NCBI RefSeq assembly: GCF_030406725.1
Contig: NZ_CP129107.1
Coordinates: forward strand, 558,001-622,000
DNA length: 64,000 nucleotides
Origin: Alteriqipengyuania flavescens
GTDB taxonomy: Bacteria > Pseudomonadota > Alphaproteobacteria > Sphingomonadales > Sphingomonadaceae
Direction of reading: 5' to 3'
The first letter of the stretch is position 1. Each line of letters opens with the position of its first letter. Position numbers and translations under genes: made by a program. The notes under the pieces were generated by a model. That model was not told the origin of the DNA. It ran no database searches and worked only from the letters and a program-made list of their open reading frames with translations. This document shows, in pieces, positions 1 through 64,000 of this stretch.

Positions 1-726
1 GTCGTGATCGGCGACGAAATCCTCTCCGGCCGCACCCATGACAAGAACATCGCGCAAGTCGCCAGCTGGCTGCAGGTGCAGAACATCCGGCTCGCCGAAG
101 TGCGCGTGGTCCCCGATGTCGAGGATCGGATCGTCGAGGCGGTGAACGCCCTGCGCGAAGCGAACGACTATCTCTTCACCACCGGCGGCATCGGCCCGAC
201 GCATGACGATATCACTGTGGATGCCGTCGCCCGCGCGCTCGGCGTCGATGTGGTGGTCCACCCCGAAGCGCGCGCCATTCTGGAGCGGTATTATGCCGAC
301 AAGGGGGGCCTTAACGAAGGGCGCCTGCGCATGGCCCGCGTGCCCGAAGGCGGCGACCTCATCCCCAATCGCATGAGCGGGGCGCCGGGGATCAAGATCG
401 GCAACATCCACCTCATGGCCGGCGTCCCCCACATCACCGCCGGGATGCTCGACGCGCTGACCGGCACGCTGGAAGGCGGCGAGCCACTATTGTCCGAAAC
501 CATCGGCGGCTTCATTCCCGAAAGCGAAGTGTCGGACCTGCTGCGCGAAGTCGAAAAGGCGCACGAGCAATGCCAGATCGGCAGCTACCCCTTCTTCAAA
601 GAGGGCCGCGTCGGCGCCAATTTCGTGATCCGCAGCACCGATGCGGCGGAGCTCGCCCAATGCCTCGACGCGCTGTGCCAGGGCCTAAGCGAGGCCGGAT
701 GGGACTGGCAGCCGGGCGGGGTTTGA
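1..726 (+). CDS. CinA/MoaB-like molybdopterin-binding domain protein (5' partial)
   Basis: The reading frame is open from the first base, so the true start lies outside the window and the GTG at base 4 is probably an internal valine. The visible 241 codons begin at the conserved VVIGDEILSGRTHD motif and include TTGGIGPTHDD, both typical of the MoCF_biosynth (MoaB/Mog/CinA N-terminal) fold. Only this domain is present; there is no C-terminal nicotinamide-nucleotide deamidase domain, so it is the short CinA-like form. The family binds molybdopterin or ADP-ribose-type ligands; the exact substrate cannot be read here. It ends 81 bases before a degenerate sigma-factor gene. Confidence 0.85.
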   Translation, partial: VVIGDEILSGRTHDKNIAQVASWLQVQNIRLAEVRVVPDVEDRIVEAVNALREANDYLFTTGGIGPTHDDITVDAVARALGVDVVVHPEARAILERYYADKGGLNEGRLRMARVPEGGDLIPNRMSGAPGIKIGNIHLMAGVPHITAGMLDALTGTLEGGEPLLSETIGGFIPESEVSDLLREVEKAHEQCQIGSYPFFKEGRVGANFVIRSTDAAELAQCLDALCQGLSEAGWDWQPGGV

Positions 727-807
727 TACGCCCAATCGTTAAGACACTTACGCAAAAGCGTTTTTTTCTTAGCCCTGTCGCAGGTGGGGGAAACCGGTTC
801 ATCCGAC

Positions 808-1132
808 ATGGCGCAACGCCGCGCCGCCTTGGTGCGAGCGATGGACGGCGTCGCGCGCGGCGAGCGTGACTCGCTGAAAGTCGTATATGACGCCACCAGC
901 GCGAAACTGTTCGGCATCGTCTTGCGCCACTTGCGCGACCGCCGAAGGCAATGCCGCGCTGCGTCGGTGCATGGATGAACTGAAGCCGGATCATCGCCGC
1001 TGTATCCGCCTCGCCTTCTTCGACGGCTTGACCCACTCGCAGCTCGCCGAACGCCTCGGCATGCCGCTGGGCACGATGAAGAGCTGGATTCGCCGCGGGC
1101 TTCTTGGGCTGAAAGGGTGTCTCGGTGGCTGA
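808..1132 (+). pseudogene. ECF sigma factor gene with large internal deletion and frameshift
   Basis: From ATG 808 the frame encodes the N-terminal start of an ECF sigma factor (about 45 residues, through LFGIVLRHLRDRR) and then runs into a stop at 976-978. A second frame picks up from about base 948 with LRRCMDEL and continues through LAFFDGLTHSQLAERLGMP and GTMKSWIRRGLLGLK, the region 4 helix-turn-helix, to the stop at 1132. Everything between, normally most of region 2 (-10 recognition and core binding) and the linker, roughly 80-90 codons, is missing and the two halves are out of frame. The gene overlaps the anti-sigma gene start by 8 bases, as intact pairs of this type do. It should not make a working sigma factor. 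Confidence 0.8.
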
Positions 1133-1886
1133 CGACCTGGCCGCCCTCTCACCCGAAGACGAACGCTTCGTCCGCGCGGGCGAATTGTCGCTCGGCGTCT
1201 TCGAGGGCGAGGAACTGGCTGCGGCCAGACGCGACCAGTTGGCCGATCCGGATTTCGCTGCTGCCGTCACCTGGTGGGCCAATCGTCTGGGCACGATGGC
1301 GGAACAAGCTGCTGCGATGTCGCCTGGCGCAGGCGTCTGGCGAGCGATCGAGCAGCGTCTCGATGCGCGCCGATCGGGCTACACTCCAGTCAGCATGTCG
1401 GAGACGTCTTCGTCACGGACGGCTGGCTGGAGCGTGGCGCTTGCCGTAGGCGGCGCAGGCCTGGCCGCCGCTGCGCTTGCCCTGTTCCTCGCTACGCCGC
1501 GACCAGCTGCTGTCGGCCCTGCCGTGGAGCCGACGCAAAGCCGGCGCGGACCGCAGCTCGTCGCGCAGCTCAGCGACGAGAGCGGTTCCCTCGGCATCGC
1601 CAGCGTCATCGACCCGTCGGCAGAGCGGCTGGCGCTCAAGATCCGCGGCTTCGAGCCGGGGCCTGAACAATCGCCTGAATTGTGGGTCGTCCCCGAAGGC
1701 GGCGCGCCGGTCTCTCTCGGCCTGATCCCGGCAAGCGGCGAGTTCGAGCGCGATCTCTCTGCCGAAGAGCACGCCTTGCTGGTCGAAGGTGCAACGCTCG
1801 CCGTGACCATCGAGCAACGCGGCGGGGCGCCCCATGATGCGCCGTCGCCCCCGATCCTCGTTGCCGGACCGCTCGACCAGGTCTGA
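1125..1886 (+). CDS. RskA-family anti-sigma factor
   Basis: A 253-residue protein starting at GTG 1125, inside the end of the sigma-factor remnant. The N-terminal ~90 residues are the cytoplasmic anti-sigma region, a single membrane segment lies at about 102-123 (WSVALAVGGAGLAAAALALF), and the rest is the periplasmic RskA (anti-sigma-K) domain, with motifs such as ELWVVPEGGAPVSLGLI. The family holds an ECF sigma factor at the membrane. Here the partner gene is broken, so the protein may be an orphan or control another sigma factor. The reading frame itself is intact. Confidence 0.85.
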   Translation: MADDLAALSPEDERFVRAGELSLGVFEGEELAAARRDQLADPDFAAAVTWWANRLGTMAEQAAAMSPGAGVWRAIEQRLDARRSGYTPVSMSETSSSRTAGWSVALAVGGAGLAAAALALFLATPRPAAVGPAVEPTQSRRGPQLVAQLSDESGSLGIASVIDPSAERLALKIRGFEPGPEQSPELWVVPEGGAPVSLGLIPASGEFERDLSAEEHALLVEGATLAVTIEQRGGAPHDAPSPPILVAGPLDQV

Positions 1887-2132
1887 TATTTTCCGCAGCA
1901 ATTCAAAAGGCTGCGACTTCCACGCAAATTCTTTCCCGTTCCGCGGCATCCAGTCGGCAGATCCTGCGTAGCTGCTTGCGTCATCCGCTGGATGGCAAGC
2001 CGTTGATGGGCGATCGTGGCGAGACGACAGGGTAATGGACCGGGTGCAACCCGGCGCCGCCCTCTCCAAAGCCGGACGGGAATGATCGACGATTACCGGC
2101 TTCTGATCCGCATTTTCGGAAGAGGGAAGAAT

Positions 2133-2429
2133 ATGTCGAATTTCAACACACGTTTCGCCGCAGCCCTGCTAGTCGACACCGCCTCGCTCGGCTTCGCCAC
2201 CACAGCCGGCGCAGAGGAAATCGATGGCGACGGCGGTTATGAGTGCGTCCTCAACAACGACACGGCGATGTCCAACACCACCGCCACCGCTACGGCCCAC
2301 GGCGAAGACGCGCTGGCCTGCGGCGAAGACGCCCGGGTCGGCGACAACGCCTCGGTTTCGGCCGGCGTCGGTGTCGGTTTCAACAGCGGCGAAGTCGGCG
2401 CTCGCGGCGGCTTCCAGGTCGCCTGGTAA
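2133..2429 (+). CDS. small secreted protein, function unknown
   Basis: A 98-residue protein from ATG 2133, preceded by an AGAGGGAAG ribosome site. Residues 1 to about 27 look like a signal peptide ending at AGA-EE. The mature part is Ala/Gly/Asp/Thr-rich with short degenerate repeats (GEDALACGEDARVGDNASV) and two cysteines, and it ends in an aromatic residue. The repeats faintly recall head repeats of trimeric autotransporters, but the protein is far too short for that family and no function is claimed. It is followed by a strong terminator. Confidence 0.55.
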   Translation: MSNFNTRFAAALLVDTASLGFATTAGAEEIDGDGGYECVLNNDTAMSNTTATATAHGEDALACGEDARVGDNASVSAGVGVGFNSGEVGARGGFQVAW

Positions 2430-2463
2430 GTCCTACGGTTTCTTCCTGCGGATCAGGAAGGAC

Positions 2464-2506
2464 GGGGCCGGGTGACGCTCCCTTGGAAACCCGGCCCCGG
2501 TTTTTT
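2464..2506 (+). terminator. rho-independent terminator after the small secreted protein
   Basis: A 10-bp GC-rich stem (GGGGCCGGGT at 2464-2473 with ACCCGGCCCC at 2489-2498) is followed by GG and six T. It lies 35 bases after the stop codon of the secreted protein. Confidence 0.85.
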
Positions 2507-2529
2507 CGATCCACATGGAGGGAGTAACG

Positions 2530-2563
2530 AAAGGGGCCGGAGGATTTCTCCTCCGGCCCCTTT
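2530..2563. terminator. bidirectional terminator between convergent genes
   Basis: A perfect 15-bp inverted repeat (2530-2544 with 2549-2563) with a four-base loop starts and ends in AAA/TTT. It lies downstream of rplA (minus strand) and of the preceding plus-strand gene, so it probably ends rplK-rplA transcription and backs up the terminator at 2464. Confidence 0.8.
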
Positions 2564-2604
2564 CTTGTTCTCGTCGCGCTTGCGAGCGCGCAAGCAGCGA
2601 ATGA

Positions 2605-3306
2605 TTACGCGCCGGCGACTTCGCCGAGGTCGATCTTCAGGCCGGGGCCCATCGAGCTGGTCAACGTAACCTTGCGGACATACTTGCCTTTCGCGCCCGA
2701 CGGCTTCGCCTTCACGACCGCTTCGGTCAGCGCGTCGAAGTTCTTGCGCAGGTCTTCGTCCTTGAAGCTCATCTTGCCGATGCCGGAGTGGATGATGCCC
2801 ATCTTCTCGACGCGGTATTCGACCTGGCCGCCCTTGGCGTCCTTCACAGCCTGTTCCACGTTCGGGGTGACGGTGCCCAGTTTCGGGTTCGGCATCAGGC
2901 CCTTGGGGCCCAGCACCTTGCCGAGGCGGCCGACCACGGCCATCATGTCCGGCGTCGCGATCACGCGATCGTAATCGAGATTGCCGTTCTGCATGTCTTC
3001 CATGAGGTCTTCAGCACCGACCTTGTCGGCACCAGCGGCGGTGGCCTTGTCGGCATTGTCGCCACGGGCGAACACGGCGACGCGGACGTCCTTGCCCGTG
3101 CCGGCCGGCAGCGAGACCACGCCGCGGACCATCTGGTCGGCGTGACGCGGGTCGACGCCCAGGTTCATGGCGACTTCGACGCTTTCGTCGAACTTGGTGG
3201 TTTCGGCGATCTCGCGCAGCAGCGCGAAGGCTTCGTCCACGGTGTAGAACTTTTCGCTGTCGACCTTTTCGGCGACCATCTTCTGCTTCTTGGTCAGGGT
3301 AGCCAT
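2605..3306 (-). CDS. rplA: 50S ribosomal protein L1
   Basis: A 233-residue protein of the usual family length. It contains the L1 signatures [26 protein letters not shown] and [11 protein letters not shown]1 forms the mobile L1 stalk on 23S rRNA and in many bacteria represses its own mRNA. It is preceded by rplK by 4 bases, so the two are cotranscribed. No rplJ-rplL follows; a terminator closes the unit instead. Confidence 0.98.
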
Positions 3307-3310
3307 GTCC

Positions 3311-3739
3311 TTAGCCCTCCACTTCGAGGCCCATCGAGCGCGCGGAGCCCTCGATGATCTTCATGGCCTGGTCGATGTCGTTCGCGTTGAGGTCCTTCAT
3401 CTTGGCCTCGGCGATTTCCTTGACGGCAGCGCGCGACACGGTGCCGGCGACGACCTTGCCCGGTTCCTTGGAACCCGACTTCAGCTTGGCAGCCTTCTTG
3501 AGGTAGAAGGATGCGGGCGGGGTCTTCGTCTCAAAGCTGAACGAACGGTCGGCATAGACGGTAATGACCGTCGGGATCGGGGCGCTCTTTTCCAAGTCCT
3601 GCGTCGCGGCGTTGAACGCCTTGCAGAATTCCATGATGTTGACGCCGCGCTGGCCCAGTGCCGGGCCGATAGGGGGTGACGGGTTGGCAGCGCCCGCGGG
3701 CACCTGCAGCTTGATATAGCCGTCGATCTTCTTGGCCAT
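3311..3739 (-). CDS. rplK: 50S ribosomal protein L11
   Basis: A 142-residue protein of standard length with the N-terminal signature [24 protein letters not shown] and the C-terminal rRNA-binding region ([25 protein letters not shown]). L11 binds the GTPase-associated centre of 23S rRNA and is needed for RelA activation. An AGGAGG-type ribosome site lies just upstream of the start. A 159-base gap with no recognisable gene separates it from nusG. Confidence 0.98.
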
Positions 3740-3898
3740 GAGAGGCCTCCTTTCTCACTGTCGCCCGCCGCTTCCGCAAACGGGCTCATGGTAAGCGGTG
3801 CAAACGGCAGCCCGGAGACCGCCTCCCGCGTGGAATCGCCCGCCGTGTGGCAGGCGAAGCGGCGCCCCTAATCGACGGGACGCCGAAACGCAACCGGA

Positions 3899-4435
3899 TT
3901 ACTTGACCAGCTCGACCTGTTCGAAGTCGAGTTCCACCGGCGTCGCGCGACCGAAGATGGACACGCTGACCTTGACCTTGTTCTTGTCGAAGTCGAGCTC
4001 TTCCACCACGCCGTTGAAGCTGGCGAAGGGACCGTCCAAAACCTTGACCGCATCGCCGATCTCGTAATCGACGCTGATGTCCTTCTTGGGCGCGTTCTTG
4101 GCTTCTTCCACGCCGCCGAAATAGCGGGCGGCCTCGCGCTCCGAAATCGGTTGCGGCTTGTTGTTGTTGCCGAGGAAGCCGGTCACCTTGGGCGTGTTCT
4201 TGACCAGGTGGTAGATATCGTCGGTCATCTTGAGCTTGGCGAGCACATAGCCGGGCATGAACTTGCGTTCTGTCTGCACCTTCTTGCCGCGCTTGATCTC
4301 GGTCACGGTCTCGGTCGGGACCTCGACCTCCTCCACGCCTTCCTGCAGGCCCAGCCGCTCGGCCTCGGCGAGGATCGCGTCGCGCACCTTGTTCTCGAAG
4401 CCCGAATAGGCGTGGATGATGTACCAGCGGCTCAT
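3899..4435 (-). CDS. nusG: transcription termination/antitermination protein NusG
   Basis: A 178-residue protein: NGN domain from [13 protein letters not shown] to about residue 115 (with [11 protein letters not shown]), then a KOW domain ([19 protein letters not shown]). It binds RNA polymerase and couples it to Rho or the ribosome. The start at 4435 (MSRWYI) matches the family; a start three codons upstream would add a non-conserved MRQ. It follows secE, the conserved order. Confidence 0.97.
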
Positions 4436-4492
4436 CTGTCTCAAAATTCCCGTATGCGAATGAATTGGGTCAGGCTTCGGCGCGTCGGCCGA

Positions 4493-4708
4493 TCAGGCGA
4501 GGGTGAGGAGGAACTTCACCACCGCGCCGAACAGCGAATCGACGCCGAGGAAGAACAGCGACAGGATCACCACCATGATGCCGACGAAGATCGACATCTT
4601 CACCGTCTCCTCGCGCGAGGGCCAAACGATCTTGCGCGTTTCGGCCTGCACCTGGCGCATGAATTCGCCGGGGGTTACCTTCGGTTTGTCAGCCCTGTTG
4701 TCGGCCAT
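4493..4708 (-). CDS. secE: preprotein translocase subunit SecE
   Basis: A 71-residue, single-membrane-segment SecE. The amphipathic region with EFMRQVQAETRKIVWPSREET is the family signature and is followed by one transmembrane helix (about residues 40-65). It clamps SecY in the inner-membrane translocon. The start at 4708 (MADNRADK) gives the short alphaproteobacterial form. It is first in the secE-nusG-rplK-rplA series; the tRNA-Trp that often precedes secE lies 2.2 kb away, beyond an inserted symporter gene. Confidence 0.95.
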   Translation of the reverse strand: MADNRADKPKVTPGEFMRQVQAETRKIVWPSREETVKMSIFVGIMVVILSLFFLGVDSLFGAVVKFLLTLA

Positions 4709-4968
4709 GGCTCTCGCTGCCTTGCAAAGAAATTGTCGTTTTGCCTTTCGCCATAGGCTCCGCGCCGCCCCGGGCTGATCCGGGAGGGGCTTGGCTCCAA
4801 AATGTCGGAAGACGCCGCGCGATGTAGCGTGTGGATGCCCGCCTTGCAAGGATTGCGCGGCAACAGCCCTGCGCGTTTCGGCAGAAAAGCGGGACAAGCC
4901 CCTAGTCAGCGCCCGCCCGCGCCGATAGCAGGGCGGCAGGGACAAATTCTGGAGGGGACTTGCACGTA

Positions 4969-6492
4969 ATGGCAAGCACTGAGGCAGCAACATTCGACGA
5001 GCGCATGCTCGGCCCCGTCACCAACGTGGCGGATTTCATCTGGGGCGGAACGTGGGACGGGGCCGAAGTGCTGCCCTTCCCGCCGCTCGCCATCATCCTG
5101 CTGGGTGCGGGCCTGTGGTTCATGGTGGGCCTTCGTGCCTATCCGGTGACCAACCTCTGGCCGGCGCTGAAGGGCCTGTTCGCCGGGCGCAAGAGCGGCG
5201 GCGAGGGCGAGATTTCGCCGTTCGCAGCGCTTTCCACCGCACTGTCGGGCCAGGTCGGCACCGGTAACCTCGCCGGCGTTGCCACGGCGATCGCACTGGG
5301 CGGCCCGGGTGCGATCTTCTGGATGTGGATTACCGCCCTGTTCGGCATGGCGCTGGCCTTCGCCGAAGGCGCGCTCGCGATCCGCTACCGCGAAACCGCC
5401 AGCGACGGGACCAAGCGCGGCGGCCCGATGAGCTACATCATGATGGGTCTCGGCCCGAAATGGACCTGGCTCGCGATCTTCTTCTGCATCGGCACGCTCA
5501 TCAGCGGCCTCGTGACCGGCAACGCCATCCAGGCGAACGCGGTGGCGGACGGGCTGAACGAATTGTTCGGGATCGAGGAATGGCTCGGCGGGCTGATCGT
5601 CGCGATCCTCGTCTTCATCGTCATCATCGGCGGGATCAAGTCGATCGGCAATGTCGCGGAAAAGGTCGTGCCGGTGATGGCCGCTGCCTATATCGTGATG
5701 GCGATCATCGCGATCCTGCTCAACATTCAGGACATCCCGGAAACCTTCAGCCGCATCTTCAACGGCGCGTTCAATCCGCAGGCGGCGAGCGGCGGCTTCG
5801 TGGGCGCGGCGGTGATCCTGGCCATCCGTGCCGGTGTCGCCCGCGGCCTGTTCTCGAACGAGGCGGGCCAGGGTTCGACCCCGATCGCGCACGCCGTGGC
5901 GCAGACGGACGATCCGCAGTTCCAGGGCCGGATGGCGATGCTGGGCACCTTCATCGACACGATCGTGATCTGCACCATGACCGCGCTGGTCATCCTGACG
6001 GTGGAAGGCAACTTCACCCACAACGGCCAGCCGGTGCTGCACGCATGGCAGGCCGACCTCGACGGGTTCGCAGTGACGAGCGGCGCGTTTGCCGCGGCCT
6101 TCCCGTTCGAGATCGCCGCGGTCCCGCTCGGCACGCTGATCGCCAGCGTGGCGCTGCTATTGTTCGTCTTCACCACCTTGCTGACGTGGAGCTATTACGG
6201 CGAACGCGCGATCACCTTCATCTACGACCGGTTCCCCGGCTCGACGCTGAAGGGCGAGAAGGTGCTGCACATGGGCTGGCGCGTTTTGTGGTGCGTCGGC
6301 ATCTTCGTGGGTGCGAGCCGCGAAAGCGACCTCATCTGGCGCATGGGCGATATCGCCAACGCGTTGATGGTGGTGCCCAACCTGCTGGCCCTGCTGCTGC
6401 TGTCGGGCGTGGTGTTCGCGCTGGCCCGCGGGGAAAAGACCGCCGGCAAGACCTTCACCGCCGAAACGCCGGAAGAGCCGAACGAGTACTAG
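4969..6492 (+). CDS. alanine/glycine:cation symporter (AGCS) family protein
   Basis: A 507-residue polytopic membrane protein with about ten hydrophobic segments. The family motifs GQVGTGNLAGVATAIALGG, GGPMSYIMMGLG and FSNEAGQGSTPIAHA identify the AGCS sodium/alanine or glycine symporters (AlsT/DagA type). The ATG at 4969 has GGAGGGG 12 bases upstream; the TTG at 4960 is too close to that site. The gene is monocistronic, divergent from secE and closed by a terminator. The exact amino acid carried cannot be told from the sequence. Confidence 0.93.
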   Translation: MASTEAATFDERMLGPVTNVADFIWGGTWDGAEVLPFPPLAIILLGAGLWFMVGLRAYPVTNLWPALKGLFAGRKSGGEGEISPFAALSTALSGQVGTGNLAGVATAIALGGPGAIFWMWITALFGMALAFAEGALAIRYRETASDGTKRGGPMSYIMMGLGPKWTWLAIFFCIGTLISGLVTGNAIQANAVADGLNELFGIEEWLGGLIVAILVFIVIIGGIKSIGNVAEKVVPVMAAAYIVMAIIAILLNIQDIPETFSRIFNGAFNPQAASGGFVGAAVILAIRAGVARGLFSNEAGQGSTPIAHAVAQTDDPQFQGRMAMLGTFIDTIVICTMTALVILTVEGNFTHNGQPVLHAWQADLDGFAVTSGAFAAAFPFEIAAVPLGTLIASVALLLFVFTTLLTWSYYGERAITFIYDRFPGSTLKGEKVLHMGWRVLWCVGIFVGASRESDLIWRMGDIANALMVVPNLLALLLLSGVVFALARGEKTAGKTFTAETPEEPNEY

Positions 6493-6516
6493 GCCCGGCG
6501 CGCCTTTCAGGCACGA

Positions 6517-6553
6517 AAAGGGGGCCGGTCGCGCAGTGCGGCCGGCCCCCTTT
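6517..6553 (+). terminator. terminator between the AGCS symporter and a convergent small gene
   Basis: A 12-bp stem, AAAGGGGGCCGG (6517-6528) with CCGGCCCCCTTT (6542-6553), carries A and T runs on its flanks and can work in both directions. It lies between the symporter stop (6492) and the convergent 50-residue gene (stop 6577). Confidence 0.8.
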
Positions 6554-6576
6554 GTCGTGATTCTTGAAGTTTCAGG

Positions 6577-6729
6577 TCAGCGCATGCCGAAGAGGCGCGA
6601 GAAGATACCGCGCGGTTCCTCCATCGGCTGGATTTTGCCGTACATGTAATCGCGCAGTATCGGGTCCTGATGCGCGCGCGGCTGGGTCCAGCTGTCGGGC
6701 CTGCTGCTCTTGAAGCTGAATGCTGACAT
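6577..6729 (-). CDS. small conserved hypothetical protein (50 aa)
   Basis: From ATG 6729 the minus strand encodes 50 residues: an aromatic/polar N-terminus (MSAFSFKSSRPDSW), a Tyr/Arg middle (LRDYMYGKIQPMEEP) and the end RGIFSRLFGMR. The start has an AGGGAAGGA ribosome site 6 bases upstream and a convergent terminator follows the stop. I believe very similar short proteins occur in related Erythrobacter-type genomes, but that is memory, not a search. No membrane segment or known motif is present and the function is unknown. Confidence 0.6.
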   Translation of the reverse strand: MSAFSFKSSRPDSWTQPRAHQDPILRDYMYGKIQPMEEPRGIFSRLFGMR

Positions 6730-6919
6730 CGGAAGTCCTTCCCTGTTTGCCAATCCGCTCCGTCCGGAAGATCAAATGCACGGGACTCCACGCAGGTTCC
6801 CCGCAAGACATGCTTCACCATGGCGCGAAGGCCCAGCTTAACCATCGCAGGCCGCTGAAATGGCGGGAGGGAGGACATCGCAGAAAATTTCGGGAAACGA
6901 GGCGTTTAGCCTGGCGGCC

Positions 6920-6995
6920 TGGCAGGGGTGACAGGATTCGAACCCGTGGCCCTCGGTTTTGGAGACCGATGCTCTACCAACTGAGCTACACCCCT
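6920..6995 (-). tRNA. tRNA-Trp (CCA anticodon)
   Basis: The minus strand folds as a 76-nt tRNA with acceptor AGGGGTG/CACCCCT, D-arm GCTCAGTTGGTAGAGC, anticodon loop CTCCAAA (anticodon CCA) and T-loop TTCGAAT, and it encodes its own 3' CCA. In many bacteria this gene is directly upstream of secE; here the AGCS symporter and a 50-residue gene lie between. Confidence 0.97.
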
Positions 6996-7139
6996 GCGTG
7001 GCCGGGCTGTGCCTCTAGTCACTGGCGGCGATGCTGGCAAGCGCCCTTCTGCCCTGCCCCTTCTGCCCTGCGCCCCAATGCCATGCACGACGCGCCGCCC
7101 TTCCCCTGCCCGCGCCAATGGACTAGCGCGGCAAGAGCG

Positions 7140-7850
7140 ATGCACGCCCCCACGCCGCCCCTCATCCCTTCGCGGGTCCTGCTGCTGGCCTACCGCAGCG
7201 GTATCTTCCCCATGTCGGACGACCGCGAGGACAGCGAGGTGTTCTGGGTCGAACCGCGCAAGCGGGCGATCCTGCCGCTGGACGGCTTCCGCTGTTCGAA
7301 GAGTCTTGCCAAGACCATCCGGCAGGACAGGTTCCGCGTCACCTGCAACACGGCGTTTGCCCAAGTGGTGCGCGAATGCGCGGAGCCGCGGCCCGATCAT
7401 CCGGGCAGCTGGATCAGCCACCGCATCGAGGCGAGCTATGTCGCGCTGCACATGGAAGGCCATGCGCATTCGATCGAATGCTGGCAGGATTTCGAAGGCG
7501 AGGAAAAACTGGTCGGGGGGCTCTACGGCGTGGGCTTCGACCGGGTGTTCTGCGGCGAGAGCATGTTCAGCCGCGCGTCCAATGCCAGCAAGGTCGCGCT
7601 GGCGTGGCTGGTGGCGAGCCTGAATGCAGCGGGCGCGGCGGTGCTCGATTGCCAGTTCATGACCGACCACCTCGCCTCGCTGGGCGCGATCGAAATGCCG
7701 CAGGCGGAGTACCTGGCGCTGATCGAGGCGGCGCGCGACGGCGAGCCCGCGCATTTGCCGCAAGGCTATGCCTCGTTGCTCTCCGCAGCCGGTTCGTCTG
7801 CTTCCTCGCCCGGGAAGCTCATCGCGCATTCCTTGAGCCAGACGTCGTAG
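7140..7850 (+). CDS. aat: leucyl/phenylalanyl-tRNA--protein transferase
   Basis: A 236-residue enzyme that transfers Leu or Phe from tRNA to proteins with N-terminal Lys or Arg, marking them for the ClpS/ClpAP N-degron pathway. Family motifs: AYRSGIFPMSDD, WVEPRKRAILPLD, TWISHRIEASY-type (SWISHRIEASYVALH), GGLYGVGFDRVFCGESMFS and DCQFMTDHLASLGA. ATG 7140 places the SRVLLLAYRSGIFPM core at the normal distance; an in-frame ATG at 7083 is possible. The last 85 bases overlap the 3' end of the convergent DUF2155 gene, so the Ser-rich C-terminal tail is constrained by both strands. Confidence 0.95.
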   Translation: MHAPTPPLIPSRVLLLAYRSGIFPMSDDREDSEVFWVEPRKRAILPLDGFRCSKSLAKTIRQDRFRVTCNTAFAQVVRECAEPRPDHPGSWISHRIEASYVALHMEGHAHSIECWQDFEGEEKLVGGLYGVGFDRVFCGESMFSRASNASKVALAWLVASLNAAGAAVLDCQFMTDHLASLGAIEMPQAEYLALIEAARDGEPAHLPQGYASLLSAAGSSASSPGKLIAHSLSQTS

Positions 7851-8320
7851 ATCGGGTGCTCGACCACGTTCACGGACGGCGATTCCTTGAACAGCCAGCC
7901 GGAAAAGACCCGCTGCCATTCCAGGTCCTCGCCGATGTCCTGCCGCTGCTGGACCGCGACCTGCACGAAAGCGGCGGTCTGGGTGGGCATTTCCCACGGC
8001 GGGCTTTTTTCGCAAGTGGACAGGCGCACCACGACATTGCCGATGCGCTTCGCCTCGCCAGGCTTGATCTCGATCTCGCGGCTGACGTTGTTGCGCTTGT
8101 TAAGCAGGCCGAGCGTCGCGACGCGCTCCTCGCGCGGGGTGCCAAGGCTTTCCGCGTCTTCGACGGCTTCGGGTTCCTCGCTCTGCGCGAATTCTTCTGG
8201 GACTTCAGTCGCTTCCTCGGTCGGCGTGGCATCGGGCTCGCCGCTTCCGCAGGCGGCCAGCTGCAGCAGCAGCGCGGCCGCGCAGGCAGCGCTACGCCCG
8301 GTCACGCGTCGGGCGTCCAC
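7766..8320 (-). CDS. DUF2155 domain lipoprotein
   Basis: A 184-residue protein with a lipoprotein signal (hydrophobic stretch then LAAC, lipid cysteine at about 24), an acidic Glu/Pro spacer, and a C-terminal DUF2155 domain (GLLNKRNNVSREIEIKPGEAKRIG ... FSGWLFKESPSVNVVEHPIYDVWLKEC). The role of the domain is not known, but it commonly neighbours the NDUFA12-like gene in alphaproteobacteria, as here. Its start overlaps the upstream NDUFA12 gene by 19 bases and its 3' end overlaps aat on the other strand. Confidence 0.88.
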   Translation of the reverse strand: MDARRVTGRSAACAAALLLQLAACGSGEPDATPTEEATEVPEEFAQSEEPEAVEDAESLGTPREERVATLGLLNKRNNVSREIEIKPGEAKRIGNVVVRLSTCEKSPPWEMPTQTAAFVQVAVQQRQDIGEDLEWQRVFSGWLFKESPSVNVVEHPIYDVWLKECAMSFPGEEADEPAAESNEA

Positions 8321-8718
8321 GCTTCATAGGCGCCGCGCGCCGGCGCAGCCTTGCCGCCGCGCTGCAATGCGCCCTGCGGCAGATATGCCGTGTCGGTGCC
8401 GGTCGCGTTGGGGGAATAGTCCGCTTCCCAGATGCGCGGCGGTGGCAGGTTGCTTTCCGGCACGTCGTCGAACGCGCCGTGCAGCCAGCCATGCCATTCG
8501 GCGGGCACATTGCTGGCATCGTTGTTGCCTTCGTAGATGACCCAGCGCCGCTCGTCCCCGATGTAGGAGCCAATCGTGTTCTCGCGCTTGTTCTTCGCGC
8601 GGTAATAGGTGTTGCCGGCGGCATCGGTGCCGACCTTTTCGCCGCGCCGCATGGTGAACAGGCTGGTGCCGATCGTGGCGCCGTTCCACCAGGTGAAGAT
8701 CTTGCCGAGAATGGACAT
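8302..8718 (-). CDS. NADH:ubiquinone oxidoreductase NDUFA12-family subunit
   Basis: A 138-residue protein of the NDUFA12/B17.2 family, an accessory subunit of respiratory complex I in mitochondria and alphaproteobacteria. Signatures: FTWWNGATIGTSLFTMRRGEKVGTD, YYRAKN, RRWVIYEG, and VPAEWHGWLHG. The start at 8718 (MSILGKIF) fits homologues; the frame is open 12 codons further. It acts on the cytoplasmic side of complex I at the inner membrane. Confidence 0.93.
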   Translation of the reverse strand: MSILGKIFTWWNGATIGTSLFTMRRGEKVGTDAAGNTYYRAKNKRENTIGSYIGDERRWVIYEGNNDASNVPAEWHGWLHGAFDDVPESNLPPPRIWEADYSPNATGTDTAYLPQGALQRGGKAAPARGAYEAWTPDA

Positions 8719-8766
8719 GCGCGCTCCGTTACCCCGCGTGACGGCGGCCTGCAAGCAAGGTTTCCC

Positions 8767-9258
8767 CTACCACTCCACCTTGGCGCCGGGGACAATGCCC
8801 AGCTCGGCTGCGCGGCCGCCGGGTATCTCCAGCACCGCGATCACGGCGCCGGCGCTGCTGTACTGCCCTTCGTCGTAAGGAACCGCGTCCGCCTCTATGT
8901 TGGCGATGCGGCTGTCCGGGCCGATGAAGATGATGTCGAGCGGGATCAGCGTGTTGCGCATCCAGAAATTGCGCTCGCGCGGTTCCTCGCTGGGGAAGAT
9001 CATGCCTTCGTCCGGCGCCATTTCGGTGCGGAACATCATGCCCTTGGCCTGTTCCTGCGCGGTTGCCGCCACTTCCGTGCGGAAGGTAAAGGTCCCGTCC
9101 GCCGTCTCCACCGTCACGGGAATGATTTCCAGGCCCGATTCGGGATGGACGCTGGCCGACTGGGTCGGCTCTGCCTGCGCGACTTCGGATTGCGGCGAAC
9201 ACGCCAGCAGGGCCGCGGCCCCGGCCAGGGCGCCTGCCAGGCGCAGCCCATCAAGCAT
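8767..9258 (-). CDS. DUF192 domain lipoprotein
   Basis: A 163-residue exported protein: a hydrophobic leader ending in a lipobox (LLAC, cysteine at 20), then a DUF192 domain with MMFRTEMAPDEGMIF and FWMRNTLIPLDIIFI, the most conserved family segments. The function of DUF192 is unknown. The start at 9258 is two bases after the recX stop; an in-frame ATG at 9273 overlaps recX. The tight spacing suggests cotranscription with recX. Confidence 0.88.
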   Translation of the reverse strand: MLDGLRLAGALAGAAALLACSPQSEVAQAEPTQSASVHPESGLEIIPVTVETADGTFTFRTEVAATAQEQAKGMMFRTEMAPDEGMIFPSEEPRERNFWMRNTLIPLDIIFIGPDSRIANIEADAVPYDEGQYSSAGAVIAVLEIPGGRAAELGIVPGAKVEW

Positions 9259-9260
9259 TT

Positions 9261-9830
9261 TCAATCCTCGCATCGTGCGGCCCAATCCTCTGCGTTTTCG
9301 ACCGTCTGCGCATTCACCATTTCGCGCGCGAAGTCGAGAGGGTGCCCGGCGCGCAGCAAGGCGGCCAGTTGCTTTTCGCGGGTGGGCCGGTCGGGCAGCT
9401 CCTGCCCGCGCTCGAGCGCAAAGGGCCCGAAACGTCGCTTGCGCGCCAGCGCCAGCACCGCCTGGCGCGCTTCTGGCCCGCTCGGGGCCACGCGCTGCCT
9501 CCCGTCCTCGTCGATCCCGTCGCGGAATAAAGCACCCTCGATCCGGCGCGCGCCATAGCCACGCCGCAGCAGCGATCCGGCCTTCATCCGCGCATAGGCC
9601 TCGTCGTCGATATAGCCGAGGTCGGCGAACTGCGCCGCGAGTCCCGTCGGGTCCGGCTGGCCCTCCCCGTCCCACCCGCGTTCGCCCAACTTGCGCTTCA
9701 GATAGGCCTCCAGCTTTGCCGTGCTGGTGGAAAACCGGGCGACATAGGACAGCGCCAGATCGCGCAGACTCGCGCTATCCAGCGGCTTCGGCGGGCGTTT
9801 TCCGCGGCGGGACGATGGTGAAGCCGTCAT
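9261..9830 (-). CDS. recX: RecX family regulatory protein
   Basis: A 189-residue helical protein with the RecX three-helix repeat pattern: ALSYVARFSTSTAKLEAYLKRKL, FADLGYIDDEAYARMKAGSLLRRGYGARRIEGAL and a C-terminal repeat. RecX proteins modulate RecA filaments. The start at 9830 (MTASPSS) was preferred to the longer MARIWPI start. recA is not adjacent; the gene precedes a DUF192 lipoprotein gene with a two-base gap. Confidence 0.85.
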   Translation of the reverse strand: MTASPSSRRGKRPPKPLDSASLRDLALSYVARFSTSTAKLEAYLKRKLGERGWDGEGQPDPTGLAAQFADLGYIDDEAYARMKAGSLLRRGYGARRIEGALFRDGIDEDGRQRVAPSGPEARQAVLALARKRRFGPFALERGQELPDRPTREKQLAALLRAGHPLDFAREMVNAQTVENAEDWAARCED

Positions 9831-9972
9831 AATCGGCCATATTCGTGCCACAGTCGGTATAGAATGGGAAAGGCCTCGTTAAGCGTGAGGAGCGTCACTG
9901 CACGCATAAATCGCTGAATTTGCACGGGTAGCCGAGGGGGCGCCAGCAACTCGAGGACAATCAAAACACAAT

Positions 9973-11715
9973 ATGACCACCGATTCCACCATCGAACCCA
10001 CCCCCAATGACTGTTCGCAGGAACGGCGTTTTTCCGATTTCGGGACATTCGGGGAAGCGCTGGACTACGCAGCCAGCGGCACGCTGGGCCTCAATTTCCA
10101 CGACGCGCGCGGCAACCTGGAGCGGGCCTACCCGTTTTCCGAATTGCGCGACGATGCGATCGCCATGGCGCGCCGACTGGTCGCAGCCGGGCTGAAGCCG
10201 GGCGACCGGCTGGCACTGATCGCCGAGACAGCGCCCGATTTCGCCGCTGCCTTCTGCGGCGCGGTCTATGCCGGCGTGTGGCCCGTGCCCCTGCCACTGC
10301 CGACCAGCTTCGGCGGCAAGGAAGGCTATGTCGACCAGCTGGCGGTCCAGTTGTCGAGCAGCGACCCGGTGATGCTGCTTTATCCGGCAGAAATTTCCGA
10401 AATGACGCAGGCCGCCGCCGACCGGCAGGGCTGCAAGGGCGCCAGCTACAAAGATTTCGGCGCCGGCGAGGTGCCCGATGCCGGGCTGCCGCAAAGCAAG
10501 CCGGACGACATCTGCTACCTGCAGTATTCCAGCGGCTCGACCCGCTTCCCGCACGGGGTTGCGGTGACTCACGAGGCGCTGCTCGCCAACCTTGCCGCGC
10601 ACGGGCTCGGCATAAAACTGCAGCCGGGCGACCGCTGCGTTTCGTGGCTGCCGTGGTACCACGACATGGGCCTCGTCGGGTGCCTGCTGTCGCCGATCGC
10701 CAACCAGGTTTCGACCGATTACCTGAAGACGGAACATTTCGCCCGCCGCCCGCTGGCGTGGCTCGACATGATCAGCCGCAATCCGGGCACCACGCTCAGC
10801 TATTCGCCCACCTTCGGCTACGACATATGCGCGCGGCGCATCTCCAGCCAGAGCAATGTCGCCGAACGCTTCGACCTGTCGCGCTGGCGCGTCGCCGGCA
10901 ACGGGGCGGACATGATCCGGCCCGACGTGATGCAGGGCTTCGTCAACGCCTTTGCCGATGCGGGCTTTTCCGCCAGCGCCTTCCTGCCGAGCTATGGCCT
11001 TGCCGAAGCCACGCTGGCGGTCACCATCATGCCGCCGGGCGAAGGCATTCGCGTCGAACTGGTGGAGGAAGAGCGCCTGTCGGGCCACGCCCGCGACCTC
11101 GCCCGCCCGGCCCGCTATCGCGCCATCGTGAACTGCGGCAAGCCCGTGGAAGGCATGGAAGTGGCGATCCGGGGCGAAGGCGGCAGGGCGCTGCCCGACC
11201 ACCAGATCGGCAAGGTCTGGTGCCGCGGATCCTCCGTCATGCACTCCTATTTCCGCGATCCGGAATCGACGGCCGAATGCATGGTCGATGGCTGGCTGGA
11301 CACAGGCGACATGGGCTACATGGCCGATGGCTACCTGTTCATCGTCGGCCGGGCGAAGGACATGATCATCATCAACGGCAAGAACCACTGGCCGCAGGAT
11401 ATCGAGTGGGCGGTGGAGCAGTTGCCCGGCTTCAACCACGGCGACATCGCCGCCTTCGCGATCGAAACCGACACCGGCGAGGAAGCGCCCGCGGTGCTGG
11501 TCCATTGCCGCGTCAGCGACCCGGACGAGCGGGTCCGCCTGCACGAGCAGATCAAGGACACGGTCCGCAGCGTCACCGGCATGAACTGCGTGGTGGAACT
11601 TGTGCCCCCGCGCACCCTGCCGCGCACCTCCTCCGGCAAGCTCAGCCGCGCCAAGGCGAAGAAACAGTACCTCAGTGGCGAAATCGAACCGTTCAAACTG
11701 CGCGAAGCGGCCTGA
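9973..11715 (+). CDS. fatty acyl-AMP ligase (FAAL-like, ANL superfamily)
   Basis: A 580-residue adenylate-forming enzyme. The P-loop region reads QYSSGSTRFPHGVAVTHEAL, and SWLPWYHDMGLVG, PSYGLAEATLA and DTGDMGYMADGYLFIVGRAKDMI are the usual FAAL/ACSL motifs; the C-terminal lysine loop is TSSGKLSRAKAKKQYLSG. FAALs activate a fatty acid to acyl-AMP for loading onto an acyl carrier or PKS/NRPS domain rather than CoA. No carrier-protein or synthase gene is near, so the acceptor is unknown. An acyl-CoA ligase role cannot be ruled out from sequence alone. Confidence 0.85.
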   Translation: MTTDSTIEPTPNDCSQERRFSDFGTFGEALDYAASGTLGLNFHDARGNLERAYPFSELRDDAIAMARRLVAAGLKPGDRLALIAETAPDFAAAFCGAVYAGVWPVPLPLPTSFGGKEGYVDQLAVQLSSSDPVMLLYPAEISEMTQAAADRQGCKGASYKDFGAGEVPDAGLPQSKPDDICYLQYSSGSTRFPHGVAVTHEALLANLAAHGLGIKLQPGDRCVSWLPWYHDMGLVGCLLSPIANQVSTDYLKTEHFARRPLAWLDMISRNPGTTLSYSPTFGYDICARRISSQSNVAERFDLSRWRVAGNGADMIRPDVMQGFVNAFADAGFSASAFLPSYGLAEATLAVTIMPPGEGIRVELVEEERLSGHARDLARPARYRAIVNCGKPVEGMEVAIRGEGGRALPDHQIGKVWCRGSSVMHSYFRDPESTAECMVDGWLDTGDMGYMADGYLFIVGRAKDMIIINGKNHWPQDIEWAVEQLPGFNHGDIAAFAIETDTGEEAPAVLVHCRVSDPDERVRLHEQIKDTVRSVTGMNCVVELVPPRTLPRTSSGKLSRAKAKKQYLSGEIEPFKLREAA

Positions 11716-11851
11716 TACCACAGCAACCGCACCCACCCGAAGCCCGATCCGCAAAACCCGTAGGCATACTGCGTGCCATCGTTTACGCTTGAAACGCGTG
11801 TCTTAAGCGACTAATACAGTAAGCGAATACCAACGGGAGACCATCCGGGCC

Positions 11852-13057
11852 ATGGCCAATACAGAGACCGCTACCAAGACTGCCGTCGAATTCGAGCTGA
11901 CCGCGCCCGATCCGGTGCCCGAGGTCGCGCCCGAAAAGGCCGTCGGCCTGGTGCCCGTGACGGACGAGAAGAAGAGCAAGCTCGATGAAAAGGTCGAAAG
12001 CTTCATCACCGACCTCGTCAGTCAGGATGCCGCCTCGCCCGAATTCGGCAAGAAGGTGGACCAGATCACCAACATGGGCCGCAAGGAAATCATGGCGGCG
12101 GCGCAGATGTCCAACCGGTTCCTCGACCGGCCGATCCGCGCGATGGACAAGGATACCGGCGTTGGCAACGACCTGGCAGAACTGCGCCGCACGGTCGAGG
12201 ACCTCGATCCCGGCCGCAAGGGCAAGCTGCGCGGCCGCAAGCTGTTCGGCGTCATCCCCTTCGGCAATTCGCTGAAGAAATATTTCGACAGCTACCAGTC
12301 GAGCCAGGGCCACATCCAGGCGATCCTGGCGCGGCTTTCCAGCGGCAAGGACGAACTGTTGATGGACAATGCCGCCATCGATGTGGAGCGCCAGAAGCTG
12401 TGGGAAGCGATGGGCAACCTGGAACAGATGATCCACATCTCCCGCACGCTGGACGAGCGGCTGGAGGAAAAGGCGGCCGAGCTCGATTCGAGCGATCCGG
12501 CCAAGGCCAAGGCCATCCGCGAGACGGCGCTGTTCTATGTCCGCCAGCGCACGCAGGACCTGCTGACGCAAATGGCGGTGAGCGTGCAGGGCTACCTCGC
12601 GCTCGACCTCGTCAAGAAGAACAACGTCGAACTGGTGAAGGGCGTCGACCGCGCCAGCACCACCACCGTCGGCGCGCTGCGCACCGCGGTCACGGTGGCG
12701 CAGGCGATGACCAACCAGCGGCTGGTGCTGAAACAGATCACCAGCCTCAATGAAACGACCGCCGGCATCATCGATTCCACCGGCACGCTGCTGCGCGAAC
12801 AGACCGGCAAGATCCACGAGCAGGCGGCCTCCAGCACCATCCCGCTGGAAACGCTGCAGCGCGCTTTCCAGAACATTTACGACACGATGGACGAGGTCGA
12901 CACCTTCAAGCTGAAGGCGCTCGACAGCATGAAGCAGACCGTCAACGTGCTGACGGACGAGGTCGAGAAATCCAAGGGCTACATCGCCCGCGCGGAAGGC
13001 CAGGCGCAGGCCCAGAAGCAGGCGGAAAGCGCCGGGCTGCTGGAACTGGAGAGCTGA
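11852..13057 (+). CDS. TelA/KlaA toxic anion resistance family protein
   Basis: A 401-residue cytoplasmic, highly helical protein matching the TelA family throughout: VDQITNMGRKEI, LRRTVEDLDP near residues 105-115, FGNSLKKYFDSYQSSQGHIQAI, RDALFYVRQR-type segment and NQRLVLKQITSLNETTAGII. The family is linked to tellurite and cell-envelope stress resistance, mechanism unresolved. It starts a three-gene unit with the XpaC-like gene two bases downstream. Confidence 0.9.
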   Translation: MANTETATKTAVEFELTAPDPVPEVAPEKAVGLVPVTDEKKSKLDEKVESFITDLVSQDAASPEFGKKVDQITNMGRKEIMAAAQMSNRFLDRPIRAMDKDTGVGNDLAELRRTVEDLDPGRKGKLRGRKLFGVIPFGNSLKKYFDSYQSSQGHIQAILARLSSGKDELLMDNAAIDVERQKLWEAMGNLEQMIHISRTLDERLEEKAAELDSSDPAKAKAIRETALFYVRQRTQDLLTQMAVSVQGYLALDLVKKNNVELVKGVDRASTTTVGALRTAVTVAQAMTNQRLVLKQITSLNETTAGIIDSTGTLLREQTGKIHEQAASSTIPLETLQRAFQNIYDTMDEVDTFKLKALDSMKQTVNVLTDEVEKSKGYIARAEGQAQAQKQAESAGLLELES

Positions 13058-13058
13058 G

Positions 13059-13832
13059 TTGGGCGACTACACGCCCGATAGCGACCGGATCCTGGCCGAA
13101 GCGCGCCGGGTGCGCGACGACAATCGCAGCGGCGGCCGCCACCGGCTGCAGCATTCGATCGGGCGCGGCTCGGCCGAACTGAAGGCGAAGCATTACGCAA
13201 AAAAGCTGGTGCAGATGGCGCTGGGCGTCGTCGCCGTGCTGGTCGCGGCGGGCGTTGCAGGCGCGATCCTGAACGGCATCGGCTTCTGGGGCGTGATGCT
13301 GACGCTGCTGGCCATCGGCGTGGTCGTGGGCGCCGTATCGATGAACAAGGTGAAGACGCCCCGGCGCGCCGATATCAACAAGGGCGACGTCAAGACGATG
13401 GTCGGCCGCACCGAATTGTGGCTGGAAGCGCAGCGCCCCGCCCTGCCGCCGCCAGCGGTGAAGGTGGTGGACGGCATCGGCGTGCAGCTGGATGCGCTCG
13501 GCGTGCAGCTGGAAGGGCTGGACCAGAATACCCCGCAAGCGGTCGAAGTGCGCAAGCTGGTGGGCGAACACCTGCCCGAAATGGTCGACAGCTATCGCAA
13601 GGTCCCGCAGCATTTGCGCAGCGAGAAACGCGCCGACGGCAAGACGCCCGACGAGCAACTGACCGACAGCCTCGCCAAGATTAGCAAGGAGATCGACGGG
13701 ATCACCCGCAATCTGGCGGAAGGTAACCTCGATGCACTGTCGGTCCGCGGACGCTTCCTCGAATACAAGTACGGCGACCCCGCCAGCCCGGTTGATGGCC
13801 CAGTCGATAGCACGGTAGAGGGCCGCGACTGA
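13059..13832 (+). CDS. XpaC-like (5-bromo-4-chloroindolyl phosphate hydrolysis family) membrane protein
   Basis: A 257-residue protein starting at TTG 13059, immediately after telA. Residues about 50-90 form two adjacent membrane helices (ALGVVAVLVAAGVAGAIL and GVMLTLLAIGVVVGAV). The rest is cytosolic and helical (LRSEKRADGKTPDEQLTDSLAKISKEIDGI). XpaC-like proteins are commonly paired with TelA; the shared role is unclear and the family name reflects an old plate assay, not a proven enzyme. The stop overlaps the next ATG by one base. Confidence 0.7.
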   Translation: MGDYTPDSDRILAEARRVRDDNRSGGRHRLQHSIGRGSAELKAKHYAKKLVQMALGVVAVLVAAGVAGAILNGIGFWGVMLTLLAIGVVVGAVSMNKVKTPRRADINKGDVKTMVGRTELWLEAQRPALPPPAVKVVDGIGVQLDALGVQLEGLDQNTPQAVEVRKLVGEHLPEMVDSYRKVPQHLRSEKRADGKTPDEQLTDSLAKISKEIDGITRNLAEGNLDALSVRGRFLEYKYGDPASPVDGPVDSTVEGRD

Positions 13833-14137
13833 TGCGTGCCGCGATCCCCCACCAGCTGCCCAAGGAAGAGGTGCGCCGCCGCCTGCGCGAGAATATCGGC
13901 GAGCTGAAGGACTTCGTCCCCGGCGGTGCCAAGGTCGGCAATTACTGGAAGAGCGAAGACGTACTCGCCATCGAGGTCGGCGCGATGGGCCAGGCCATCA
14001 CCGGCGACATCATCGTGGAAGAGCACCAGGTCATCTTCCAGATCGAACTGCCCGGCATGCTGAGCTTTGTGGAGCCGATGATCCAGAGCGCGATCCGCAG
14101 CCAGGCGCCCAAGCTGCTCGCCCCGCCGAAAGCCTAG
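13832..14137 (+). CDS. polyhydroxyalkanoic acid system (PHA_gran_rgn) family protein
   Basis: A 101-residue protein with the family pattern IPHQLPKEEVRRRLRENIGEL ... VGAMGQAITGDIIVEEHQVIFQIELPGMLSF ... IRSQAPKLLAP. Despite the family name, no PHA synthesis genes are close. It overlaps the stop of the XpaC-like gene by one base, so the three genes from 11852 to 14137 form an operon. Confidence 0.75.
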   Translation: MRAAIPHQLPKEEVRRRLRENIGELKDFVPGGAKVGNYWKSEDVLAIEVGAMGQAITGDIIVEEHQVIFQIELPGMLSFVEPMIQSAIRSQAPKLLAPPKA

Positions 14138-14583
14138 AGCTTGCGATCGAGCTCCAGGTAGTCGTCGGGGATCGCAAGCGCCTCGGTCGCGGCGCGCGTC
14201 TCCCGCAGGAACAGGAGCAGCGACCACATCAGCAGCACGATGGCGAGCGAAAAGGTGGCGGCCGCAATCAGCTGCCAGTCCGCCGCCAACGTCTCTTCTG
14301 CAAAAAGCACCAGCACGGTGAGGCCGATGGAGAGGCCTGACAGCACCAGCCTCAGCAGCGCCGCATTGATCAGCCGGATGCGGCGGTTCACCACGCGCAA
14401 TTCCCACACGACGCGGTCATGTTCCGTATCGGCGGTGTTCGCATGGCGCACTTGCAGGGCCCGGCTGCGGTCGACCACCCGGCCGAGGCGGTTGGATAGC
14501 GTGCCGGCAATGTTGCCGATGGCGACGAGGACGAACACGGGCGTCAGCGCAAGCTGGATGGTCTGGGCGATCATGCCCGCCAT
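14134..14583 (-). CDS. DUF2721 family membrane protein
   Basis: A 149-residue inner-membrane protein: one N-terminal membrane segment (IQLALTPVFVLVAIGNIAGTL), a charged cytosolic stretch beginning LSNRLGRVVDRSRAL, which is the DUF2721 signature, and two C-terminal helices (LSGLSIGLTVLVLF and LIAAATFSLAIVLLMW). Function unknown. Its 3' end overlaps the convergent PHA-family gene by four bases. Confidence 0.82.
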   Translation of the reverse strand: MAGMIAQTIQLALTPVFVLVAIGNIAGTLSNRLGRVVDRSRALQVRHANTADTEHDRVVWELRVVNRRIRLINAALLRLVLSGLSIGLTVLVLFAEETLAADWQLIAAATFSLAIVLLMWSLLLFLRETRAATEALAIPDDYLELDRKL

Positions 14584-14624
14584 CTAGACCGCGATCGCGC
14601 CGCGACCAGTGCGTTTACTGCAAG

Positions 14625-15380
14625 TCAGCGTGCCCGGAAATCCACGCGATAGCCATAGCGCGCCTCCACCGGATTGCCGTTGGTGTCGATCGCGGGGTTG
14701 AAGCGGACCTTCTCCATCACGAGCGGGCATACGCGGGCGGTGGTGTCGGCATCCGCGCTGGAAGACCTGACCGAACAGCCGCGCGCCCGCCCGTCGGTCG
14801 TCACCGTGAAGATGACTTCCACCCGCTTGCCGAAGCGCGTTTCGCGCCCGCCCTGGGGGATGGGAAAGTCGCGCGCCTCGTCGATTGCGCCCGACCTGAC
14901 CGAGGGCCGCGTGGCGATCCCCACGGCGCCGCTGCCATTGCCCGTTCCGCCGCCGCCCGTACCGTCGCCGCTGTTGCCCGAGCCAGTGCCGCTGCCACTT
15001 TCGCTGGCGCCGGAGCGGTTGTCATTGCCGGTGGAGCTGGCACGCGGCGCGGGGCGCGCGCTCGGCGTGATGCGGGTTTCGGGGGCGGTCACTTCGCGCG
15101 GGGTGGCCCGCTCGCCCGCAGCGCCTTCCTGGCCTGCATCGGGCTCGCGCGTCGGCGCCATCGTCGGCTCCGGCTCGGGTTCGTCCGGCGTGTTGACGGT
15201 CACCGTGACCAGCGATTCCACGCTGTCCACCGCATCGGCGACGAAATTGGGCGCCAGTGCCCGGATCAGCCCGGCAAAGATCAGCACGTGGAGCGCGGCG
15301 ACCACGATGATCGTCTTCCAGTTCCACTTCTTCGCGCCCAGGTATCCGGTTCGCTCCTGCGGCAATTCGGTATCGCTCAT
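14625..15380 (-). CDS. TonB-family energy transducer
   Basis: A 251-residue protein with an N-terminal membrane anchor (residues about 22-44), a long periplasmic linker rich in Pro/Glu then Gly/Ser (residues about 70-155), and a C-terminal TonB domain (RVEVIFTVTTDGRARGCSV ... NPVEARYGYRVDF). It would transmit the proton-motive force from ExbB-ExbD to outer-membrane receptors. No exbBD or receptor gene is close. Two cysteines in the C-terminal domain (GCSV and RVCPL) may form a disulfide. Confidence 0.85.
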   Translation of the reverse strand: MSDTELPQERTGYLGAKKWNWKTIIVVAALHVLIFAGLIRALAPNFVADAVDSVESLVTVTVNTPDEPEPEPTMAPTREPDAGQEGAAGERATPREVTAPETRITPSARPAPRASSTGNDNRSGASESGSGTGSGNSGDGTGGGGTGNGSGAVGIATRPSVRSGAIDEARDFPIPQGGRETRFGKRVEVIFTVTTDGRARGCSVRSSSADADTTARVCPLVMEKVRFNPAIDTNGNPVEARYGYRVDFRAR

Positions 15381-15483
15381 CGTGTCCGGGTCCGCCTCGT
15401 GTTACGCGTTCCTACCGAAGTCTCGGCTTCGCTACGATTAAGGAGGCAGCCCTACCCCCGCAAGCCTCAGCGGGGGAAACGAA

Positions 15484-15876
15484 TTGAGCCGTATCCTGAT
15501 AGCCGAAGACGACCGATTGCAGGGGGCCGCCATGCGCGCCTGCCTGATCGACGGCGGTCACGAAGTCCGCGTGGTCGGCGATGGAGACGAATTGCTCGAT
15601 CGCTATGCCCAGGCATCCGCCGACGTGATCGTGCTCGACCATCGCATGCCGCGCCGTTCGGGGCTGGAGGTGCTGCAGGTCATCCGTGCGGCGCGGATGA
15701 GGGCAGCGATCCCGGTTATGATGGTCACGGCGGAAAACGATCCGCGCTTCACGCTGGAAATCCTGCGGGCGGGCGCGGACGATTTCCTCGCCAAGCCGTT
15801 TTCGCCGCACGAGTTCGCGCGCCGCATTGCCGCGCTGCTCGTGCGGCATCCCTGCCAGCGCAGTTTGATCGCATGA
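15484..15876 (+). CDS. single-domain response regulator
   Basis: A 130-residue CheY-like receiver starting at TTG 15484. Acidic pocket ED (8-9), phosphoacceptor D52 in VIVLDHRMPRRSG, and K in FLAKPFSP. No output domain. Its stop overlaps the start of the hybrid histidine kinase (ATGA), so the pair is translationally coupled and the receiver is the likely partner of that kinase's phosphotransfer domain. An inverted repeat CCCCCG/CGGGGG at 15455-15476 precedes the start. Confidence 0.85.
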   Translation: MSRILIAEDDRLQGAAMRACLIDGGHEVRVVGDGDELLDRYAQASADVIVLDHRMPRRSGLEVLQVIRAARMRAAIPVMMVTAENDPRFTLEILRAGADDFLAKPFSPHEFARRIAALLVRHPCQRSLIA

Positions 15877-18677
15877 CCGGGCACGCTGTTCCGATCATGC
15901 GGTCGATGGCCGGCGCGATAGCCATCGCGCTCGGTTTCCTGGCGATCGCCGCGGGTAGCATTGAGCTGACCCGCGGCGATCAACAGTTCGCCGCCGTGTG
16001 GCTGCCCAATGCGGTGGCGGTGGCGATGATTCTGCGCATTCCCTCGACACGACTGGGCTTGACCCTGGCAGCGATTTTCGCGGCCGGCGTCTCCATCAAC
16101 CTGGTTGAAGGAAGCGCGCTGGCGACCTCGCTCGCATTCTCGGCGGTCAATGTCGCCGAGATCGCCGTCGCGGTGCTCCTGCTGCGCCGCTGGTTCGGGG
16201 AGCGTCCCGACCCCTCCCGGCTCGAATTTGTCGGCCAGTTCCTCCTCGCCGCCTGTGTACTCGCTCCGCTGGTCGGCCTGCTGCTGCCGCTGACCGGCCA
16301 GCTGGAATGGGGCGAGACGCTGCGCTGGTACCTGACGGATTCGCTCGGCATGATGCTCGGCCTGCCGAGCGTGCTGATCCTGTGGGACGCCCTCGCCGGC
16401 TGCCGGCGCATCGACAGCGAGGGCCGTAAATGGCTGGACCTGCGCGGCACGCGGGGCTGGATCATGCCCCTCGGAATGCTGGTCGTGGTGGGCGTATTTG
16501 CGCAAAGCTCCTACCCGTTGCTGTTTTTCTGCGCGACCGTCGTGGTCGTCTTCGCCTACCACCTCGGCCTGCTGGCCACGGTGATGGGCACGATCTGGAT
16601 TGCGTTGGTCGCGATCGTCGCAACGGCGTACGACAGCGGCCCGATCTCGCTGATGGCCGCCCCGCTCGACCAGCGGCTGATGGTGTTGCAGGCCTTCCTC
16701 GCCTCGGTCTTCCTGACCGGTGTCCCAGTCGCCGCCGCCCTCCGGCAGAAACGCCGCCTGCTGCGCACGCTGGAGGACCAGAAGCGCAAGCTGGCGCTGC
16801 TCGCCAACAACCTCACCGATGCGGTGATGCGCTTCGACCTCGACGGGGTGTGCATCGATGCCTCGCCTTCCGTCCGCACGGTCCTCGGCCGTCCGCCGGG
16901 CGATTTTATCGGCAAACGGACCGACACCGGCCTACATACCGACGCAGAAGTTTCCATTACCGACGCCCTCGCCCGTTTGACCGGCGGCGAGGTCGACAAC
17001 CTGCGCTTCACCTACCGCCGCCCGCTCGATGCGGCGGACGGCACGCCCGTTTACATCGAGGCGGACTGCGCCCTGGTCGATGACCGGCAATACGAGGAGC
17101 GTTCGATTATCGTGTGCGCCCGTGACGTGACGGAGCGGGTCGCGCTGGAAGCGCAGCTGATCCGCGCCAGGCGCCATGCGGAAAACGCGGCCACGGCCAA
17201 GTCGCAATTCCTCGCCAACATGAGCCACGAGATCCGCACCCCGATGAACGGCGTGCTCGGCTTTGCCGAGTTGCTCCAGCGCAGCGACCTGCCGCCGGAA
17301 CAAGCGCGCCAGGTGCAGCTGATCGCCGAAAGCGGAAAGACGATGATGCGCCTTCTCAACGACATTCTCGACATCTCGAAGATCGAGGCCGGCCAGACCG
17401 TGATGTCCCCCGAACCCGTCGACCTGCGCCATCTCGTCGACAACTGCGTGAAACTGCAATCGGCCAATGCGGCGGCGAAGGGAATCGCGCTCACGTGCGA
17501 GGTCGAGGAGGGACTGCCGCGGACCATCTGCACCGACGGGCTGCGGATGCGGCAAATCCTGCTCAACCTGCTGGGTAATGCGATCAAGTTCACGTCCGAA
17601 GGCGGGGTGAAGATCGCGGTGCACGCCGGGGTCGACGGAAGGCTGGAAGCGTCGGTCAGCGACAGCGGGGTCGGCATTCCGGAAGACCGGCTGGAATCGA
17701 TTTTCCAACCCTTCGAGCAGGCCTACAATGCCACCTCGCGCCGCTTCGGCGGGACCGGGCTGGGCCTCACCATCTCCCGCCAGCTCGCCGAGCTGCTCGG
17801 CGGGACGCTGACCGCGGCGAGTACCTATGGCGAAGGCTCCCGCTTCACTCTCGAATTGCCGCTGGTCGAGGCGAACGAGGACGGTGCGGCGGTCGAGATG
17901 CCGGAGCAAACCGGGATGAACGTGCCGCACGGGCGGCGCATCCTGCTTGCCGAGGACCACGACATCAACCGCATCCTTGCCACCGCCATGCTGGAGAATT
18001 GCGGCCAGCGCGTCGTGCATGCGGAAGACGGTCGCGAGGCGGCGGACAAGGCAATCGCGGCGCACAGGGCGGGCGAGCCCTTCGACCTCGTCCTGATGGA
18101 CGTGCAGATGCCCAGGCTCGACGGATACGGGGCCGCGCGCGAAATCCGCGAGGCCGGGATCGATGGCGACATGCTGCCGATCGTCGCGCTGACCGCCAAT
18201 GCCTTCGACGAGGATCGCGCGGCGGCAGGCAGCGCCGGGATGCAGGACCACCTGTTCAAACCCATCCGGTACGAGGATTTGGCGGGCGCGCTTTCGCGCT
18301 GGCTGGGCGACGGCGTCGAGAATGGCGGCGAGGTTGGCGGCATGGCTGGCACAGCGGCTGGCGGCGAGGCCCCCCCGCCGCCGCCTCTCCCCACCGGCTT
18401 TGCCGCGCCCCCGCCATCGGATAGCCTGCAGGAGAAATGGCTCGCCCGCCGCCGCGAAGCGCTCGACGCGGTGGCCCGGCTCGTGCGCGAGGGCCAGTTC
18501 ACCGGCGAGGGCGCGCTCGAAGTCGCGCGCACCGCGCACAAGCTGGCAGGCACGGCCGGGATGTTCGGGGAGGAGGAGCTGGGCAAGCTCGCCAGCAATC
18601 TCGAACTGGCGCTGAAGGCCGAGGATGCGGAGATCGCCGCGCCGCCCGCTGCCGAGGCCCTGCTGCGCGCCGCCTGA
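15873..18677 (+). CDS. MASE1-PAS hybrid histidine kinase with receiver and Hpt domains
   Basis: A 934-residue membrane kinase. Residues about 10-290: eight or so hydrophobic segments resembling the MASE1 sensor (FAAVWLPNAVAVAMILR). About 305-425: PAS-like region. HisKA with H452 in SHEIRTPMNGVLGF; HATPase with GNAIKFTSEGG and GGTGLGLTISRQL; receiver with D743 in LVLMDVQMPRLDGYG; and a C-terminal Hpt domain with H889 in RTAHKLAGTAGMFG. A Pro/Gly-rich linker separates receiver and Hpt. The layout is a full His-Asp-His relay, whose next Asp may be the upstream response regulator. The signal is unknown. Confidence 0.88.
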   Translation: MTGHAVPIMRSMAGAIAIALGFLAIAAGSIELTRGDQQFAAVWLPNAVAVAMILRIPSTRLGLTLAAIFAAGVSINLVEGSALATSLAFSAVNVAEIAVAVLLLRRWFGERPDPSRLEFVGQFLLAACVLAPLVGLLLPLTGQLEWGETLRWYLTDSLGMMLGLPSVLILWDALAGCRRIDSEGRKWLDLRGTRGWIMPLGMLVVVGVFAQSSYPLLFFCATVVVVFAYHLGLLATVMGTIWIALVAIVATAYDSGPISLMAAPLDQRLMVLQAFLASVFLTGVPVAAALRQKRRLLRTLEDQKRKLALLANNLTDAVMRFDLDGVCIDASPSVRTVLGRPPGDFIGKRTDTGLHTDAEVSITDALARLTGGEVDNLRFTYRRPLDAADGTPVYIEADCALVDDRQYEERSIIVCARDVTERVALEAQLIRARRHAENAATAKSQFLANMSHEIRTPMNGVLGFAELLQRSDLPPEQARQVQLIAESGKTMMRLLNDILDISKIEAGQTVMSPEPVDLRHLVDNCVKLQSANAAAKGIALTCEVEEGLPRTICTDGLRMRQILLNLLGNAIKFTSEGGVKIAVHAGVDGRLEASVSDSGVGIPEDRLESIFQPFEQAYNATSRRFGGTGLGLTISRQLAELLGGTLTAASTYGEGSRFTLELPLVEANEDGAAVEMPEQTGMNVPHGRRILLAEDHDINRILATAMLENCGQRVVHAEDGREAADKAIAAHRAGEPFDLVLMDVQMPRLDGYGAAREIREAGIDGDMLPIVALTANAFDEDRAAAGSAGMQDHLFKPIRYEDLAGALSRWLGDGVENGGEVGGMAGTAAGGEAPPPPPLPTGFAAPPPSDSLQEKWLARRREALDAVARLVREGQFTGEGALEVARTAHKLAGTAGMFGEEELGKLASNLELALKAEDAEIAAPPAAEALLRAA

Positions 18678-18777
18678 CCGGGAGCCTGTGTGCGGATCCG
18701 CCTTCGGATCGCACAGCGCACCCCGTGCATTCCTTTCGCGAGTGTGCCAAGGGCACGGATACGCAATTGGAGAGCCC

Positions 18778-19794
18778 ATGAAACTTGCCAGCCTGAAGGG
18801 GGGCCGCGACGGCCGCCTCGTCGTCGTCTCGAAAAACCTCGCCTGGTGCGCCGACGCCAGCCACATCGTTTCCACCCTGCAGGGGGCGATCGACGATTGG
18901 GAGCGGTTCCGCCCGCTGCTGGAAAAGCTGGCCGAAGACCTCGAACATCGCGCCATCCCGCGCGAACGCTTCCATGAACGCGAAGCCGCCTCGCCCCTCC
19001 CGCGCGCGTACCAGTGGGCCGACGGATCGGCCTATGTGAACCATGTCGAGCTGGTCCGCCGCGCCCGCGGCGCCGAACTACCCGACAGTTTCTGGGAAGA
19101 CCCGCTGATGTACCAGGGCGGCAGCGACGGCTTCCTCGCCCCGCGCGACCCGATCCCGCTGGCGGACGAAAGCTGGGGCTGCGACATGGAAGCGGAGATC
19201 GTGGTGGTCACCGACGACGTGCCGCAGGGTGTGTCCGCCGCCGATGCGCTCGACCACATCATCCTCGTCGGCCTCACCAACGATGTGTCGCTGCGCAACT
19301 TGATCCCTGCCGAGCTCGGCAAGGGGTTCGGCTTCGTCCAGTCCAAGCCCGCCAGCGCCATGTCGCCGGTGTTCGTGACGCCGGACGAGCTGGGCGACCT
19401 GTGGCAGGGCGGCAAGCTCAACCGGCCGCTCAATGTCGACTACAACGGCCAGCCTTTCGGCCGTGCCGAAGCGGGCGAGGAGATGACGTTCGACATGGGC
19501 ACACTGGTGGCCCACCTCGCCAAGACGCGCGACCTTTCCGCCGGCACCATCATCGGTTCAGGCACCGTGTCCAACCGCGACCCCGACAATTCGCCGGGCC
19601 GCCCCGTGGCCAATGGCGGCAAGGGCTACAGCTGCATCGCCGAGCAGCGCATGATCGAGACCATCCGTGACGGCAAGCCTTCGACCGAATTCATGCATCA
19701 CGGCGACACGGTCCGCATCTGGATGGACGATGATGAAGGCCACTCGATCTTCGGCGCGATCGAGCAGGAAGTCAAACCGCCAGCCTCCCGCTAG
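18778..19794 (+). CDS. fumarylacetoacetate hydrolase family protein
   Basis: A 338-residue FAH-fold enzyme. Motifs: SWGCDMEAEIVVVTDDV (metal-binding Glu residues), ILVGLTNDVSLRNLIPAELGKGFGFVQSKPASAMSPV, and GTVSNRDPDN. It lies 63 bases upstream of homogentisate dioxygenase, which strongly suggests it performs the last step of tyrosine breakdown, splitting fumarylacetoacetate to fumarate and acetoacetate. It is shorter than the eukaryotic FAH, as in many proteobacteria. The maleylacetoacetate isomerase is not seen next to it. Confidence 0.88.
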   Translation: MKLASLKGGRDGRLVVVSKNLAWCADASHIVSTLQGAIDDWERFRPLLEKLAEDLEHRAIPRERFHEREAASPLPRAYQWADGSAYVNHVELVRRARGAELPDSFWEDPLMYQGGSDGFLAPRDPIPLADESWGCDMEAEIVVVTDDVPQGVSAADALDHIILVGLTNDVSLRNLIPAELGKGFGFVQSKPASAMSPVFVTPDELGDLWQGGKLNRPLNVDYNGQPFGRAEAGEEMTFDMGTLVAHLAKTRDLSAGTIIGSGTVSNRDPDNSPGRPVANGGKGYSCIAEQRMIETIRDGKPSTEFMHHGDTVRIWMDDDEGHSIFGAIEQEVKPPASR

Positions 19795-19857
19795 GCGCGG
19801 CTTGATTGCACGCCGGTCGATAGTTACAGATGAAACCGGTTTGAAGGAGGCCAATCC

Positions 19858-21165
19858 ATGACCCAGCACCAGCCGGCGTACATACCGGGGTTCGGCAACC
19901 ACTTCAGCACCGAGGCGGTGGACGGCGCGCTGCCCGTAGGGCGCAACAGCCCGCAAGAGGTGCCGTACGGGCTTTATGCAGAGCAGCTGTCCGGCACCGC
20001 CTTCACCGCGCCGCGCGACCATAACCGGCGCAGCTGGCTTTACCGCATGCGCCCCACCGCGCAGCACGCGCCGTTCACGCGCTATACCGGCATCTCGCAG
20101 GTTCGCTCCGCGCCGACGGGCGATCCCGCGCCCTCGCCCAACCGCCTGCGCTGGGATCCTCTGGCGTGGCCGGAAGAGCCGCGCGACTTCGTCGATGCGC
20201 TGTTCACCTATGCCACCAATGGCGATGTCGCTTCGATGACCGGGCTGGGTGTCCACGGCTATGCCGCGACCGCTTCGATGGAAGGGCGGGTTTTCTGCAA
20301 CGCCGACGGGGAGATGCTGATCGTGCCGCAGGAAGGCGCGCTGGTCATCGAAACAGAGCTCGGCAGGCTCGACGTGCCCCCGCTCCACATCTGCGTCATC
20401 CCGCGCGGCCTGCGCTTTCGCGTCATGCTGCCCGGCGGGCGCGCGCGCGGATATGTTTGCGAGAATTACGGCGCGCTGTTCCACCTGCCCGACCTCGGTC
20501 CCATCGGCTCGAACGGCCTCGCCAGCCCGCGCGATTTCGAAACGCCGGAAGCGTGGTTCGAAGATCGCGACGAGCCTTGCGAGGTGGTCCACAAGTTCCA
20601 GGGTGCGCTGTGGTGCACCACCCTGCCGCATTCACCGCTCGATGTGGTCGCGTGGCACGGCAACCTGGTGCCCTATCGTTATGACCTGACGCGGTTCAAC
20701 ACGATGAACACCGTCAGCTTCGATCACCCCGACCCGTCGATCTTCACCGTGCTGACCAGCCCCACCGCCGTCGCCGGGACCGCGAATTGCGATTTCGTGA
20801 TCTTCCCGCCGCGCTGGATGGTGGCGGAAGACACGTTCCGCCCGCCGTGGTTCCACCGCAACGTGATGAGCGAGTTCATGGGCCTGATCGACGGCGAATA
20901 CGACGCCAAGGAAGGCGGCGGTTTCGTGCCCGGGGGTGCCTCGCTCCACAACCAGATGGCGGGTCACGGCCCCGACCAGGCGAGTTGGGAGAAGGCGACC
21001 GGGGCCGATCTGAAGCCGCACAAGATCGACGGCACCATGGCCTTCATGTTCGAAAGCAACCTCGTGTTCCGCCCCACGCGGGAAGCGATGGCGAGCCCCG
21101 GCCGCCAGCCAGATTACGACGATGTGTGGGACGGCTTCGAAAAGGCGAGCCTGCCCGGAAACTGA
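19858..21165 (+). CDS. hmgA: homogentisate 1,2-dioxygenase
   Basis: A 435-residue enzyme of full family length that opens the ring of homogentisate to maleylacetoacetate in tyrosine/phenylalanine catabolism. It begins with [23 protein letters not shown], the family hallmark, and carries the iron-ligand region [18 protein letters not shown] (His and Glu) with the third ligand His in the [14 protein letters not shown] segment. An AAGGAGG ribosome site precedes ATG 19858. Cotranscribed with the upstream FAH-family gene. Confidence 0.97.
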
Positions 21166-21168
21166 CCC

Positions 21169-22550
<1,382 letters not shown>

Positions 22551-22554
<4 letters not shown>

Positions 22555-24131
22555 GCTACCTCCGCAGTGCCGCCCCCGCGGCCGTTTTCAAGCCTTGCCG
22601 CAGCAAGCAATTCCTCGATTTTTTCCGCCGGCATGGCGCGATAATAGAGCCAGCCCTGGATCTGGTCGCAGCCGGCGGTGCGCGCCAGCGCGGCCTGCGC
22701 CTCGGTCTCGACGCCCTCTGCCGTCACCGCCATCGCCATCGCACGGGCGACGGAGATGCTGGACAGCATCATCGCACGGCTGCCATCATCACCTTCAGCG
22801 CTGGTGATCAGCGAGCGGTCCAGCTTCAGCTTCTCGAAGCGGAACTGGCGCAGGAAACCGATCGAGGCGTAGCCGGTGCCGAAATCGTCGAGCACCACGC
22901 TGACGCCGAACTGCCGCAGCACGTCGAGGCTGCGCCCGACCACGATCGGATCGAGCACGAGACATGTCTCGGTGACCTCCAGCTCCAGTCGGTCAGCCAG
23001 AAAGCCAGTCTCTTCGAGGATATGGCCCACCTGGACCGGGAATTCCGGATTGCGTAATTGCGCCGCCGAGATGTTGACCGAAACCTTGAGATCGTCCCAC
23101 CCGCGCGCATCGAGACACGACTGGCGTAGGACCCAGAGGCCGATATTGTTGATGAAGCCGGATTCCTCAGCGATCGGGATGAAGACATTGGGACCGATGG
23201 GCGGGCCATTCTTCCGCCCCCAGCGCAGCAGCGCCTCCACGGCCACTATCCGGCGATCGTTGGCATCGACGAGAGGCTGGTAATGGACCTTGAACTCGCT
23301 GTTGCCGAGCGCCTTACGCAATTCCACGTCTAGCGCGCGCTTGGATTCGCGGTTCTCATCGAATTCGGGGATGTACCAGGTGCAGCGCATCTTGCCGCCG
23401 CGCTTGGAGGCATACATGGCGACGTCGGCCTGCCGGAGGAGTTCGGACGACGACAGTCCGTCGTTGCCGCTTGACCGGGCGAGGCCGATGCTGGTGCCGA
23501 TGACAATGTGCCGTCCGCCCACATCGATCGGGCGGTGGAAAGCCTCCACGATACGGCGACTAATCCCTTCGAGGATGTTGCCCGCGATCGGGCCCACGAC
23601 CGCCACCGCGAATTCGTCCCCGCCCAGGCGGTAGCACAGCGAATCGTCGCCGCAGAGTTCGACCAGCCGGTCGCTGCAAAGCTTGAGCACCATGTCGCCG
23701 ACCGCATGGCCGTAGGTGTCGTTGACCTGCTTGAACCCGTCGAGATCGACCAGGGCTACTGCCACTTCGCAGCCAGGCCCCGCCCTGCGCGCCACATCGC
23801 GGTGCAGCGCCCGGCGGTTGGGCAGGCCGCTGAGGCTGTCGGTCAGGCCGAGATGTTCGAGCCGTTCGACGCTCGCCATGCCGACCCGGCCGAGCAGGAA
23901 GAGGGTTAACAGGTAGAGCGCGACGCCGGTGACGATCATCGCCCACACCGGCAGCATCGATGTTTGCAGGCCAAGCGCGAAAAACAGGATGATGAGGCCG
24001 AAGACGAAGGAAATCCCGCCCAGCGGCAGCATCACCAGCTGCCGCGGCGACCATTCCTTCGGATCGAATGTCGAAATGAACCTCATCATGCCCTCGGTGG
24101 GGACAGGTCGGACCCTGTCCACGGTCGACAT
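22551..24131 (-). CDS. membrane GGDEF-EAL protein (cyclic-di-GMP synthesis/breakdown)
   Basis: A 526-residue protein with two N-terminal membrane helices (about residues 32-80), a GGDEF domain with intact [11 protein letters not shown], and an EAL domain with intact EALLRW and [10 protein letters not shown]. Both catalytic signatures are present, so either synthesis or hydrolysis of c-di-GMP is possible. It lies 72 bases after cheR and is coupled to the downstream chemoreceptor, linking the chemosensory proteins to a second messenger. Confidence 0.92.
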
Positions 24132-24203
24132 CGGGCTAGGAGGTAAACGCTAATTAAGTATAAAAATGCGCGCGAGAATGTCGGGTTTTTACAACTTTTC
24201 CGG

Positions 24204-25058
24204 TCAAGCGCGGCGGCGCTTGGCCGGTTCGCAATCGGCAGCCGCCGGACCGAACAGGCCGCTGCCGTCGCCGAGCGGTTCGAAAAGGACGCTCTGCCCG
24301 ACAACCGTTTCGCCTGCACCCAGCATCAAGCGGCCATCGTCGGCCAGTGCGCCGCGCAACCGGTCGAACATCATCGCCCGGGTCCAGTCGTCGAAATAGA
24401 GCAGGACGTTGCGGCACAGCACCAGGTCGAACGGCCCGCCGTTCGGCGCGCTGTCGAGCAGGCTGCGCTGTTCGAAGCGCATCATCCGGCGAAGCTCCGG
24501 CGCGGCGCGCCAATTGCCGCAATCCTCTTCTTCGAAATTGCCGAGCATCTGGATCACCGCGAGCCCGCGCTGGATCTCGAACTGCGAGTAAAGCCCCGCA
24601 CGCGCCTGATCGATGATCCGGCCCGAAATATCCGTACCGACAAGCGTGAAGGCCCAGCCATCGCGCGCCTGCGGCAGCTCGCGCAGCATCATAGCAATGG
24701 ACAGCAGCTCTTGCCCGCTTGAGCATCCCGCCGACCAGATGCGCAGGCTCTTGCGATCGGCCCGCTTCTTCAGCAGCTCCGGCAGGACCTGCTGCTGCAG
24801 CGCGTCGAACATCTGCCGGTCGCGGAAGAAGTAGGTCTCGTTGTTTATCAGCGCCTCGACCACCTCGGTGGCAAGGTCGCCGTTGCCCGGCTCGGCCAGC
24901 AGGCAGACGAGCTGGTCGAGATTGCTGAGGCCGTTCTTGCGGAAGACGCCGGCGAGCGCGCTGGGAATGCGCCACAGGCGGTTTTCGGTCAGTTGCTGGC
25001 CGGTTCGCGCGCGCAAGAGATCGGCGATGATGCGCGCCGAAGCACTGCTCATGTCCAT
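24204..25058 (-). CDS. cheR: chemotaxis protein methyltransferase CheR
   Basis: A 284-residue SAM-dependent enzyme that methylates receptor glutamates. It has the N-terminal helical domain, NNETYFFRD, the SAM-binding WSAGCSSGQELLSIAM and FDLVLCRNVLLYFDD. The start at 25058 (MDMSS) overlaps cheB by 10 bases; an internal ATG at 25052 would make an ATGA overlap instead. The C-terminal tail is short and basic with no TPR or pentapeptide tether. Confidence 0.93.
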   Translation of the reverse strand: MDMSSASARIIADLLRARTGQQLTENRLWRIPSALAGVFRKNGLSNLDQLVCLLAEPGNGDLATEVVEALINNETYFFRDRQMFDALQQQVLPELLKKRADRKSLRIWSAGCSSGQELLSIAMMLRELPQARDGWAFTLVGTDISGRIIDQARAGLYSQFEIQRGLAVIQMLGNFEEEDCGNWRAAPELRRMMRFEQRSLLDSAPNGGPFDLVLCRNVLLYFDDWTRAMMFDRLRGALADDGRLMLGAGETVVGQSVLFEPLGDGSGLFGPAAADCEPAKRRRA

Positions 25059-26134
25059 GCGGGGACCCCGCACAGCTTGCCGATTGCGTGACCGAGTTCG
25101 GCGGGCGGCAGGCTCTGGCGCACCAGCCCCGCTTCCACGACGCCGCGCGGCATGCCGTAGACGGCGCAGCTTTCCGCCGACTGCGCCAGGACGGTGCCGC
25201 CCGTCGCCGCCACGTCGCGCGCGCCGGCCAGACCGTCGCGGCCCATGCCGGTCAGCACGACCGCCAGCAGCGAGTCGCCATAGACACTGGCGAGCGAGGC
25301 GAACATCGGATCGAGCGAAGGCAGGCAATGGCTGGCCGATCGTTCGTGCGTGAGCTGGATAACAGGGGCATCCCGGCCGCCTTTGACGACGAGATTCCCG
25401 TCGCCCGGTGCGATGTGAATGCGGCCGGGCTGCACCGCCATCCCGTCTTCCGCGATGACGGCTTGGCGCTCCGATGCGGAAGCCAGCTGGCCGGCAAACA
25501 CGGTCATGAAGGACGAGGGCAGGTGCTGCGTCACGAAGATCGGCACCGCGACCGTCGAAGGCATGGCGCGCAAAAGGGTAGAAAGCGCATGGATGCCGCC
25601 GGTCGATGCGCCCAGCGCGAGCGCTTCGACACGCGCCGATTTGGCCGTCTTCTCCCGCGGCGCCGGCGGCGCTTCGGACGCAAGCGGGGCTTGCTCCCCC
25701 AGCGCTCTCAGCTGGGCGAGGAAACGGCTGCGATAGGCATCGTCGAACTGGCCCGAACACGGTTTCTCGAGCGTGTCGGCCGCACCCATCGCGAGCGCTT
25801 CGACGGTAGCCTCTGCCCCTCGCGCGGTCAGCGAGGACACGACCAGCACCTGCGCCTCGGGCGCGGTTTCCAGGAGTTTCGGCAGCGCCGCCAGCCCGCC
25901 CATCCCCGGCATTTCGAGGTCGAGGACGATGACGTCGACCGGCTGGCCTTCGAGGATTTCCAGCGCGACTTCAGCGCTGCCCGCCGTGGCGACGGTGACG
26001 ATGTCGGGTTCAGGGTCGATCGTCCGGCACACGGCGCTGCGCACGGTGATCGAATCGTCGACCACCATTACGCGGATCAGCGCGCGGCGCCTGGCGAGGC
26101 CGATGCCCGCCTTGCCAGACTGGATGGTACCCAC
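25049..26134 (-). CDS. cheB: chemotaxis response regulator protein-glutamate methylesterase CheB
   Basis: A 361-residue protein from GTG 26134: N-terminal receiver (phosphoacceptor D72 in VIVLDLEMPGMGG), a linker, and a C-terminal methylesterase with the serine in LGASTGGIHAL (S176), the histidine in FVTQHLP and the aspartate in GMGRDGLAGA. It removes receptor methyl groups when phosphorylated by CheA. The 20-residue extension before the receiver is not conserved, so a start nearer VMVVDDS is possible. Confidence 0.93.
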   Translation of the reverse strand: MGTIQSGKAGIGLARRRALIRVMVVDDSITVRSAVCRTIDPEPDIVTVATAGSAEVALEILEGQPVDVIVLDLEMPGMGGLAALPKLLETAPEAQVLVVSSLTARGAEATVEALAMGAADTLEKPCSGQFDDAYRSRFLAQLRALGEQAPLASEAPPAPREKTAKSARVEALALGASTGGIHALSTLLRAMPSTVAVPIFVTQHLPSSFMTVFAGQLASASERQAVIAEDGMAVQPGRIHIAPGDGNLVVKGGRDAPVIQLTHERSASHCLPSLDPMFASLASVYGDSLLAVVLTGMGRDGLAGARDVAATGGTVLAQSAESCAVYGMPRGVVEAGLVRQSLPPAELGHAIGKLCGVPAWT

Positions 26135-26150
26135 CCGGCCGCCCCTTGGG

Positions 26151-26516
26151 TCAGGCGCAGCCGACGAGTTGCAGTTTGATCTGCAGCGTTTCGTGGTCGA
26201 ACGGCTTCATGACGTATTCGTCGGCGCCGGCGTCGATCGCCTCGCGAATGTGCGCAACGTCGTTCTCGGTGGTGCAGAAGACCACCTTGGGCGAGGCGCC
26301 ATCGGGCCGTTCGCGCAATTTCACGATGAATTCGATCCCGCTCATGACCGGCATGTTCCAGTCGAGCAGGATGACGTCCGGCATGCTGGCATCGCATTTG
26401 TCGAGCGCGTCCTGACCGTTCTCGGCCTCGTCGACGGTGAAATCGAGCGCCTCCAGAATATGCCGCGATACCTTGCGGATCACGCGGGAGTCGTCGACGA
26501 CGAGGCAGGTTTTCAT
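26151..26516 (-). CDS. cheY: CheY-like chemotaxis response regulator
   Basis: A 121-residue single receiver: DD at 8-9, phosphoacceptor D52 in VILLDWNMPVMSG, the conserved Thr in VVFCTTENDV and Lys in YVMKPFD. It would take phosphate from CheA and carry the output signal; no flagellar switch genes are in the window. It lies 16 bases before cheB and 54 after cheW. Confidence 0.92.
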   Translation of the reverse strand: MKTCLVVDDSRVIRKVSRHILEALDFTVDEAENGQDALDKCDASMPDVILLDWNMPVMSGIEFIVKLRERPDGASPKVVFCTTENDVAHIREAIDAGADEYVMKPFDHETLQIKLQLVGCA

Positions 26517-26570
26517 GATGTTGCTTCCCTCTTCATACCGCCGCGCTAGCAGCGGGCGGTAACCATCCCC

Positions 26571-27053
26571 TTAAGCGGCAGCCATGTGGTTCCCCGCCGT
26601 AACTTCCGACCCGCCCAGCAAGGCATCGAGATCGAGCAGCAGTGCTGCGCCGTAGCTTGTCTCGATGGTGCCCGTCGCAGTGTGGCTCCAACCGTCGCCA
26701 AGACCTTGCGGCAATGGCATTTCGTCCCCTGCCGCAGGACCCACATCGAGCACGCGGTCGGGCTTGACCGCGTAGAAATATTCCTCGCGCACCACGATCA
26801 GGCAGCGTTCGTCGTCGGATGCCTGCGCCGAAGCGGCCTCGACGCCGATGGCGCGGCACGCATCCAGCACGGTCAGCGCACGGCTGCGCTGCGCACCCAG
26901 GCCGAGGATATGCGGCGGTGCGCCCGGCACGGGGACGATCCGCTCCACCTCGTCGACCGACGCGACCTCGACAGCGCGAACGGCCGCCAGCCTCCCGCCG
27001 ATTTCCATCACCAGGACAAGGTCGCCTGCGCCCACCGGTTCGCGCTCGCTCAT
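26571..27053 (-). CDS. cheW: chemotaxis coupling protein CheW
   Basis: A 160-residue protein made of one CheW domain (LVLVMEIGGRLAAVRAVEVASVDEV ... VPGAPPHILGLGAQRSRALTVLD). It bridges CheA and receptors. The start at 27053 overlaps the cheA stop (ATGA), indicating translational coupling. The family loop normally reading NLRG is altered here to GLGAQRS. Confidence 0.88.
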   Translation of the reverse strand: MSEREPVGAGDLVLVMEIGGRLAAVRAVEVASVDEVERIVPVPGAPPHILGLGAQRSRALTVLDACRAIGVEAASAQASDDERCLIVVREEYFYAVKPDRVLDVGPAAGDEMPLPQGLGDGWSHTATGTIETSYGAALLLDLDALLGGSEVTAGNHMAAA

Positions 27054-29152
27054 CGTCCTGCCTCCGCAACCTGTTCGGCCCCGGCCGCGATCGCCGCCGT
27101 GTCGATCATCGGGACCGGCTTGCTGCCGATCACCACGTAACCCTTGGTCAAGGCCTCGCCGGAGCCTTCCATGAGCCCGCCGGTCGCTTCGGCGACGTCC
27201 ACGATGGCCCGGATCGCATAAAAGGCTGCACGCCCATCGCGCTCGAAGCGCAGCAGCCGCAGCTTGCCATCCGCGGGCGGATCCCCCGCAAGCCCCGCAA
27301 TTTCGCGAAGCGTGCCCTCGATCACCGCGCGGTACGTGCCGGCGTGTTCCTCGACCGTGGCGGCATCGATGGTCTCGATCCGCGCGAGTTCGGACATCGG
27401 GATACAACGGGCGACATCGTCGAAGCCGATGAAATGCATCACCTGGCTTTCGACGTCTGCGGCCGTGTCGGTATCGCCCGACACCTCGGTTTCGCCGGCG
27501 ATTTCCTCCACGCCCTTGCCGATCTTCATCAGTCCGCTGCGTAGGCCGATGCTCGCCATATCCAGCGCCAGGACCGGCGTCCCGTCGTTGAGCAAAGTCG
27601 CGCCGGTATAGAGACCCGTAGCAGTCAGCTCAGGCGCGATAGGCTTGATCACCGCTTCCTCGTGATCGATCACTGCGTCGACGGCAAAGGCAATCAGGTG
27701 CTGGCGTGAGAATCGCACGACCACGTAGGTGCGGTCGGAACGCGCTATACCGCCATCGAGGTCGAGAATGCGCTCCAACTCCAGGCAGGGCACGCGCTTG
27801 CCGCGGAATTCGAGGTAGGTCCCGTCGCCCAGTTCGTGGAAATGCCGGTCTTCGTCGGCGCCCAGCACGATCTCCTCGACGCCCGAACGCGGCATGACAA
27901 AGCGCTGGCCGGCGATGTCCACGCTCAGCGTGTCGATGATGCTGAGCGTCAGCGGCAGGCGCATGACGAGAGAGGTGCCCTCGCCCAGCTTGCTGGACAG
28001 TTCCACCCCGCCGCCGACCTTTTCGATATTGGCACGAACCACGTCCATGCCGACCCCGCGGCCGCTGACTGCAGTAACGGTCTCGGCGGTCGAGAAGCCG
28101 GGCAGGAAAACGAGATTGACTTTCTCGCGCGTGGACATCCCCTCAAGCTGTTTCGCGTCCACAAGGCCCTTTTCGAGCGCCTTGGCCGCGACCTTTTCGG
28201 CATCGATGCCCCGGCCGTCGTCGCGCACATTCAGGTAAATCTGGTTACCCGCCTGTGTTGCCCCGATGGTGAGCGTGCCGACGTCGGGCTTCCCGGCGGC
28301 GCGGCGCTCGGCAGCAGGCTCGAACCCGTGGTCGACGGCATTGCGGATCGCATGCGTCAGCGGGTCCCGGATGGATTCCACCATTTCGCGGTCGAGTTCC
28401 ACGTCGCCGCCTTCGAAATCGACCAGCACCTGCTTGTCGAGCTCGCGCGAAAGGTCGCGCACCAGACGCGGCAGGGAGGAAAACAGGAGTTCGATCCGCT
28501 GCATTCGCATCCGCGTCACGGCGTCGCGAACCTCGTCGAGGATCGCGGACATGCGTTCGAAAGTGCCGTCCACCACCGGGTCGCCGCCCATGTCGCGCAA
28601 TCCCCGGCCAAGGTCGTTGCGGGCGAGCACGAGGTCGGAGACGCCGCTCATCATGCGGTCGAGCAATTCCACCGGCAGGCGGATGGAGCGCTGGATAACC
28701 GGTGTGCGCGGCCGTTCCGCTTCGCTTTCCTCCGCCGCGCCCTGCCCCGGTTCGCTATCGAGCGGTGCGTCATCGACATCCTCGGCATCCGCGGACAGCG
28801 CGGCGATGTGGTGCTCGTCGCCGCCGGCGGGCAGTTCTTGCCCGGCGTCGATGGCGTTGATGTGGTCGGTGATCCGGTCGATCACCCGCAGTACGGCGGT
28901 GACCAGCGCGGGGCTCGCCTGCCGGTTGCCGCGGCGCACTTCGTCGAGCGCTTCTTCCGCTGCATGGCTGAGTTTTTCGAGCCGGGGGAAGTCGAAGAAG
29001 CCGCAGCTACCCTTCACCGTGTGGGCGAAGCGAAAAATCTGGTCGAGCCGTTCGCGGTCGGCCGGATCGGCCTCCCATGCGACGAGCTCGCCGCCCAGCG
29101 CGTCCAGCATTTCGCGTGTTTCGGCCACGAATTCGGCCAGCAAGTCGTCCAT
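27050..29152 (-). CDS. cheA: chemotaxis histidine kinase CheA, P2-less with two CheW-like domains
   Basis: A 700-residue kinase from MDDLLAEF (29152). P1 Hpt with H44 in RFAHTVKGSCGF; an acidic linker (about 130-165) in place of a clear P2; dimerisation region (RLPVELLDRMMSGVSDLVLARN); HATPase with HAIRNAVDHGFEP, DDGRGID and VSGRGVGMDVV; then a P5 CheW-like domain and a second CheW-like domain (about 560-690) at the C-terminus. Loss of P2 and duplication of P5 fit an alternative chemosensory kinase. It is the first gene of the cheA-W-Y-B-R unit. Confidence 0.93.
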   Translation of the reverse strand: MDDLLAEFVAETREMLDALGGELVAWEADPADRERLDQIFRFAHTVKGSCGFFDFPRLEKLSHAAEEALDEVRRGNRQASPALVTAVLRVIDRITDHINAIDAGQELPAGGDEHHIAALSADAEDVDDAPLDSEPGQGAAEESEAERPRTPVIQRSIRLPVELLDRMMSGVSDLVLARNDLGRGLRDMGGDPVVDGTFERMSAILDEVRDAVTRMRMQRIELLFSSLPRLVRDLSRELDKQVLVDFEGGDVELDREMVESIRDPLTHAIRNAVDHGFEPAAERRAAGKPDVGTLTIGATQAGNQIYLNVRDDGRGIDAEKVAAKALEKGLVDAKQLEGMSTREKVNLVFLPGFSTAETVTAVSGRGVGMDVVRANIEKVGGGVELSSKLGEGTSLVMRLPLTLSIIDTLSVDIAGQRFVMPRSGVEEIVLGADEDRHFHELGDGTYLEFRGKRVPCLELERILDLDGGIARSDRTYVVVRFSRQHLIAFAVDAVIDHEEAVIKPIAPELTATGLYTGATLLNDGTPVLALDMASIGLRSGLMKIGKGVEEIAGETEVSGDTDTAADVESQVMHFIGFDDVARCIPMSELARIETIDAATVEEHAGTYRAVIEGTLREIAGLAGDPPADGKLRLLRFERDGRAAFYAIRAIVDVAEATGGLMEGSGEALTKGYVVIGSKPVPMIDTAAIAAGAEQVAEAGR

Positions 29153-29226
29153 CGATCGTCCCCGAAATGATCGGGTTCGATCCATGCCGCGGGATGGTTA
29201 ACGATTGCTCAAGACGGCGGGAGGGG

Positions 29227-29276
29227 AAAGGTGGTGAGCCCTGCTGGGTTCGAACCAGCGACCTACTGATTAAAAG
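29227..29276. repeat. left attachment repeat with tRNA-Lys 3' remnant
   Basis: This 50-bp block is identical to 43205-43254. Bases 29232-29276 equal the 3' part of the tRNA-Lys gene, from the encoded CCA back to the end of the anticodon loop; beyond 29276 the match stops abruptly and the 5' half of the tRNA is missing. It is therefore the displaced original tRNA end left by integration and not a working tRNA. Confidence 0.93.
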
Positions 29277-29429
29277 CCCCGCATAGCGCAGTAATTCGGC
29301 GCTAATCATGGTCATACAGGCGCTCGCGAGGGCGTAAACCCGCGACATTCAGTCAATCAGCGTCAGCCGACGGCAGCCAGCGATAGCGGCCGTTCGGTGC
29401 TCGGCGCGGTACTTGAAGGAGAATGTCGC

Positions 29430-30626
29430 ATGGCCGTGATAAACCTGACCGAGGCCAAGATTAGGGAGCTGCCGCTGGGCAGCGGCATACACAGGGACGT
29501 GCAGGTGAAGGGCCTGATGGTCCTCTGCCACAAGACCACCAAGACCTACGCGGCGCAGGGCGACGTGAGGCGGAACGGCCGCCACGTGCGGACCGTGCGG
29601 GTCAAGATCGACCGGGTGGACAGGATCGGGCTGCGCGAGGCCCGCAACCGGGCGAAGGCGATCATGTCGCAGATACAGTCGGGCGTGGACCCGACCGACG
29701 GGCCGGACGAGACCGGCATCACCCTCGAGCGGGCGATGGACGCCCACATCGAGGAGAAGCCGCTGCGCCCGCGAACCGAGGAGGGCTACCGCTACCATCT
29801 AGACCACTACCTCAAGCATTGGCGGAAGAAGGCCGTGGCCGACATCTCGCGCCAGATGGTGCGTGACCTGTACGCCGAGCTGAAGCGGAAGCACGGGGAC
29901 ACCACGGCCGGATCGGTCATGCGGACGCTCAGGGCCGTGGTGAACACCGCTATGCGGATCGACGAGACGCTGACCGGCAACCCGGTGGCCGCGCTTTACG
30001 TGCCGTCGAACAAGAGGCGGAAGGTGGCCCCGCTGGACATCCCCTGCTGGTGGGAGCGGGTGATGGAGCTCAGGTCGCAGCGCCGAGACCTGCACGTCGC
30101 CATGCTGCTCACCGGCGCTCGTCGGACCTCGATCCTCAACGTGCGCAGGGAGGACGTGGACCTTGCAAACGGGGTGCTGACCCTGACCCACATGAAGACG
30201 AGTGACGAGCCGCTGAAGCTGCCGATCGGGTGGCGGCTGGCGAAGATACTGGAGGCGAGGATGCGGGCAGACGCGCCGCTCGGCAGCGACTGGCTCTGGC
30301 CGTCGCCGTCCAGCCGGTCGGGTCACATAGCAGAGCCGAGGGACGATGGGCTGCCCTCCCCGCACGAGTACCGCCACCACGCCAGGACGCTCTACATCCA
30401 ATCGGGCGTGCCCTATGCCGAGAGCGCCCTGCTGCTCGGCCAGAAGCTGCCCGGCGCGAGCGGCGGCTACGTCCATGCCGACCACCTCGTCGAGCACCTC
30501 AGGCCGCACGTGCAGGCCTTCGAGGACATGGTCTTCGGGTCAGCCGGGGCGAGGTTCACCGAGACGCCAGATGGCGACCTGGTGGACCCGATGGGCTTCG
30601 TCCACGCGCTGCCTGCCCCGGAGTGA
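29430..30626 (+). CDS. int: tyrosine-type site-specific integrase
   Basis: A 398-residue phage integrase: N-terminal arm-binding domain (LTEAKIRELP ... GLREARNRAKAI), core-binding SAM-like domain (about 110-200), and catalytic domain with Arg in LLTGARRTSILN, the HxxR box HEYRHHARTLY, and a Tyr nucleophile in SGGYVHAD. ATG 29430 has AAGGAGA 7 bases upstream. It lies 154 bases inside the left att repeat and would recombine in the anticodon-loop region of tRNA-Lys. Confidence 0.93.
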   Translation: MAVINLTEAKIRELPLGSGIHRDVQVKGLMVLCHKTTKTYAAQGDVRRNGRHVRTVRVKIDRVDRIGLREARNRAKAIMSQIQSGVDPTDGPDETGITLERAMDAHIEEKPLRPRTEEGYRYHLDHYLKHWRKKAVADISRQMVRDLYAELKRKHGDTTAGSVMRTLRAVVNTAMRIDETLTGNPVAALYVPSNKRRKVAPLDIPCWWERVMELRSQRRDLHVAMLLTGARRTSILNVRREDVDLANGVLTLTHMKTSDEPLKLPIGWRLAKILEARMRADAPLGSDWLWPSPSSRSGHIAEPRDDGLPSPHEYRHHARTLYIQSGVPYAESALLLGQKLPGASGGYVHADHLVEHLRPHVQAFEDMVFGSAGARFTETPDGDLVDPMGFVHALPAPE

Positions 30627-30686
30627 TGGTACGGGCCGCCGTCATCCTCGGTCACTTGGTGCGCTCCGCAATCGAGGAGCGACCGA

Positions 30687-30914
30687 GTGACCGAGCTGAC
30701 GATAGAGGCAATCCGCGAGGCCGTGCGCGAGGAGCTGGCGAGGCCGCGCAGCCCGTGGCTCGACAGCGAGGCGGCCGCGGCGTACCTCGGATCGACCGCG
30801 GGCACGCTGCGCAACTGGCGCTCCACCGGCAAGGGCCCCCGCTACCACGTCGTGCAGGAACGGCTGGTCCGCTACCACGTCGATGACCTGGACGCGTTCG
30901 TCCGGGCGGGCTGA
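30687..30914 (+). CDS. small HTH (AlpA/excisionase-like) DNA-binding protein
   Basis: A 75-residue protein from GTG 30687 with GAGGAG 8 bases before. Residues 24-72 form an HTH_17/MerR-like winged helix: WLDSEAAAAYLGSTAGTLRNWRSTGKGPRYHV and a C-terminal RYHVDDLDAFV. Such proteins act as excisionases or activators of satellite and prophage genes. It follows int by 60 bases and is paralogous to the next gene. Confidence 0.75.
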   Translation: MTELTIEAIREAVREELARPRSPWLDSEAAAAYLGSTAGTLRNWRSTGKGPRYHVVQERLVRYHVDDLDAFVRAG

Positions 30915-31021
30915 CCGCACTACAAGCAGCAAACGTTGGTTCCACCCGCGGCCCGCTCGCCGCATCGCCCCACCGTACCCCGCGACCTCTTGGCGCGGGC
31001 AAAGACGAAGGAGCGAGCGAG

Positions 31022-31249
31022 ATGAAACCCGACGACAACCTCACGGCGGCGAAGGAGGCCGCGCAGCGGGCCCGCCTCGGGTGCGGGGTGATGAACCCCT
31101 TCGAGGCCGCCGCATACCTGGGTCTCACCGAACCGACCCTGCGGTGGTACCGCTGCAAGGGAAAGGGTCCGCGCGCCCAGAAGGACGGCGGCCGTTGGTT
31201 CTACATGCGTGAGGACCTCGACGCCTACCGCGCCGAGCTGGCGGCGTGA
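31022..31249 (+). CDS. second small HTH (AlpA/excisionase-like) DNA-binding protein
   Basis: A 75-residue protein with the same HTH_17 pattern as its upstream neighbour (NPFEAAAYLGLTEPTLRWYRCKGKGPRAQ ... YMREDLDAYRAEL). An AAGGAGCGAGC ribosome site precedes ATG 31022. Two such genes in a row before the replication gene suggest one controls excision and the other early transcription; which is which cannot be read. Confidence 0.72.
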   Translation: MKPDDNLTAAKEAAQRARLGCGVMNPFEAAAYLGLTEPTLRWYRCKGKGPRAQKDGGRWFYMREDLDAYRAELAA

Positions 31250-31371
31250 CCGCCCGAAAGGGAAAGAGCGCCCCCGCTGGACTGACGGGAGCGCCCTAAC
31301 TGCAGAGCCATGAAATGGATTGGCCTCAGGAACAGACAGCGACTACAACCCCAGGCAAGTAGGATTTGGAA

Positions 31372-33615
31372 GTGTCTGACGAATTGACGAATAGCCCCAC
31401 GGACGGGGCCAAAGCGCCAGCATTCGGCTTCAAGCCCGAACAGGTCCGGGCCTTCGACGGGACGGGGTACGAGTTTGTGCGGCTCCACGCGCCGAACGAC
31501 CTGGACGCGAAGGGCCGCACGATCGGGAAGGCGCCCTGCAAGGGGTGGCGCACCGCCGATCCGCTCGACGCCGAAGACGCGAGCGAGCTCATGGCGAGCG
31601 GCGTCAACGCGGGGGTGCGGCTCCGGCCCATCGACCTCGTCGTGGACGTCGACCCCCGCAACTTCGCGCCCGGCGACGACCCTGTCGCGCGGCTGGAGAA
31701 GGCGCTGGACGTGCGGCTCGACGACTGGCCGCACGTCGTGACCGGCTCGGGCGGCAGCCACTTCTACATGCGCGTACCCCACGGCTTCCTAGCGTCCGAC
31801 AGCCTGGACGAGTACCAAGGTGTCGAGTTCAAGGGCTATGGCCGCCAGGTCGTCGCGCCCGGGTCCTCGCACCCCGACACCCGCGAGCCTTACGTATGGG
31901 ACGACGACCCGCTCGCCACGCCCATCTCGGACGACGTGCGTCCGGCGCCCGACCGATTGCTCGACCTCATCAAGCGGCCCGAGCCGAACGGCGGCGCCGT
32001 GGCAGGCGAACTGACGCCCGATCAGCTGGAAGCTATGCTGGAGGGTCTCGACCCGTCCGCCTACCGCGACGAGGCGCGGTGGCGCGAGTTGATGATGGCC
32101 AGCCACCACGCCACGGGCGGCGACGGGCGCGAGGAGTTCATCGCCTGGTCCACTTCCGACCCGCAGTACGCCGACGACGCCGCGATAATCGGGCGCCGGT
32201 GGGACAGCCTCCACGCCGACGACGGCGCGAGGCGGGTGACCGCCAGGACGCTCTACAGGGCGCTGAACGACGCGGGTCGCGGCGACCTGATCGAGGAAGT
32301 CACGCGCACCACCGCTGAGGAGGACTTCGCCGAGGAGATCGCCTCGATCACCGCCGAGGAACTGGCCGACGCGGGCGAAAGGGGCGTCCACCCCCTCGCC
32401 GAGAAGTGGGTTTGGGTGACGAAGGCCGAGCAGTTCATAAGTCGGGCCGACTGCCAGCGGCTCAGCCCGTTCCAGTTCAAGTCCCACTACCAGCACAGGT
32501 GGGAGGGCGACATCCTGGCCGCCGCGTGGAAGGGCAAGCTGCCGATCCGCAAGTACGCCGCCTGCGTCTACGTGCCCGGTGAGGGCGAGGTCATCGAGGG
32601 GGGCAAGTGGGACGGCGCCTACAACACCTGGCGCCGCGGCGGGGTCCAACCCAAGCGGGACGACGCGCTCGCCCAGGCATTCCTCGACCATATGGCATAC
32701 CTGCTGCCTGACGAGACCGAGAGGGGCTACGCCCTCGACTACCTGTCCTTCCTCGTCGCCGACGACGTGCAGAAGGTCCACTTCGCCATGCTCCTCCAAG
32801 GCGAGCCGGGCAGCGGCAAGAGCTTCATCGGCGAGCTGATGGAGCGGATGGTCGGCATCCGCAACGTGCGGATGGTGAAGAGCCAGGAGCTGACGAAGGA
32901 GTACACCGGCTGGCAGGAAGACACCCAGCTGGCCGTCGTGGAGGAGATCATGGCCTTCGGGCGCAGGGAGGTCGCCAACGAGCTCAAGACCGTCATCACC
33001 GGCGACGAGCTCCGCATCAGGCGGATGCGGACGGACACCTACGAAGTGCCGAACCGGCTGAACCTCATCTGTTTCACCAACTTCAAGGACGCCGTGCCGA
33101 TCGAGGCGGGCGACAGGCGGTGGCTGACGCTGTTCTCGCCAGCCAAGCCGAGGGACGCGAGCTACTACGCAGAGTTGTTCGACAGGCTGAAGGGCGACGA
33201 GTTCCCCGCCGCCGTGAAGTGGATGCTCCAGAACCGGACGACGACGATCAGCCCGAAGGGCGTGGCGCCGATGACCACCGGCAAGGCCGAGATGCGCAGC
33301 ATGAGCGTGGGCGACCTCGAGCAGTACCTCGACGAGCTGAAGGAGGAGGGGGCCGGTACCCTCGCCTACGAACTGGTGCGGGTCGACGACGTGTGGGCGA
33401 TGGTGAAGGGCGACTTCAAGTCCACGCGCAACGGCCGCAGCAGGGTCATCGAGTGGCTCAAGTCGAAGGGCGCGGTCCAGCACAGCCGCTACACCAAGAA
33501 GGATGACACCGGCCGATACGCCTACGCGCTCTGGTCCCTCAACAACCACGCCGAGTGGGAGGCGGCCGGACCGGCAGCGCGCATCGACGCCTGGACCAAG
33601 CACTGGGAGGGGTAG
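31372..33615 (+). CDS. bifunctional primase-polymerase / helicase (replication protein of the element)
   Basis: A 747-residue protein. The N-terminal ~200 residues are a prim-pol domain: LVVDVDPRN near residue 90 (metal-binding Asp pair), GSGGSHFYMRVPHG, and EFKGYGRQVVAPGSSHP. The middle contains a primase C-terminal-like linker, and the C-terminal part is a D5/SF3-type helicase with Walker A GEPGSGKS near 477-484, Walker B VVEEIMAFG, and RLNLICFTNF (sensor). GTG 31372 was chosen because TAGGAT lies 7 bases before; TTG 31366 is the alternative. It would open and prime the iteron origin that begins right at its stop codon. Confidence 0.9.
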   Translation: MSDELTNSPTDGAKAPAFGFKPEQVRAFDGTGYEFVRLHAPNDLDAKGRTIGKAPCKGWRTADPLDAEDASELMASGVNAGVRLRPIDLVVDVDPRNFAPGDDPVARLEKALDVRLDDWPHVVTGSGGSHFYMRVPHGFLASDSLDEYQGVEFKGYGRQVVAPGSSHPDTREPYVWDDDPLATPISDDVRPAPDRLLDLIKRPEPNGGAVAGELTPDQLEAMLEGLDPSAYRDEARWRELMMASHHATGGDGREEFIAWSTSDPQYADDAAIIGRRWDSLHADDGARRVTARTLYRALNDAGRGDLIEEVTRTTAEEDFAEEIASITAEELADAGERGVHPLAEKWVWVTKAEQFISRADCQRLSPFQFKSHYQHRWEGDILAAAWKGKLPIRKYAACVYVPGEGEVIEGGKWDGAYNTWRRGGVQPKRDDALAQAFLDHMAYLLPDETERGYALDYLSFLVADDVQKVHFAMLLQGEPGSGKSFIGELMERMVGIRNVRMVKSQELTKEYTGWQEDTQLAVVEEIMAFGRREVANELKTVITGDELRIRRMRTDTYEVPNRLNLICFTNFKDAVPIEAGDRRWLTLFSPAKPRDASYYAELFDRLKGDEFPAAVKWMLQNRTTTISPKGVAPMTTGKAEMRSMSVGDLEQYLDELKEEGAGTLAYELVRVDDVWAMVKGDFKSTRNGRSRVIEWLKSKGAVQHSRYTKKDDTGRYAYALWSLNNHAEWEAAGPAARIDAWTKHWEG

Positions 33616-33914
33616 ACGGGTAGACAGGTGGTCGTCGCCCTAGCTGCTAGCTTGGAAGCCTCGTGATGGGGCCGCCCCGGTAGACAGGTGGTGTATGTAG
33701 ACGGGTGGGTAGACCGAGGCGCCTGTCTACCGAAAAGGCGAGCGTTTCCTTACGCTTTCTCTCCGGTAGACAGGGTAGACAAGTGGTTATTCAGTTCATT
33801 CAGATAGAGAGGAAATAGGCCACTTAGGGCCTCACCCCTGGTCGATCAGGGGCCTCCGGGCACGGCTTCCCGATTAAACGAGAAACCACCTGTCTACCTG
33901 TCTACCCTGTCTAC
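33612..33914. repeat. iteron array, candidate replication origin
   Basis: Eleven copies of GTAGAC lie in 303 bases. Seven are direct: 33612, 33620, 33680, 33697, 33709, 33766 and 33775. Four are inverted: 33725, 33892, 33900 and 33909. The full unit GTAGACAGGTGGT occurs at 33620-33632 and 33680-33692 and, inverted, at 33885-33897. Between the two clusters is a stretch richer in A and T (about 33740-33885) holding a CCCCTGGTCGATCAGGGG palindrome. Position directly after the primase-helicase is typical of satellite and phage origins. From 33915 to 34135 I see no convincing gene, only an open frame running into the next gene. Confidence 0.8.
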
Positions 33915-34135
33915 CGACGCCGCGACCCGCCCTCCGTCCTATCGCAAAACGGGCGCGCGGGCGCATTATGCCCGCGTGGGCCGACCCCCTGATCGTCGAT
34001 AGGCGGGACGAGCTCTCTCCAAGCCTTCCTTCCCAAGCACTTGGACCGCCGCCGCTGCGGCGAACACAGCGCCGAGCACCGATCGAGGCCTTCGCTGGCG
34101 TCCGGGGCCAACGCCCGCGCGGCATGTGCCCGCGC

Positions 34136-34747
34136 ATGGCAGGTTCACCCAAGAAGCGAGCGAGGCGGGAGCGCGCGGCGGCGATCGCCGACCCGCTGGA
34201 CGAGGCGGCGCCGCGCCCACCCCTGGCGCCTATCCCCTTCGACGGCGGCCAGCCAACCGCCGAGGCGCTCGACGCCGTGGCCGCCGCTCTGTCTGAGGGC
34301 TACCCGCGACACCAGATCGCCCGCGCGCTCGGCACGACCGTCAAGACGCTCAAGCGGATCGTGGACGGCAGCGAGGCGCTGATGGACGCGGTCGAGGCCC
34401 GCAAGGACGCCGAGGAGGCGGAACTGCGAGACATCCTGATGGGTATGGCGAAGGCGGGCGACACCGTGGCCGCCATCTTCTTGGGCAAGAGCCAGTACGG
34501 CTGGCGAGACCGCGACGACGGCAAGGGCCAAGTGGTGCAGGGCGGCGGCGTCCTGGTCGTGCCCGGCATGGAGAGCCTCGACACCTGGATGGCGCGCGCG
34601 TCGGAGCAGCAGAAGCAGTTCCGGGAGGCACCGGTCGAGGTCACCGACGAGCTGGCCGACAGGGCGGAGCAAGCGAGGCGCGACAATCGCCCGCGTAAGG
34701 GGTCATCCGGCATCGAAGGACTGCGGCTGGTCAAGCCGACCCGCTGA
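34136..34747 (+). CDS. HTH protein resembling phage terminase small subunit
   Basis: A 203-residue protein. After a basic start (SPKKRARRERAAA), residues about 40-85 form a helix-turn-helix (LDAVAAALSEGYPRHQIARALGTTVKTLKRIVDG), followed by an acidic helix (DAVEARKDAEEAELRDILMGMAKAGDTVAAIFLGKSQYGWRDRD) common in small-terminase-like phage proteins, and a flexible C-terminus. The frame is open back to ATG 33968, but that extension is low-complexity Arg/Pro and overlaps the origin side. In satellites a small terminase redirects packaging of helper capsids. A plain transcription regulator remains possible. Confidence 0.55.
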   Translation: MAGSPKKRARRERAAAIADPLDEAAPRPPLAPIPFDGGQPTAEALDAVAAALSEGYPRHQIARALGTTVKTLKRIVDGSEALMDAVEARKDAEEAELRDILMGMAKAGDTVAAIFLGKSQYGWRDRDDGKGQVVQGGGVLVVPGMESLDTWMARASEQQKQFREAPVEVTDELADRAEQARRDNRPRKGSSGIEGLRLVKPTR

Positions 34748-34814
34748 CACCGTATAGGTGGGCGAGGGCGGTCGAAGCCGAGCCGTTTCAGAACCTTGGC
34801 CCTCTCGCTATTGC

Positions 34815-35720
34815 CTAAGCACCGACCTGAGCACCGTTGTCCCCATGTTGAGGCAGCGAGCGGCTCTCCTTTCGCTCCCAAGTCTCGATCAGGAACAGAG
34901 CGGTCGTGCTCGCGGCGTTGAGAGCGAGACGGGCGATCCGGGCGTCCACCCTGCGGAAGCCCCTCTCCCGACCGTGCGCGTCCCCGCCGTGGGTCCGGAG
35001 CGCACCGACCCCCTTGAGCGTGGACGTGAGGCCGCCCAGAACCTGGCGGACGTCCTGTTCGATCTCGGGAGGCAAGTCTGTCCGGCCGGGCGAGAGGCCC
35101 AAGGGCTCCTGGACCGCCTTCAGTAGCCCATCGATGTCCTTCCGGGCGGGGAGCGGAAGGCCCATCTCTATCAGGATCGAGCGACATACCGCCTCGACCA
35201 GGGAGCAGGCGGCCGTGACGCAATCCTCCGGGTCTTCAGCCGCGTTCGCGATCGCCCGCGCGACCTCCACCTGCACGGTGTCGAAGTCCAGGACCGCCAC
35301 CTTGCTGATGAAGGGCTCGACGATCACGCCGCTTCCCTGTCGAGTGGTCAAGTGGGCCTTGCCTCCCACCACCGTCACCGCGAGACCATCGGCCTCTAGT
35401 GCTCGATTGAGGTGCTCCCGGACGGCGGCGGCCTTGTCTGGCTCGCTCAGGTACTCCCTCGGATCGCACACCTTGAGGATGGCCCGCTTGACGAGTTCGT
35501 CGCCTTCCTGCCCTCCCGCCATCTGGCGAAGCGCGTCGATCGTGGCAGGGATGCGAGACTGCGAGCCGATGCGCATGTCGAAGCCGCAGTCCAAGAAGAA
35601 CTGTTCGATTTTCGGACCGGAGCGATACACCCCGATCGGCGGCGCCATATCGTTACCTGCGCCTCCAGTTATGACATCGACGAGTGCCTTAATGACGTAG
35701 GGTGAAAATCGGCCGTTCAA
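34815..35720 (-). CDS. abortive-infection protein with Abi_C-like C-terminus
   Basis: A 301-residue protein. TTG 35720 is preceded by CAGGAGA at 7 bases and gives an N-terminus NGRFSPYVIKALVDVITGG followed by PPIGVYRSGPKIEQFF. The longer frame from GTG 35804 has no ribosome site. The C-terminal ~60 residues (GLTSTLKGVGALRTHGGDAHGR ... IARLALNAASTTALFLIETWE) match the abortive infection C-terminal (Abi_C) pattern. Such proteins stop phage growth by harming the infected cell. It is on the opposite strand to the replication genes, as defence cargo often is. Confidence 0.75.
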   Translation of the reverse strand: MNGRFSPYVIKALVDVITGGAGNDMAPPIGVYRSGPKIEQFFLDCGFDMRIGSQSRIPATIDALRQMAGGQEGDELVKRAILKVCDPREYLSEPDKAAAVREHLNRALEADGLAVTVVGGKAHLTTRQGSGVIVEPFISKVAVLDFDTVQVEVARAIANAAEDPEDCVTAACSLVEAVCRSILIEMGLPLPARKDIDGLLKAVQEPLGLSPGRTDLPPEIEQDVRQVLGGLTSTLKGVGALRTHGGDAHGRERGFRRVDARIARLALNAASTTALFLIETWERKESRSLPQHGDNGAQVGA

Positions 35721-35834
35721 CTGTATTCTCCTGAGACGCGCTGATTTGGTATCGGCGAGCGTCGCCAGCCAAGCCTCTGATCCAATTAGTGTAGGGGAGT
35801 TCACCCGCGAGCACGCACCGCATCGGGTACCGAA

Positions 35835-36206
35835 CTAATCCTTCCCCCGGCGCTCCCTGGCCTCTCGGTCGGTCATTATACCCTGTTCCGGCGAATCCCT
35901 GCGCATCCGGCTCCGGTACCAAGCGATCGAGTCGCGAGTGGTTCTGGCGTGTGGGAACTTCGCCAGTACCTTCTCGAGAACCTCCTCGTTGGTGAGGCCT
36001 CGCTCTATCTCCGACTTGGCTAGACTGCCGACGGTATGACCCCAGTGCTCGGTAAGCAGGTAGCTGTTGATCGCCTCGCGCGCAGCGTCGGCGAGAGTCA
36101 GGCCCATATCTTCGGCCACTTCCTCTAATCCAATGTACTGATCCTCTTGGAGCGCAACAGAGATGCGCTTCAGCCTCCGTCCGGGGGACGGCTTTTCGCC
36201 AGCCAT
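35835..36206 (-). CDS. ribbon-helix-helix-like regulator
   Basis: A 123-residue protein. ATG 36206 has GGAG 6 bases upstream. Residues 10-55 (RRLKRISVALQEDQYIGLEEVAEDMGLTLADAAREAINSYL) resemble a CopG-type ribbon-helix-helix domain; the C-terminal half has EEVLEKVLAKFPHARTTRDSIAWYRSRMRRD, a basic motif of unknown role. It diverges from the gene at 36359 across a 150-base gap that holds a 21-bp palindrome, so it probably regulates itself and that gene. It could also be the antitoxin-like half of an unrecognised pair. Confidence 0.6.
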   Translation of the reverse strand: MAGEKPSPGRRLKRISVALQEDQYIGLEEVAEDMGLTLADAAREAINSYLLTEHWGHTVGSLAKSEIERGLTNEEVLEKVLAKFPHARTTRDSIAWYRSRMRRDSPEQGIMTDREARERRGKD

Positions 36207-36222
36207 AATCAACTCCATTCCT

Positions 36223-36243
36223 CGGGCCGCTCGAAGCGGCCCG
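36223..36243. promoter_or_regulatory. palindromic operator candidate between divergent genes
   Basis: A perfect inverted repeat with 9-bp arms, CGGGCCGCT (36223-36231) and AGCGGCCCG (36235-36243), around a CGA centre. A related degenerate copy GGGCGGCCCGAAGCAGCCC follows near 36310. It sits 17 bases before the start of the RHH gene and may be bound by its product. Confidence 0.5.
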
Positions 36244-36358
36244 AAGCCTTTAGCGAAGGCCCTTGACGGCCGCAAGCGAATCGGCAATAGGGCTGTCCAT
36301 CGAGCCGATGGGCGGCCCGAAGCAGCCCAAAGCGGCTTGCGGCTAAATGGAGTGAAAA

Positions 36359-36931
36359 ATGAAGAACCTGAATATCCAGATCGACGACAACACCAGCTAC
36401 ACCTTCTTCCCTTTCAGCGCGGAGCTGAATGTCAGGGGTGTGGTGACCTTCGAGACGAACTTGGAGGGCGTCGACTTCGAGTTCCTGAGCGAGCTTGTTT
36501 ATGGCCTGATGGAGGGCGAGCCGGGTGTCGATCCCGCGGGTGGCGAGTACAAGAGCGGCCACATGGAACTGCGAGTGGCTGACAACGATGACGAGCCGAG
36601 TTCCCAGACCTTCCTGCGGGTAAACTATGCAGCCGAGATCGAGGGGCAGCGGAGTGAAGTCTCCGTGAACCTGCCCGAGAGTTCCTTGGTGCAATTCTGG
36701 AATGCTAACAGAAGCACGCTCATGGAAGAGGCGGCGAAGCTCGACGGTGCTGCGGAGCGAGGCGATGCCGATGCGCAGAAGAACCTTCTGGCCCTCGGAG
36801 TTGTCATCGAGGCGCTGCGTTTTGTCAGCGGCGAAGCGGCCAGCTTCGCACCGGCATTCATGACATGGGCAGCCGAACTCGATCGGGAAGCAAACGTGAA
36901 GTTCCCGTCGATCCTGCCGATGGCCGCCTGA
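36359..36931 (+). CDS. hypothetical protein of the element (190 aa)
   Basis: A 190-residue acidic protein from ATG 36359. No signal peptide, membrane segment or known motif is visible. The N-terminal two thirds look beta-rich (NIQIDDNTSYTFFPFSAELNVRGVVTFETNL), while the rest is helical (LMEEAAKLDGAAERGDADAQKNLLALGVVIEALRFV). It is less GC-rich than the replication genes. It diverges from the RHH regulator gene and ends before a strong hairpin. I do not recognise its family. Confidence 0.6.
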   Translation: MKNLNIQIDDNTSYTFFPFSAELNVRGVVTFETNLEGVDFEFLSELVYGLMEGEPGVDPAGGEYKSGHMELRVADNDDEPSSQTFLRVNYAAEIEGQRSEVSVNLPESSLVQFWNANRSTLMEEAAKLDGAAERGDADAQKNLLALGVVIEALRFVSGEAASFAPAFMTWAAELDREANVKFPSILPMAA

Positions 36932-36980
36932 CAACTAATAAGTTGAGCTCCTGGGTTTCGCTTTCCTTTACCAGGGGCTT

Positions 36981-37015
36981 GCCCGCCGCGGTCGCTACCA
37001 AGCACCGCGGCGGGC
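36981..37015 (+). terminator. strong hairpin after the 190-aa hypothetical gene
   Basis: A perfect 12-bp stem, GCCCGCCGCGGT (36981-36992) with ACCGCGGCGGGC (37004-37015), with an 11-base loop. There is only a weak T-rich tail (ACCGTTTGC), so termination strength is uncertain. From 37016 to the next start at 37195 nothing else is visible. Confidence 0.5.
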
Positions 37016-37194
37016 ACCGTTTGCTGGTCCGAAACGCTGACCGGCCCGCGCATCCGTCATCTCGTGTCGAGTTCGAGGCGAATGCGCTTCGACCGGGTCC
37101 GCAGGTGGCGGGCCATCCGTCTGGGCTGCGCCTGGGCATGGTCGAAACGTTCAGCTTCGGGCGAGATGCCTGAACCTCGACGGAAAGGAACACC

Positions 37195-38046
37195 ATGCCC
37201 ACCCCCAGCAAGACCAAGGCGAACCTCGGAGCCGCCTGGATGACCGACAACGACATCCGCGCCGCGCTCGCCAAGATCAACCACAACCGCGTCCAGCACG
37301 ACAACATGGTCCGCAAGGCCCACTTGGACCTGACGCGCCGCCGCCAGCAGCTTGAGAGCTCGCTCGACGGGATCGACAAGCGCGACCGCGACTCGATGGT
37401 GCGGAAGGCCCTCGTCGGGTATCGCGCCGAACTCGCCCGCCAGAGCAAGGACGCACGGCTGGCGCTCACCCGCGAACTCTCCGCCCTGGCCGACCGCATC
37501 AAGTCCGCAGAGGCGCACTACCGCTCCCCGATGCAGATGCTGATGCGCGACACCCTCGGCGACGAGCGGCGCAGCCGCATCCAGTCGCAGATCGAGCAGT
37601 CCGGCCCGGTCGAACTCGCCAGCCTCGCTGAGCTTGCCGCCGCGACGAAGGACAAGGAGCTGGCCGCCGCGCTGTGCGGGCGGGTCGGGAACATGAAGCG
37701 CGACGACCGACCCTTCAGCGCCGGCGAACTGGCCGACGTGATGTTCGGCGAGCTGCACCGCGAGCTGTCGCAGGCCTTGGTCGAGGCGGAGCGGCGCGTT
37801 CTCGAAGCTTTGCAGGCGGACGCCGAGTTCGAGACCGGCAAGGGCAGCGCGCACCGCGCCCTGCAGATCGCCATGCTCAAGAAGCGCGAGGCCGAGATCG
37901 GCGCCTACGGCGACCCCGCACCCGACGACGAGCAGACCGAGGAGGACGCCGAGGACGAGGCGCCTGCGGCTTCGCCAACCGGCGAGGAGCGGATCGCCTC
38001 GGGCCTGAGGGCGCGCCGCGCCCCGGCGCCCGAGCCGACCGAGTGA
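37195..38046 (+). CDS. helical hypothetical protein of the element (283 aa)
   Basis: A 283-residue, mostly helical and coiled-coil-like protein (MVRKAHLDLTRRRQQLESSL ... RAELARQSKDARLALTRELSALADRIKSAEAHY), with an acidic then Pro/Ala-rich tail. AAAGGA lies 6 bases before ATG 37195. It is the first of three closely spaced genes (37195-38674) on the plus strand. The charge pattern could suit a scaffold-like or capsid-modifying protein, but there is no direct evidence; I do not recognise the family. Confidence 0.65.
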   Translation: MPTPSKTKANLGAAWMTDNDIRAALAKINHNRVQHDNMVRKAHLDLTRRRQQLESSLDGIDKRDRDSMVRKALVGYRAELARQSKDARLALTRELSALADRIKSAEAHYRSPMQMLMRDTLGDERRSRIQSQIEQSGPVELASLAELAAATKDKELAAALCGRVGNMKRDDRPFSAGELADVMFGELHRELSQALVEAERRVLEALQADAEFETGKGSAHRALQIAMLKKREAEIGAYGDPAPDDEQTEEDAEDEAPAASPTGEERIASGLRARRAPAPEPTE

Positions 38047-38087
38047 ACCCCATACAGCCCGACACCCCGACGAAAGGAAATTAGGCC

Positions 38088-38351
38088 ATGGCCATATTCA
38101 TCTTCCATCCCGCCAACCACGCTGACCGCCGCGCAGACGGCATCGGCTTTGTGCTCGCCGAGGGCGCCGACGAGGCGGCCGCGCGGGCGTCCGCCGGAGC
38201 GATGATCGGCGCGCCCGGCATCGACGGCTGGTCCGCCGTGCCCGTTAGCGCGGGCATCGACCCGGTCGCCGTCCAAGGCCTGCCGGTCGGCAAGCCCGGC
38301 AATGCCACCTGGCCCGACCGGACGCGCGCCGACCGCGCGCTGAACGCGTGA
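38088..38351 (+). CDS. small hypothetical protein of the element (87 aa)
   Basis: An 87-residue protein from ATG 38088 with AAAGGA upstream. It begins MAIFIFHPANHADRR and continues with Ala/Gly-rich sequence; no motif is recognised and there is no cleavable signal (the initial hydrophobic stretch is only five residues). Its stop overlaps the GTG start of the next gene (GTGA). Confidence 0.6.
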   Translation: MAIFIFHPANHADRRADGIGFVLAEGADEAAARASAGAMIGAPGIDGWSAVPVSAGIDPVAVQGLPVGKPGNATWPDRTRADRALNA

Positions 38352-38674
38352 CCCGCTTCGGCAGTCCGTTCGACCGCGTCAGCGACGGCGACGGCTACCG
38401 GGCCGCCGTCGCCGCCGTCGCACGGCTCGCGGGGCATCAGGTGGTTTCCCTCGAGCGGGCGTGGACCGAGCTCACCGGGCGCGTGCCCGACGAGATGACC
38501 CCGCTCGACCGGCACGACCTGCGCTACCTCCTGCATGAGCTTGGATACGAGTCACAGTGGGTCGTGCGGGCGGACGAGGGGCCGATGCTGCACCGATGGG
38601 TGCGGGGACCCTGGCCGATAGACTTCGGCGCGGTCAGGCGGAATGGCGCGACCGCCTACCTGTCCGCCAGCTAG
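38348..38674 (+). CDS. small hypothetical protein of the element (108 aa)
   Basis: A 108-residue protein from GTG 38348, overlapping the preceding stop by four bases. It is soluble, with LEHAWTELTGRVP-like helical and LLHELGYESQWVVR segments. No family recognised. It is followed by a terminator hairpin at 38680, so it ends the three-gene unit. Confidence 0.6.
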   Translation: MTRFGSPFDRVSDGDGYRAAVAAVARLAGHQVVSLERAWTELTGRVPDEMTPLDRHDLRYLLHELGYESQWVVRADEGPMLHRWVRGPWPIDFGAVRRNGATAYLSAS

Positions 38675-38679
38675 AGGTT

Positions 38680-38715
38680 GAGGCCCGATCGCAATCGCGG
38701 TCGGGCCTCTTCTGC
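38680..38715 (+). terminator. terminator at the end of the three-gene hypothetical unit
   Basis: A 9-bp stem GAGGCCCGA (38680-38688) and TCGGGCCTC (38701-38709) followed by TTCTGCTTC. It lies between the plus-strand unit and the convergent nuclease-like gene (stop 38765). Confidence 0.6.
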
Positions 38716-38764
38716 TTCGGAGTGCGTCGCCAAGCCGCGCAGATCCCCGCCCTCGAATTTGAGA

Positions 38765-39628
38765 TCAAACTTTCATCGATGCTAATGCCAACGACAGCGT
38801 CCGGCAGAGCTCGTCCCGCAGGGGCAGCGGAGCGACTTCGAATGGCGCGCCAACCGGCCCGCCAAAGTGGTCTCGACGGTGCTCCATGAAGAGGGCGATC
38901 CACAATTCCAACGCACTACCGTGCCAACGTCCATCTCGCTCCGCATTCGCCCGCATGCTTTCGGCGAAGGCGAACGGGTCTCTGATCCCCGCCTCCTTCG
39001 CCAAGGCGTATCCGTCGATCATGTAGGCAACGGGCGCCGATCCCTCCCAAGTCAGCCCATCGACCAGTTCGCCAAGGTGCGGCAGCGCCGATCGGCGTGA
39101 GAGGTGGGATTCGAGCGCTTGCCGGTGGTCCGTCGGTTGGAACATTACGCGGGCCAGCTCCTCGATCGTCTCGATCCGGGTGAACATGCCGCGAGGCAGG
39201 CGGCGCAGACCCTGCCGCACCTTCTTCTTGCCTGTCGCATCGGCGCGTGAGTGGCGCACTACACGGTCGCCCAGCGGCGGCAGCGGCCTGCCAGGCTCGC
39301 CCCCGAACCACAGAAACGGCCCCAGAGCGAGCGTCTCCTTCTCGACGAAAATCCATACGACGCAGCCACCCGGCTTGTCGGCGAGCGCGACCTGGACGGC
39401 CACATCCGCCGTCGAGCCAGTGGTGGCGGTGGTCTTGAGCTGAACGTGCCGCAGGATCCCCGCTGCTTCTATCGCCACGTCATAGCCATTCGCGTCGTAC
39501 TCTGCGCGTAGGACCTCGAAGGGCAGCCTCAGGTCGAGCAAGAGCGCCCGTGAAAGCTCGGCAAGGAAGGTGTGCTCGACGACCTTTTCGCGTAGCACCG
39601 AGTGTTCCTGGGCCCATACATCGAACAT
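38765..39628 (-). CDS. PD-(D/E)XK-like nuclease, divergent from the controller protein
   Basis: A 287-residue protein. Residues about 30-70 contain YDANGYDVAIEAAGILRHVQLKTT, the D-x(12)-QxK pattern (D50, Q63, K65) of the DUF4365/HsdR-like restriction-endonuclease fold. The C-terminal half has no recognised domain. It diverges from the HTH controller gene across tandem C-boxes, which suggests it is a restriction-type effector under controller regulation. No catalytic proof; a DNA-repair or mobile-element nuclease is the alternative. Confidence 0.6.
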   Translation of the reverse strand: MFDVWAQEHSVLREKVVEHTFLAELSRALLLDLRLPFEVLRAEYDANGYDVAIEAAGILRHVQLKTTATTGSTADVAVQVALADKPGGCVVWIFVEKETLALGPFLWFGGEPGRPLPPLGDRVVRHSRADATGKKKVRQGLRRLPRGMFTRIETIEELARVMFQPTDHRQALESHLSRRSALPHLGELVDGLTWEGSAPVAYMIDGYALAKEAGIRDPFAFAESMRANAERDGRWHGSALELWIALFMEHRRDHFGGPVGAPFEVAPLPLRDELCRTLSLALASMKV

Positions 39629-39669
39629 GGGGCCAACGTGCGCGACCGGTTGATGTTGTCAAACGAAAA

Positions 39670-39699
39670 GGGACTATAGTCCCTAGAGATTATAGTCCC
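39670..39699. promoter_or_regulatory. tandem C-box operator
   Basis: GGGACTATAGTCCC (39670-39683) is a perfect palindrome containing GACTATAGTC; a second site GATTATAGTC (39688-39697) lies 16 bases further, one mismatch from the first. This layout matches the paired C-boxes bound by restriction-system controller proteins, where the first site activates and the second represses. The boxes lie 23-50 bases before the controller start and 42-69 bases before the divergent nuclease start. Confidence 0.8.
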
Positions 39700-39719
39700 T
39701 CCGGTCTCCAAGCGGGCCG

Positions 39720-39929
39720 ATGGACTGGAACGCCGTCGTCGCTGCAAACGTGAAGAGGCTGCGGATCGAACGCGGGCTCACTCAGGAGCAGCTCGCGCAC
39801 GAGGCCGAGATCGACCTGACCTACCTCGGCGGCATAGAGCGTGGGCGCCGGAATCCTTCGGTGGAAGTCCTCGGTCGGATCGCAGCAGCACTCGGCTGTC
39901 ATGCCTCATCCCTGCTTCACGATGGTTAA
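39720..39929 (+). CDS. XRE/controller (C) protein
   Basis: A 69-residue helix-turn-helix protein, almost exactly C-protein size: NVKRLRIERGLTQEQLAHEAEIDLTYLGGIERGRRNPSVEVLGRIAAALG. No ribosome site is obvious before ATG 39720, as expected for leaderless controller mRNAs. The C-boxes just upstream point to self-control and control of the divergent nuclease gene. The methyltransferase genes begin 137 bases downstream on the same strand. Confidence 0.85.
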   Translation: MDWNAVVAANVKRLRIERGLTQEQLAHEAEIDLTYLGGIERGRRNPSVEVLGRIAAALGCHASSLLHDG

Positions 39930-40065
39930 CGAAGCGTTTCAAAACCTATCTACGGCTTTTCGCAAGCTGAGAGTTTACGGGTCAGCTAACTGTTTCGTAG
40001 TGATGCCTGATACGGCATCGTGCCCTCCCACAATCTGACTTTATACACCCTAGCTTGGAAACGAA

Positions 40066-40941
40066 GTGGCCTCACGAAACAAGAAAGAAACCGGCAAAGA
40101 GGCTGAACCTACGGTCGATCCCCGCAATCAGTTGAATGAATTGACCGCGAGGGAATGGATTCCCGAGACCATCTCAGTTTGGAATCAGCGCGGGCTCGGA
40201 GCAGGGCATCCGGACGCCCGAATTGAGAGACAGCATCCCGCTCCATTTTCGTTCACTGACGTGGGCCGTCTCGTTCGGTTCTTCACAAAATCCGGACAGA
40301 CAGTTCTCGACCCATTTGTGGGGGTCGGCTCAACATTGAAAGCATGTGCGCTCGACGGAAGGAACGGGATTGGCATTGAGCTCAACCCTGAGTTTGCCAA
40401 TCTGTGTAGAGATAGGCTCAAGGCCGAGACTGACCAATCGAACGGCAATGTAACTCAAAAAATCTTGGAAGGGGATGTGCGGGAACAGCTCCCTTCGATC
40501 GCAGACGACACAGTAGACTTCATCGTTACCAGTCCGCCTTATTGGTCTATCTTAAAGAAGGAAGATCACAAAGCGCGGCAAGAGCGGCTCGAAAAAGGTT
40601 TGGTGACTAATTACGGTTCCGACCCAAGAGACTTGGGCAACATCAGCGACTATCCCAAATTCCTAGTTGAGCTAGCGGGAATCTTTGGAGAGTGCACCCG
40701 AACCCTAAAGTCTGGCGGTTATATGGCGATAATTGTCAGCGACTTTCGCGACAAGTCGAAATACATCATGTTTCATGCCGACCTTGCCCAAGCTCTGGCA
40801 GAATACGGCTTAGAGATGAAGGGGCTCAAGACCCTTTATCAAAGGCACAAGAAGGTATTTCCGTACGGATACCCGTATTCCTATGTGCCGAACATCCATA
40901 ACCAGTTCATCCTCATTCTTCAGAAGCCAAAGCAGAAGTAA
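40066..40941 (+). CDS. DNA methyltransferase, motif I before SPPYW (N4/N6-type)
   Basis: A 291-residue enzyme from GTG 40066. SAM-binding motif I is LDPFVGVGST (81-90) and catalytic motif IV is TSPPYW (155-160). The order motif I then IV is that of alpha- or gamma-group amino-methyltransferases, and TSPPY favours N4-cytosine. Base composition is clearly lower in GC than the left half of the element. It overlaps the next methyltransferase by one base (TAATG). Role: protect host sites of the associated restriction enzyme. Confidence 0.9.
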   Translation: MASRNKKETGKEAEPTVDPRNQLNELTAREWIPETISVWNQRGLGAGHPDARIERQHPAPFSFTDVGRLVRFFTKSGQTVLDPFVGVGSTLKACALDGRNGIGIELNPEFANLCRDRLKAETDQSNGNVTQKILEGDVREQLPSIADDTVDFIVTSPPYWSILKKEDHKARQERLEKGLVTNYGSDPRDLGNISDYPKFLVELAGIFGECTRTLKSGGYMAIIVSDFRDKSKYIMFHADLAQALAEYGLEMKGLKTLYQRHKKVFPYGYPYSYVPNIHNQFILILQKPKQK

Positions 40942-41741
40942 TGCCCAACGGACAAATCTTACTCGCTGATTGCATCAAGGGGATGAAAGCGAGAGCCGAT
41001 GGTGAGTTTAATCTCATTGTTGCGGACCCACCCTACAATCTCGACAAAGATTTTGGTCCTTGGAAGGAGTCCGAAAAGAAGGCCGAATGGCGAGATTGGA
41101 CTAGGGAATGGCTGGAGCAAGCTGATCGCCTGCTTTCGGACCGAGGGAATATCTTCGTATATGGAATACATCACCACATGTGCTGGGTTCAGTGCATGAT
41201 GTATGAGCTCGGGCTTACCTACCGACGACAAATAATTTGGCACTACGAGAACGGGTTTGCGGGCTACGGCAAACGCTCGTTAAATGCCACTTACGAGCCG
41301 CTCTTGTGGTTCTCAAAGTCGGATGACTACATCTACCACACCATTCGTGAACCATATAAAAGCCAAGCGCGTCTCAAGCACAAAATCGTCAAGAACGGGA
41401 AGGTATGGAAACCACATCCCGACGGAAGGATGGCCGGTGATATTTGGTCGTTTCCGACCCTTGCCGGTCGACGGTTTCGGGACGAAAAAGTCGACCACCC
41501 CACTCAAAAGCCATTGTCCATTTCGCAGCGGATCGTGAAGCATTTCTCCGATGAGGGCGATACGGTTCTTGTGCCATTCGCAGGGAGCGGAAGCGAGTGC
41601 GTGGCCGCCGTAATGGAAGGCCGGAACTACCTCGGCTTTGAGCTCAACCAATCCTACATCGATATTGCCGAGAGGCGCTTGCGCGAAGCCCAGAAAGAAG
41701 TTCCGCAAACTGAAGTAGAGAGCGAACGCCAGTCAACATGA
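40941..41741 (+). CDS. DNA methyltransferase, beta-group DPPY type
   Basis: A 266-residue enzyme. Catalytic motif DPPYNL (29-34) comes first and SAM-binding VPFAGSGSECVAA is near the C-terminus, the beta-group order common among N6-adenine methyltransferases. HPTQKP, typical of this group, precedes motif I. Two adjacent methyltransferases of different groups suggest an asymmetric (type IIS-like) recognition site, each strand being modified by one enzyme. Confidence 0.92.
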   Translation: MPNGQILLADCIKGMKARADGEFNLIVADPPYNLDKDFGPWKESEKKAEWRDWTREWLEQADRLLSDRGNIFVYGIHHHMCWVQCMMYELGLTYRRQIIWHYENGFAGYGKRSLNATYEPLLWFSKSDDYIYHTIREPYKSQARLKHKIVKNGKVWKPHPDGRMAGDIWSFPTLAGRRFRDEKVDHPTQKPLSISQRIVKHFSDEGDTVLVPFAGSGSECVAAVMEGRNYLGFELNQSYIDIAERRLREAQKEVPQTEVESERQST

Positions 41742-41851
41742 ATGCTGCCGCAGTGACGGCCATTTCCGTTTCGAGCCATTCTCCGCAGTGGTCTGGACCG
41801 AACACGCAAATGTAGTTAGCCCTTCCTCTCAATAACTTGAGAGGACGAACG

Positions 41852-43117
41852 TTGAAGGGCTTCCCCAACCAGATCGCCGATTTCGGCAAACTAGCAAAAG
41901 GCCTGAAGGTCGCACGCGGCCTAATCGAGGCAGGCGACAACGCTATTGCGGGAATTAACGCGGTTTACGGCGAGGCGCTTGTCCGTGCGGGTGTTGCGGG
42001 GACTGGCCATAACCCGATGCCTGTTGAGGATTATTTGGCATCTCAGGAAGGAAAGCCGGCCAGCAACCAAGGCCATCAGACAGCGGCGCGCGGCTTGCGG
42101 GAGCTTTACCGTCATCTCGGGCTGATTGATGAGACTGGCGACTCTCTGGAGCTTACCCCCCTTGGTGTTCAAGCCGCCGACTATGCTGATGAGGACTTTG
42201 ACGAAGATCAGATCACATTCTGGAGGACCGCGCTCAGCAACATGACCCATGATGGGGATGGTGACATTTCCCACCCCTACCAGGTCCTCCTACGGCTCGT
42301 CGCGCGGCGGCCGGGGATCACTCGGGCGAAGTGCGCACTTGCTTTAGAGGCAAGGAACGACACCAAGGCTGAGCTTGACCGGATTGCAGAGCTATCTGAT
42401 CTTTCGGAGGATGCGATACGGCAGAAAATCGGGGTATTTCAGTCAAACTGGGATAACGCCAAGAAGATGCTGCCGCGCTTCGCTGAGCAGCTTGGTGATG
42501 TCATCAAGACTGGGCAGTCCTACAAACTCTCCCAAACCCCTGGTCAGGTTGCGCCTACCCAAGACTCTAGTGTCGCAACCCCGTCGGAGGAGGACGAGAA
42601 GAAGTCGCGCGCTTCGCGCAAACCTCGGAAAGTTACGACCGACACAATCGGCCAAGCAGGCACCGGGGAAGAATCAGAACCTGCCCCGCCCCCCGATCTC
42701 GATCCCGAAAAAATGGCAACGGCGATCGCAGCTCGTGCCGATCGCGTTAAACGGCACAATCTAATTGTGAAGGCCCTCGCTGGGAAATTGGTCTCTGCCG
42801 GTTGCGACCTTTACGAAGATCCATTCGACATTCTCGCTCCCCACGACGAGCGGGCGATCCTAGTGGAGGTTAAAACGCTAGACGGCTCTGAGGCAGACGA
42901 AAGGGACCGCGTTCGCGACGCCCTCTCCCAAATCCTCTACTACGAAGCGTTCGTGACCGAGCCCTTGGCTGGTGACCGAGAGATTGTGAGAGTTGCTTGC
43001 TTTGAGCACCGTCCCAGCGACGATCACATTGGTTTTCTCGCGAATCAGGGAATTGAGACCGTTTGGCAGAGCGGCGATAATTTTGAAGGGAACGACGGCG
43101 CACCCTCCTGGCTCTAG
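41852..43117 (+). CDS. candidate restriction endonuclease with C-terminal PD-(D/E)XK motif
   Basis: A 421-residue protein from TTG 41852, with GAGAGGA 7 bases before. N-terminal and middle parts are helical with winged-helix-like stretches; a Lys/Ser/Pro-rich linker (about 245-285) precedes a C-terminal domain with DPFDILAPHDERAILVEVKTL and ALSQILYYEAF, the D-x(n)-ExK and QxxxY pattern of restriction nucleases. It follows two methyltransferases, so it is the natural cleaving partner. Low GC like its neighbours. It ends 93 bases before the right att repeat core. Confidence 0.7.
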   Translation: MKGFPNQIADFGKLAKGLKVARGLIEAGDNAIAGINAVYGEALVRAGVAGTGHNPMPVEDYLASQEGKPASNQGHQTAARGLRELYRHLGLIDETGDSLELTPLGVQAADYADEDFDEDQITFWRTALSNMTHDGDGDISHPYQVLLRLVARRPGITRAKCALALEARNDTKAELDRIAELSDLSEDAIRQKIGVFQSNWDNAKKMLPRFAEQLGDVIKTGQSYKLSQTPGQVAPTQDSSVATPSEEDEKKSRASRKPRKVTTDTIGQAGTGEESEPAPPPDLDPEKMATAIAARADRVKRHNLIVKALAGKLVSAGCDLYEDPFDILAPHDERAILVEVKTLDGSEADERDRVRDALSQILYYEAFVTEPLAGDREIVRVACFEHRPSDDHIGFLANQGIETVWQSGDNFEGNDGAPSWL

Positions 43118-43204
43118 CACTTTCGGTATTCATTCGGTGTTCAATGCCCAATAGCCGTGCTGGAGACAAGGCTAGAGGCGCATAAATTACTGAAATGTAA
43201 GAGA

Positions 43205-43254
43205 AAAGGTGGTGAGCCCTGCTGGGTTCGAACCAGCGACCTACTGATTAAAAG
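43205..43254. repeat. right attachment repeat, inside tRNA-Lys
   Basis: This 50-bp block is identical to 29227-29276. It covers the encoded CCA, T-arm, variable region, 3' anticodon-stem strand and anticodon loop of tRNA-Lys, ending exactly at the last loop base (43254). Identity stops there because the 5' half of the tRNA (43255-43285) is chromosomal and was not copied. Confidence 0.93.
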
Positions 43255-43285
43255 TCAGTTGCTCTACCAACTGAGCTAAGGGCCC
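43210..43285 (-). tRNA. tRNA-Lys (TTT anticodon)
   Basis: The minus strand folds as a 76-nt tRNA: acceptor GGGCCCT/AGGGCTC, D-arm GCTCAGTTGGTAGAGC, anticodon loop CTTTTAA (anticodon TTT), T-loop TTCGAAC, and encoded CCA. It is intact although its 3' 45 bases come from the integrated element, so integration keeps the tRNA functional. Confidence 0.96.
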
Positions 43286-43313
43286 ATCCACCGCGCGCCG
43301 CCCTAAGGCGGGG

Positions 43314-43805
43314 TCAGGGCTTGGTCAAGCGCGCATGAAGATGGGCGAGCGAAAGCCCGGTGGCCGGATCGCGCCAGCGGCCCGCAATCGCGACGGCGGG
43401 GCCGAGCACGAAGCCGCGCTCGCGGAAATGCGGATGGGGTATCGCCAGCGCATCGTCCGAAAAGACCCCGCCGTCCCACAGCACGATATCGAGGTCGAGC
43501 GTGCGCGCACCCCAGCGCCGGCCTCGCCGCCGCCGTCCGAAATCAAGCTCGATACGCTGCAATTCGCGCAGCAATTCGCGCGGGCGCAGCGCGGTTTCGA
43601 TGACCGCCGCCGCGTTGGCATAATCGCGCTGCGACGGGCCGAGCGGGCGACTGGTCATCGTGGGCGACACGGCGATGATGCGGGCATCCAGCGCGCCGAT
43701 TGCGGCCAGCGCAGCCCCAATGATCCGGCGCGGCCCCCCATGGCGCACATGGCGCCGGTTGCTGCCGAACGCGATCAGGTAGCGGTGGCTCAGATGTCCT
43801 CGCAA
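43314..43805 (-). CDS. folK: 2-amino-4-hydroxy-6-hydroxymethyldihydropteridine diphosphokinase
   Basis: About 160 residues with the HPPK pattern: YLIAFGSNRR at the start, GPSQRDYANAAAVIET, RRRGRRWGARTLDLDIVLW (metal-binding DLDI) and IPHPHFRERGFVLGPAV. It adds pyrophosphate to the pterin in folate synthesis. No ATG lies near the expected start. TTG 43805 was used here; CTG 43793, overlapping the aguB stop as CTGA, would give LSHRYLIAFG, closer to homologues. Tightly packed behind the aguB gene. Confidence 0.9.
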   Translation of the reverse strand: MRGHLSHRYLIAFGSNRRHVRHGGPRRIIGAALAAIGALDARIIAVSPTMTSRPLGPSQRDYANAAAVIETALRPRELLRELQRIELDFGRRRRGRRWGARTLDLDIVLWDGGVFSDDALAIPHPHFRERGFVLGPAVAIAGRWRDPATGLSLAHLHARLTKP

Positions 43806-44668
43806 ATGCGGCCGTAGAGCTGCGGGCGGCGGTCGCGGAAGAAGCCCATGCCAGCGCGGTGCTTCGCCGCCCGGTCGAGGTCGAGCGTGTGGACCAGAAC
43901 GCCGCTTTCCTCGCGCCCGAATTCGCCCAGCTTTTCGCCCCACTCGTCGGTCACGAAACTGTGGCCGTAGAATGCCTGATCGGAGCCGGTTTCGCTTTCC
44001 GTCCCGATGCGGTTGGCCGCGACGACCGGCATGCAGTTGGAGACCGCGTGCCCCTGCATCGCGCGCTGCCACATGGCGCTGGTGTCGAATTCCGCGTCAT
44101 AGGGTTCGGAGCCGATGGCGGTGGGGTAGAACAACACCTCGGCCCCCATCAGCGCCATCACCCGGGCGGCTTCCGGATACCACTGGTCCCAGCAGATGCC
44201 GACGCCGATGCGGGTCACCCCCGAACCGAAGTTCACGTCCCACACCTTGAACCCGTCGTTGCCGGGGCGGAAATAGTACTTTTCCTCGTAGCCCGGCCCG
44301 TCGGGGATATGGCTCTTGCGATAGGTGCCGAGGATTTCCCCGCCCGCGTCCACCATCGCCAGCGTGTTGTAGTAATGGTGGCCGTCGCGCTCGAAGAAGC
44401 TGGTTGGGATCACCACGCCTAGCCTTTTCGCCAGCGCCTGCATCGCAAGCACGCTCGGGTGTTCGGCGGTCGGGCGCGCGCGGGCAAACAGCGCTTCGTC
44501 CTCCACCTTGCAGAAATAGGGGCCGGCGAAAAGTTCGGGCGGCAGGATGACCTGCGCGCCCTCTCCCGCGGCTTGCTCGACCAGCGCCGACACGGTCTCG
44601 ATATTGGCGGTCTCGTCCTCGCTACCCAGCGCCAGCTGCAGCGCTGCGACGGTCAGCGTGCGCGTCAT
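43790..44668 (-). CDS. aguB: N-carbamoylputrescine amidase (nitrilase superfamily)
   Basis: A 292-residue carbon-nitrogen hydrolase. The Glu-Lys-Cys triad lies in ILPPELFAGPYFC, GTYRKSHIPDGPGY and GVGICWDQWYPEAAR. FERDGHHYYNTLAMVDA and FRPGNDGFKVWD are typical of N-carbamoylputrescine amidase, which makes putrescine from the agmatine route. No agmatine deiminase gene is next to it in the window. Confidence 0.9.
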   Translation of the reverse strand: MTRTLTVAALQLALGSEDETANIETVSALVEQAAGEGAQVILPPELFAGPYFCKVEDEALFARARPTAEHPSVLAMQALAKRLGVVIPTSFFERDGHHYYNTLAMVDAGGEILGTYRKSHIPDGPGYEEKYYFRPGNDGFKVWDVNFGSGVTRIGVGICWDQWYPEAARVMALMGAEVLFYPTAIGSEPYDAEFDTSAMWQRAMQGHAVSNCMPVVAANRIGTESETGSDQAFYGHSFVTDEWGEKLGEFGREESGVLVHTLDLDRAAKHRAGMGFFRDRRPQLYGRICEDI

Positions 44669-44675
44669 TTTCGCC

Positions 44676-45518
44676 TCAGCGCTTGGCGAAGAGCAGGGTC
44701 ATGCGGTCGCTTTCGCCCACCGCTGCAGCCTCGGCATTGTCGCCGCGGTTGCCCGGGGGCAGCATCCACACGCCGTCTTCCCAGTTTGCCGGATCGGCCG
44801 GGTTGGCGTTAATCTCGCTCATGCCGACCAGCTCGAAGCCATGGGCTTCGACCAGCGCGATGACATCGTCCTGGCGCAGGTAGCCCTTGGTGACGAGCGT
44901 ATACTCCGCCGGCGCATCGGCCTTCGCACGGTGCTGCACGATGCCGAGCCTGCCGTCGTCCTTCAGCATACTGCGGATGCGGGCGAGTTCGGTGTACATC
45001 GTGCCGGAGCGCAGGAGGTTGTGCATCTCGCGGAAGATGAGCACCCGGTCGACCGTGCCGGCCATCGCTTCGGGAACGTCCTGCGAGGCGTAGCCTTCGA
45101 TCGGCGCCCCGGTCAGGCTCCAGCCGGGATAGGCTTCCGCGAACCGGCCGGGCAGCGCGCCGAAGTAATCGGCAAACCCGCTCGCATCGGCGGCCGCGGG
45201 GTCCGGCATCAGGCCGATATAGCGGCCTTCCGCGCCCAGATAAGGCACCAGGATGCGCGTGTACCAGCCGCCCGCCGGCATATAGTCGACCACGGTCATG
45301 CCCGGTTCGACGCCGAAGAAATCGAGCGTTTCGAACGGGTGACGATACGCGTCGCGCGCGCCGTCTTCCCCGCGGGCATCGCTGGCCAGCACGGCGCGCA
45401 AGGCATGGTGGCTGGCGTGCATGCCCCCCATGGCCATTTCCCCGTGATGGTTGGCCATCGCGGGCGCGGAGGCAACGGTCATGGCAAGGATGGCGGCAGT
45501 GGCAAGCAGGCGACGCAT
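44676..45518 (-). CDS. exported methyltransferase-like protein (COG4798 type)
   Basis: A 280-residue protein with a clear N-terminal signal peptide (about 1-22, cleaved at AMA-NH) and His/Met-rich HHGEMAMGGMHASHH after it. The remainder looks like a class I SAM-methyltransferase fold: PGMTVVDYMPAGGWYTRILVPYLG in the motif I position, where the usual glycine-rich loop is altered, then RVLIFREMHNL and LKDDGRLGIVQHR. SAM is not expected in the periplasm, so the activity is uncertain. Confidence 0.75.
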   Translation of the reverse strand: MRRLLATAAILAMTVASAPAMANHHGEMAMGGMHASHHALRAVLASDARGEDGARDAYRHPFETLDFFGVEPGMTVVDYMPAGGWYTRILVPYLGAEGRYIGLMPDPAAADASGFADYFGALPGRFAEAYPGWSLTGAPIEGYASQDVPEAMAGTVDRVLIFREMHNLLRSGTMYTELARIRSMLKDDGRLGIVQHRAKADAPAEYTLVTKGYLRQDDVIALVEAHGFELVGMSEINANPADPANWEDGVWMLPPGNRGDNAEAAAVGESDRMTLLFAKR

Positions 45519-45631
45519 GGAATTCTCCCGGTTTCGTGTCGCCGAGCTATTGCCGAGAGCGGGATGGGAGACAAGTGCGATGACAAAGCGCAGGCGGTTT
45601 CCTACATGCTCGCCGAAGGAGAATTGACGAC

Positions 45632-46165
45632 ATGGCGGAAACGAAACAGGCGATCTTGGCCGGCGGATGCTTCTGGTGCACCGAGGCGGTGATGAACGAC
45701 GTGATCGGCGTCAGCAGCGTCGAAAGCGGCTATATCGGCGGCGAGACGGCCGACCCCACGTACAAGGACGTGTGCAGCGGCAGCACCGGCCACGCCGAGG
45801 CGGTGAAGGTGTTCTACGATCCTGACACAATCTCCTATGCCGAGCTGCTCGACATCTTCATGGCGACGCACGACCCGACCCAGCTCAACCGACAGGGGGG
45901 CGACGTCGGCACGCAGTATCGCAGCGCGATCTTCCCGCTCGACGACGAGCAGCGGGCCGAGGCCGAAGCCAGCATCGCGCGCGAGAACGAGACGCGCGGC
46001 GGCGGCGTCGTCACCACGATCGAGGACGGCACCTGGTACCCGGCTGAAGGGTACCATCAGGAATACTGGGAAGGCGAAGGCCAGCGGAACCCCTATTGCC
46101 TCGCGGTGATCCCGCCCAAGCTGATGAAGCTGCGCAAGAGCTTCCAGAACAAGGTGAAGGCCTGA
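45632..46165 (+). CDS. msrA: peptide-methionine (S)-S-oxide reductase
   Basis: A 177-residue MsrA with the catalytic GGCFWC motif (nucleophile C13) and [28 protein letters not shown]. It repairs methionine-S-sulfoxide in proteins. ATG 45632 has AAGGAG 10 bases upstream. trhO starts four bases after its stop, so they are probably cotranscribed. msrB is elsewhere in the window (61596). Confidence 0.97.
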
Positions 46166-46169
46166 TCGC

Positions 46170-47102
46170 GTGATCCGTGTCGCCGCTCTGTACCGCTTTG
46201 CCCCCTTCGAGGACCCTGCCGCCTTTCGCGCGCCGCTGCTCGGCGTGTGCAAGGCGGCGGGGGTGCGCGGCACGATCCTGCTAGCGAAGGAAGGGGTAAA
46301 CGGCACCATCGCCGGGCCGCCCGAAGGCATCGACGCAGTGCTGGCCCATATCCGCGCCCTGCCCGGCTGCGCCGAACTCGACGTCAAGTTCTCGTCAGCG
46401 AAAACGATGCCGTTCCACCGCATGAAAGTGCGGCTGAAGCGCGAGATCGTGACGATGGGCCAGCCCCATATCGATCCCACCGCCAGCGTCGGCACTTATG
46501 TCGAACCGCAAGACTGGAACGCGCTGATCGCCGATCCCGACACGGTGGTGATCGACACGCGCAACGATTACGAAGTCGGCATCGGTACGTTCGAAGGCGC
46601 GATCGATCCCGCTACCAAGGAGTTCGGCGAATTCCCGCAGTGGTTCCGCGACAATCGTGCCGCACTGCTCGGCGACGGTGACAGACCGCGCAAGGTCGCG
46701 ATGTTCTGCACCGGCGGCATCCGCTGCGAGAAATCGACCGCCTTCCTGAAGTCCGAAGGGGTGGAAGAGGTCTACCACCTCAAGGGCGGAATCCTGCGCT
46801 ATCTCGAAACCGTGCCGGAAGAGGAAAGCCTGTGGCGCGGCGAATGCTTCGTGTTCGACCAGCGCGTGTCGCTCGGCCATGGTCTGGCGGAAGGTTCGCA
46901 CGGCCTGTGCTTCGCCTGCCGCCGCCCGGTCAGCGAGGTCGACCGGCGCTCCCCCCTCTACGAGGACGGGGTCAGCTGCCCCGCCTGCCACGACGAACGC
47001 ACCGAGGAACAGCGCGCCGCTTATCGCGAACGGCAGCGGCAGGAAGCGCTCGCGCTGAGCAAGGGCCGCGCCCATGTCGGCGCCGTGCTGGAGACCGACT
47101 GA
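46170..47102 (+). CDS. trhO: oxygen-dependent tRNA uridine(34) hydroxylase (rhodanese family)
   Basis: A 310-residue protein from GTG 46170: an N-terminal acylphosphatase-like part ([16 protein letters not shown]), a rhodanese domain with the active-site loop [11 protein letters not shown], and a C-terminal Cys-rich zinc-finger-like region ([12 protein letters not shown] ... [15 protein letters not shown]). TrhO forms 5-hydroxyuridine at the wobble base of several tRNAs. The stop overlaps a CTG that may start the next gene. Confidence 0.92.
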
Positions 47103-47725
47103 TCGCAAGGCCCGTCCTCTACAGCTTCCGCCGCTGCCCTTATGCCATGCGGGCGCGGCTGGCTTTGGCAGTGGCTAACGAACAGATAGAGCTGCGCGAG
47201 GTGAAGCTGTCGGACAAGCCGGCGGCGATGCTGGAAGCTTCGCCCAAGGGAACGGTGCCGGTGCTCGTCCTGCCGGGCGATGTTGTGATCGACGAGAGCC
47301 TTTCCATCATGGACCATGCCCTGCGCGCGCATGATCCGGAAGGCTGGCTGCAACGCGACGCCCCGGACCTGATTGCGCGTTGCGACGGCCCGTTCAAACA
47401 CGCGCTCGACCGTTACAAATACCACACGCGCTACGACACCGATCCGCTGGAGCACCGGGCAGACGGGCTGGCCTTCCTGCAAGAGTTGGAGCGCCGGCTT
47501 GAAGACAGCGCCAACCTCTGCGGCGAAATGCGCGGCAAGGCGGATGCGGCAATCTTCCCCTTCGTCCGCCAGTTCGCCGCAACGGACCGCGACTGGTTCG
47601 ACGCCCAGCCCATCCCCCGCGTCCGCGCCTGGCTCGCCCGCCAAGTCGGCAGCGAGCTATTCAAGACGGTGATGGTCCGCCACGCCCCGTGGAGCGCGGG
47701 GGACGAGGCGGTCTTCTTCCCCTGA
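47099..47725 (+). CDS. glutathione S-transferase family protein (non-ATG start)
   Basis: About 208 residues of GST fold: [20 protein letters not shown] with the thioredoxin-like active region, [26 protein letters not shown] (cis-Pro and glutathione-binding ESL), and a helical C-terminal domain. The conserved N-terminus begins right at LIARPVLY, encoded by CTG 47099, and no ATG, GTG or TTG is available between it and the trhO end in this frame; the first ATG is inside the active-site region. CTG overlapping TGA is taken as the start. Confidence 0.8.
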
Positions 47726-47729
47726 GTAG

Positions 47730-47813
47730 CCCTTCCCCGTGGGGAAGGGTTGGGATGGGGGTACTACCGCTGTGATGTCGAGCCCCCGCCCCCGGCCCTC
47801 CCCGCGGGGAGGG
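47730..47813. repeat. pair of short GC-rich palindromes between convergent genes
   Basis: CCCTTCCCC (47730-47738) with GGGGAAGGG (47741-47749), and CCCTCCCC (47796-47803) with GGGGAGGG (47806-47813). They fill the 92-base gap between the GST gene and the rsmB stop. They may terminate transcription or be small dispersed palindromic elements; no T-run is present. Confidence 0.5.
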
Positions 47814-47817
47814 GAGA

Positions 47818-49056
47818 TCAGGCCTTCCACCGCGCGACGAAGAAACCGTCGAGTCCGCCGGCGTCCGGCAACTGGCCGGGATGGGTGCGCAGCCAGCCGT
47901 CTTCAGTGGGCGCGAGGCCTTCCGGCAGTTCGGACTGTGCGATGGGCTGCGGCGTCATTTCCACCGCGCCTGCCTGCCCCTCCCCTTCGCGGCGTTCGAG
48001 CGAGCAGGTGGCGTAGACCAGCGTCCCGCCCGGCTTCAGCCAGCCGCTAGCCCGCTTGAGCAGGGCGGCCTGCAATTCGGCCAGTTCCGCGATCTGCTTG
48101 CCGCCGATGCGGTGCAGCACGTCGGGATGGCGGCGGCAGGTGCCCGTGGCGCTGCACGGCGCGTCGAGCAGGATCGCGTCGAACGGCTCCTCCGGCTCCC
48201 ATTCCAGCGCGTCGGCGACGACGATTTCCGCCGCCAGGCCCGTGCGCTGCAAGTTGTCTCGCATCAACGCGGTGCGCGCCACGCTGCTGTCGACCGCGGT
48301 GACGCGCCAGTTCTGCGCCGCCAGCTGCATCGTCTTGCCGCCCGGCGCGGCGCACAGGTCGAGCGCGCTGCGCCCCTCCCCCTCGGTCGCAGTGGCGCCG
48401 AGCATCCGTGCGGGCAGCGACGCGGCAAGGTCCTGGACCCACCACGCGCCGTCGCCAAACCCTTCGAGATCCTCAACCCGCTGGCCGCGCGGCAGGCGGA
48501 CATGGCCGGGCATCAGCGAGACGCCCCCCAGCTTCTCCGCCCATTTCCCAGTCGCGGCGGGATCGCGCAGCGTCAGGTCCAGCGGCGGCGGCTGGGCGAG
48601 GCCTTTCGCCACACCTTCCGCCATTTCACCCCAGCGCGCCATCGGGCCGTCCGGCAGGGTGGGATAATCCGGCAGCGAAGCGCCGCCCTTGGTCAGGGTG
48701 GAAAACACGCCATGCGCCAGCCGCCGCGGGCCGCCGACCAGCAACGGCAGGCCGGTGGCGATGGCGGCATGCGGCGGCGTGTCGAGCCGCAGCACCTGCA
48801 CCAGCATCAGCCGCAGCACGCTGCGCACCTTGGCATCGTCCGGCAGTCGCTTCCTGGTTGCGCTGTCGATCAGCGCGTCGAGATCGGCGAGCCAGCGCAG
48901 CGCCTCGCTCGCCATCGCGCGAGCCAGCGCCGTGTCGGACGGCGACAGCTCGCGCGTCACCAGCGGCAGCATCCGGTCGAGCACCTCGCCCCGGTGCAGC
49001 ACGCCGTCGAGCAGTTTGAGCGCAGCCTTGCGCGAGTTCAGTCCCTGGATCGCCAT
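47818..49056 (-). CDS. rsmB: RsmB-family 16S rRNA m5C methyltransferase
   Basis: A 412-residue protein: N-terminal NusB-like RNA-binding domain (about 1-140), then a SAM methyltransferase domain with LDLCAAPGGKTMQLAA, DAPCSATGTCRRHPD (Cys of motif IV) and the catalytic YATCSLERREGE (motif VI). It methylates C967-type cytosine of 16S rRNA. A related Nop2/Sun rRNA methyltransferase is possible, but the NusB-like N-terminus favours RsmB. Confidence 0.9.
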   Translation of the reverse strand: MAIQGLNSRKAALKLLDGVLHRGEVLDRMLPLVTRELSPSDTALARAMASEALRWLADLDALIDSATRKRLPDDAKVRSVLRLMLVQVLRLDTPPHAAIATGLPLLVGGPRRLAHGVFSTLTKGGASLPDYPTLPDGPMARWGEMAEGVAKGLAQPPPLDLTLRDPAATGKWAEKLGGVSLMPGHVRLPRGQRVEDLEGFGDGAWWVQDLAASLPARMLGATATEGEGRSALDLCAAPGGKTMQLAAQNWRVTAVDSSVARTALMRDNLQRTGLAAEIVVADALEWEPEEPFDAILLDAPCSATGTCRRHPDVLHRIGGKQIAELAELQAALLKRASGWLKPGGTLVYATCSLERREGEGQAGAVEMTPQPIAQSELPEGLAPTEDGWLRTHPGQLPDAGGLDGFFVARWKA

Positions 49057-49107
49057 GCCGGCCCTCTAGCGGTTGAAACCCCGGCCCGCCATGCGCATTT
49101 CAACCGC

Positions 49108-49266
49108 ATGACCAAACGCGCGACCAAGCGGCCCGAAACCTTCGAAAAGCCCGTCCACTGGACGAGCGAACCTCCGCCCGCGCCAAAAAAGCCTGAGATG
49201 GATGAGAAGCTCAGCCCGACGCGATACGGCGACTGGGTGAAAGACGGCATCGCGATAGATTTTTGA
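49108..49266 (+). CDS. DUF1674 succinate dehydrogenase assembly factor 4-like protein
   Basis: A 52-residue protein from ATG 49108. The C-terminal half LSPTRYGDWVKDGIAIDF is the DUF1674/SDHAF4 signature (normally ending in a similar GRxIDF). The basic, Pro-rich N-terminus is typical. The eukaryotic relatives help mature the flavoprotein of complex II. It is divergent from rsmB. Confidence 0.82.
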   Translation: MTKRATKRPETFEKPVHWTSEPPPAPKKPEMDEKLSPTRYGDWVKDGIAIDF

Positions 49267-49594
49267 AGGTTGGATTGTTTGTTTCATGAAGCCGCCTCCG
49301 CGGCTTCGTCCTCGAACAAACTTTTTTCTCATGACCGCGCCTCCGCGCGGTCGTCCTCGCGGCTATTCTCTCCGCCGGGACTTCGTTCCGGCTGCGAGGC
49401 CGCTGCGGTCGGCCGGTCGGCCTCTGGCACCGCTTGCACGGTGCGCCAGTCCTACTCAGCAATCCAAGTCGCGGAGCTCCGCCGCGCAAGCGGCGGCAAG
49501 GGCGACCGCCCGCCCCGGACCTGCCCCGCCGCGCAGCGGTGGGAACAGCAGGGAGGACGACCGCGCGGAGGCGCGGTCATGAAACAAATGATAC
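49267..49594. repeat. intergenic region with nested palindromes and a 30-bp inverted repeat
   Basis: No convincing gene. A perfect 30-bp inverted repeat flanks it: 49329-49358 and 49553-49582; each arm is itself nearly palindromic (GACCGCGCCTCCGCGCGGTC). A related hairpin GAAGCCGCCTCCGCGGCTTC is at 49288-49307, and TTTGTTTCATGA (49278-49289) recurs inverted right of the second arm. An open frame across it has low-complexity Arg/Ser/Ala sequence and is rejected. It looks like a small non-autonomous palindromic element or remnant. Confidence 0.65.
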
Positions 49595-50980
49595 TCAGAG
49601 ACTTCTGAGCGTAATCTTCAGCCCGTCCTTGGGCTTGGGGATCGGCCAGGCCTGCCATTCGGGCTGGTAGCCGTCCGCGACCTCGATGCGGTAGCGGGTC
49701 AGCAGCTGCGCCAACAGCACCTTGATCTGCATGTAGGCGAAATGGAGGCCGAGGCACATGTGCGCGCCGCCGCCGAAGGGGACCCAGGCGTATTTGTGGC
49801 GCGCCTTCACCTTGTCGGGCGTGAAGCGCATGGGATCGAAGCTGCGCGGGTCGTCCCAGTGTTCTTCCATCGTGTGGACGAACTGCGGGTTGATGCCCAC
49901 GGGCGTACCGGCCGGGACGGTATAGCCCTCGAACTCGAAGGGCTTGAGCGCGCGGCGCGGCATGGCGGGCACGGGCGGGATCAGGCGCAGCGCTTCCTTG
50001 AACGCCATTTCGGTGAGATCGACCTTGCCGAGATCGTCGTAATCGAGGTCGCGGCCTTCGCCGCCGGTCACCGCGCGAAATTCCTCCCGCAGCTTCTCCT
50101 GCCATTCGGGATGCCTGGCGAGCAGCCAGACGAGCGAGGTCGCGCTGGACGTGATGGTGTCGTGCGCCGCCATCATCAGGAAGTTCATGTGATCGACCAC
50201 CTGGTCGACCGGTAACAGCGTGCCGTCCTCGCGCTCGGCCGTGGCGAACTGGCTGAACATGTCCTGCCCGCCGCCTTCCGCGCGGCGGCGATGTGTTTCC
50301 CTGGTAAAGAAATCGACGAGGAATTCGCGGCCCTTCACGCCCTTGCGCATCAGCGTGCCGGGCAAGGGCTTGCGGATCGGCGCGACCGAGGCCTGCACCA
50401 TGTAGACGAAAGCCTCGTTGATCCGCTCGGCTTCCGGCCCGAACGGCAGGCCGATGAAGCTTTCGGCGGCCAGATCCAGCGTCAGCTGCTTGATCGCGGG
50501 GTAGAATTCCATCTCGCCCGCACCCCATTCGGTGACGCGCCGCGCAATACCGGCGTTGAGCGAGCCCGCGTAATGGCGCATCGGCCCCGGCTTGAAGGCA
50601 ATGGACAGCGCGCGGCGATCGACCCGGTGGTGGTCGAAATCGATCAGCATCAGCCCGCGCGGGAACAATTGGTCGAGCACCGGGCCCCAGCCCTGCTCGC
50701 TCGAAAAGATCTTCTCTCGGTCGAACAACACCAGCTCGTTCGCTTCCGCACCCAGCAGGCTGACGTGCCAGCGCCCGAAGCTCCACACGCGGTAGATGTT
50801 GCCGTATTTCGCGTGCATCCGCCGCGTGAATTCGTGCGGGCCGCCCAGCAGGCTGAACGTGTGACCGACGACCGGCGGGCCGTGTTCGCCGGGAATGTGG
50901 TCCAACGCGTCCTTGGGTATCGCCTGCGACCAGTGGGTGTAGCGGGCGGGTTCGGCAGCGTGGGATGCAAGCGTGGCCAT
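49595..50980 (-). CDS. cytochrome P450
   Basis: A 461-residue P450. I-helix AAHDTITSSATSLVW (the usual AGxDT becomes AAHDT), K-helix EALRLIPPVP (ExxR is EALR), and the heme loop FGGGAHMCLGLHFAY with Cys 409. It has no membrane anchor, so it is a soluble bacterial type using separate redox partners; none are adjacent. The substrate is unknown. An 18-bp perfect palindrome lies 24 bases upstream of the start. Confidence 0.93.
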   Translation of the reverse strand: MATLASHAAEPARYTHWSQAIPKDALDHIPGEHGPPVVGHTFSLLGGPHEFTRRMHAKYGNIYRVWSFGRWHVSLLGAEANELVLFDREKIFSSEQGWGPVLDQLFPRGLMLIDFDHHRVDRRALSIAFKPGPMRHYAGSLNAGIARRVTEWGAGEMEFYPAIKQLTLDLAAESFIGLPFGPEAERINEAFVYMVQASVAPIRKPLPGTLMRKGVKGREFLVDFFTRETHRRRAEGGGQDMFSQFATAEREDGTLLPVDQVVDHMNFLMMAAHDTITSSATSLVWLLARHPEWQEKLREEFRAVTGGEGRDLDYDDLGKVDLTEMAFKEALRLIPPVPAMPRRALKPFEFEGYTVPAGTPVGINPQFVHTMEEHWDDPRSFDPMRFTPDKVKARHKYAWVPFGGGAHMCLGLHFAYMQIKVLLAQLLTRYRIEVADGYQPEWQAWPIPKPKDGLKITLRSL

Positions 50981-51003
50981 GAGGGACTCCGGGCGGGCGA
51001 TCT

Positions 51004-51021
51004 ACTTACATAAATGTAAGT
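51004..51021. promoter_or_regulatory. 18-bp palindromic operator candidate upstream of the P450 gene
   Basis: ACTTACAT-AA-ATGTAAGT is a perfect inverted repeat with 8-bp arms in an otherwise GC-rich context. It lies between the P450 start (50980) and the hemH stop (51033). The size and symmetry suit a TetR-type repressor site. No regulator gene is next to it. Confidence 0.65.
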
Positions 51022-51032
51022 TAACCGGACGC

Positions 51033-52055
51033 TTAAATCCAGCCCGATAGTTCCCGCCGGACCATCGCCTCCAGCATGGTCATGCCGGGTTCGCGCGCGT
51101 TGAGGCATTCGAGCACCGCGAATGCCTCCCCGCCGGCGCCGACGAACTGCTCGCGGCCCTGGATCACCAGCTCCTCCAGCGTTTCCAGGCAGTCTGCCGA
51201 AAAGCCCGGCGCGGCAATGGCAAGGCGTTTCGTGCCCTTCGCGCCTTCCGCTTCCAGCGTGGCGTCGGTTGCCGGCTCCAGCCACTTGGCCGGGCCGAAG
51301 CGGCTCTGGAACGTGGTTTCGATCCGCAATCCGTCGCGGGCCAGCTTCTCGCCCAGCAGCCGCGCGGTCTTGCGGCAGTGGCAGTGGTAGGGATCGCCCA
51401 GCTCCAGCGTGCGCTGCGGCATGCCATGGAAGCTGAGCAGCAGGACTTCCGGCACGAAATCGAGCGCATCGAGCTGGCCCGAAAGATCGGCCGCCAGCGC
51501 ATCGATATAGAGCGGATCGTCGTGATAGGGCGGCAGGGTGCGTAAGGCGGGTTGCCAGCGCATCGCCTTCAGCGCATCGGCCGCCTTGTCGAACGCGGTC
51601 GCCGTGGTCGCACCGGAATATTGCGGGTAAAGCGGGGCGAACAGGATGCGGTCGCAGCCTGCGTCCAGCATCGCCTGCAGCCGCTCCGGAATGGACGGCG
51701 TGCCGTAGCGCATGGCCCAGTCCACATGGACCGCGTCACCCAGTCGCCTTGCCAGCCCTTCGGCCTGCGCCTTCGTGATCGCGGCGAGCGGCGAGCCGTC
51801 TTCGCCCCATACCTGCGCATAGGCGTGGGCGCTCTTCTTCGGGCGGACGTTGAGGATGATGCCGCGCAGGATCGGCTGCCACGCGATGGGCGGGATTTCG
51901 ACCACCCGCCTGTCGGACAAAAATTCGGCGAGGTAGCGTTTCACCGCCCTGGGTGTCGGCGCATCGGGCGTGCCGAGATTGACGAGGAGCACGCCGATAC
52001 GGCCGCTCTTCACCGGGGGGTGGTCGCCGGGAAGCTGTTGGGTCTGCCAGGTCAT
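51033..52055 (-). CDS. hemH: ferrochelatase
   Basis: A 340-residue enzyme inserting iron into protoporphyrin IX, the last step of heme synthesis. Motifs: GVLLVNLGTPDAPTPRAVKRYLAEFLSD, APLYPQYSGATTATAFD, LLSFHGMPQRT (active-site His) and FQSRFGPAKWLEPATD. The start at 52055 overlaps the upstream stop (ATGA), so it is coupled to the molybdopterin oxidase gene. The gene precedes a heme-using P450. Confidence 0.96.
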   Translation of the reverse strand: MTWQTQQLPGDHPPVKSGRIGVLLVNLGTPDAPTPRAVKRYLAEFLSDRRVVEIPPIAWQPILRGIILNVRPKKSAHAYAQVWGEDGSPLAAITKAQAEGLARRLGDAVHVDWAMRYGTPSIPERLQAMLDAGCDRILFAPLYPQYSGATTATAFDKAADALKAMRWQPALRTLPPYHDDPLYIDALAADLSGQLDALDFVPEVLLLSFHGMPQRTLELGDPYHCHCRKTARLLGEKLARDGLRIETTFQSRFGPAKWLEPATDATLEAEGAKGTKRLAIAAPGFSADCLETLEELVIQGREQFVGAGGEAFAVLECLNAREPGMTMLEAMVRRELSGWI

Positions 52056-54319
52056 AGGCCGGCCGATAGCAGCGGCAGGCGGCGAAGGCGAAGCCCCGTT
52101 GCCGAAAACAGCGCATTGGCGATGGCGGGCGCCGCCACCGCGACCCCGATCTCGCCCGGATCGGCGGGCGGCAGCGTGCTGTCGACGAAGTCCACGGTTA
52201 TCTCCGGACTGTTGGCCAGGGTCGGCAGGTTCAGGTCGCCGAGCCGCTGGCTGGTCGGCAATCCGTCGCGGTAATCGGTGCTGCTGCCAACGGCGAGGCC
52301 GAGGCCGAAGATCAGCCCGCCTTCCACCTGCTGGCGCGCGATGTCGCGGTTGACCACGCGGCCGATATCGACCGCGGCGTGGATCGACTTGACCCGCACG
52401 CCGCCTTCGCCCGCCTGCGCGTTGGCGATGGCTGCGATCCGCGCACCGCCGATGACATGGCAGGCGAGCCCCTGCCCCGAACCCGCCGAGCCGCCGTCCC
52501 ACCCCGCAAGGCGGGAAGCGCGCTGCATGCATTCGGCCAGCCGCAGGTCCTGGCCCAGCAGCGCCATCCGGTAGGACAGCGGATCGCGGTCGTGGCGGCG
52601 GGCGAGCTCGTCGATGAAGCTTTCGATCGCAAAGCAGGTATATCCGTGGGCATTGCCGCGCATCCGCGCCGTCGGCAGGTCGATGGCGGCGGGCACGTGG
52701 GTGATCGATACGTCGGGAATGGCATAGGGCGCCATGGCGCCCGCCAGCGCCATCGGGTCCGCCTTACCTGCCGTGTTCTCGATGGCGCTCCAGCTGGTCG
52801 CATTGCCGAACAGGCGCTCGCCGAATTCGCGCGCGGTCGCGGGCAGGCTGGCGCGCATTTTAAGCTTGGTGATCGTCCCCTCGTCCCCGTGGCGCGCGGA
52901 CAGCAGCAGCGAGGCCGGTGTGCGCGGATACCCGGCGAGATGTTCCTGGAACCGGCTCCACACCAGCTGCACCGGCCGCCCGATTTCGCGGGCGATCACC
53001 GCCGCCTCGATCGCGTGACCATGCTCCAGCCGCCGGTCGAAACTGCCGCCTGCCGGCATCGGGTAGAGGATCGTGTCTTCCAGCGCGACGCCCGCCGCCT
53101 TGGCCGCCGCGCGGCGGGCCTGTTCGGGGGCCTGGCTCGCCAGCCACAGTTCCAGCGTGCCGTCGCGGTACCACGCGGTGGCGGTGGTCGGTTCGATCTG
53201 CCCGTGGAGCGCGGGCGCGATTTCGTAGCGCAGGGCAAGGTCGGTCTTGCCGAAGCCTTCCGCGCCCTGCCCGCGCGAGGCGACGACGGTGCCCGTGCCG
53301 TTCAGCTCCGCATCCGACAGCGCGACCGCGATAGACTCGCTATCGACCAGCCGCGTGACCGAGAATCGCGGGCTCATCGCCTCGACCGCGCGTTCCGCCA
53401 GCCAGCTGGTTTCCGCAACCGCGGCAAGCCAGCGCTTGCCTTCCACGATCCCGACCACGCCGCGCATGTCCGCCGCGGCCGAGCGGTTGAACGCGGTCAG
53501 TTCCGCCTTGTCGAGCGGGCCGTGCTTGATCGCGGCATAGACGAGGCCGGGCAGCCGCACGTCGCCCGCGAATTGCCACGTGCCGTCCACTTTCGCCGGC
53601 AGGTCGAGCCGGGGCCAGGCGTTGGTCTCCTCCCCGATACCCGGGCCGGATGGGGCGGCGGGCGTATCGGCCGGCGGTTCGGAGAAGACCGGCGGCGGAT
53701 CGGGCGGGGCGAACCCCGCTGCCTCCTCCGCCAGATCGCCGAACCTCAGGCGGCCCGCATCGTGGATGACGAAGCCGTTTTCCGTGCGGCATTCCTCCCA
53801 ATCGACGCCCCAGCGATCCGCCGCCGCCATGCAGAGCAACGCGCGCACGCTGGCCGCGGCATCGCGGCACGGCTGTTCGTAAGCGGCGAGCGAGGTGCCG
53901 CCCGCCGTGGCGGTAAACCGCTCGTTCCCGGCGAACCGCCGCACGAGGAAATCGTCCGCATCCTCCGCCAGCCCGCCGGCGAAAGGCATCCAAAGCGGCG
54001 CCCATTCTGCGGCGAGCACGGTGTTCGCATAAGCCCCGCTGACCGGCGCGGCCTGCACCGCGATCTGGCGCCAGTCCGCGCCCAGCTCCATCGCGACGAT
54101 CTGCGGGATCAAAGTGGTGACGCCCTGCCCCATTTCGAGCTGCGGCACGGCGACGGTGACCATCCCGTCGGTCGCGATCTTAATCCACGCATCGAAGGCG
54201 GTTTCGCCGTCTGCCGGGTCGAGCGGGATCGCGTAGTCGCGCGGGGCGAGCGTGTAGAGCGCGGCAAGGCCGCCTGCCGCCGCCACGCCCACCAGCACGC
54301 CGCGCCGCGTGACCTGCAT
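52052..54319 (-). CDS. xanthine-dehydrogenase-family molybdopterin-binding subunit (isoquinoline oxidoreductase beta type)
   Basis: A 755-residue protein with an N-terminal twin-Arg-like leader (QVTRRGVLVGVAAAGGLAAL) and the duplicated molybdopterin-binding domain arrangement of IorB-type subunits: VPQLEMGQGVTTLIPQIVAMELGADW, PAGGSFDRRLEHGHAIEAAVIA and MRGNAHGYTCFAIESFIDELA. The usual [2Fe-2S] small subunit gene is not adjacent. Substrate unknown; aldehydes or N-heterocycles are typical. Confidence 0.88.
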   Translation of the reverse strand: MQVTRRGVLVGVAAAGGLAALYTLAPRDYAIPLDPADGETAFDAWIKIATDGMVTVAVPQLEMGQGVTTLIPQIVAMELGADWRQIAVQAAPVSGAYANTVLAAEWAPLWMPFAGGLAEDADDFLVRRFAGNERFTATAGGTSLAAYEQPCRDAAASVRALLCMAAADRWGVDWEECRTENGFVIHDAGRLRFGDLAEEAAGFAPPDPPPVFSEPPADTPAAPSGPGIGEETNAWPRLDLPAKVDGTWQFAGDVRLPGLVYAAIKHGPLDKAELTAFNRSAAADMRGVVGIVEGKRWLAAVAETSWLAERAVEAMSPRFSVTRLVDSESIAVALSDAELNGTGTVVASRGQGAEGFGKTDLALRYEIAPALHGQIEPTTATAWYRDGTLELWLASQAPEQARRAAAKAAGVALEDTILYPMPAGGSFDRRLEHGHAIEAAVIAREIGRPVQLVWSRFQEHLAGYPRTPASLLLSARHGDEGTITKLKMRASLPATAREFGERLFGNATSWSAIENTAGKADPMALAGAMAPYAIPDVSITHVPAAIDLPTARMRGNAHGYTCFAIESFIDELARRHDRDPLSYRMALLGQDLRLAECMQRASRLAGWDGGSAGSGQGLACHVIGGARIAAIANAQAGEGGVRVKSIHAAVDIGRVVNRDIARQQVEGGLIFGLGLAVGSSTDYRDGLPTSQRLGDLNLPTLANSPEITVDFVDSTLPPADPGEIGVAVAAPAIANALFSATGLRLRRLPLLSAGL

Positions 54320-54320
54320 A

Positions 54321-55298
54321 CTAACGTCCAGTCACTGCCAGCCAGCCGGCCAGCGCCTGCGCGATGGTGGAAAAGCCCTGCGCTTCCACCCCCGTGGCCA
54401 GCGGCGTTCCGGCATCGCTCGCCCGCCGCAGCTCCATGGTCAGCGGGATGCGGCCGAGGAAGGGGATGTCGAGGCGCTGCGCCGCCGTTTCCACCCCGCC
54501 GCGCCCGAACGGGTCGCTCGCTTCCCCGCAATGGGGGCAGACATAGCCCGCCATGTTCTCTACCAGCCCGATCACCGGCACCTGCCCCTGCTCGAACAAT
54601 TGCCCTGCGCGCATCGCGTCGATCAGCGCCAGGTCCTGCGGCGTGGAAACGATCACCGCGCCGTCGGGCCGGTGTTTCTGCAGCATGGTGATCTGCACGT
54701 CGCCGGTGCCGGGCGGCAAATCCATCAGCAGGATTTCCGCATCGCCCCAGTCGGCCTCGACCAGCTGGGTCAGTGCCCCTGCCGCCATCGGCCCACGCCA
54801 TGCGATCGCGCGGCCCGGCTCGATCAAATGGGCCATGGAAAGCACGCGCACCCCGTGCGGGCTCTCCAGCGCGACCAGCTGCTTGCCTTGCGCCTCCGCC
54901 TTCACGCCCTCGCAATCGAGCAGTTTCGCCTGGCTCGGCCCGTAGATATCGGCGTCGATCACGCCCACCTTGTGGCCCATCTGCGCCAGCGCCACCGCGA
55001 GGTTGGCAGTCAGCGTGGACTTGCCGACCCCGCCCTTGCCCGATCCGATGGCGACCAGCTGCCGCTTCACCCGCTCCCCGGTCAGGGCGATCCGCACGTC
55101 GTCGACGCCGGCCACGCCGAGCAGCGCGGCCCGCGCGCCATCCTCCAGCTGCGCCCGCTCGCCCGCGCCGAGGCCGCCTGCATCCAGGATGCAGGTCGCA
55201 ATCCCGCCTTCCAGCGTCAGCCGCTGGACCCGGCCTGCGATGGCATCGGGCAGGTCGTCTGCGGAAAGACTGCGGCGCGCTGCGGGGGGTTCGTCCAT
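54321..55298 (-). CDS. apbC: Mrp/NBP35-family iron-sulfur cluster carrier ATPase
   Basis: A 325-residue P-loop ATPase: N-terminal MIP18-like domain (about 1-90), deviant Walker A GSGKGGVGKST, LLMDLPPGTGDVQIT, and the CxxC cluster-binding pair in GYVCPHCGEA. The protein carries Fe-S clusters to target enzymes. It lies one base before the molybdopterin oxidase gene, an Fe-S-dependent family, and is divergent from hflK. Confidence 0.93.
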   Translation of the reverse strand: MDEPPAARRSLSADDLPDAIAGRVQRLTLEGGIATCILDAGGLGAGERAQLEDGARAALLGVAGVDDVRIALTGERVKRQLVAIGSGKGGVGKSTLTANLAVALAQMGHKVGVIDADIYGPSQAKLLDCEGVKAEAQGKQLVALESPHGVRVLSMAHLIEPGRAIAWRGPMAAGALTQLVEADWGDAEILLMDLPPGTGDVQITMLQKHRPDGAVIVSTPQDLALIDAMRAGQLFEQGQVPVIGLVENMAGYVCPHCGEASDPFGRGGVETAAQRLDIPFLGRIPLTMELRRASDAGTPLATGVEAQGFSTIAQALAGWLAVTGR

Positions 55299-55391
55299 GG
55301 CCGGCGTGCTAGCGCAATCTTCCCGCCCATTCCTACGCAATTTTGCGCCGCAACCCCTGTTATCGCCAGAAATCGACCCTATAAGAATGGC

Positions 55392-56564
55392 ATGACAAAA
55401 TCGGGTGGGTTCTTCGGGCGCATCGCGCTCGCCATGGCAGGTAAACGCAATCCCTGGGGGGGCAGCAGCGGTTCTGGCGGAAACGGCGACGGCGGAAAGC
55501 CGTCCGGCTCCGGTGGTGGTTCGGGGGGTGACGGCCCGCGCAATCCCTGGCTTCCCGGTGGCGGCGGCGACGACGGCAGGAAGCGCCGGTCCGCCTCCAT
55601 CGAGGATATCTTCAAGAACCGCGGCCCCGAAGGCCCGCGCCGCACCGGCGGCGGTGGCCCCGGCGGCCCCAACTTCCGCATGCCCCAGCGCCCCGGCGGC
55701 AAGAGCTGGGTTCCGGTCATCGTGGTGCTGTTCGTCGCGCTGTTCCTGGTCGTGACGATGTTCCACCAGGTCGGGCCGAAGGAACAGGCCGTCGTGAAAA
55801 CGCTGGGTAGCTATTCCCGCACCCTCGACCCGGGGCTCCATATCACCCTGCCCGCACCCATCGAGACGGTCGAAATCGTCCCCGTCCAGACGGTGGTCGG
55901 GGTCAGGATCCCGACAGACGGCCAGCAGCAGAAGCTGATCCTGACTGGCGACCAGAACCTGGTCGACCTGACCTATATCGTGCGCTGGAACATCAAGGAT
56001 CTCGAAAACTACAAGTTCCGCCTGGTCGAGCCGCAAGAAACGGTGACCGAAGTGGCCGAAGCGGCGATGCGCGCATCGGTGGCGGAAAAGACCCTCGACC
56101 AGACTTTCTCGGGCCAGGGGCGTGCCGAAATCGAGCTCGCCGTGCGCGAACGCATGCAGCGCGTGCTGGACGGTTACCAGGCCGGTATCCGGGTGCTGGG
56201 CGTGGAAATCGACAAGTCCGACCCGCCGGCCGAGGTCAACGATGCCTTCCGCGACGTTTCCGTCGCCGAACAGAACGCCGATGCCGCCCGTAACCGCTCG
56301 CGCGGCTATGCGCAGCAGGTTCTCAGCCTGGCGGAAGGTGAATCCGAGGCCTTCAACAAGGTCTACGAACAGTACCGGCTCGCCCCCGAAGTGACCCGCC
56401 GCCGCCTGTATTACGAGACCATGGAAAAAGTGCTGTCGAACACGGACAAGACCATCGTGGAACCGCGCGGCGTGACACCGTACCTGCCGCTGCCCGAAGT
56501 GCGCCGCCGCGCGCAGGAAGGGCAGACCGCAACGCCCGCCGCGCCGGCCACGGGGGGCCAGTAA
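55392..56564 (+). CDS. hflK: FtsH protease modulator HflK
   Basis: A 390-residue SPFH-domain protein. A Gly/Pro-rich N-terminal tail (about 15-95) precedes a membrane anchor (WVPVIVVLFVALFLVVTMF) and the SPFH domain (LDPGLHITLPAPIETVEIV). With HflC it forms the periplasmic cage around FtsH. An internal ATG at 55434 (MAGKRNPWG) is an alternative start. hflC begins two bases after the stop. Confidence 0.92.
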   Translation: MTKSGGFFGRIALAMAGKRNPWGGSSGSGGNGDGGKPSGSGGGSGGDGPRNPWLPGGGGDDGRKRRSASIEDIFKNRGPEGPRRTGGGGPGGPNFRMPQRPGGKSWVPVIVVLFVALFLVVTMFHQVGPKEQAVVKTLGSYSRTLDPGLHITLPAPIETVEIVPVQTVVGVRIPTDGQQQKLILTGDQNLVDLTYIVRWNIKDLENYKFRLVEPQETVTEVAEAAMRASVAEKTLDQTFSGQGRAEIELAVRERMQRVLDGYQAGIRVLGVEIDKSDPPAEVNDAFRDVSVAEQNADAARNRSRGYAQQVLSLAEGESEAFNKVYEQYRLAPEVTRRRLYYETMEKVLSNTDKTIVEPRGVTPYLPLPEVRRRAQEGQTATPAAPATGGQ

Positions 56565-56565
56565 G

Positions 56566-57405
56566 ATGGAAAAGCTCTGGACCAACCACAAGCTGTCCGT
56601 GATTGCCGTGATCGCGCTGCTCGTCCTCTTCGCGATGAGCGCCTTCATCGTCCCGGAGGAAAAGCAGGCCGTCGTCATCCGCACCGGTGAGCCGGTGTAT
56701 ACCTATAACACCGCAGGCGGCAGCACGGGTTCGGGCCTGTGGCTCAAGTTGCCCATCGTCGACCAGGTCGAACTGGTCGAGAAGCGCATCCTCGACCTCG
56801 ACATGACCGATCAGGAAGTGTTGTCGAGCGACCAGCAGCGCCTGGTCGTCAACGCCTACGCCCGGTTCCGCATCGTCAATCCGGTCCGGATGGTCGAACG
56901 CGCCGGCAACGAAGATGGCGTGCGGACCGCGCTCGAACCGATCCTGAACTCCGTGCTGCGGCAGGAACTGGGCCGGCGCACGTTCCAGGCCATGCTGACC
57001 GCCGAACGCGGCAGCGCGCTTGCCAACGTGCGCGCCAACCTCGACCGGCAGGCGCGGCAATATGGCGCCGAGGTGATAGACGTGCAGATCAAGCGCACCG
57101 ACTTGCCCGAAGGCGATCCCCTGCAGGCCGCGTTCGAACGGATGCGTTCCGACCGCCAGCGCGAGGCGCAGGAAATCCGGGCGGAGGGCGACCGCGATGC
57201 CCGCATCATCCGCGCCGAAGCCGACGCAGAGGCCGCGCGCATCTATGCCGAGGCGTTCGGCAAGGATCCGGGCTTCTACGACTTCTACCGGGCCATGCAG
57301 AGCTACGACCAGACCTTCCGCGGCGAAGGCAATACGGGCGAAAGCAGCATCATCCTGTCGCCCGACAACGAATATTTGAACCGCTTCCGCAACCCCGGCC
57401 AGTAA
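56566..57405 (+). CDS. hflC: FtsH protease modulator HflC
   Basis: A 279-residue SPFH protein with an N-terminal anchor (LSVIAVIALLVLFAMSAFIV), EEKQAVVIRTGEPV and an Ala/Glu-rich coiled coil (REAQEIRAEGDRDARIIRAEADAEAARIYAEAFG) that packs with HflK. Cotranscribed with hflK. Confidence 0.95.
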   Translation: MEKLWTNHKLSVIAVIALLVLFAMSAFIVPEEKQAVVIRTGEPVYTYNTAGGSTGSGLWLKLPIVDQVELVEKRILDLDMTDQEVLSSDQQRLVVNAYARFRIVNPVRMVERAGNEDGVRTALEPILNSVLRQELGRRTFQAMLTAERGSALANVRANLDRQARQYGAEVIDVQIKRTDLPEGDPLQAAFERMRSDRQREAQEIRAEGDRDARIIRAEADAEAARIYAEAFGKDPGFYDFYRAMQSYDQTFRGEGNTGESSIILSPDNEYLNRFRNPGQ

Positions 57406-57590
57406 GGCCGGGGCTGCCGGCGGCCTCTCGCGCGCGCAAGGGCAGATGCGTCCTTGCAGCGCGGACTTGCGTACCTACCTCGCCGTTAAGCCGCCGTTCG
57501 GCTGCGCTTTGCGAAAGCGCTGGCCACGAGGGGCACGAACATGCGCCCGTGCGCCAGCGCCGGGCGGGAGAGACAAGGAACGACAAGGAC

Positions 57591-59102
57591 GTGAAGCCCG
57601 TGCGCTATGCCTATTCCATCACCACTGCCCTGCTGCTGAGCGGGGCGACCGTATCGCTGCTGACCGGGGTGCCTGCGGGCGCTCAGGTCGCCCAGAACGA
57701 CGATTCCCGGATGAGCAGCGTGGTCCCGCGCGCCGGCGCGCCCGCCAGCTTCGCCGACCTCACCGAACAGTTGCAGCCCGCGGTCGTCAACATCTTCACG
57801 CGCCAGAGCGTGGAGGTGCAGAACCCGTTCGCGGGCACGCCCCTGGCGCGCCGCTTCGGCAACAACGGCCCGGTCCGCCGCGAAGGCCAGTCATTGGGTT
57901 CCGGCTTTCTGATCAGCGCCGATGGCTACATCGTGACCAACAATCACGTCATCGCCCCCGGTAGCCGCAACGCCACCGTGGACGAGATCACGGTGCGCCT
58001 GGCCGATGGCACCGAATACGAAGCGGAACTGGTCGGCGCCGACCCGGCGAGCGACCTTGCCGTGCTCAAGATTTCGCGGCGGGAGGACTTCCCCTTCGTT
58101 GAATTCGGCGATTCGGCAAATGCGAGGGCCGGCGACTGGGTGATTGCCATCGGCAACCCCTTCGGACTGGGCGGTACCGTGACGAGCGGCATCATCTCCG
58201 CCGTCCTGCGCACCGCCGGCGGGGGCGCTTACGACCGCTACATCCAGACCGATGCCAGCATCAATTCGGGTAATTCCGGCGGGCCGCTGTTCGACATGAG
58301 CGGTAACGTGATCGGCATCAACAGCAATATCCTCTCGCCGTCGGGCGGCAATGTCGGCATCGGCTTCGCCATACCGGCTGAAACCGCGCAGCCTATCGTG
58401 GAAACGCTGATGGCGGGCCGTTCCGTCGAACGCGGCTTTCTGGGCATCGGCATCCGTCCGGTAGACGAGGATACGGCGGCCGCGCTCGGCATTCCGGAAG
58501 ACCGCGGCGAGATCGTCCAGAGCCTGACCCCCGGCCAGCCGGCCGCGGCCGCGGGCCTGCGCGAAGGCGACATCGTGCTGGAAGTGAACAACCGGGAAGT
58601 GACGCGCGAACAGACGCTGTCCTTCCTCGTTGCCAATATCGCACCGGGCACGCGCATCCCGCTGACCATTTTCCGCGACGGGCGCGAGCGCACCGTGAAC
58701 GTGACCGTGGGCCAGCGGCCGAGCGAGCAGGAATTGCAGCAGCAGAACTTCGATCCCGAAAGCGACCAGCCGATGCCCGGCATGGGCGAAGGCAGCGCCA
58801 CGGTGGAAGAGGCGCTGGGCCTGCAGGTCTTCCCGCTGACGCCCGACCTGGCGCGCCGCCTGCGCGTGGATGCGGGCACCGAAGGGCTGGTCATCAACGC
58901 GATCGACCCGGCCTCCGACGCGGCCACCAAGGGCCTGCGCCGCGGCTTCGTGATCCTGACTGCCAACTACCAGCCGGTGACGACCGTCGAACAGCTGGAA
59001 GAGGTCATTGCCGAGGCCAAGGAGCGGGATCGCCCGGCGCTGCTGCTGCGCATCCAGCCGATCGGCCAGAACCCCGCCTACGTGCCGGTCCGCCTGCGCT
59101 AG
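57591..59102 (+). CDS. Do-family periplasmic serine protease (DegP/HtrA)
   Basis: A 503-residue exported protease with a signal peptide (about 1-31, cut after AGA-QV). The triad is H119 (IVTNNHVI), D155 (DPASDLAVLKI) and S229 (NSGNSGGPL). Two PDZ domains follow (RGFLGIGIRPVDED and GLQVFPLTPDLARRL). GTG 57591 was used; GTG 57600 is equally possible. It probably belongs to the hflKC quality-control unit though 186 bases separate them. Degrades misfolded envelope proteins. Confidence 0.94.
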   Translation: MKPVRYAYSITTALLLSGATVSLLTGVPAGAQVAQNDDSRMSSVVPRAGAPASFADLTEQLQPAVVNIFTRQSVEVQNPFAGTPLARRFGNNGPVRREGQSLGSGFLISADGYIVTNNHVIAPGSRNATVDEITVRLADGTEYEAELVGADPASDLAVLKISRREDFPFVEFGDSANARAGDWVIAIGNPFGLGGTVTSGIISAVLRTAGGGAYDRYIQTDASINSGNSGGPLFDMSGNVIGINSNILSPSGGNVGIGFAIPAETAQPIVETLMAGRSVERGFLGIGIRPVDEDTAAALGIPEDRGEIVQSLTPGQPAAAAGLREGDIVLEVNNREVTREQTLSFLVANIAPGTRIPLTIFRDGRERTVNVTVGQRPSEQELQQQNFDPESDQPMPGMGEGSATVEEALGLQVFPLTPDLARRLRVDAGTEGLVINAIDPASDAATKGLRRGFVILTANYQPVTTVEQLEEVIAEAKERDRPALLLRIQPIGQNPAYVPVRLR

Positions 59103-59123
59103 ATCGACAATTCTGACAGACGG

Positions 59124-59158
59124 AAACGGCGCGGGAGCGATGGCTTCCGCGCCGTTTT
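59124..59158. terminator. terminator between the HtrA protease and PBP1A genes
   Basis: An 11-bp stem AAACGGCGCGG (59124-59134) with CCGCGCCGTTT (59147-59157), followed by T. It lies between convergent genes (stops 59102 and 59166) and is usable from both sides. Confidence 0.8.
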
Positions 59159-59165
59159 CCTGTGA

Positions 59166-61469
59166 CTAGTCGCTGCGTCCGGTGATGATCCGCACTTCCC
59201 GCGGAGCGACCGCCGCGCCCTGGTCGGGCGGCGGCAGGGGCTGGGGCGGCGGCGGCGTTCGCGCAGGGGCGGGCCTGCGCACGTCCGGCTGGCGGGTGGG
59301 CACGCGCCGGGTGTTGCCCGTGGCCCGGTCGAGGAAATCGTCGTCCGCTGCAGGCGGCGCCGGGCGCCCCGTCGGCATCGGCTGACCGCCGCCGGAACCC
59401 GCGCCAGGCTGGATCGGATTGCCGTCCGGATCGACGAGGTTGCCGTTACCGCGCGGGCTGTTGCGGTCGGGCTCGATCAGGTTCCCCTGCTCGTCGATGA
59501 AATAGTAATCCTCCGGCTCGGTGTACTGGTATTCCTGTTCGTCCGGCTCAAGTTGCCATTCCGGCAGGTTCAGGTCCGTATCGAATTCCTCGATCGGACG
59601 GTCCTTCACGGCATAGCGCATGAAGGCGGCGAAGGCGGCGGCCGGCGCGCGGCCGCCCTGCAGGCCGCTGACGCGCTTCGCATCGTCGCGGCCCATCCAC
59701 ACCGCCGCCGTGATCCCGCTGGAAAAGCCCGCGAAATACCCGTCCTTGTTGGAGCTGGTGGTGCCGGTCTTGCCCGCGACCGGCCGGCCGATCTGCGCCG
59801 CGCGGCCCGTGCCCGTCTGCACCGCCGCCTGCAGCAGGTCGAGCATGCCCGCGGCCACGTGGTCGGGCACCAGCTGGTAGGTGCGCGGCTTGCTGTGCTG
59901 GTAAAGGAGGTTGCCGTTCTGCCCGGTCACCTTGACGATGCCGTAGGGCTCGATCGAGCGTCCGCGCGCCGAGACGCTGGCAAAGGCGCGCGCCATGTCG
60001 ATCAGGCGCACCTCGTTAGAGCCCAGCACCATGGAAGGATAGGTGGAGATCGGCGTCGTGATGCCGAACCGCCGCGCCATGCCCGCCACGCTGGTAAAGC
60101 CGACCTCGTTCCCCAGTTGCGCCGCCACCGTGTTGCGCGACAGGGCGAAGGCGGTGCGCATCGTCATGTCGCCGGCATAGCCACCGCCCGAATTGCGCGG
60201 CGTCCAGCCGTCGATCGTCACCTTTTCGTCGGTCACGATGTCGTCGGGCACGAAACCCGCTTCCAGTGCCGCGAGATAGACGAACAGCTTCCACGAGGAG
60301 CCGGGCTGGCGCACCGCCTTGGTCGCGCGGTTGTAATTGCTGGTGACGTAATCGGTGCCGCCGACCATGGCGAGGATCGCCCCGTCGCGGTCCAGCCCCA
60401 CCAGCGCGCCTTGTGCACCAGACGGCACGTTGTCCTTGATCGCCGCCGTCGCCGCGCGCTGCATGCCGAGGTCGAGCGTGGTGTAAACCTCGATCGGCTC
60501 GCGCGTGTCGGGCAGGTAGAGGTCGAGCTGCGGCAGGACCCAGTCGGTGAAATAGCGCACCGAATTCTGGTTGGTGTCCGTCTTGATGTTGACCGAAGAC
60601 ACGTCGACCTGCGCCGCCTCGCCGGGCGAGAGGCCGCCGTATTTGCGCATCTGCATGATGACCACGTTGGCGCGGCTTACGGCGGCGTTGATATCGGCGG
60701 TGGGCGCATAGCGGCTGGGCGCCTTCACCAGCCCGGCGATGATCGCCGCTTCCGCCAGCGTCAGGTCGCGGGCGGAATGGCTGAAGAATTTCCGGCTGGC
60801 GCTGTCGATCCCGTACGCGCCGCCGCCGAAATAGACCTTGTTGAGATAGAGCTCGAGCAGCTGTTCCTTGGAAAACTTGCTTTCCAGCGCCAGCGCCAGG
60901 ATGCCTTCGCGCAGCTTGCGGTCGAGCGTGCGGTTGTTATTGAGGAAGACGTTGCGCGCCAGCTGCTGGGTGATGGTCGAGGTAGCGCCCACCCGCTTGT
61001 CGTCGCGGAAGGCATTGTAGACCGCGCGGCCGAGGCCCAGCGGGTCGACGCCGAAGTGGCTGTAGAACCGCCGGTCCTCGACCGAAATCATCGCGGTCTT
61101 CATCACTTCGGGTATCTCGTCGGAGCGCAGCCACTGGCCGTAGCTCGGCCCCAGCTCGACCATCTCCGTGCCGTCTTTCGCCCGCACGACGATGGTCTGG
61201 CCGGCCTGCGAAGCCTTGAGCGTGGTAAAGCTGGGCAGGTTGCGCGCGGCGAAGAACACGGCGAGCCCCAGCGCCAGCGCGCCGAGCAGCGCCGCGAACG
61301 TCCCGCCGATCAGGAACCGGCGGGTCCATTTCCAGACAGGACCGCGCTCCTTCGGTTCGGCCTTGCGGCGCGAAGGTTTCTGCGGACGGCGCGCGGCTCG
61401 CTCGCGCGCCTCGGCGCGGACCTTGTCCTGTGGCCTGGCCCTGGAGCCTACGCTCCGCTTGCGTGCCAT
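59166..61469 (-). CDS. class A penicillin-binding protein (PBP1A family)
   Basis: A 767-residue bifunctional peptidoglycan synthase: basic cytosolic tail, membrane anchor (about 52-75), GT51 transglycosylase with EDRRFYSHFGVDP, TITQQLARNVFL and KEQLLELYLN, then a transpeptidase with SSWK (nucleophile motif), SRN and KTGTT. The C-terminal ~110 residues are a Pro/Gly/Asp-rich extension of low complexity. It polymerises and crosslinks glycan strands in the periplasm. Confidence 0.95.
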   Translation of the reverse strand: MARKRSVGSRARPQDKVRAEARERAARRPQKPSRRKAEPKERGPVWKWTRRFLIGGTFAALLGALALGLAVFFAARNLPSFTTLKASQAGQTIVVRAKDGTEMVELGPSYGQWLRSDEIPEVMKTAMISVEDRRFYSHFGVDPLGLGRAVYNAFRDDKRVGATSTITQQLARNVFLNNNRTLDRKLREGILALALESKFSKEQLLELYLNKVYFGGGAYGIDSASRKFFSHSARDLTLAEAAIIAGLVKAPSRYAPTADINAAVSRANVVIMQMRKYGGLSPGEAAQVDVSSVNIKTDTNQNSVRYFTDWVLPQLDLYLPDTREPIEVYTTLDLGMQRAATAAIKDNVPSGAQGALVGLDRDGAILAMVGGTDYVTSNYNRATKAVRQPGSSWKLFVYLAALEAGFVPDDIVTDEKVTIDGWTPRNSGGGYAGDMTMRTAFALSRNTVAAQLGNEVGFTSVAGMARRFGITTPISTYPSMVLGSNEVRLIDMARAFASVSARGRSIEPYGIVKVTGQNGNLLYQHSKPRTYQLVPDHVAAGMLDLLQAAVQTGTGRAAQIGRPVAGKTGTTSSNKDGYFAGFSSGITAAVWMGRDDAKRVSGLQGGRAPAAAFAAFMRYAVKDRPIEEFDTDLNLPEWQLEPDEQEYQYTEPEDYYFIDEQGNLIEPDRNSPRGNGNLVDPDGNPIQPGAGSGGGQPMPTGRPAPPAADDDFLDRATGNTRRVPTRQPDVRRPAPARTPPPPQPLPPPDQGAAVAPREVRIITGRSD

Positions 61470-61595
61470 GAGATACCCGTCAAGTTACCCGTCACCCCGA
61501 AGTTGGTCGGCCCTAGCTATACAACGCCGCCGCACCTGCATAGGACTGTCGTAACAAGGTGTGAACAACTAGGGTCAAGACCCCAGGGCGTGCGT

Positions 61596-61994
61596 TTACT
61601 CCGCGTCGAACTCCAGCGCGGCGGAATTGATGCAATAACGCATGCCGGTCGGGCGCGGCCCGTCGGGGAACAGGTGGCCCAGGTGGCTGCCGCAGTTGGA
61701 GCATTTCACCTCGGTCCGGATCATGCCGTGGGAGGTATCGCGTTCCTCGTCCACCGCATCGACGGCGGTCGGCTGGAAGAAGCTCGGCCAACCTGATCCG
61801 CTGTCGTATTTCGCTTCGCTTTCGAACAGTTTCTGCCCGCAGGCGGCGCACAGGTACTCGCCCGGCTCCTTGTTCTTGTCGAGCGCGCCGGTGAAGGCCC
61901 GTTCGGTCCCGCCTTCGCGCAGGACGTGGTACTGTTCGGGCGTCAGCCGTTCGCGCCATTCGGCTTCTGAAATGTCGAGCTTGTTATCGGGCAT
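61596..61994 (-). CDS. msrB: peptide-methionine (R)-S-oxide reductase
   Basis: A 132-residue MsrB with two zinc CxxC pairs (CAACG and CSNCG) and the catalytic C121 in RYCINSAAL. It reduces methionine-R-sulfoxide in proteins, complementing MsrA at 45632. Start at 61994 (MPDNKLD) matches family length. Confidence 0.97.
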
Positions 61995-62074
61995 GTAACG
62001 TATCTCCGCGTGTGCCTGTGAGAAGCGCTGGCGAAGCGCCCCGGTTCCCGCCCGCGTGCGACAGCGGCTGGGGG

Positions 62075-62743
62075 TCAGTCGACCTGCGCGTAATGCGCCG
62101 GCGGATGGATGCCTTCCATGCGTTCGGCCAAGAGCGGGCGGAAGCTCGGCCGGCTCTTCATCACGCGGTACCAGCCGAGCGCTTCCTCGTGCCCGTCCCA
62201 GTCGATCCCGCCGAGGTAATCGGCGACCGAGATGTGGGAGGCGGCGGCAAAGTCGGCCAGGCTGATCCGGCTGCCACCAAGCCAGCGGCGGCTGTCCACC
62301 AGCCAGTCGATATATTCGAGGTGCTGCGCCGCCAGCCGCATCACCTCGCGCAGGGTGCGCGAGTCCGGCGGGGCCTTGGCGACAATGCGCTTCTTCATCT
62401 TCTCGACCAGTAACGGCCCGGTGACGTCTTCGTAGAAATTGCCGTCGAACAGCGCGACCAGCCGGCGGATTTCCGCACGGCGGATGGCGTTGCCGGGGAT
62501 CAGCGGGCTGCGTTCCACCGCATCGTCGAGGAATTCGCAGATCGCCTGGCTGTCGATCAGCGTGATGTCCTTGCCTTTGTGTCGCAGCACCGGCGTGCGG
62601 CCGGCGGGGTTGAGGGCGAGGAACGCGTCGCGCCCTTCCCACGGATGCTCCCGCCAGATCTCATAGGTGACACCCTTCTCGCTCAGCGCGAGGCGCACCT
62701 TGCGGCTGAAGGGGCACAGGGGAAAGGAATGGAGCTGCCACAT
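62075..62743 (-). CDS. glutathione S-transferase family protein
   Basis: A 222-residue GST. The N-terminal thioredoxin-like domain has [21 protein letters not shown] (a CxxS pair), [10 protein letters not shown] (cis-Pro) and [13 protein letters not shown]; the C-terminal domain is helical ([18 protein letters not shown]). Substrate unknown. It is 80 bases upstream of msrB on the same strand. Confidence 0.88.
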
Positions 62744-62834
62744 GAAGCAACCCCGTTACCGCCAGCAGCGGCGCAGATAAAGCGGCTTGGGCGAAAGAAT
62801 TGGTGGCGGCGCTACTCGCAGCGCCTGCCAGAGG

Positions 62835-63203
62835 TTAGACCACGCCCGCCTCGAAATCTTCGAGCAGGTAGAGGCATTCGGGGATCATCGCCGCGACCGT
62901 GTCGGGATCTTCCGTCAATTCGCCGACCTGTTCTTCGACCAGCGGCATCAGGGCCGGGCCTTCGATGTCGTGCGCCTCGGAGATGCTCACCATCGTTTCC
63001 ACGAAGTATTCTTCGCCGCGCGCGTCGATGTCGCCGTATTGTTCGAAGCCTTCGAGCCCGGCGCGGTTGAACCCGGCGGTGAGCGCGAACACCACCGCAC
63101 AGCGCAAATTGTCCGCTTCATCCGTGGTCAGCGAGTAATCCTGCGCCGCCGCGGGAAGCGGGGCCAAAGCGAGCGGGAGGGCGAATGCGAGCGTTCTGAA
63201 CAT
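62835..63203 (-). CDS. small exported protein, function unknown
   Basis: A 122-residue protein with a signal peptide (about 1-21, cleaved AAA-QD). The mature part is acidic and helical with two cysteines (LRCAVVF and PECLYLL) that could pair. Start at 63203 (MFRTLAFA) was chosen because it gives the complete signal. No family recognised; it is followed upstream on the same strand by another small exported protein. Confidence 0.65.
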   Translation of the reverse strand: MFRTLAFALPLALAPLPAAAQDYSLTTDEADNLRCAVVFALTAGFNRAGLEGFEQYGDIDARGEEYFVETMVSISEAHDIEGPALMPLVEEQVGELTEDPDTVAAMIPECLYLLEDFEAGVV

Positions 63204-63237
63204 GCAGCGATCCTGGGGGAGAAGGGTGAAAAAATAC

Positions 63238-63693
63238 CTAGCGGCGGGCGACTTCGCCAACTTCGGCCAGCCGCTCCGCCATCTGGCGCAGGACGGGCAG
63301 CATCGCGGTGAGGCTTTCGCTCATGTCAGCAGCCGTTTCCATCGCGGCCGGCAGCTCTTCGGACAGGCGCGCGGGGATTTCCGCGGCTTCGGGTCCGGCG
63401 AGGTCAGCCAGGGTCGTGTCGGGGTCTACGGGCTCGTCCAGCGTGCCGTCGGCCCGGTCGACCGCCTCGATCAGCGGCGCGGCGGGCATCTCCATCAGCC
63501 CTTCGATCATCGCGCCGAGCACGCCGATTGCCAGCTGCTGCATGGCGGGATCGCGCAAGCCTTCGGCAACCTCGGCGATGTTCTCCTCGGCAGCTAGCGG
63601 CGCAGCGGCTTCGGCGTCCTGCGCAGCGGCAGGCTGGGCGGCGAACAAGGCACTGGCGAGCGCGGCGGGCGCGAGAATAAGGGAACGGCGCAT
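63238..63693 (-). CDS. small exported helical protein, function unknown
   Basis: A 151-residue protein with a signal peptide (about 1-25, AAA-QD), then an Ala/Glu/Leu-rich helical mature part ([45 protein letters not shown]). No cysteines or known motif. Start 63693 (MRRSLIL) preferred because a longer frame adds a basic non-signal stretch. It ends 34 bases before the next small exported protein gene. Confidence 0.65.
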
Positions 63694-63825
63694 GTGGGGT
63701 CTCCTCGGTATAAGGACACCTGCCACGATGCGCTTGAAGCTGGGGTGAACGCTGCAGGCGCGCCTCTTGCCTGTTGCCGCGCCGCGCGCTTGCGCCTAGC
63801 CCACCGGCAAAGGAGAATTTCGCCC

Positions 63826-64000
63826 ATGAAGACCAGAGCCGCCGTCGCCTTCGCCCCCAAGCAGCCGCTCGAAATCGTCGAGCTGGACCTCGAAGGGCCC
63901 AGGGCGGGCGAGGTGCTGGTGGAAATCATGGCGACCGGCATCTGCCATACCGATGCCTACACGCTGGGTGGGCTGGACAGCGAAGGCCTGTTTCCCAGCA
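63826..64000 (+). CDS. class III alcohol dehydrogenase / S-(hydroxymethyl)glutathione dehydrogenase (3' partial)
   Basis: The first 58 residues from ATG 63826, with AAAGGAG upstream, run off the end of the window. [34 protein letters not shown] and [13 protein letters not shown] (zinc-ligand Cys and the HTDAYT of class III enzymes) identify glutathione-dependent formaldehyde dehydrogenase. It oxidises the adduct of formaldehyde and glutathione. Confidence 0.92.

Follow-up and report, generated by a model that had tools for sequence, protein, structure and literature searches.

A SigK/RskA-type sigma/anti-sigma cassette with an adjacent YadA-type adhesin gene, probably inactivated recently in Alteriqipengyuania flavescens

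In the genome of A. flavescens an RskA-type anti-sigma gene lies intact between the remnant of an ECF sigma gene and the stub of a YadA-type adhesin gene, and we consider it highly probable that the three are a regulator-target cassette that was recently inactivated. They are found in the window, by which we mean the whole stretch of 64,000 nucleotides analysed, i.e. bases 558001-622000 of a single-contig genome of 2,719,067 bases (completeness 100). In relatives, a membrane-bound RskA-type anti-sigma factor would bind and hold a SigK-like ECF sigma factor, which would in turn recognise GCATCC-N16-CGTAGC and transcribe the adjacent gene for a YadA-type adhesin; the gene order and the motif are observed, and the regulation is proposed. 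In the window, the sigma factor would be left without the part that binds the core polymerase and the -10 element, the adhesin would retain hardly any of its head and only about half of its anchor, and the cassette appears to have lost its function. The anti-sigma factor has lost its cognate partner, and the youth of the decay is probably the sole reason why its frame has stayed whole. The features are as follows.

808..978, + strand: remaining N-terminal piece of the ECF sigma gene, covering the start of region 2, with ATG at 808 and 46 sigma-like residues to about 943
943..945, + strand: sigma deletion point, about 75 codons (about 224 bp) gone between RDR and EGN
944..1132, + strand: sigma region 4 remnant, in an open frame of 887-1132 that is sigma-like from GAA at 944
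1125..1886, + strand: RskA-type anti-sigma gene, whole (253 aa), whose start overlaps the region 4 stop
1946..1972, + strand: promoter-like motif GCATCC-N15-CGTAGC, lying after the anti-sigma gene and ahead of the adhesin stub (genome position 559946)
2133..2429, + strand: YadA-type adhesin stub, 98 aa, made of a leader and the beginning of the head, fused in frame to roughly the final 31 anchor residues
2333..2334, + strand: approximate adhesin deletion point, 386 residues fewer than in the related locus L074, in frame

Genomic setting and comparison loci

A search with the anti-sigma factor against 397 genomes of the family gave matches in 40 of them at E <= 1e-25, the own genome counted; the genus sample consisted of the own genome only. 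Two sets of loci were used for comparison. The first comprises 49 other loci, one of which (L006) is unassessable owing to a contig end, and from it the 22 nearest orthologues were taken for the conservation counts, the remaining 27 being left out. The second comprises 32 named loci at which a related anti-sigma gene occurs, from Erythrobacteraceae and other sphingomonads, which were retrieved with alignment A1; a scan of the named genomes using the window anti-sigma sequence alone gave zero relatives. Since several genomes are common to both sets, the two are not independent. The best-scoring anti-sigma orthologue is 55% identical to that of the window, and no orthologue exceeds 56%.

Among the 22 nearest loci, L074 is flanked on either side by the genes that also flank the cassette in the window. 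Identity between the two is 80% for the CinA-like gene on the left (so labelled from its MoCF and FLAD1_M Pfam matches), and 85% and 81% for rplA and rplK on the right, which were identified as L1 and L11 by Pfam. In L074 both the sigma and the adhesin genes are whole. In the window the damage is confined to the cassette, the flanking genes being whole. Between the adhesin stub and rplA, at 2529-2564, there is also a perfect inverted repeat of 16 bp with a gap of 4 bases, possibly a terminator.

The sigma gene is a remnant

The N-terminal piece of the sigma gene runs out of frame after its 46 residues and ends at a stop at 976-978. No Pfam match at E <= 1 was obtained for 808-978, so that a sigma region 2 is not recognised in it, whereas the orthologue at L039 matches Sigma70_r2 with 66.1 bits. 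The second piece matches Sigma70_r4_2 with 53.1 bits (cut-off 25.7). By alignment with the 22 orthologues, the missing block measures 75-79 residues (75 in 14 of them) and covers regions 2.2-2.4 and the linker, the part of a sigma factor that binds the core polymerase and the -10 element. A deletion of about 224 bp is 2 mod 3 and hence shifts the frame, and since regions 2.2-2.4 and the linker are absent, the whole sigma factor is not recoverable by any frameshift.

These results largely bear out a sequence-only reading of the locus, which had proposed that 80-90 codons covering region 2 and the linker were lost near base 948 with a shift of frame. The loss is real and region 4 does read in another frame than the N-terminal piece, the junction (about 944) being right within a few bases; the size was slightly too high, and the start of region 2 remains. 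The same reading had described region 4 and the RskA-type anti-sigma gene as well preserved, which is confirmed, and had called for a comparison with relatives carrying the full gene. In that comparison a single open sigma frame matching through regions 2-4 was present in 48 of the 49 other loci, the exception being L006, which is cut by the contig end, and the sigma gene was whole in 32/32 named loci, whose genomes are partly shared with the first set. The truncated arrangement is thus seen in the window only, among all assessable related loci. No second copy of the missing block was found in the genome, where a threshold of E <= 0.001 left three region 2 matches, whose open frames measure 672, 331 and 236 codons.

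We also considered a possible repeat-mediated origin of the sigma deletion. A search for a long direct repeat at the junction found none, and orthologue DNA permits just a few shared bases.

For the likeness to SigK we used the whole sigma factor of L039. Its best match among solved chains is M. tuberculosis SigK (4nqw, E 3.2e-28), and its cysteines align with positions 150 and 200 of chain 4nqw_A, which we take to be C133 and C183 of SigK, assuming a 17-residue tag. The SigK model of NCBIfam is its top match at 165.3 bits, below the cut-off of 226, which suggests that sigma factors of the L039 type are SigK-like without being filed as SigK. Both SigK-type region 4 cysteines are retained in the window fragment. 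According to excerpts of PMC7509140, C133 and C183 are conserved in 94% of ECF18 and in 56% of ECF19.

The anti-sigma gene is intact

The anti-sigma frame matches RskA_C with 71.3 bits (cut-off 29.4), which places it with the RskA type. The NCBIfam anti-sigma model NF052375 gives 56.8 bits, below its cut-off of 100, and the anti-sigma profile had zero matches to solved structures at E <= 0.1. Class I anti-sigma domains bind region 4 through their helices 1-3, as stated in excerpts of PMC7406223. By analogy, a free region 4 fragment, if made (for example from ATG 971), could possibly bind the anti-sigma factor of the window, as the sequence-only reading had suggested.

The adhesin gene is broken as well

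The gene downstream of the anti-sigma gene, which the first reading had missed, is also broken. Its counterpart is an adhesin frame of 417-1142 codons in 18 of the 22 nearest loci, as against 98 residues in the window; an adhesin is absent after the anti-sigma gene in the other four (L026, L027, L028 and L003). The two orthologues tested, L074 and L079, each contain 9 YadA_head stretches and a YadA_anchor, and in both respects resemble YadA-type trimeric autotransporter adhesins (type Vc). Unlike these, the window stub has neither head repeats nor a whole anchor. Its product consists of a leader and a head start, GEDALACGEDA, followed directly by RVGDNASVSAGVGVGF...QVAW, about the last 31 anchor residues. 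No YadA_head match was found in the stub by Pfam. The anchor match of Pfam is longer (52 stub residues on YadA_anchor positions 10-60 of 60, 28.6 bits, cut-off 22.7), but in direct alignment only about the last 31 residues pair with the orthologous anchors, and the stub part before RVGDNA lines up with the beginning of the L074 head. Each YadA monomer contributes four strands to the barrel, of which the stub would presumably retain about two. In the leader, as judged by eye, the window carries aspartate at a position that is glycine or serine in the orthologues, except for alanine in L071; the rows of L064, L067 and L079 do not cover this position.

Two more frames with a YadA anchor were observed elsewhere in the own genome, at 305786-305959 (793 codons) and 666931-667101 (352 codons). 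Our pattern searches gave no exact copies of the promoter-like motif near either of them.

It is very unlikely that an error of assembly or sequencing removed these segments from an organism that in fact carries the whole cassette. The head repeats of an adhesin are, as a matter of general knowledge, a place where assemblies collapse. The genome is however a complete single contig with completeness 100, and the error would have to have made two separate large gaps in one cassette while leaving the genes on either side whole. Furthermore, the sigma junction is without a long direct repeat, and on its right the adhesin gap ends within the anchor, outside the head repeats.

Age of the decay and the state of the fragments

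The sequence-only reading had offered recent decay as one of two explanations, and conservation supports it. Taking near-invariant residues from the 22 nearest orthologues, the window keeps 31/31 in the sigma pieces and 38/40 in the anti-sigma factor, where the two exceptions are substitutions of Leu by Phe and of Leu by Ile. When each orthologue was left out in turn, it was found to have lost 0-7 of the sigma columns and 0-12 of the anti-sigma columns, the window being no worse. The identity of the sigma pieces averages 2.9 points under that predicted from the anti-sigma factor, and 2/22 orthologues are lower. If the sigma pieces have been neutral since the deletion, finding no change in the 31 conserved codons gives a 95% bound of about 0.046 substitutions per site. 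We infer from this that the decay is recent; as the own genome is the sole member of the genus compared, the word draws solely on conservation, and continued selection on the fragments would give the same conservation. The adhesin stub is in frame, with a start, a leader-like N-terminus and a stop, which speaks against decay.

The same conserved residues could be read as those of working fragments, with a region 4 peptide made by re-initiation at ATG 971 that occupies or tunes the anti-sigma factor and a mini-adhesin that serves as a small envelope protein. Besides the retention of all 31 sigma residues and of both SigK-type cysteines, the position of ATG 971 just ahead of the stop at 976-978, which resembles translational coupling, and the region 4 binding of class I anti-sigma domains would suit this explanation. 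We nevertheless regard it as very improbable, given that there is no Shine-Dalgarno-like run near ATG 971, that no second locus with this arrangement occurs among the 49-locus and 32-locus sets, and that the adhesin is broken too. Similarly doubtful, in our estimate, is the idea that a partnerless RskA-type anti-sigma factor and a free region 4 peptide are kept on purpose, working together at the membrane as a sensor or sink that has no sigma factor, once the adhesin target had been given up.

The other explanation in the sequence-only reading was that the anti-sigma factor now serves another sigma factor. Its frame is indeed whole and conserved, and the genome was searched for possible partners. 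Of the three frames matching region 2, those of 672 and 331 codons are, by their length only, presumed to be RpoD and RpoH. The frame of 236 codons contains regions 2 and 4 and adjoins a NepR gene (Pfam NepR 53.7 bits), and is therefore read as EcfG, NepR being the usual partner of EcfG-like sigma factors. It is the only other ECF-type sigma found in this complete genome. As for region 4, apart from this frame and the sigma remnant of the window, the match at L053 is a GerE/LuxR-type protein, and by eye L054 and L056 are LuxR-like frames and L055 a PhyR-like frame. At the sensitivity used, the genome thus appears to hold no free ECF partner for the anti-sigma factor; since the one further ECF sigma found is already paired with a NepR, service to another sigma has little support and is extremely unlikely.

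The intact cassette and a change of its target

Judged by sequence and gene order, the cassette in its intact form is a variant of an established one, mpt83-sigK-rskA, which excerpts of PMC7509140 place in Mycobacterium and Yersinia (SigK/RskA; ECF18/ECF19). The two share a SigK-like sigma factor, two aligned region 4 cysteines, a neighbouring RskA_C anti-sigma factor and an adjacent gene for a surface protein. They differ in that a YadA-type adhesin lies downstream in twenty named loci, and in that both the sigma factor and the target are truncated in the window. MPT83 itself is a fasciclin protein.

In 10 of the 32 named loci (L132-L141, from Sphingomonas, Sphingobium and Novosphingobium) the pair is followed by a fasciclin frame, for example at 4267-4833 of L132; the identity was tested by Pfam on L134. 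It is this form that resembles the mpt83-sigK-rskA cassette as presented in the excerpts of PMC7509140. A YadA-type adhesin follows the pair in 20/32 (L117 is cut by a contig end), mostly Erythrobacteraceae, with L115 (Novosphingobium marinum), L117 and L129 not so placed, and neither target follows in 2/32. Searching the 22 nearest ten-kb loci turned up no fasciclin frame.

We built a tree of the sigma factors from the 32 named loci, leaving the window out. The adhesin label required 2 changes on it (mean of 9.8 when shuffled; 0/500 shuffles as low). The 20 adhesin loci together with Croceicoccus mobilis formed one branch (support 98/97), and the fasciclin locus L137, on a long branch, fell outside the other nine. 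Comparison with the relatives suggests that the SigK/RskA-type pair exchanged a fasciclin protein for a YadA-type adhesin as its surface target.

The value of the comparison lies in this apparent swap of target; the broken copy itself is ordinary genome decay. Among the literature matches listed, no title or abstract start describes a sigma/anti-sigma cassette linked to YadA, and we make no claim of its absence from print. A decay of SigK/RskA is reported for Nocardia, where, according to excerpts of PMC7509140, rskA is truncated and mpt83 deleted. There, as in the window, the same kind of cassette degenerates and the target is lost; in Nocardia it is the anti-sigma factor that is truncated and the sigma factor that stays, and the window is the reverse. 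The observations offer a testable regulon and a hypothesis linking signal to adhesion for marine Erythrobacteraceae, in which the window lineage would be a natural loss-of-function lineage.

The promoter-like motif

The motif upstream of the adhesin stub has perfect hexamers and scores 12/12, with a spacer of N15. At the equivalent place, 19 of the 22 nearest loci (the 18 adhesin loci and L003) have a site scoring 10-12/12, with a spacer of 16 in all 19; L026, L027 and L028 score 9-10 with spacers of 19, 16 and 15, which is background-like. In 1150 shuffles a score of 10 arose 94 times, 11 arose 12 times and 12 never. Since a score of 10 is common in shuffles, the sites of L034, L038 and L042, which score 10, rest on their position and spacing. 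At L003/L084 a perfect motif was seen just after the anti-sigma gene, yet no adhesin frame and no fasciclin frame lies behind it.

A regular expression found sites in 25/32 named loci (24 with N16, one with N17), and the three named adhesin loci where it gave no match have scores of 10, 11 and 10, all with N16. In eight of the ten fasciclin loci the fasciclin gene lies behind a GCATCC-N16/17-CGTA site, so that the motif before both kinds of target is closely similar. We propose that it is used by the SigK-like sigma factor.

A stricter pattern, allowing N15 or N16, was run over 23 chosen genomes. It gave 22 sites in 16/23 genomes, as against 5 for the reversed pattern: 12 at the cassette position (window included), 7 before DUF4331 genes and 3 others. 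The DUF4331-linked sites are those of L092, L094, L097, L099, L100, L106 and L107 (motif 1500 bases from one end), and the motif precedes a DUF4331 gene in 7/23 genomes. A DUF4331 match is found in 12/23 genomes and none in the own genome. The motif makes the DUF4331 gene a probable second target for ECF factors of this group. At L100 the spacer is 15, and since the window hexamers are perfect, the N15 spacer would be a weak lesion; one base shorter than in relatives, it may or may not affect the window site.

Two further matches in the own genome were taken as chance: one at 1427840 (spacer 14), for a pattern whose reversed form matched 6 times, and one at 925543 (spacer 15), which lies inside a long open frame, the reversed pattern giving 0 in the own genome. 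Autoregulation of the sigma gene was likewise rejected, as the best upstream motif scores 8-10/12, the same as shuffles of the downstream regions; L039, with an upstream score of 10 and a spacer of 16, is the sole suggestive case.
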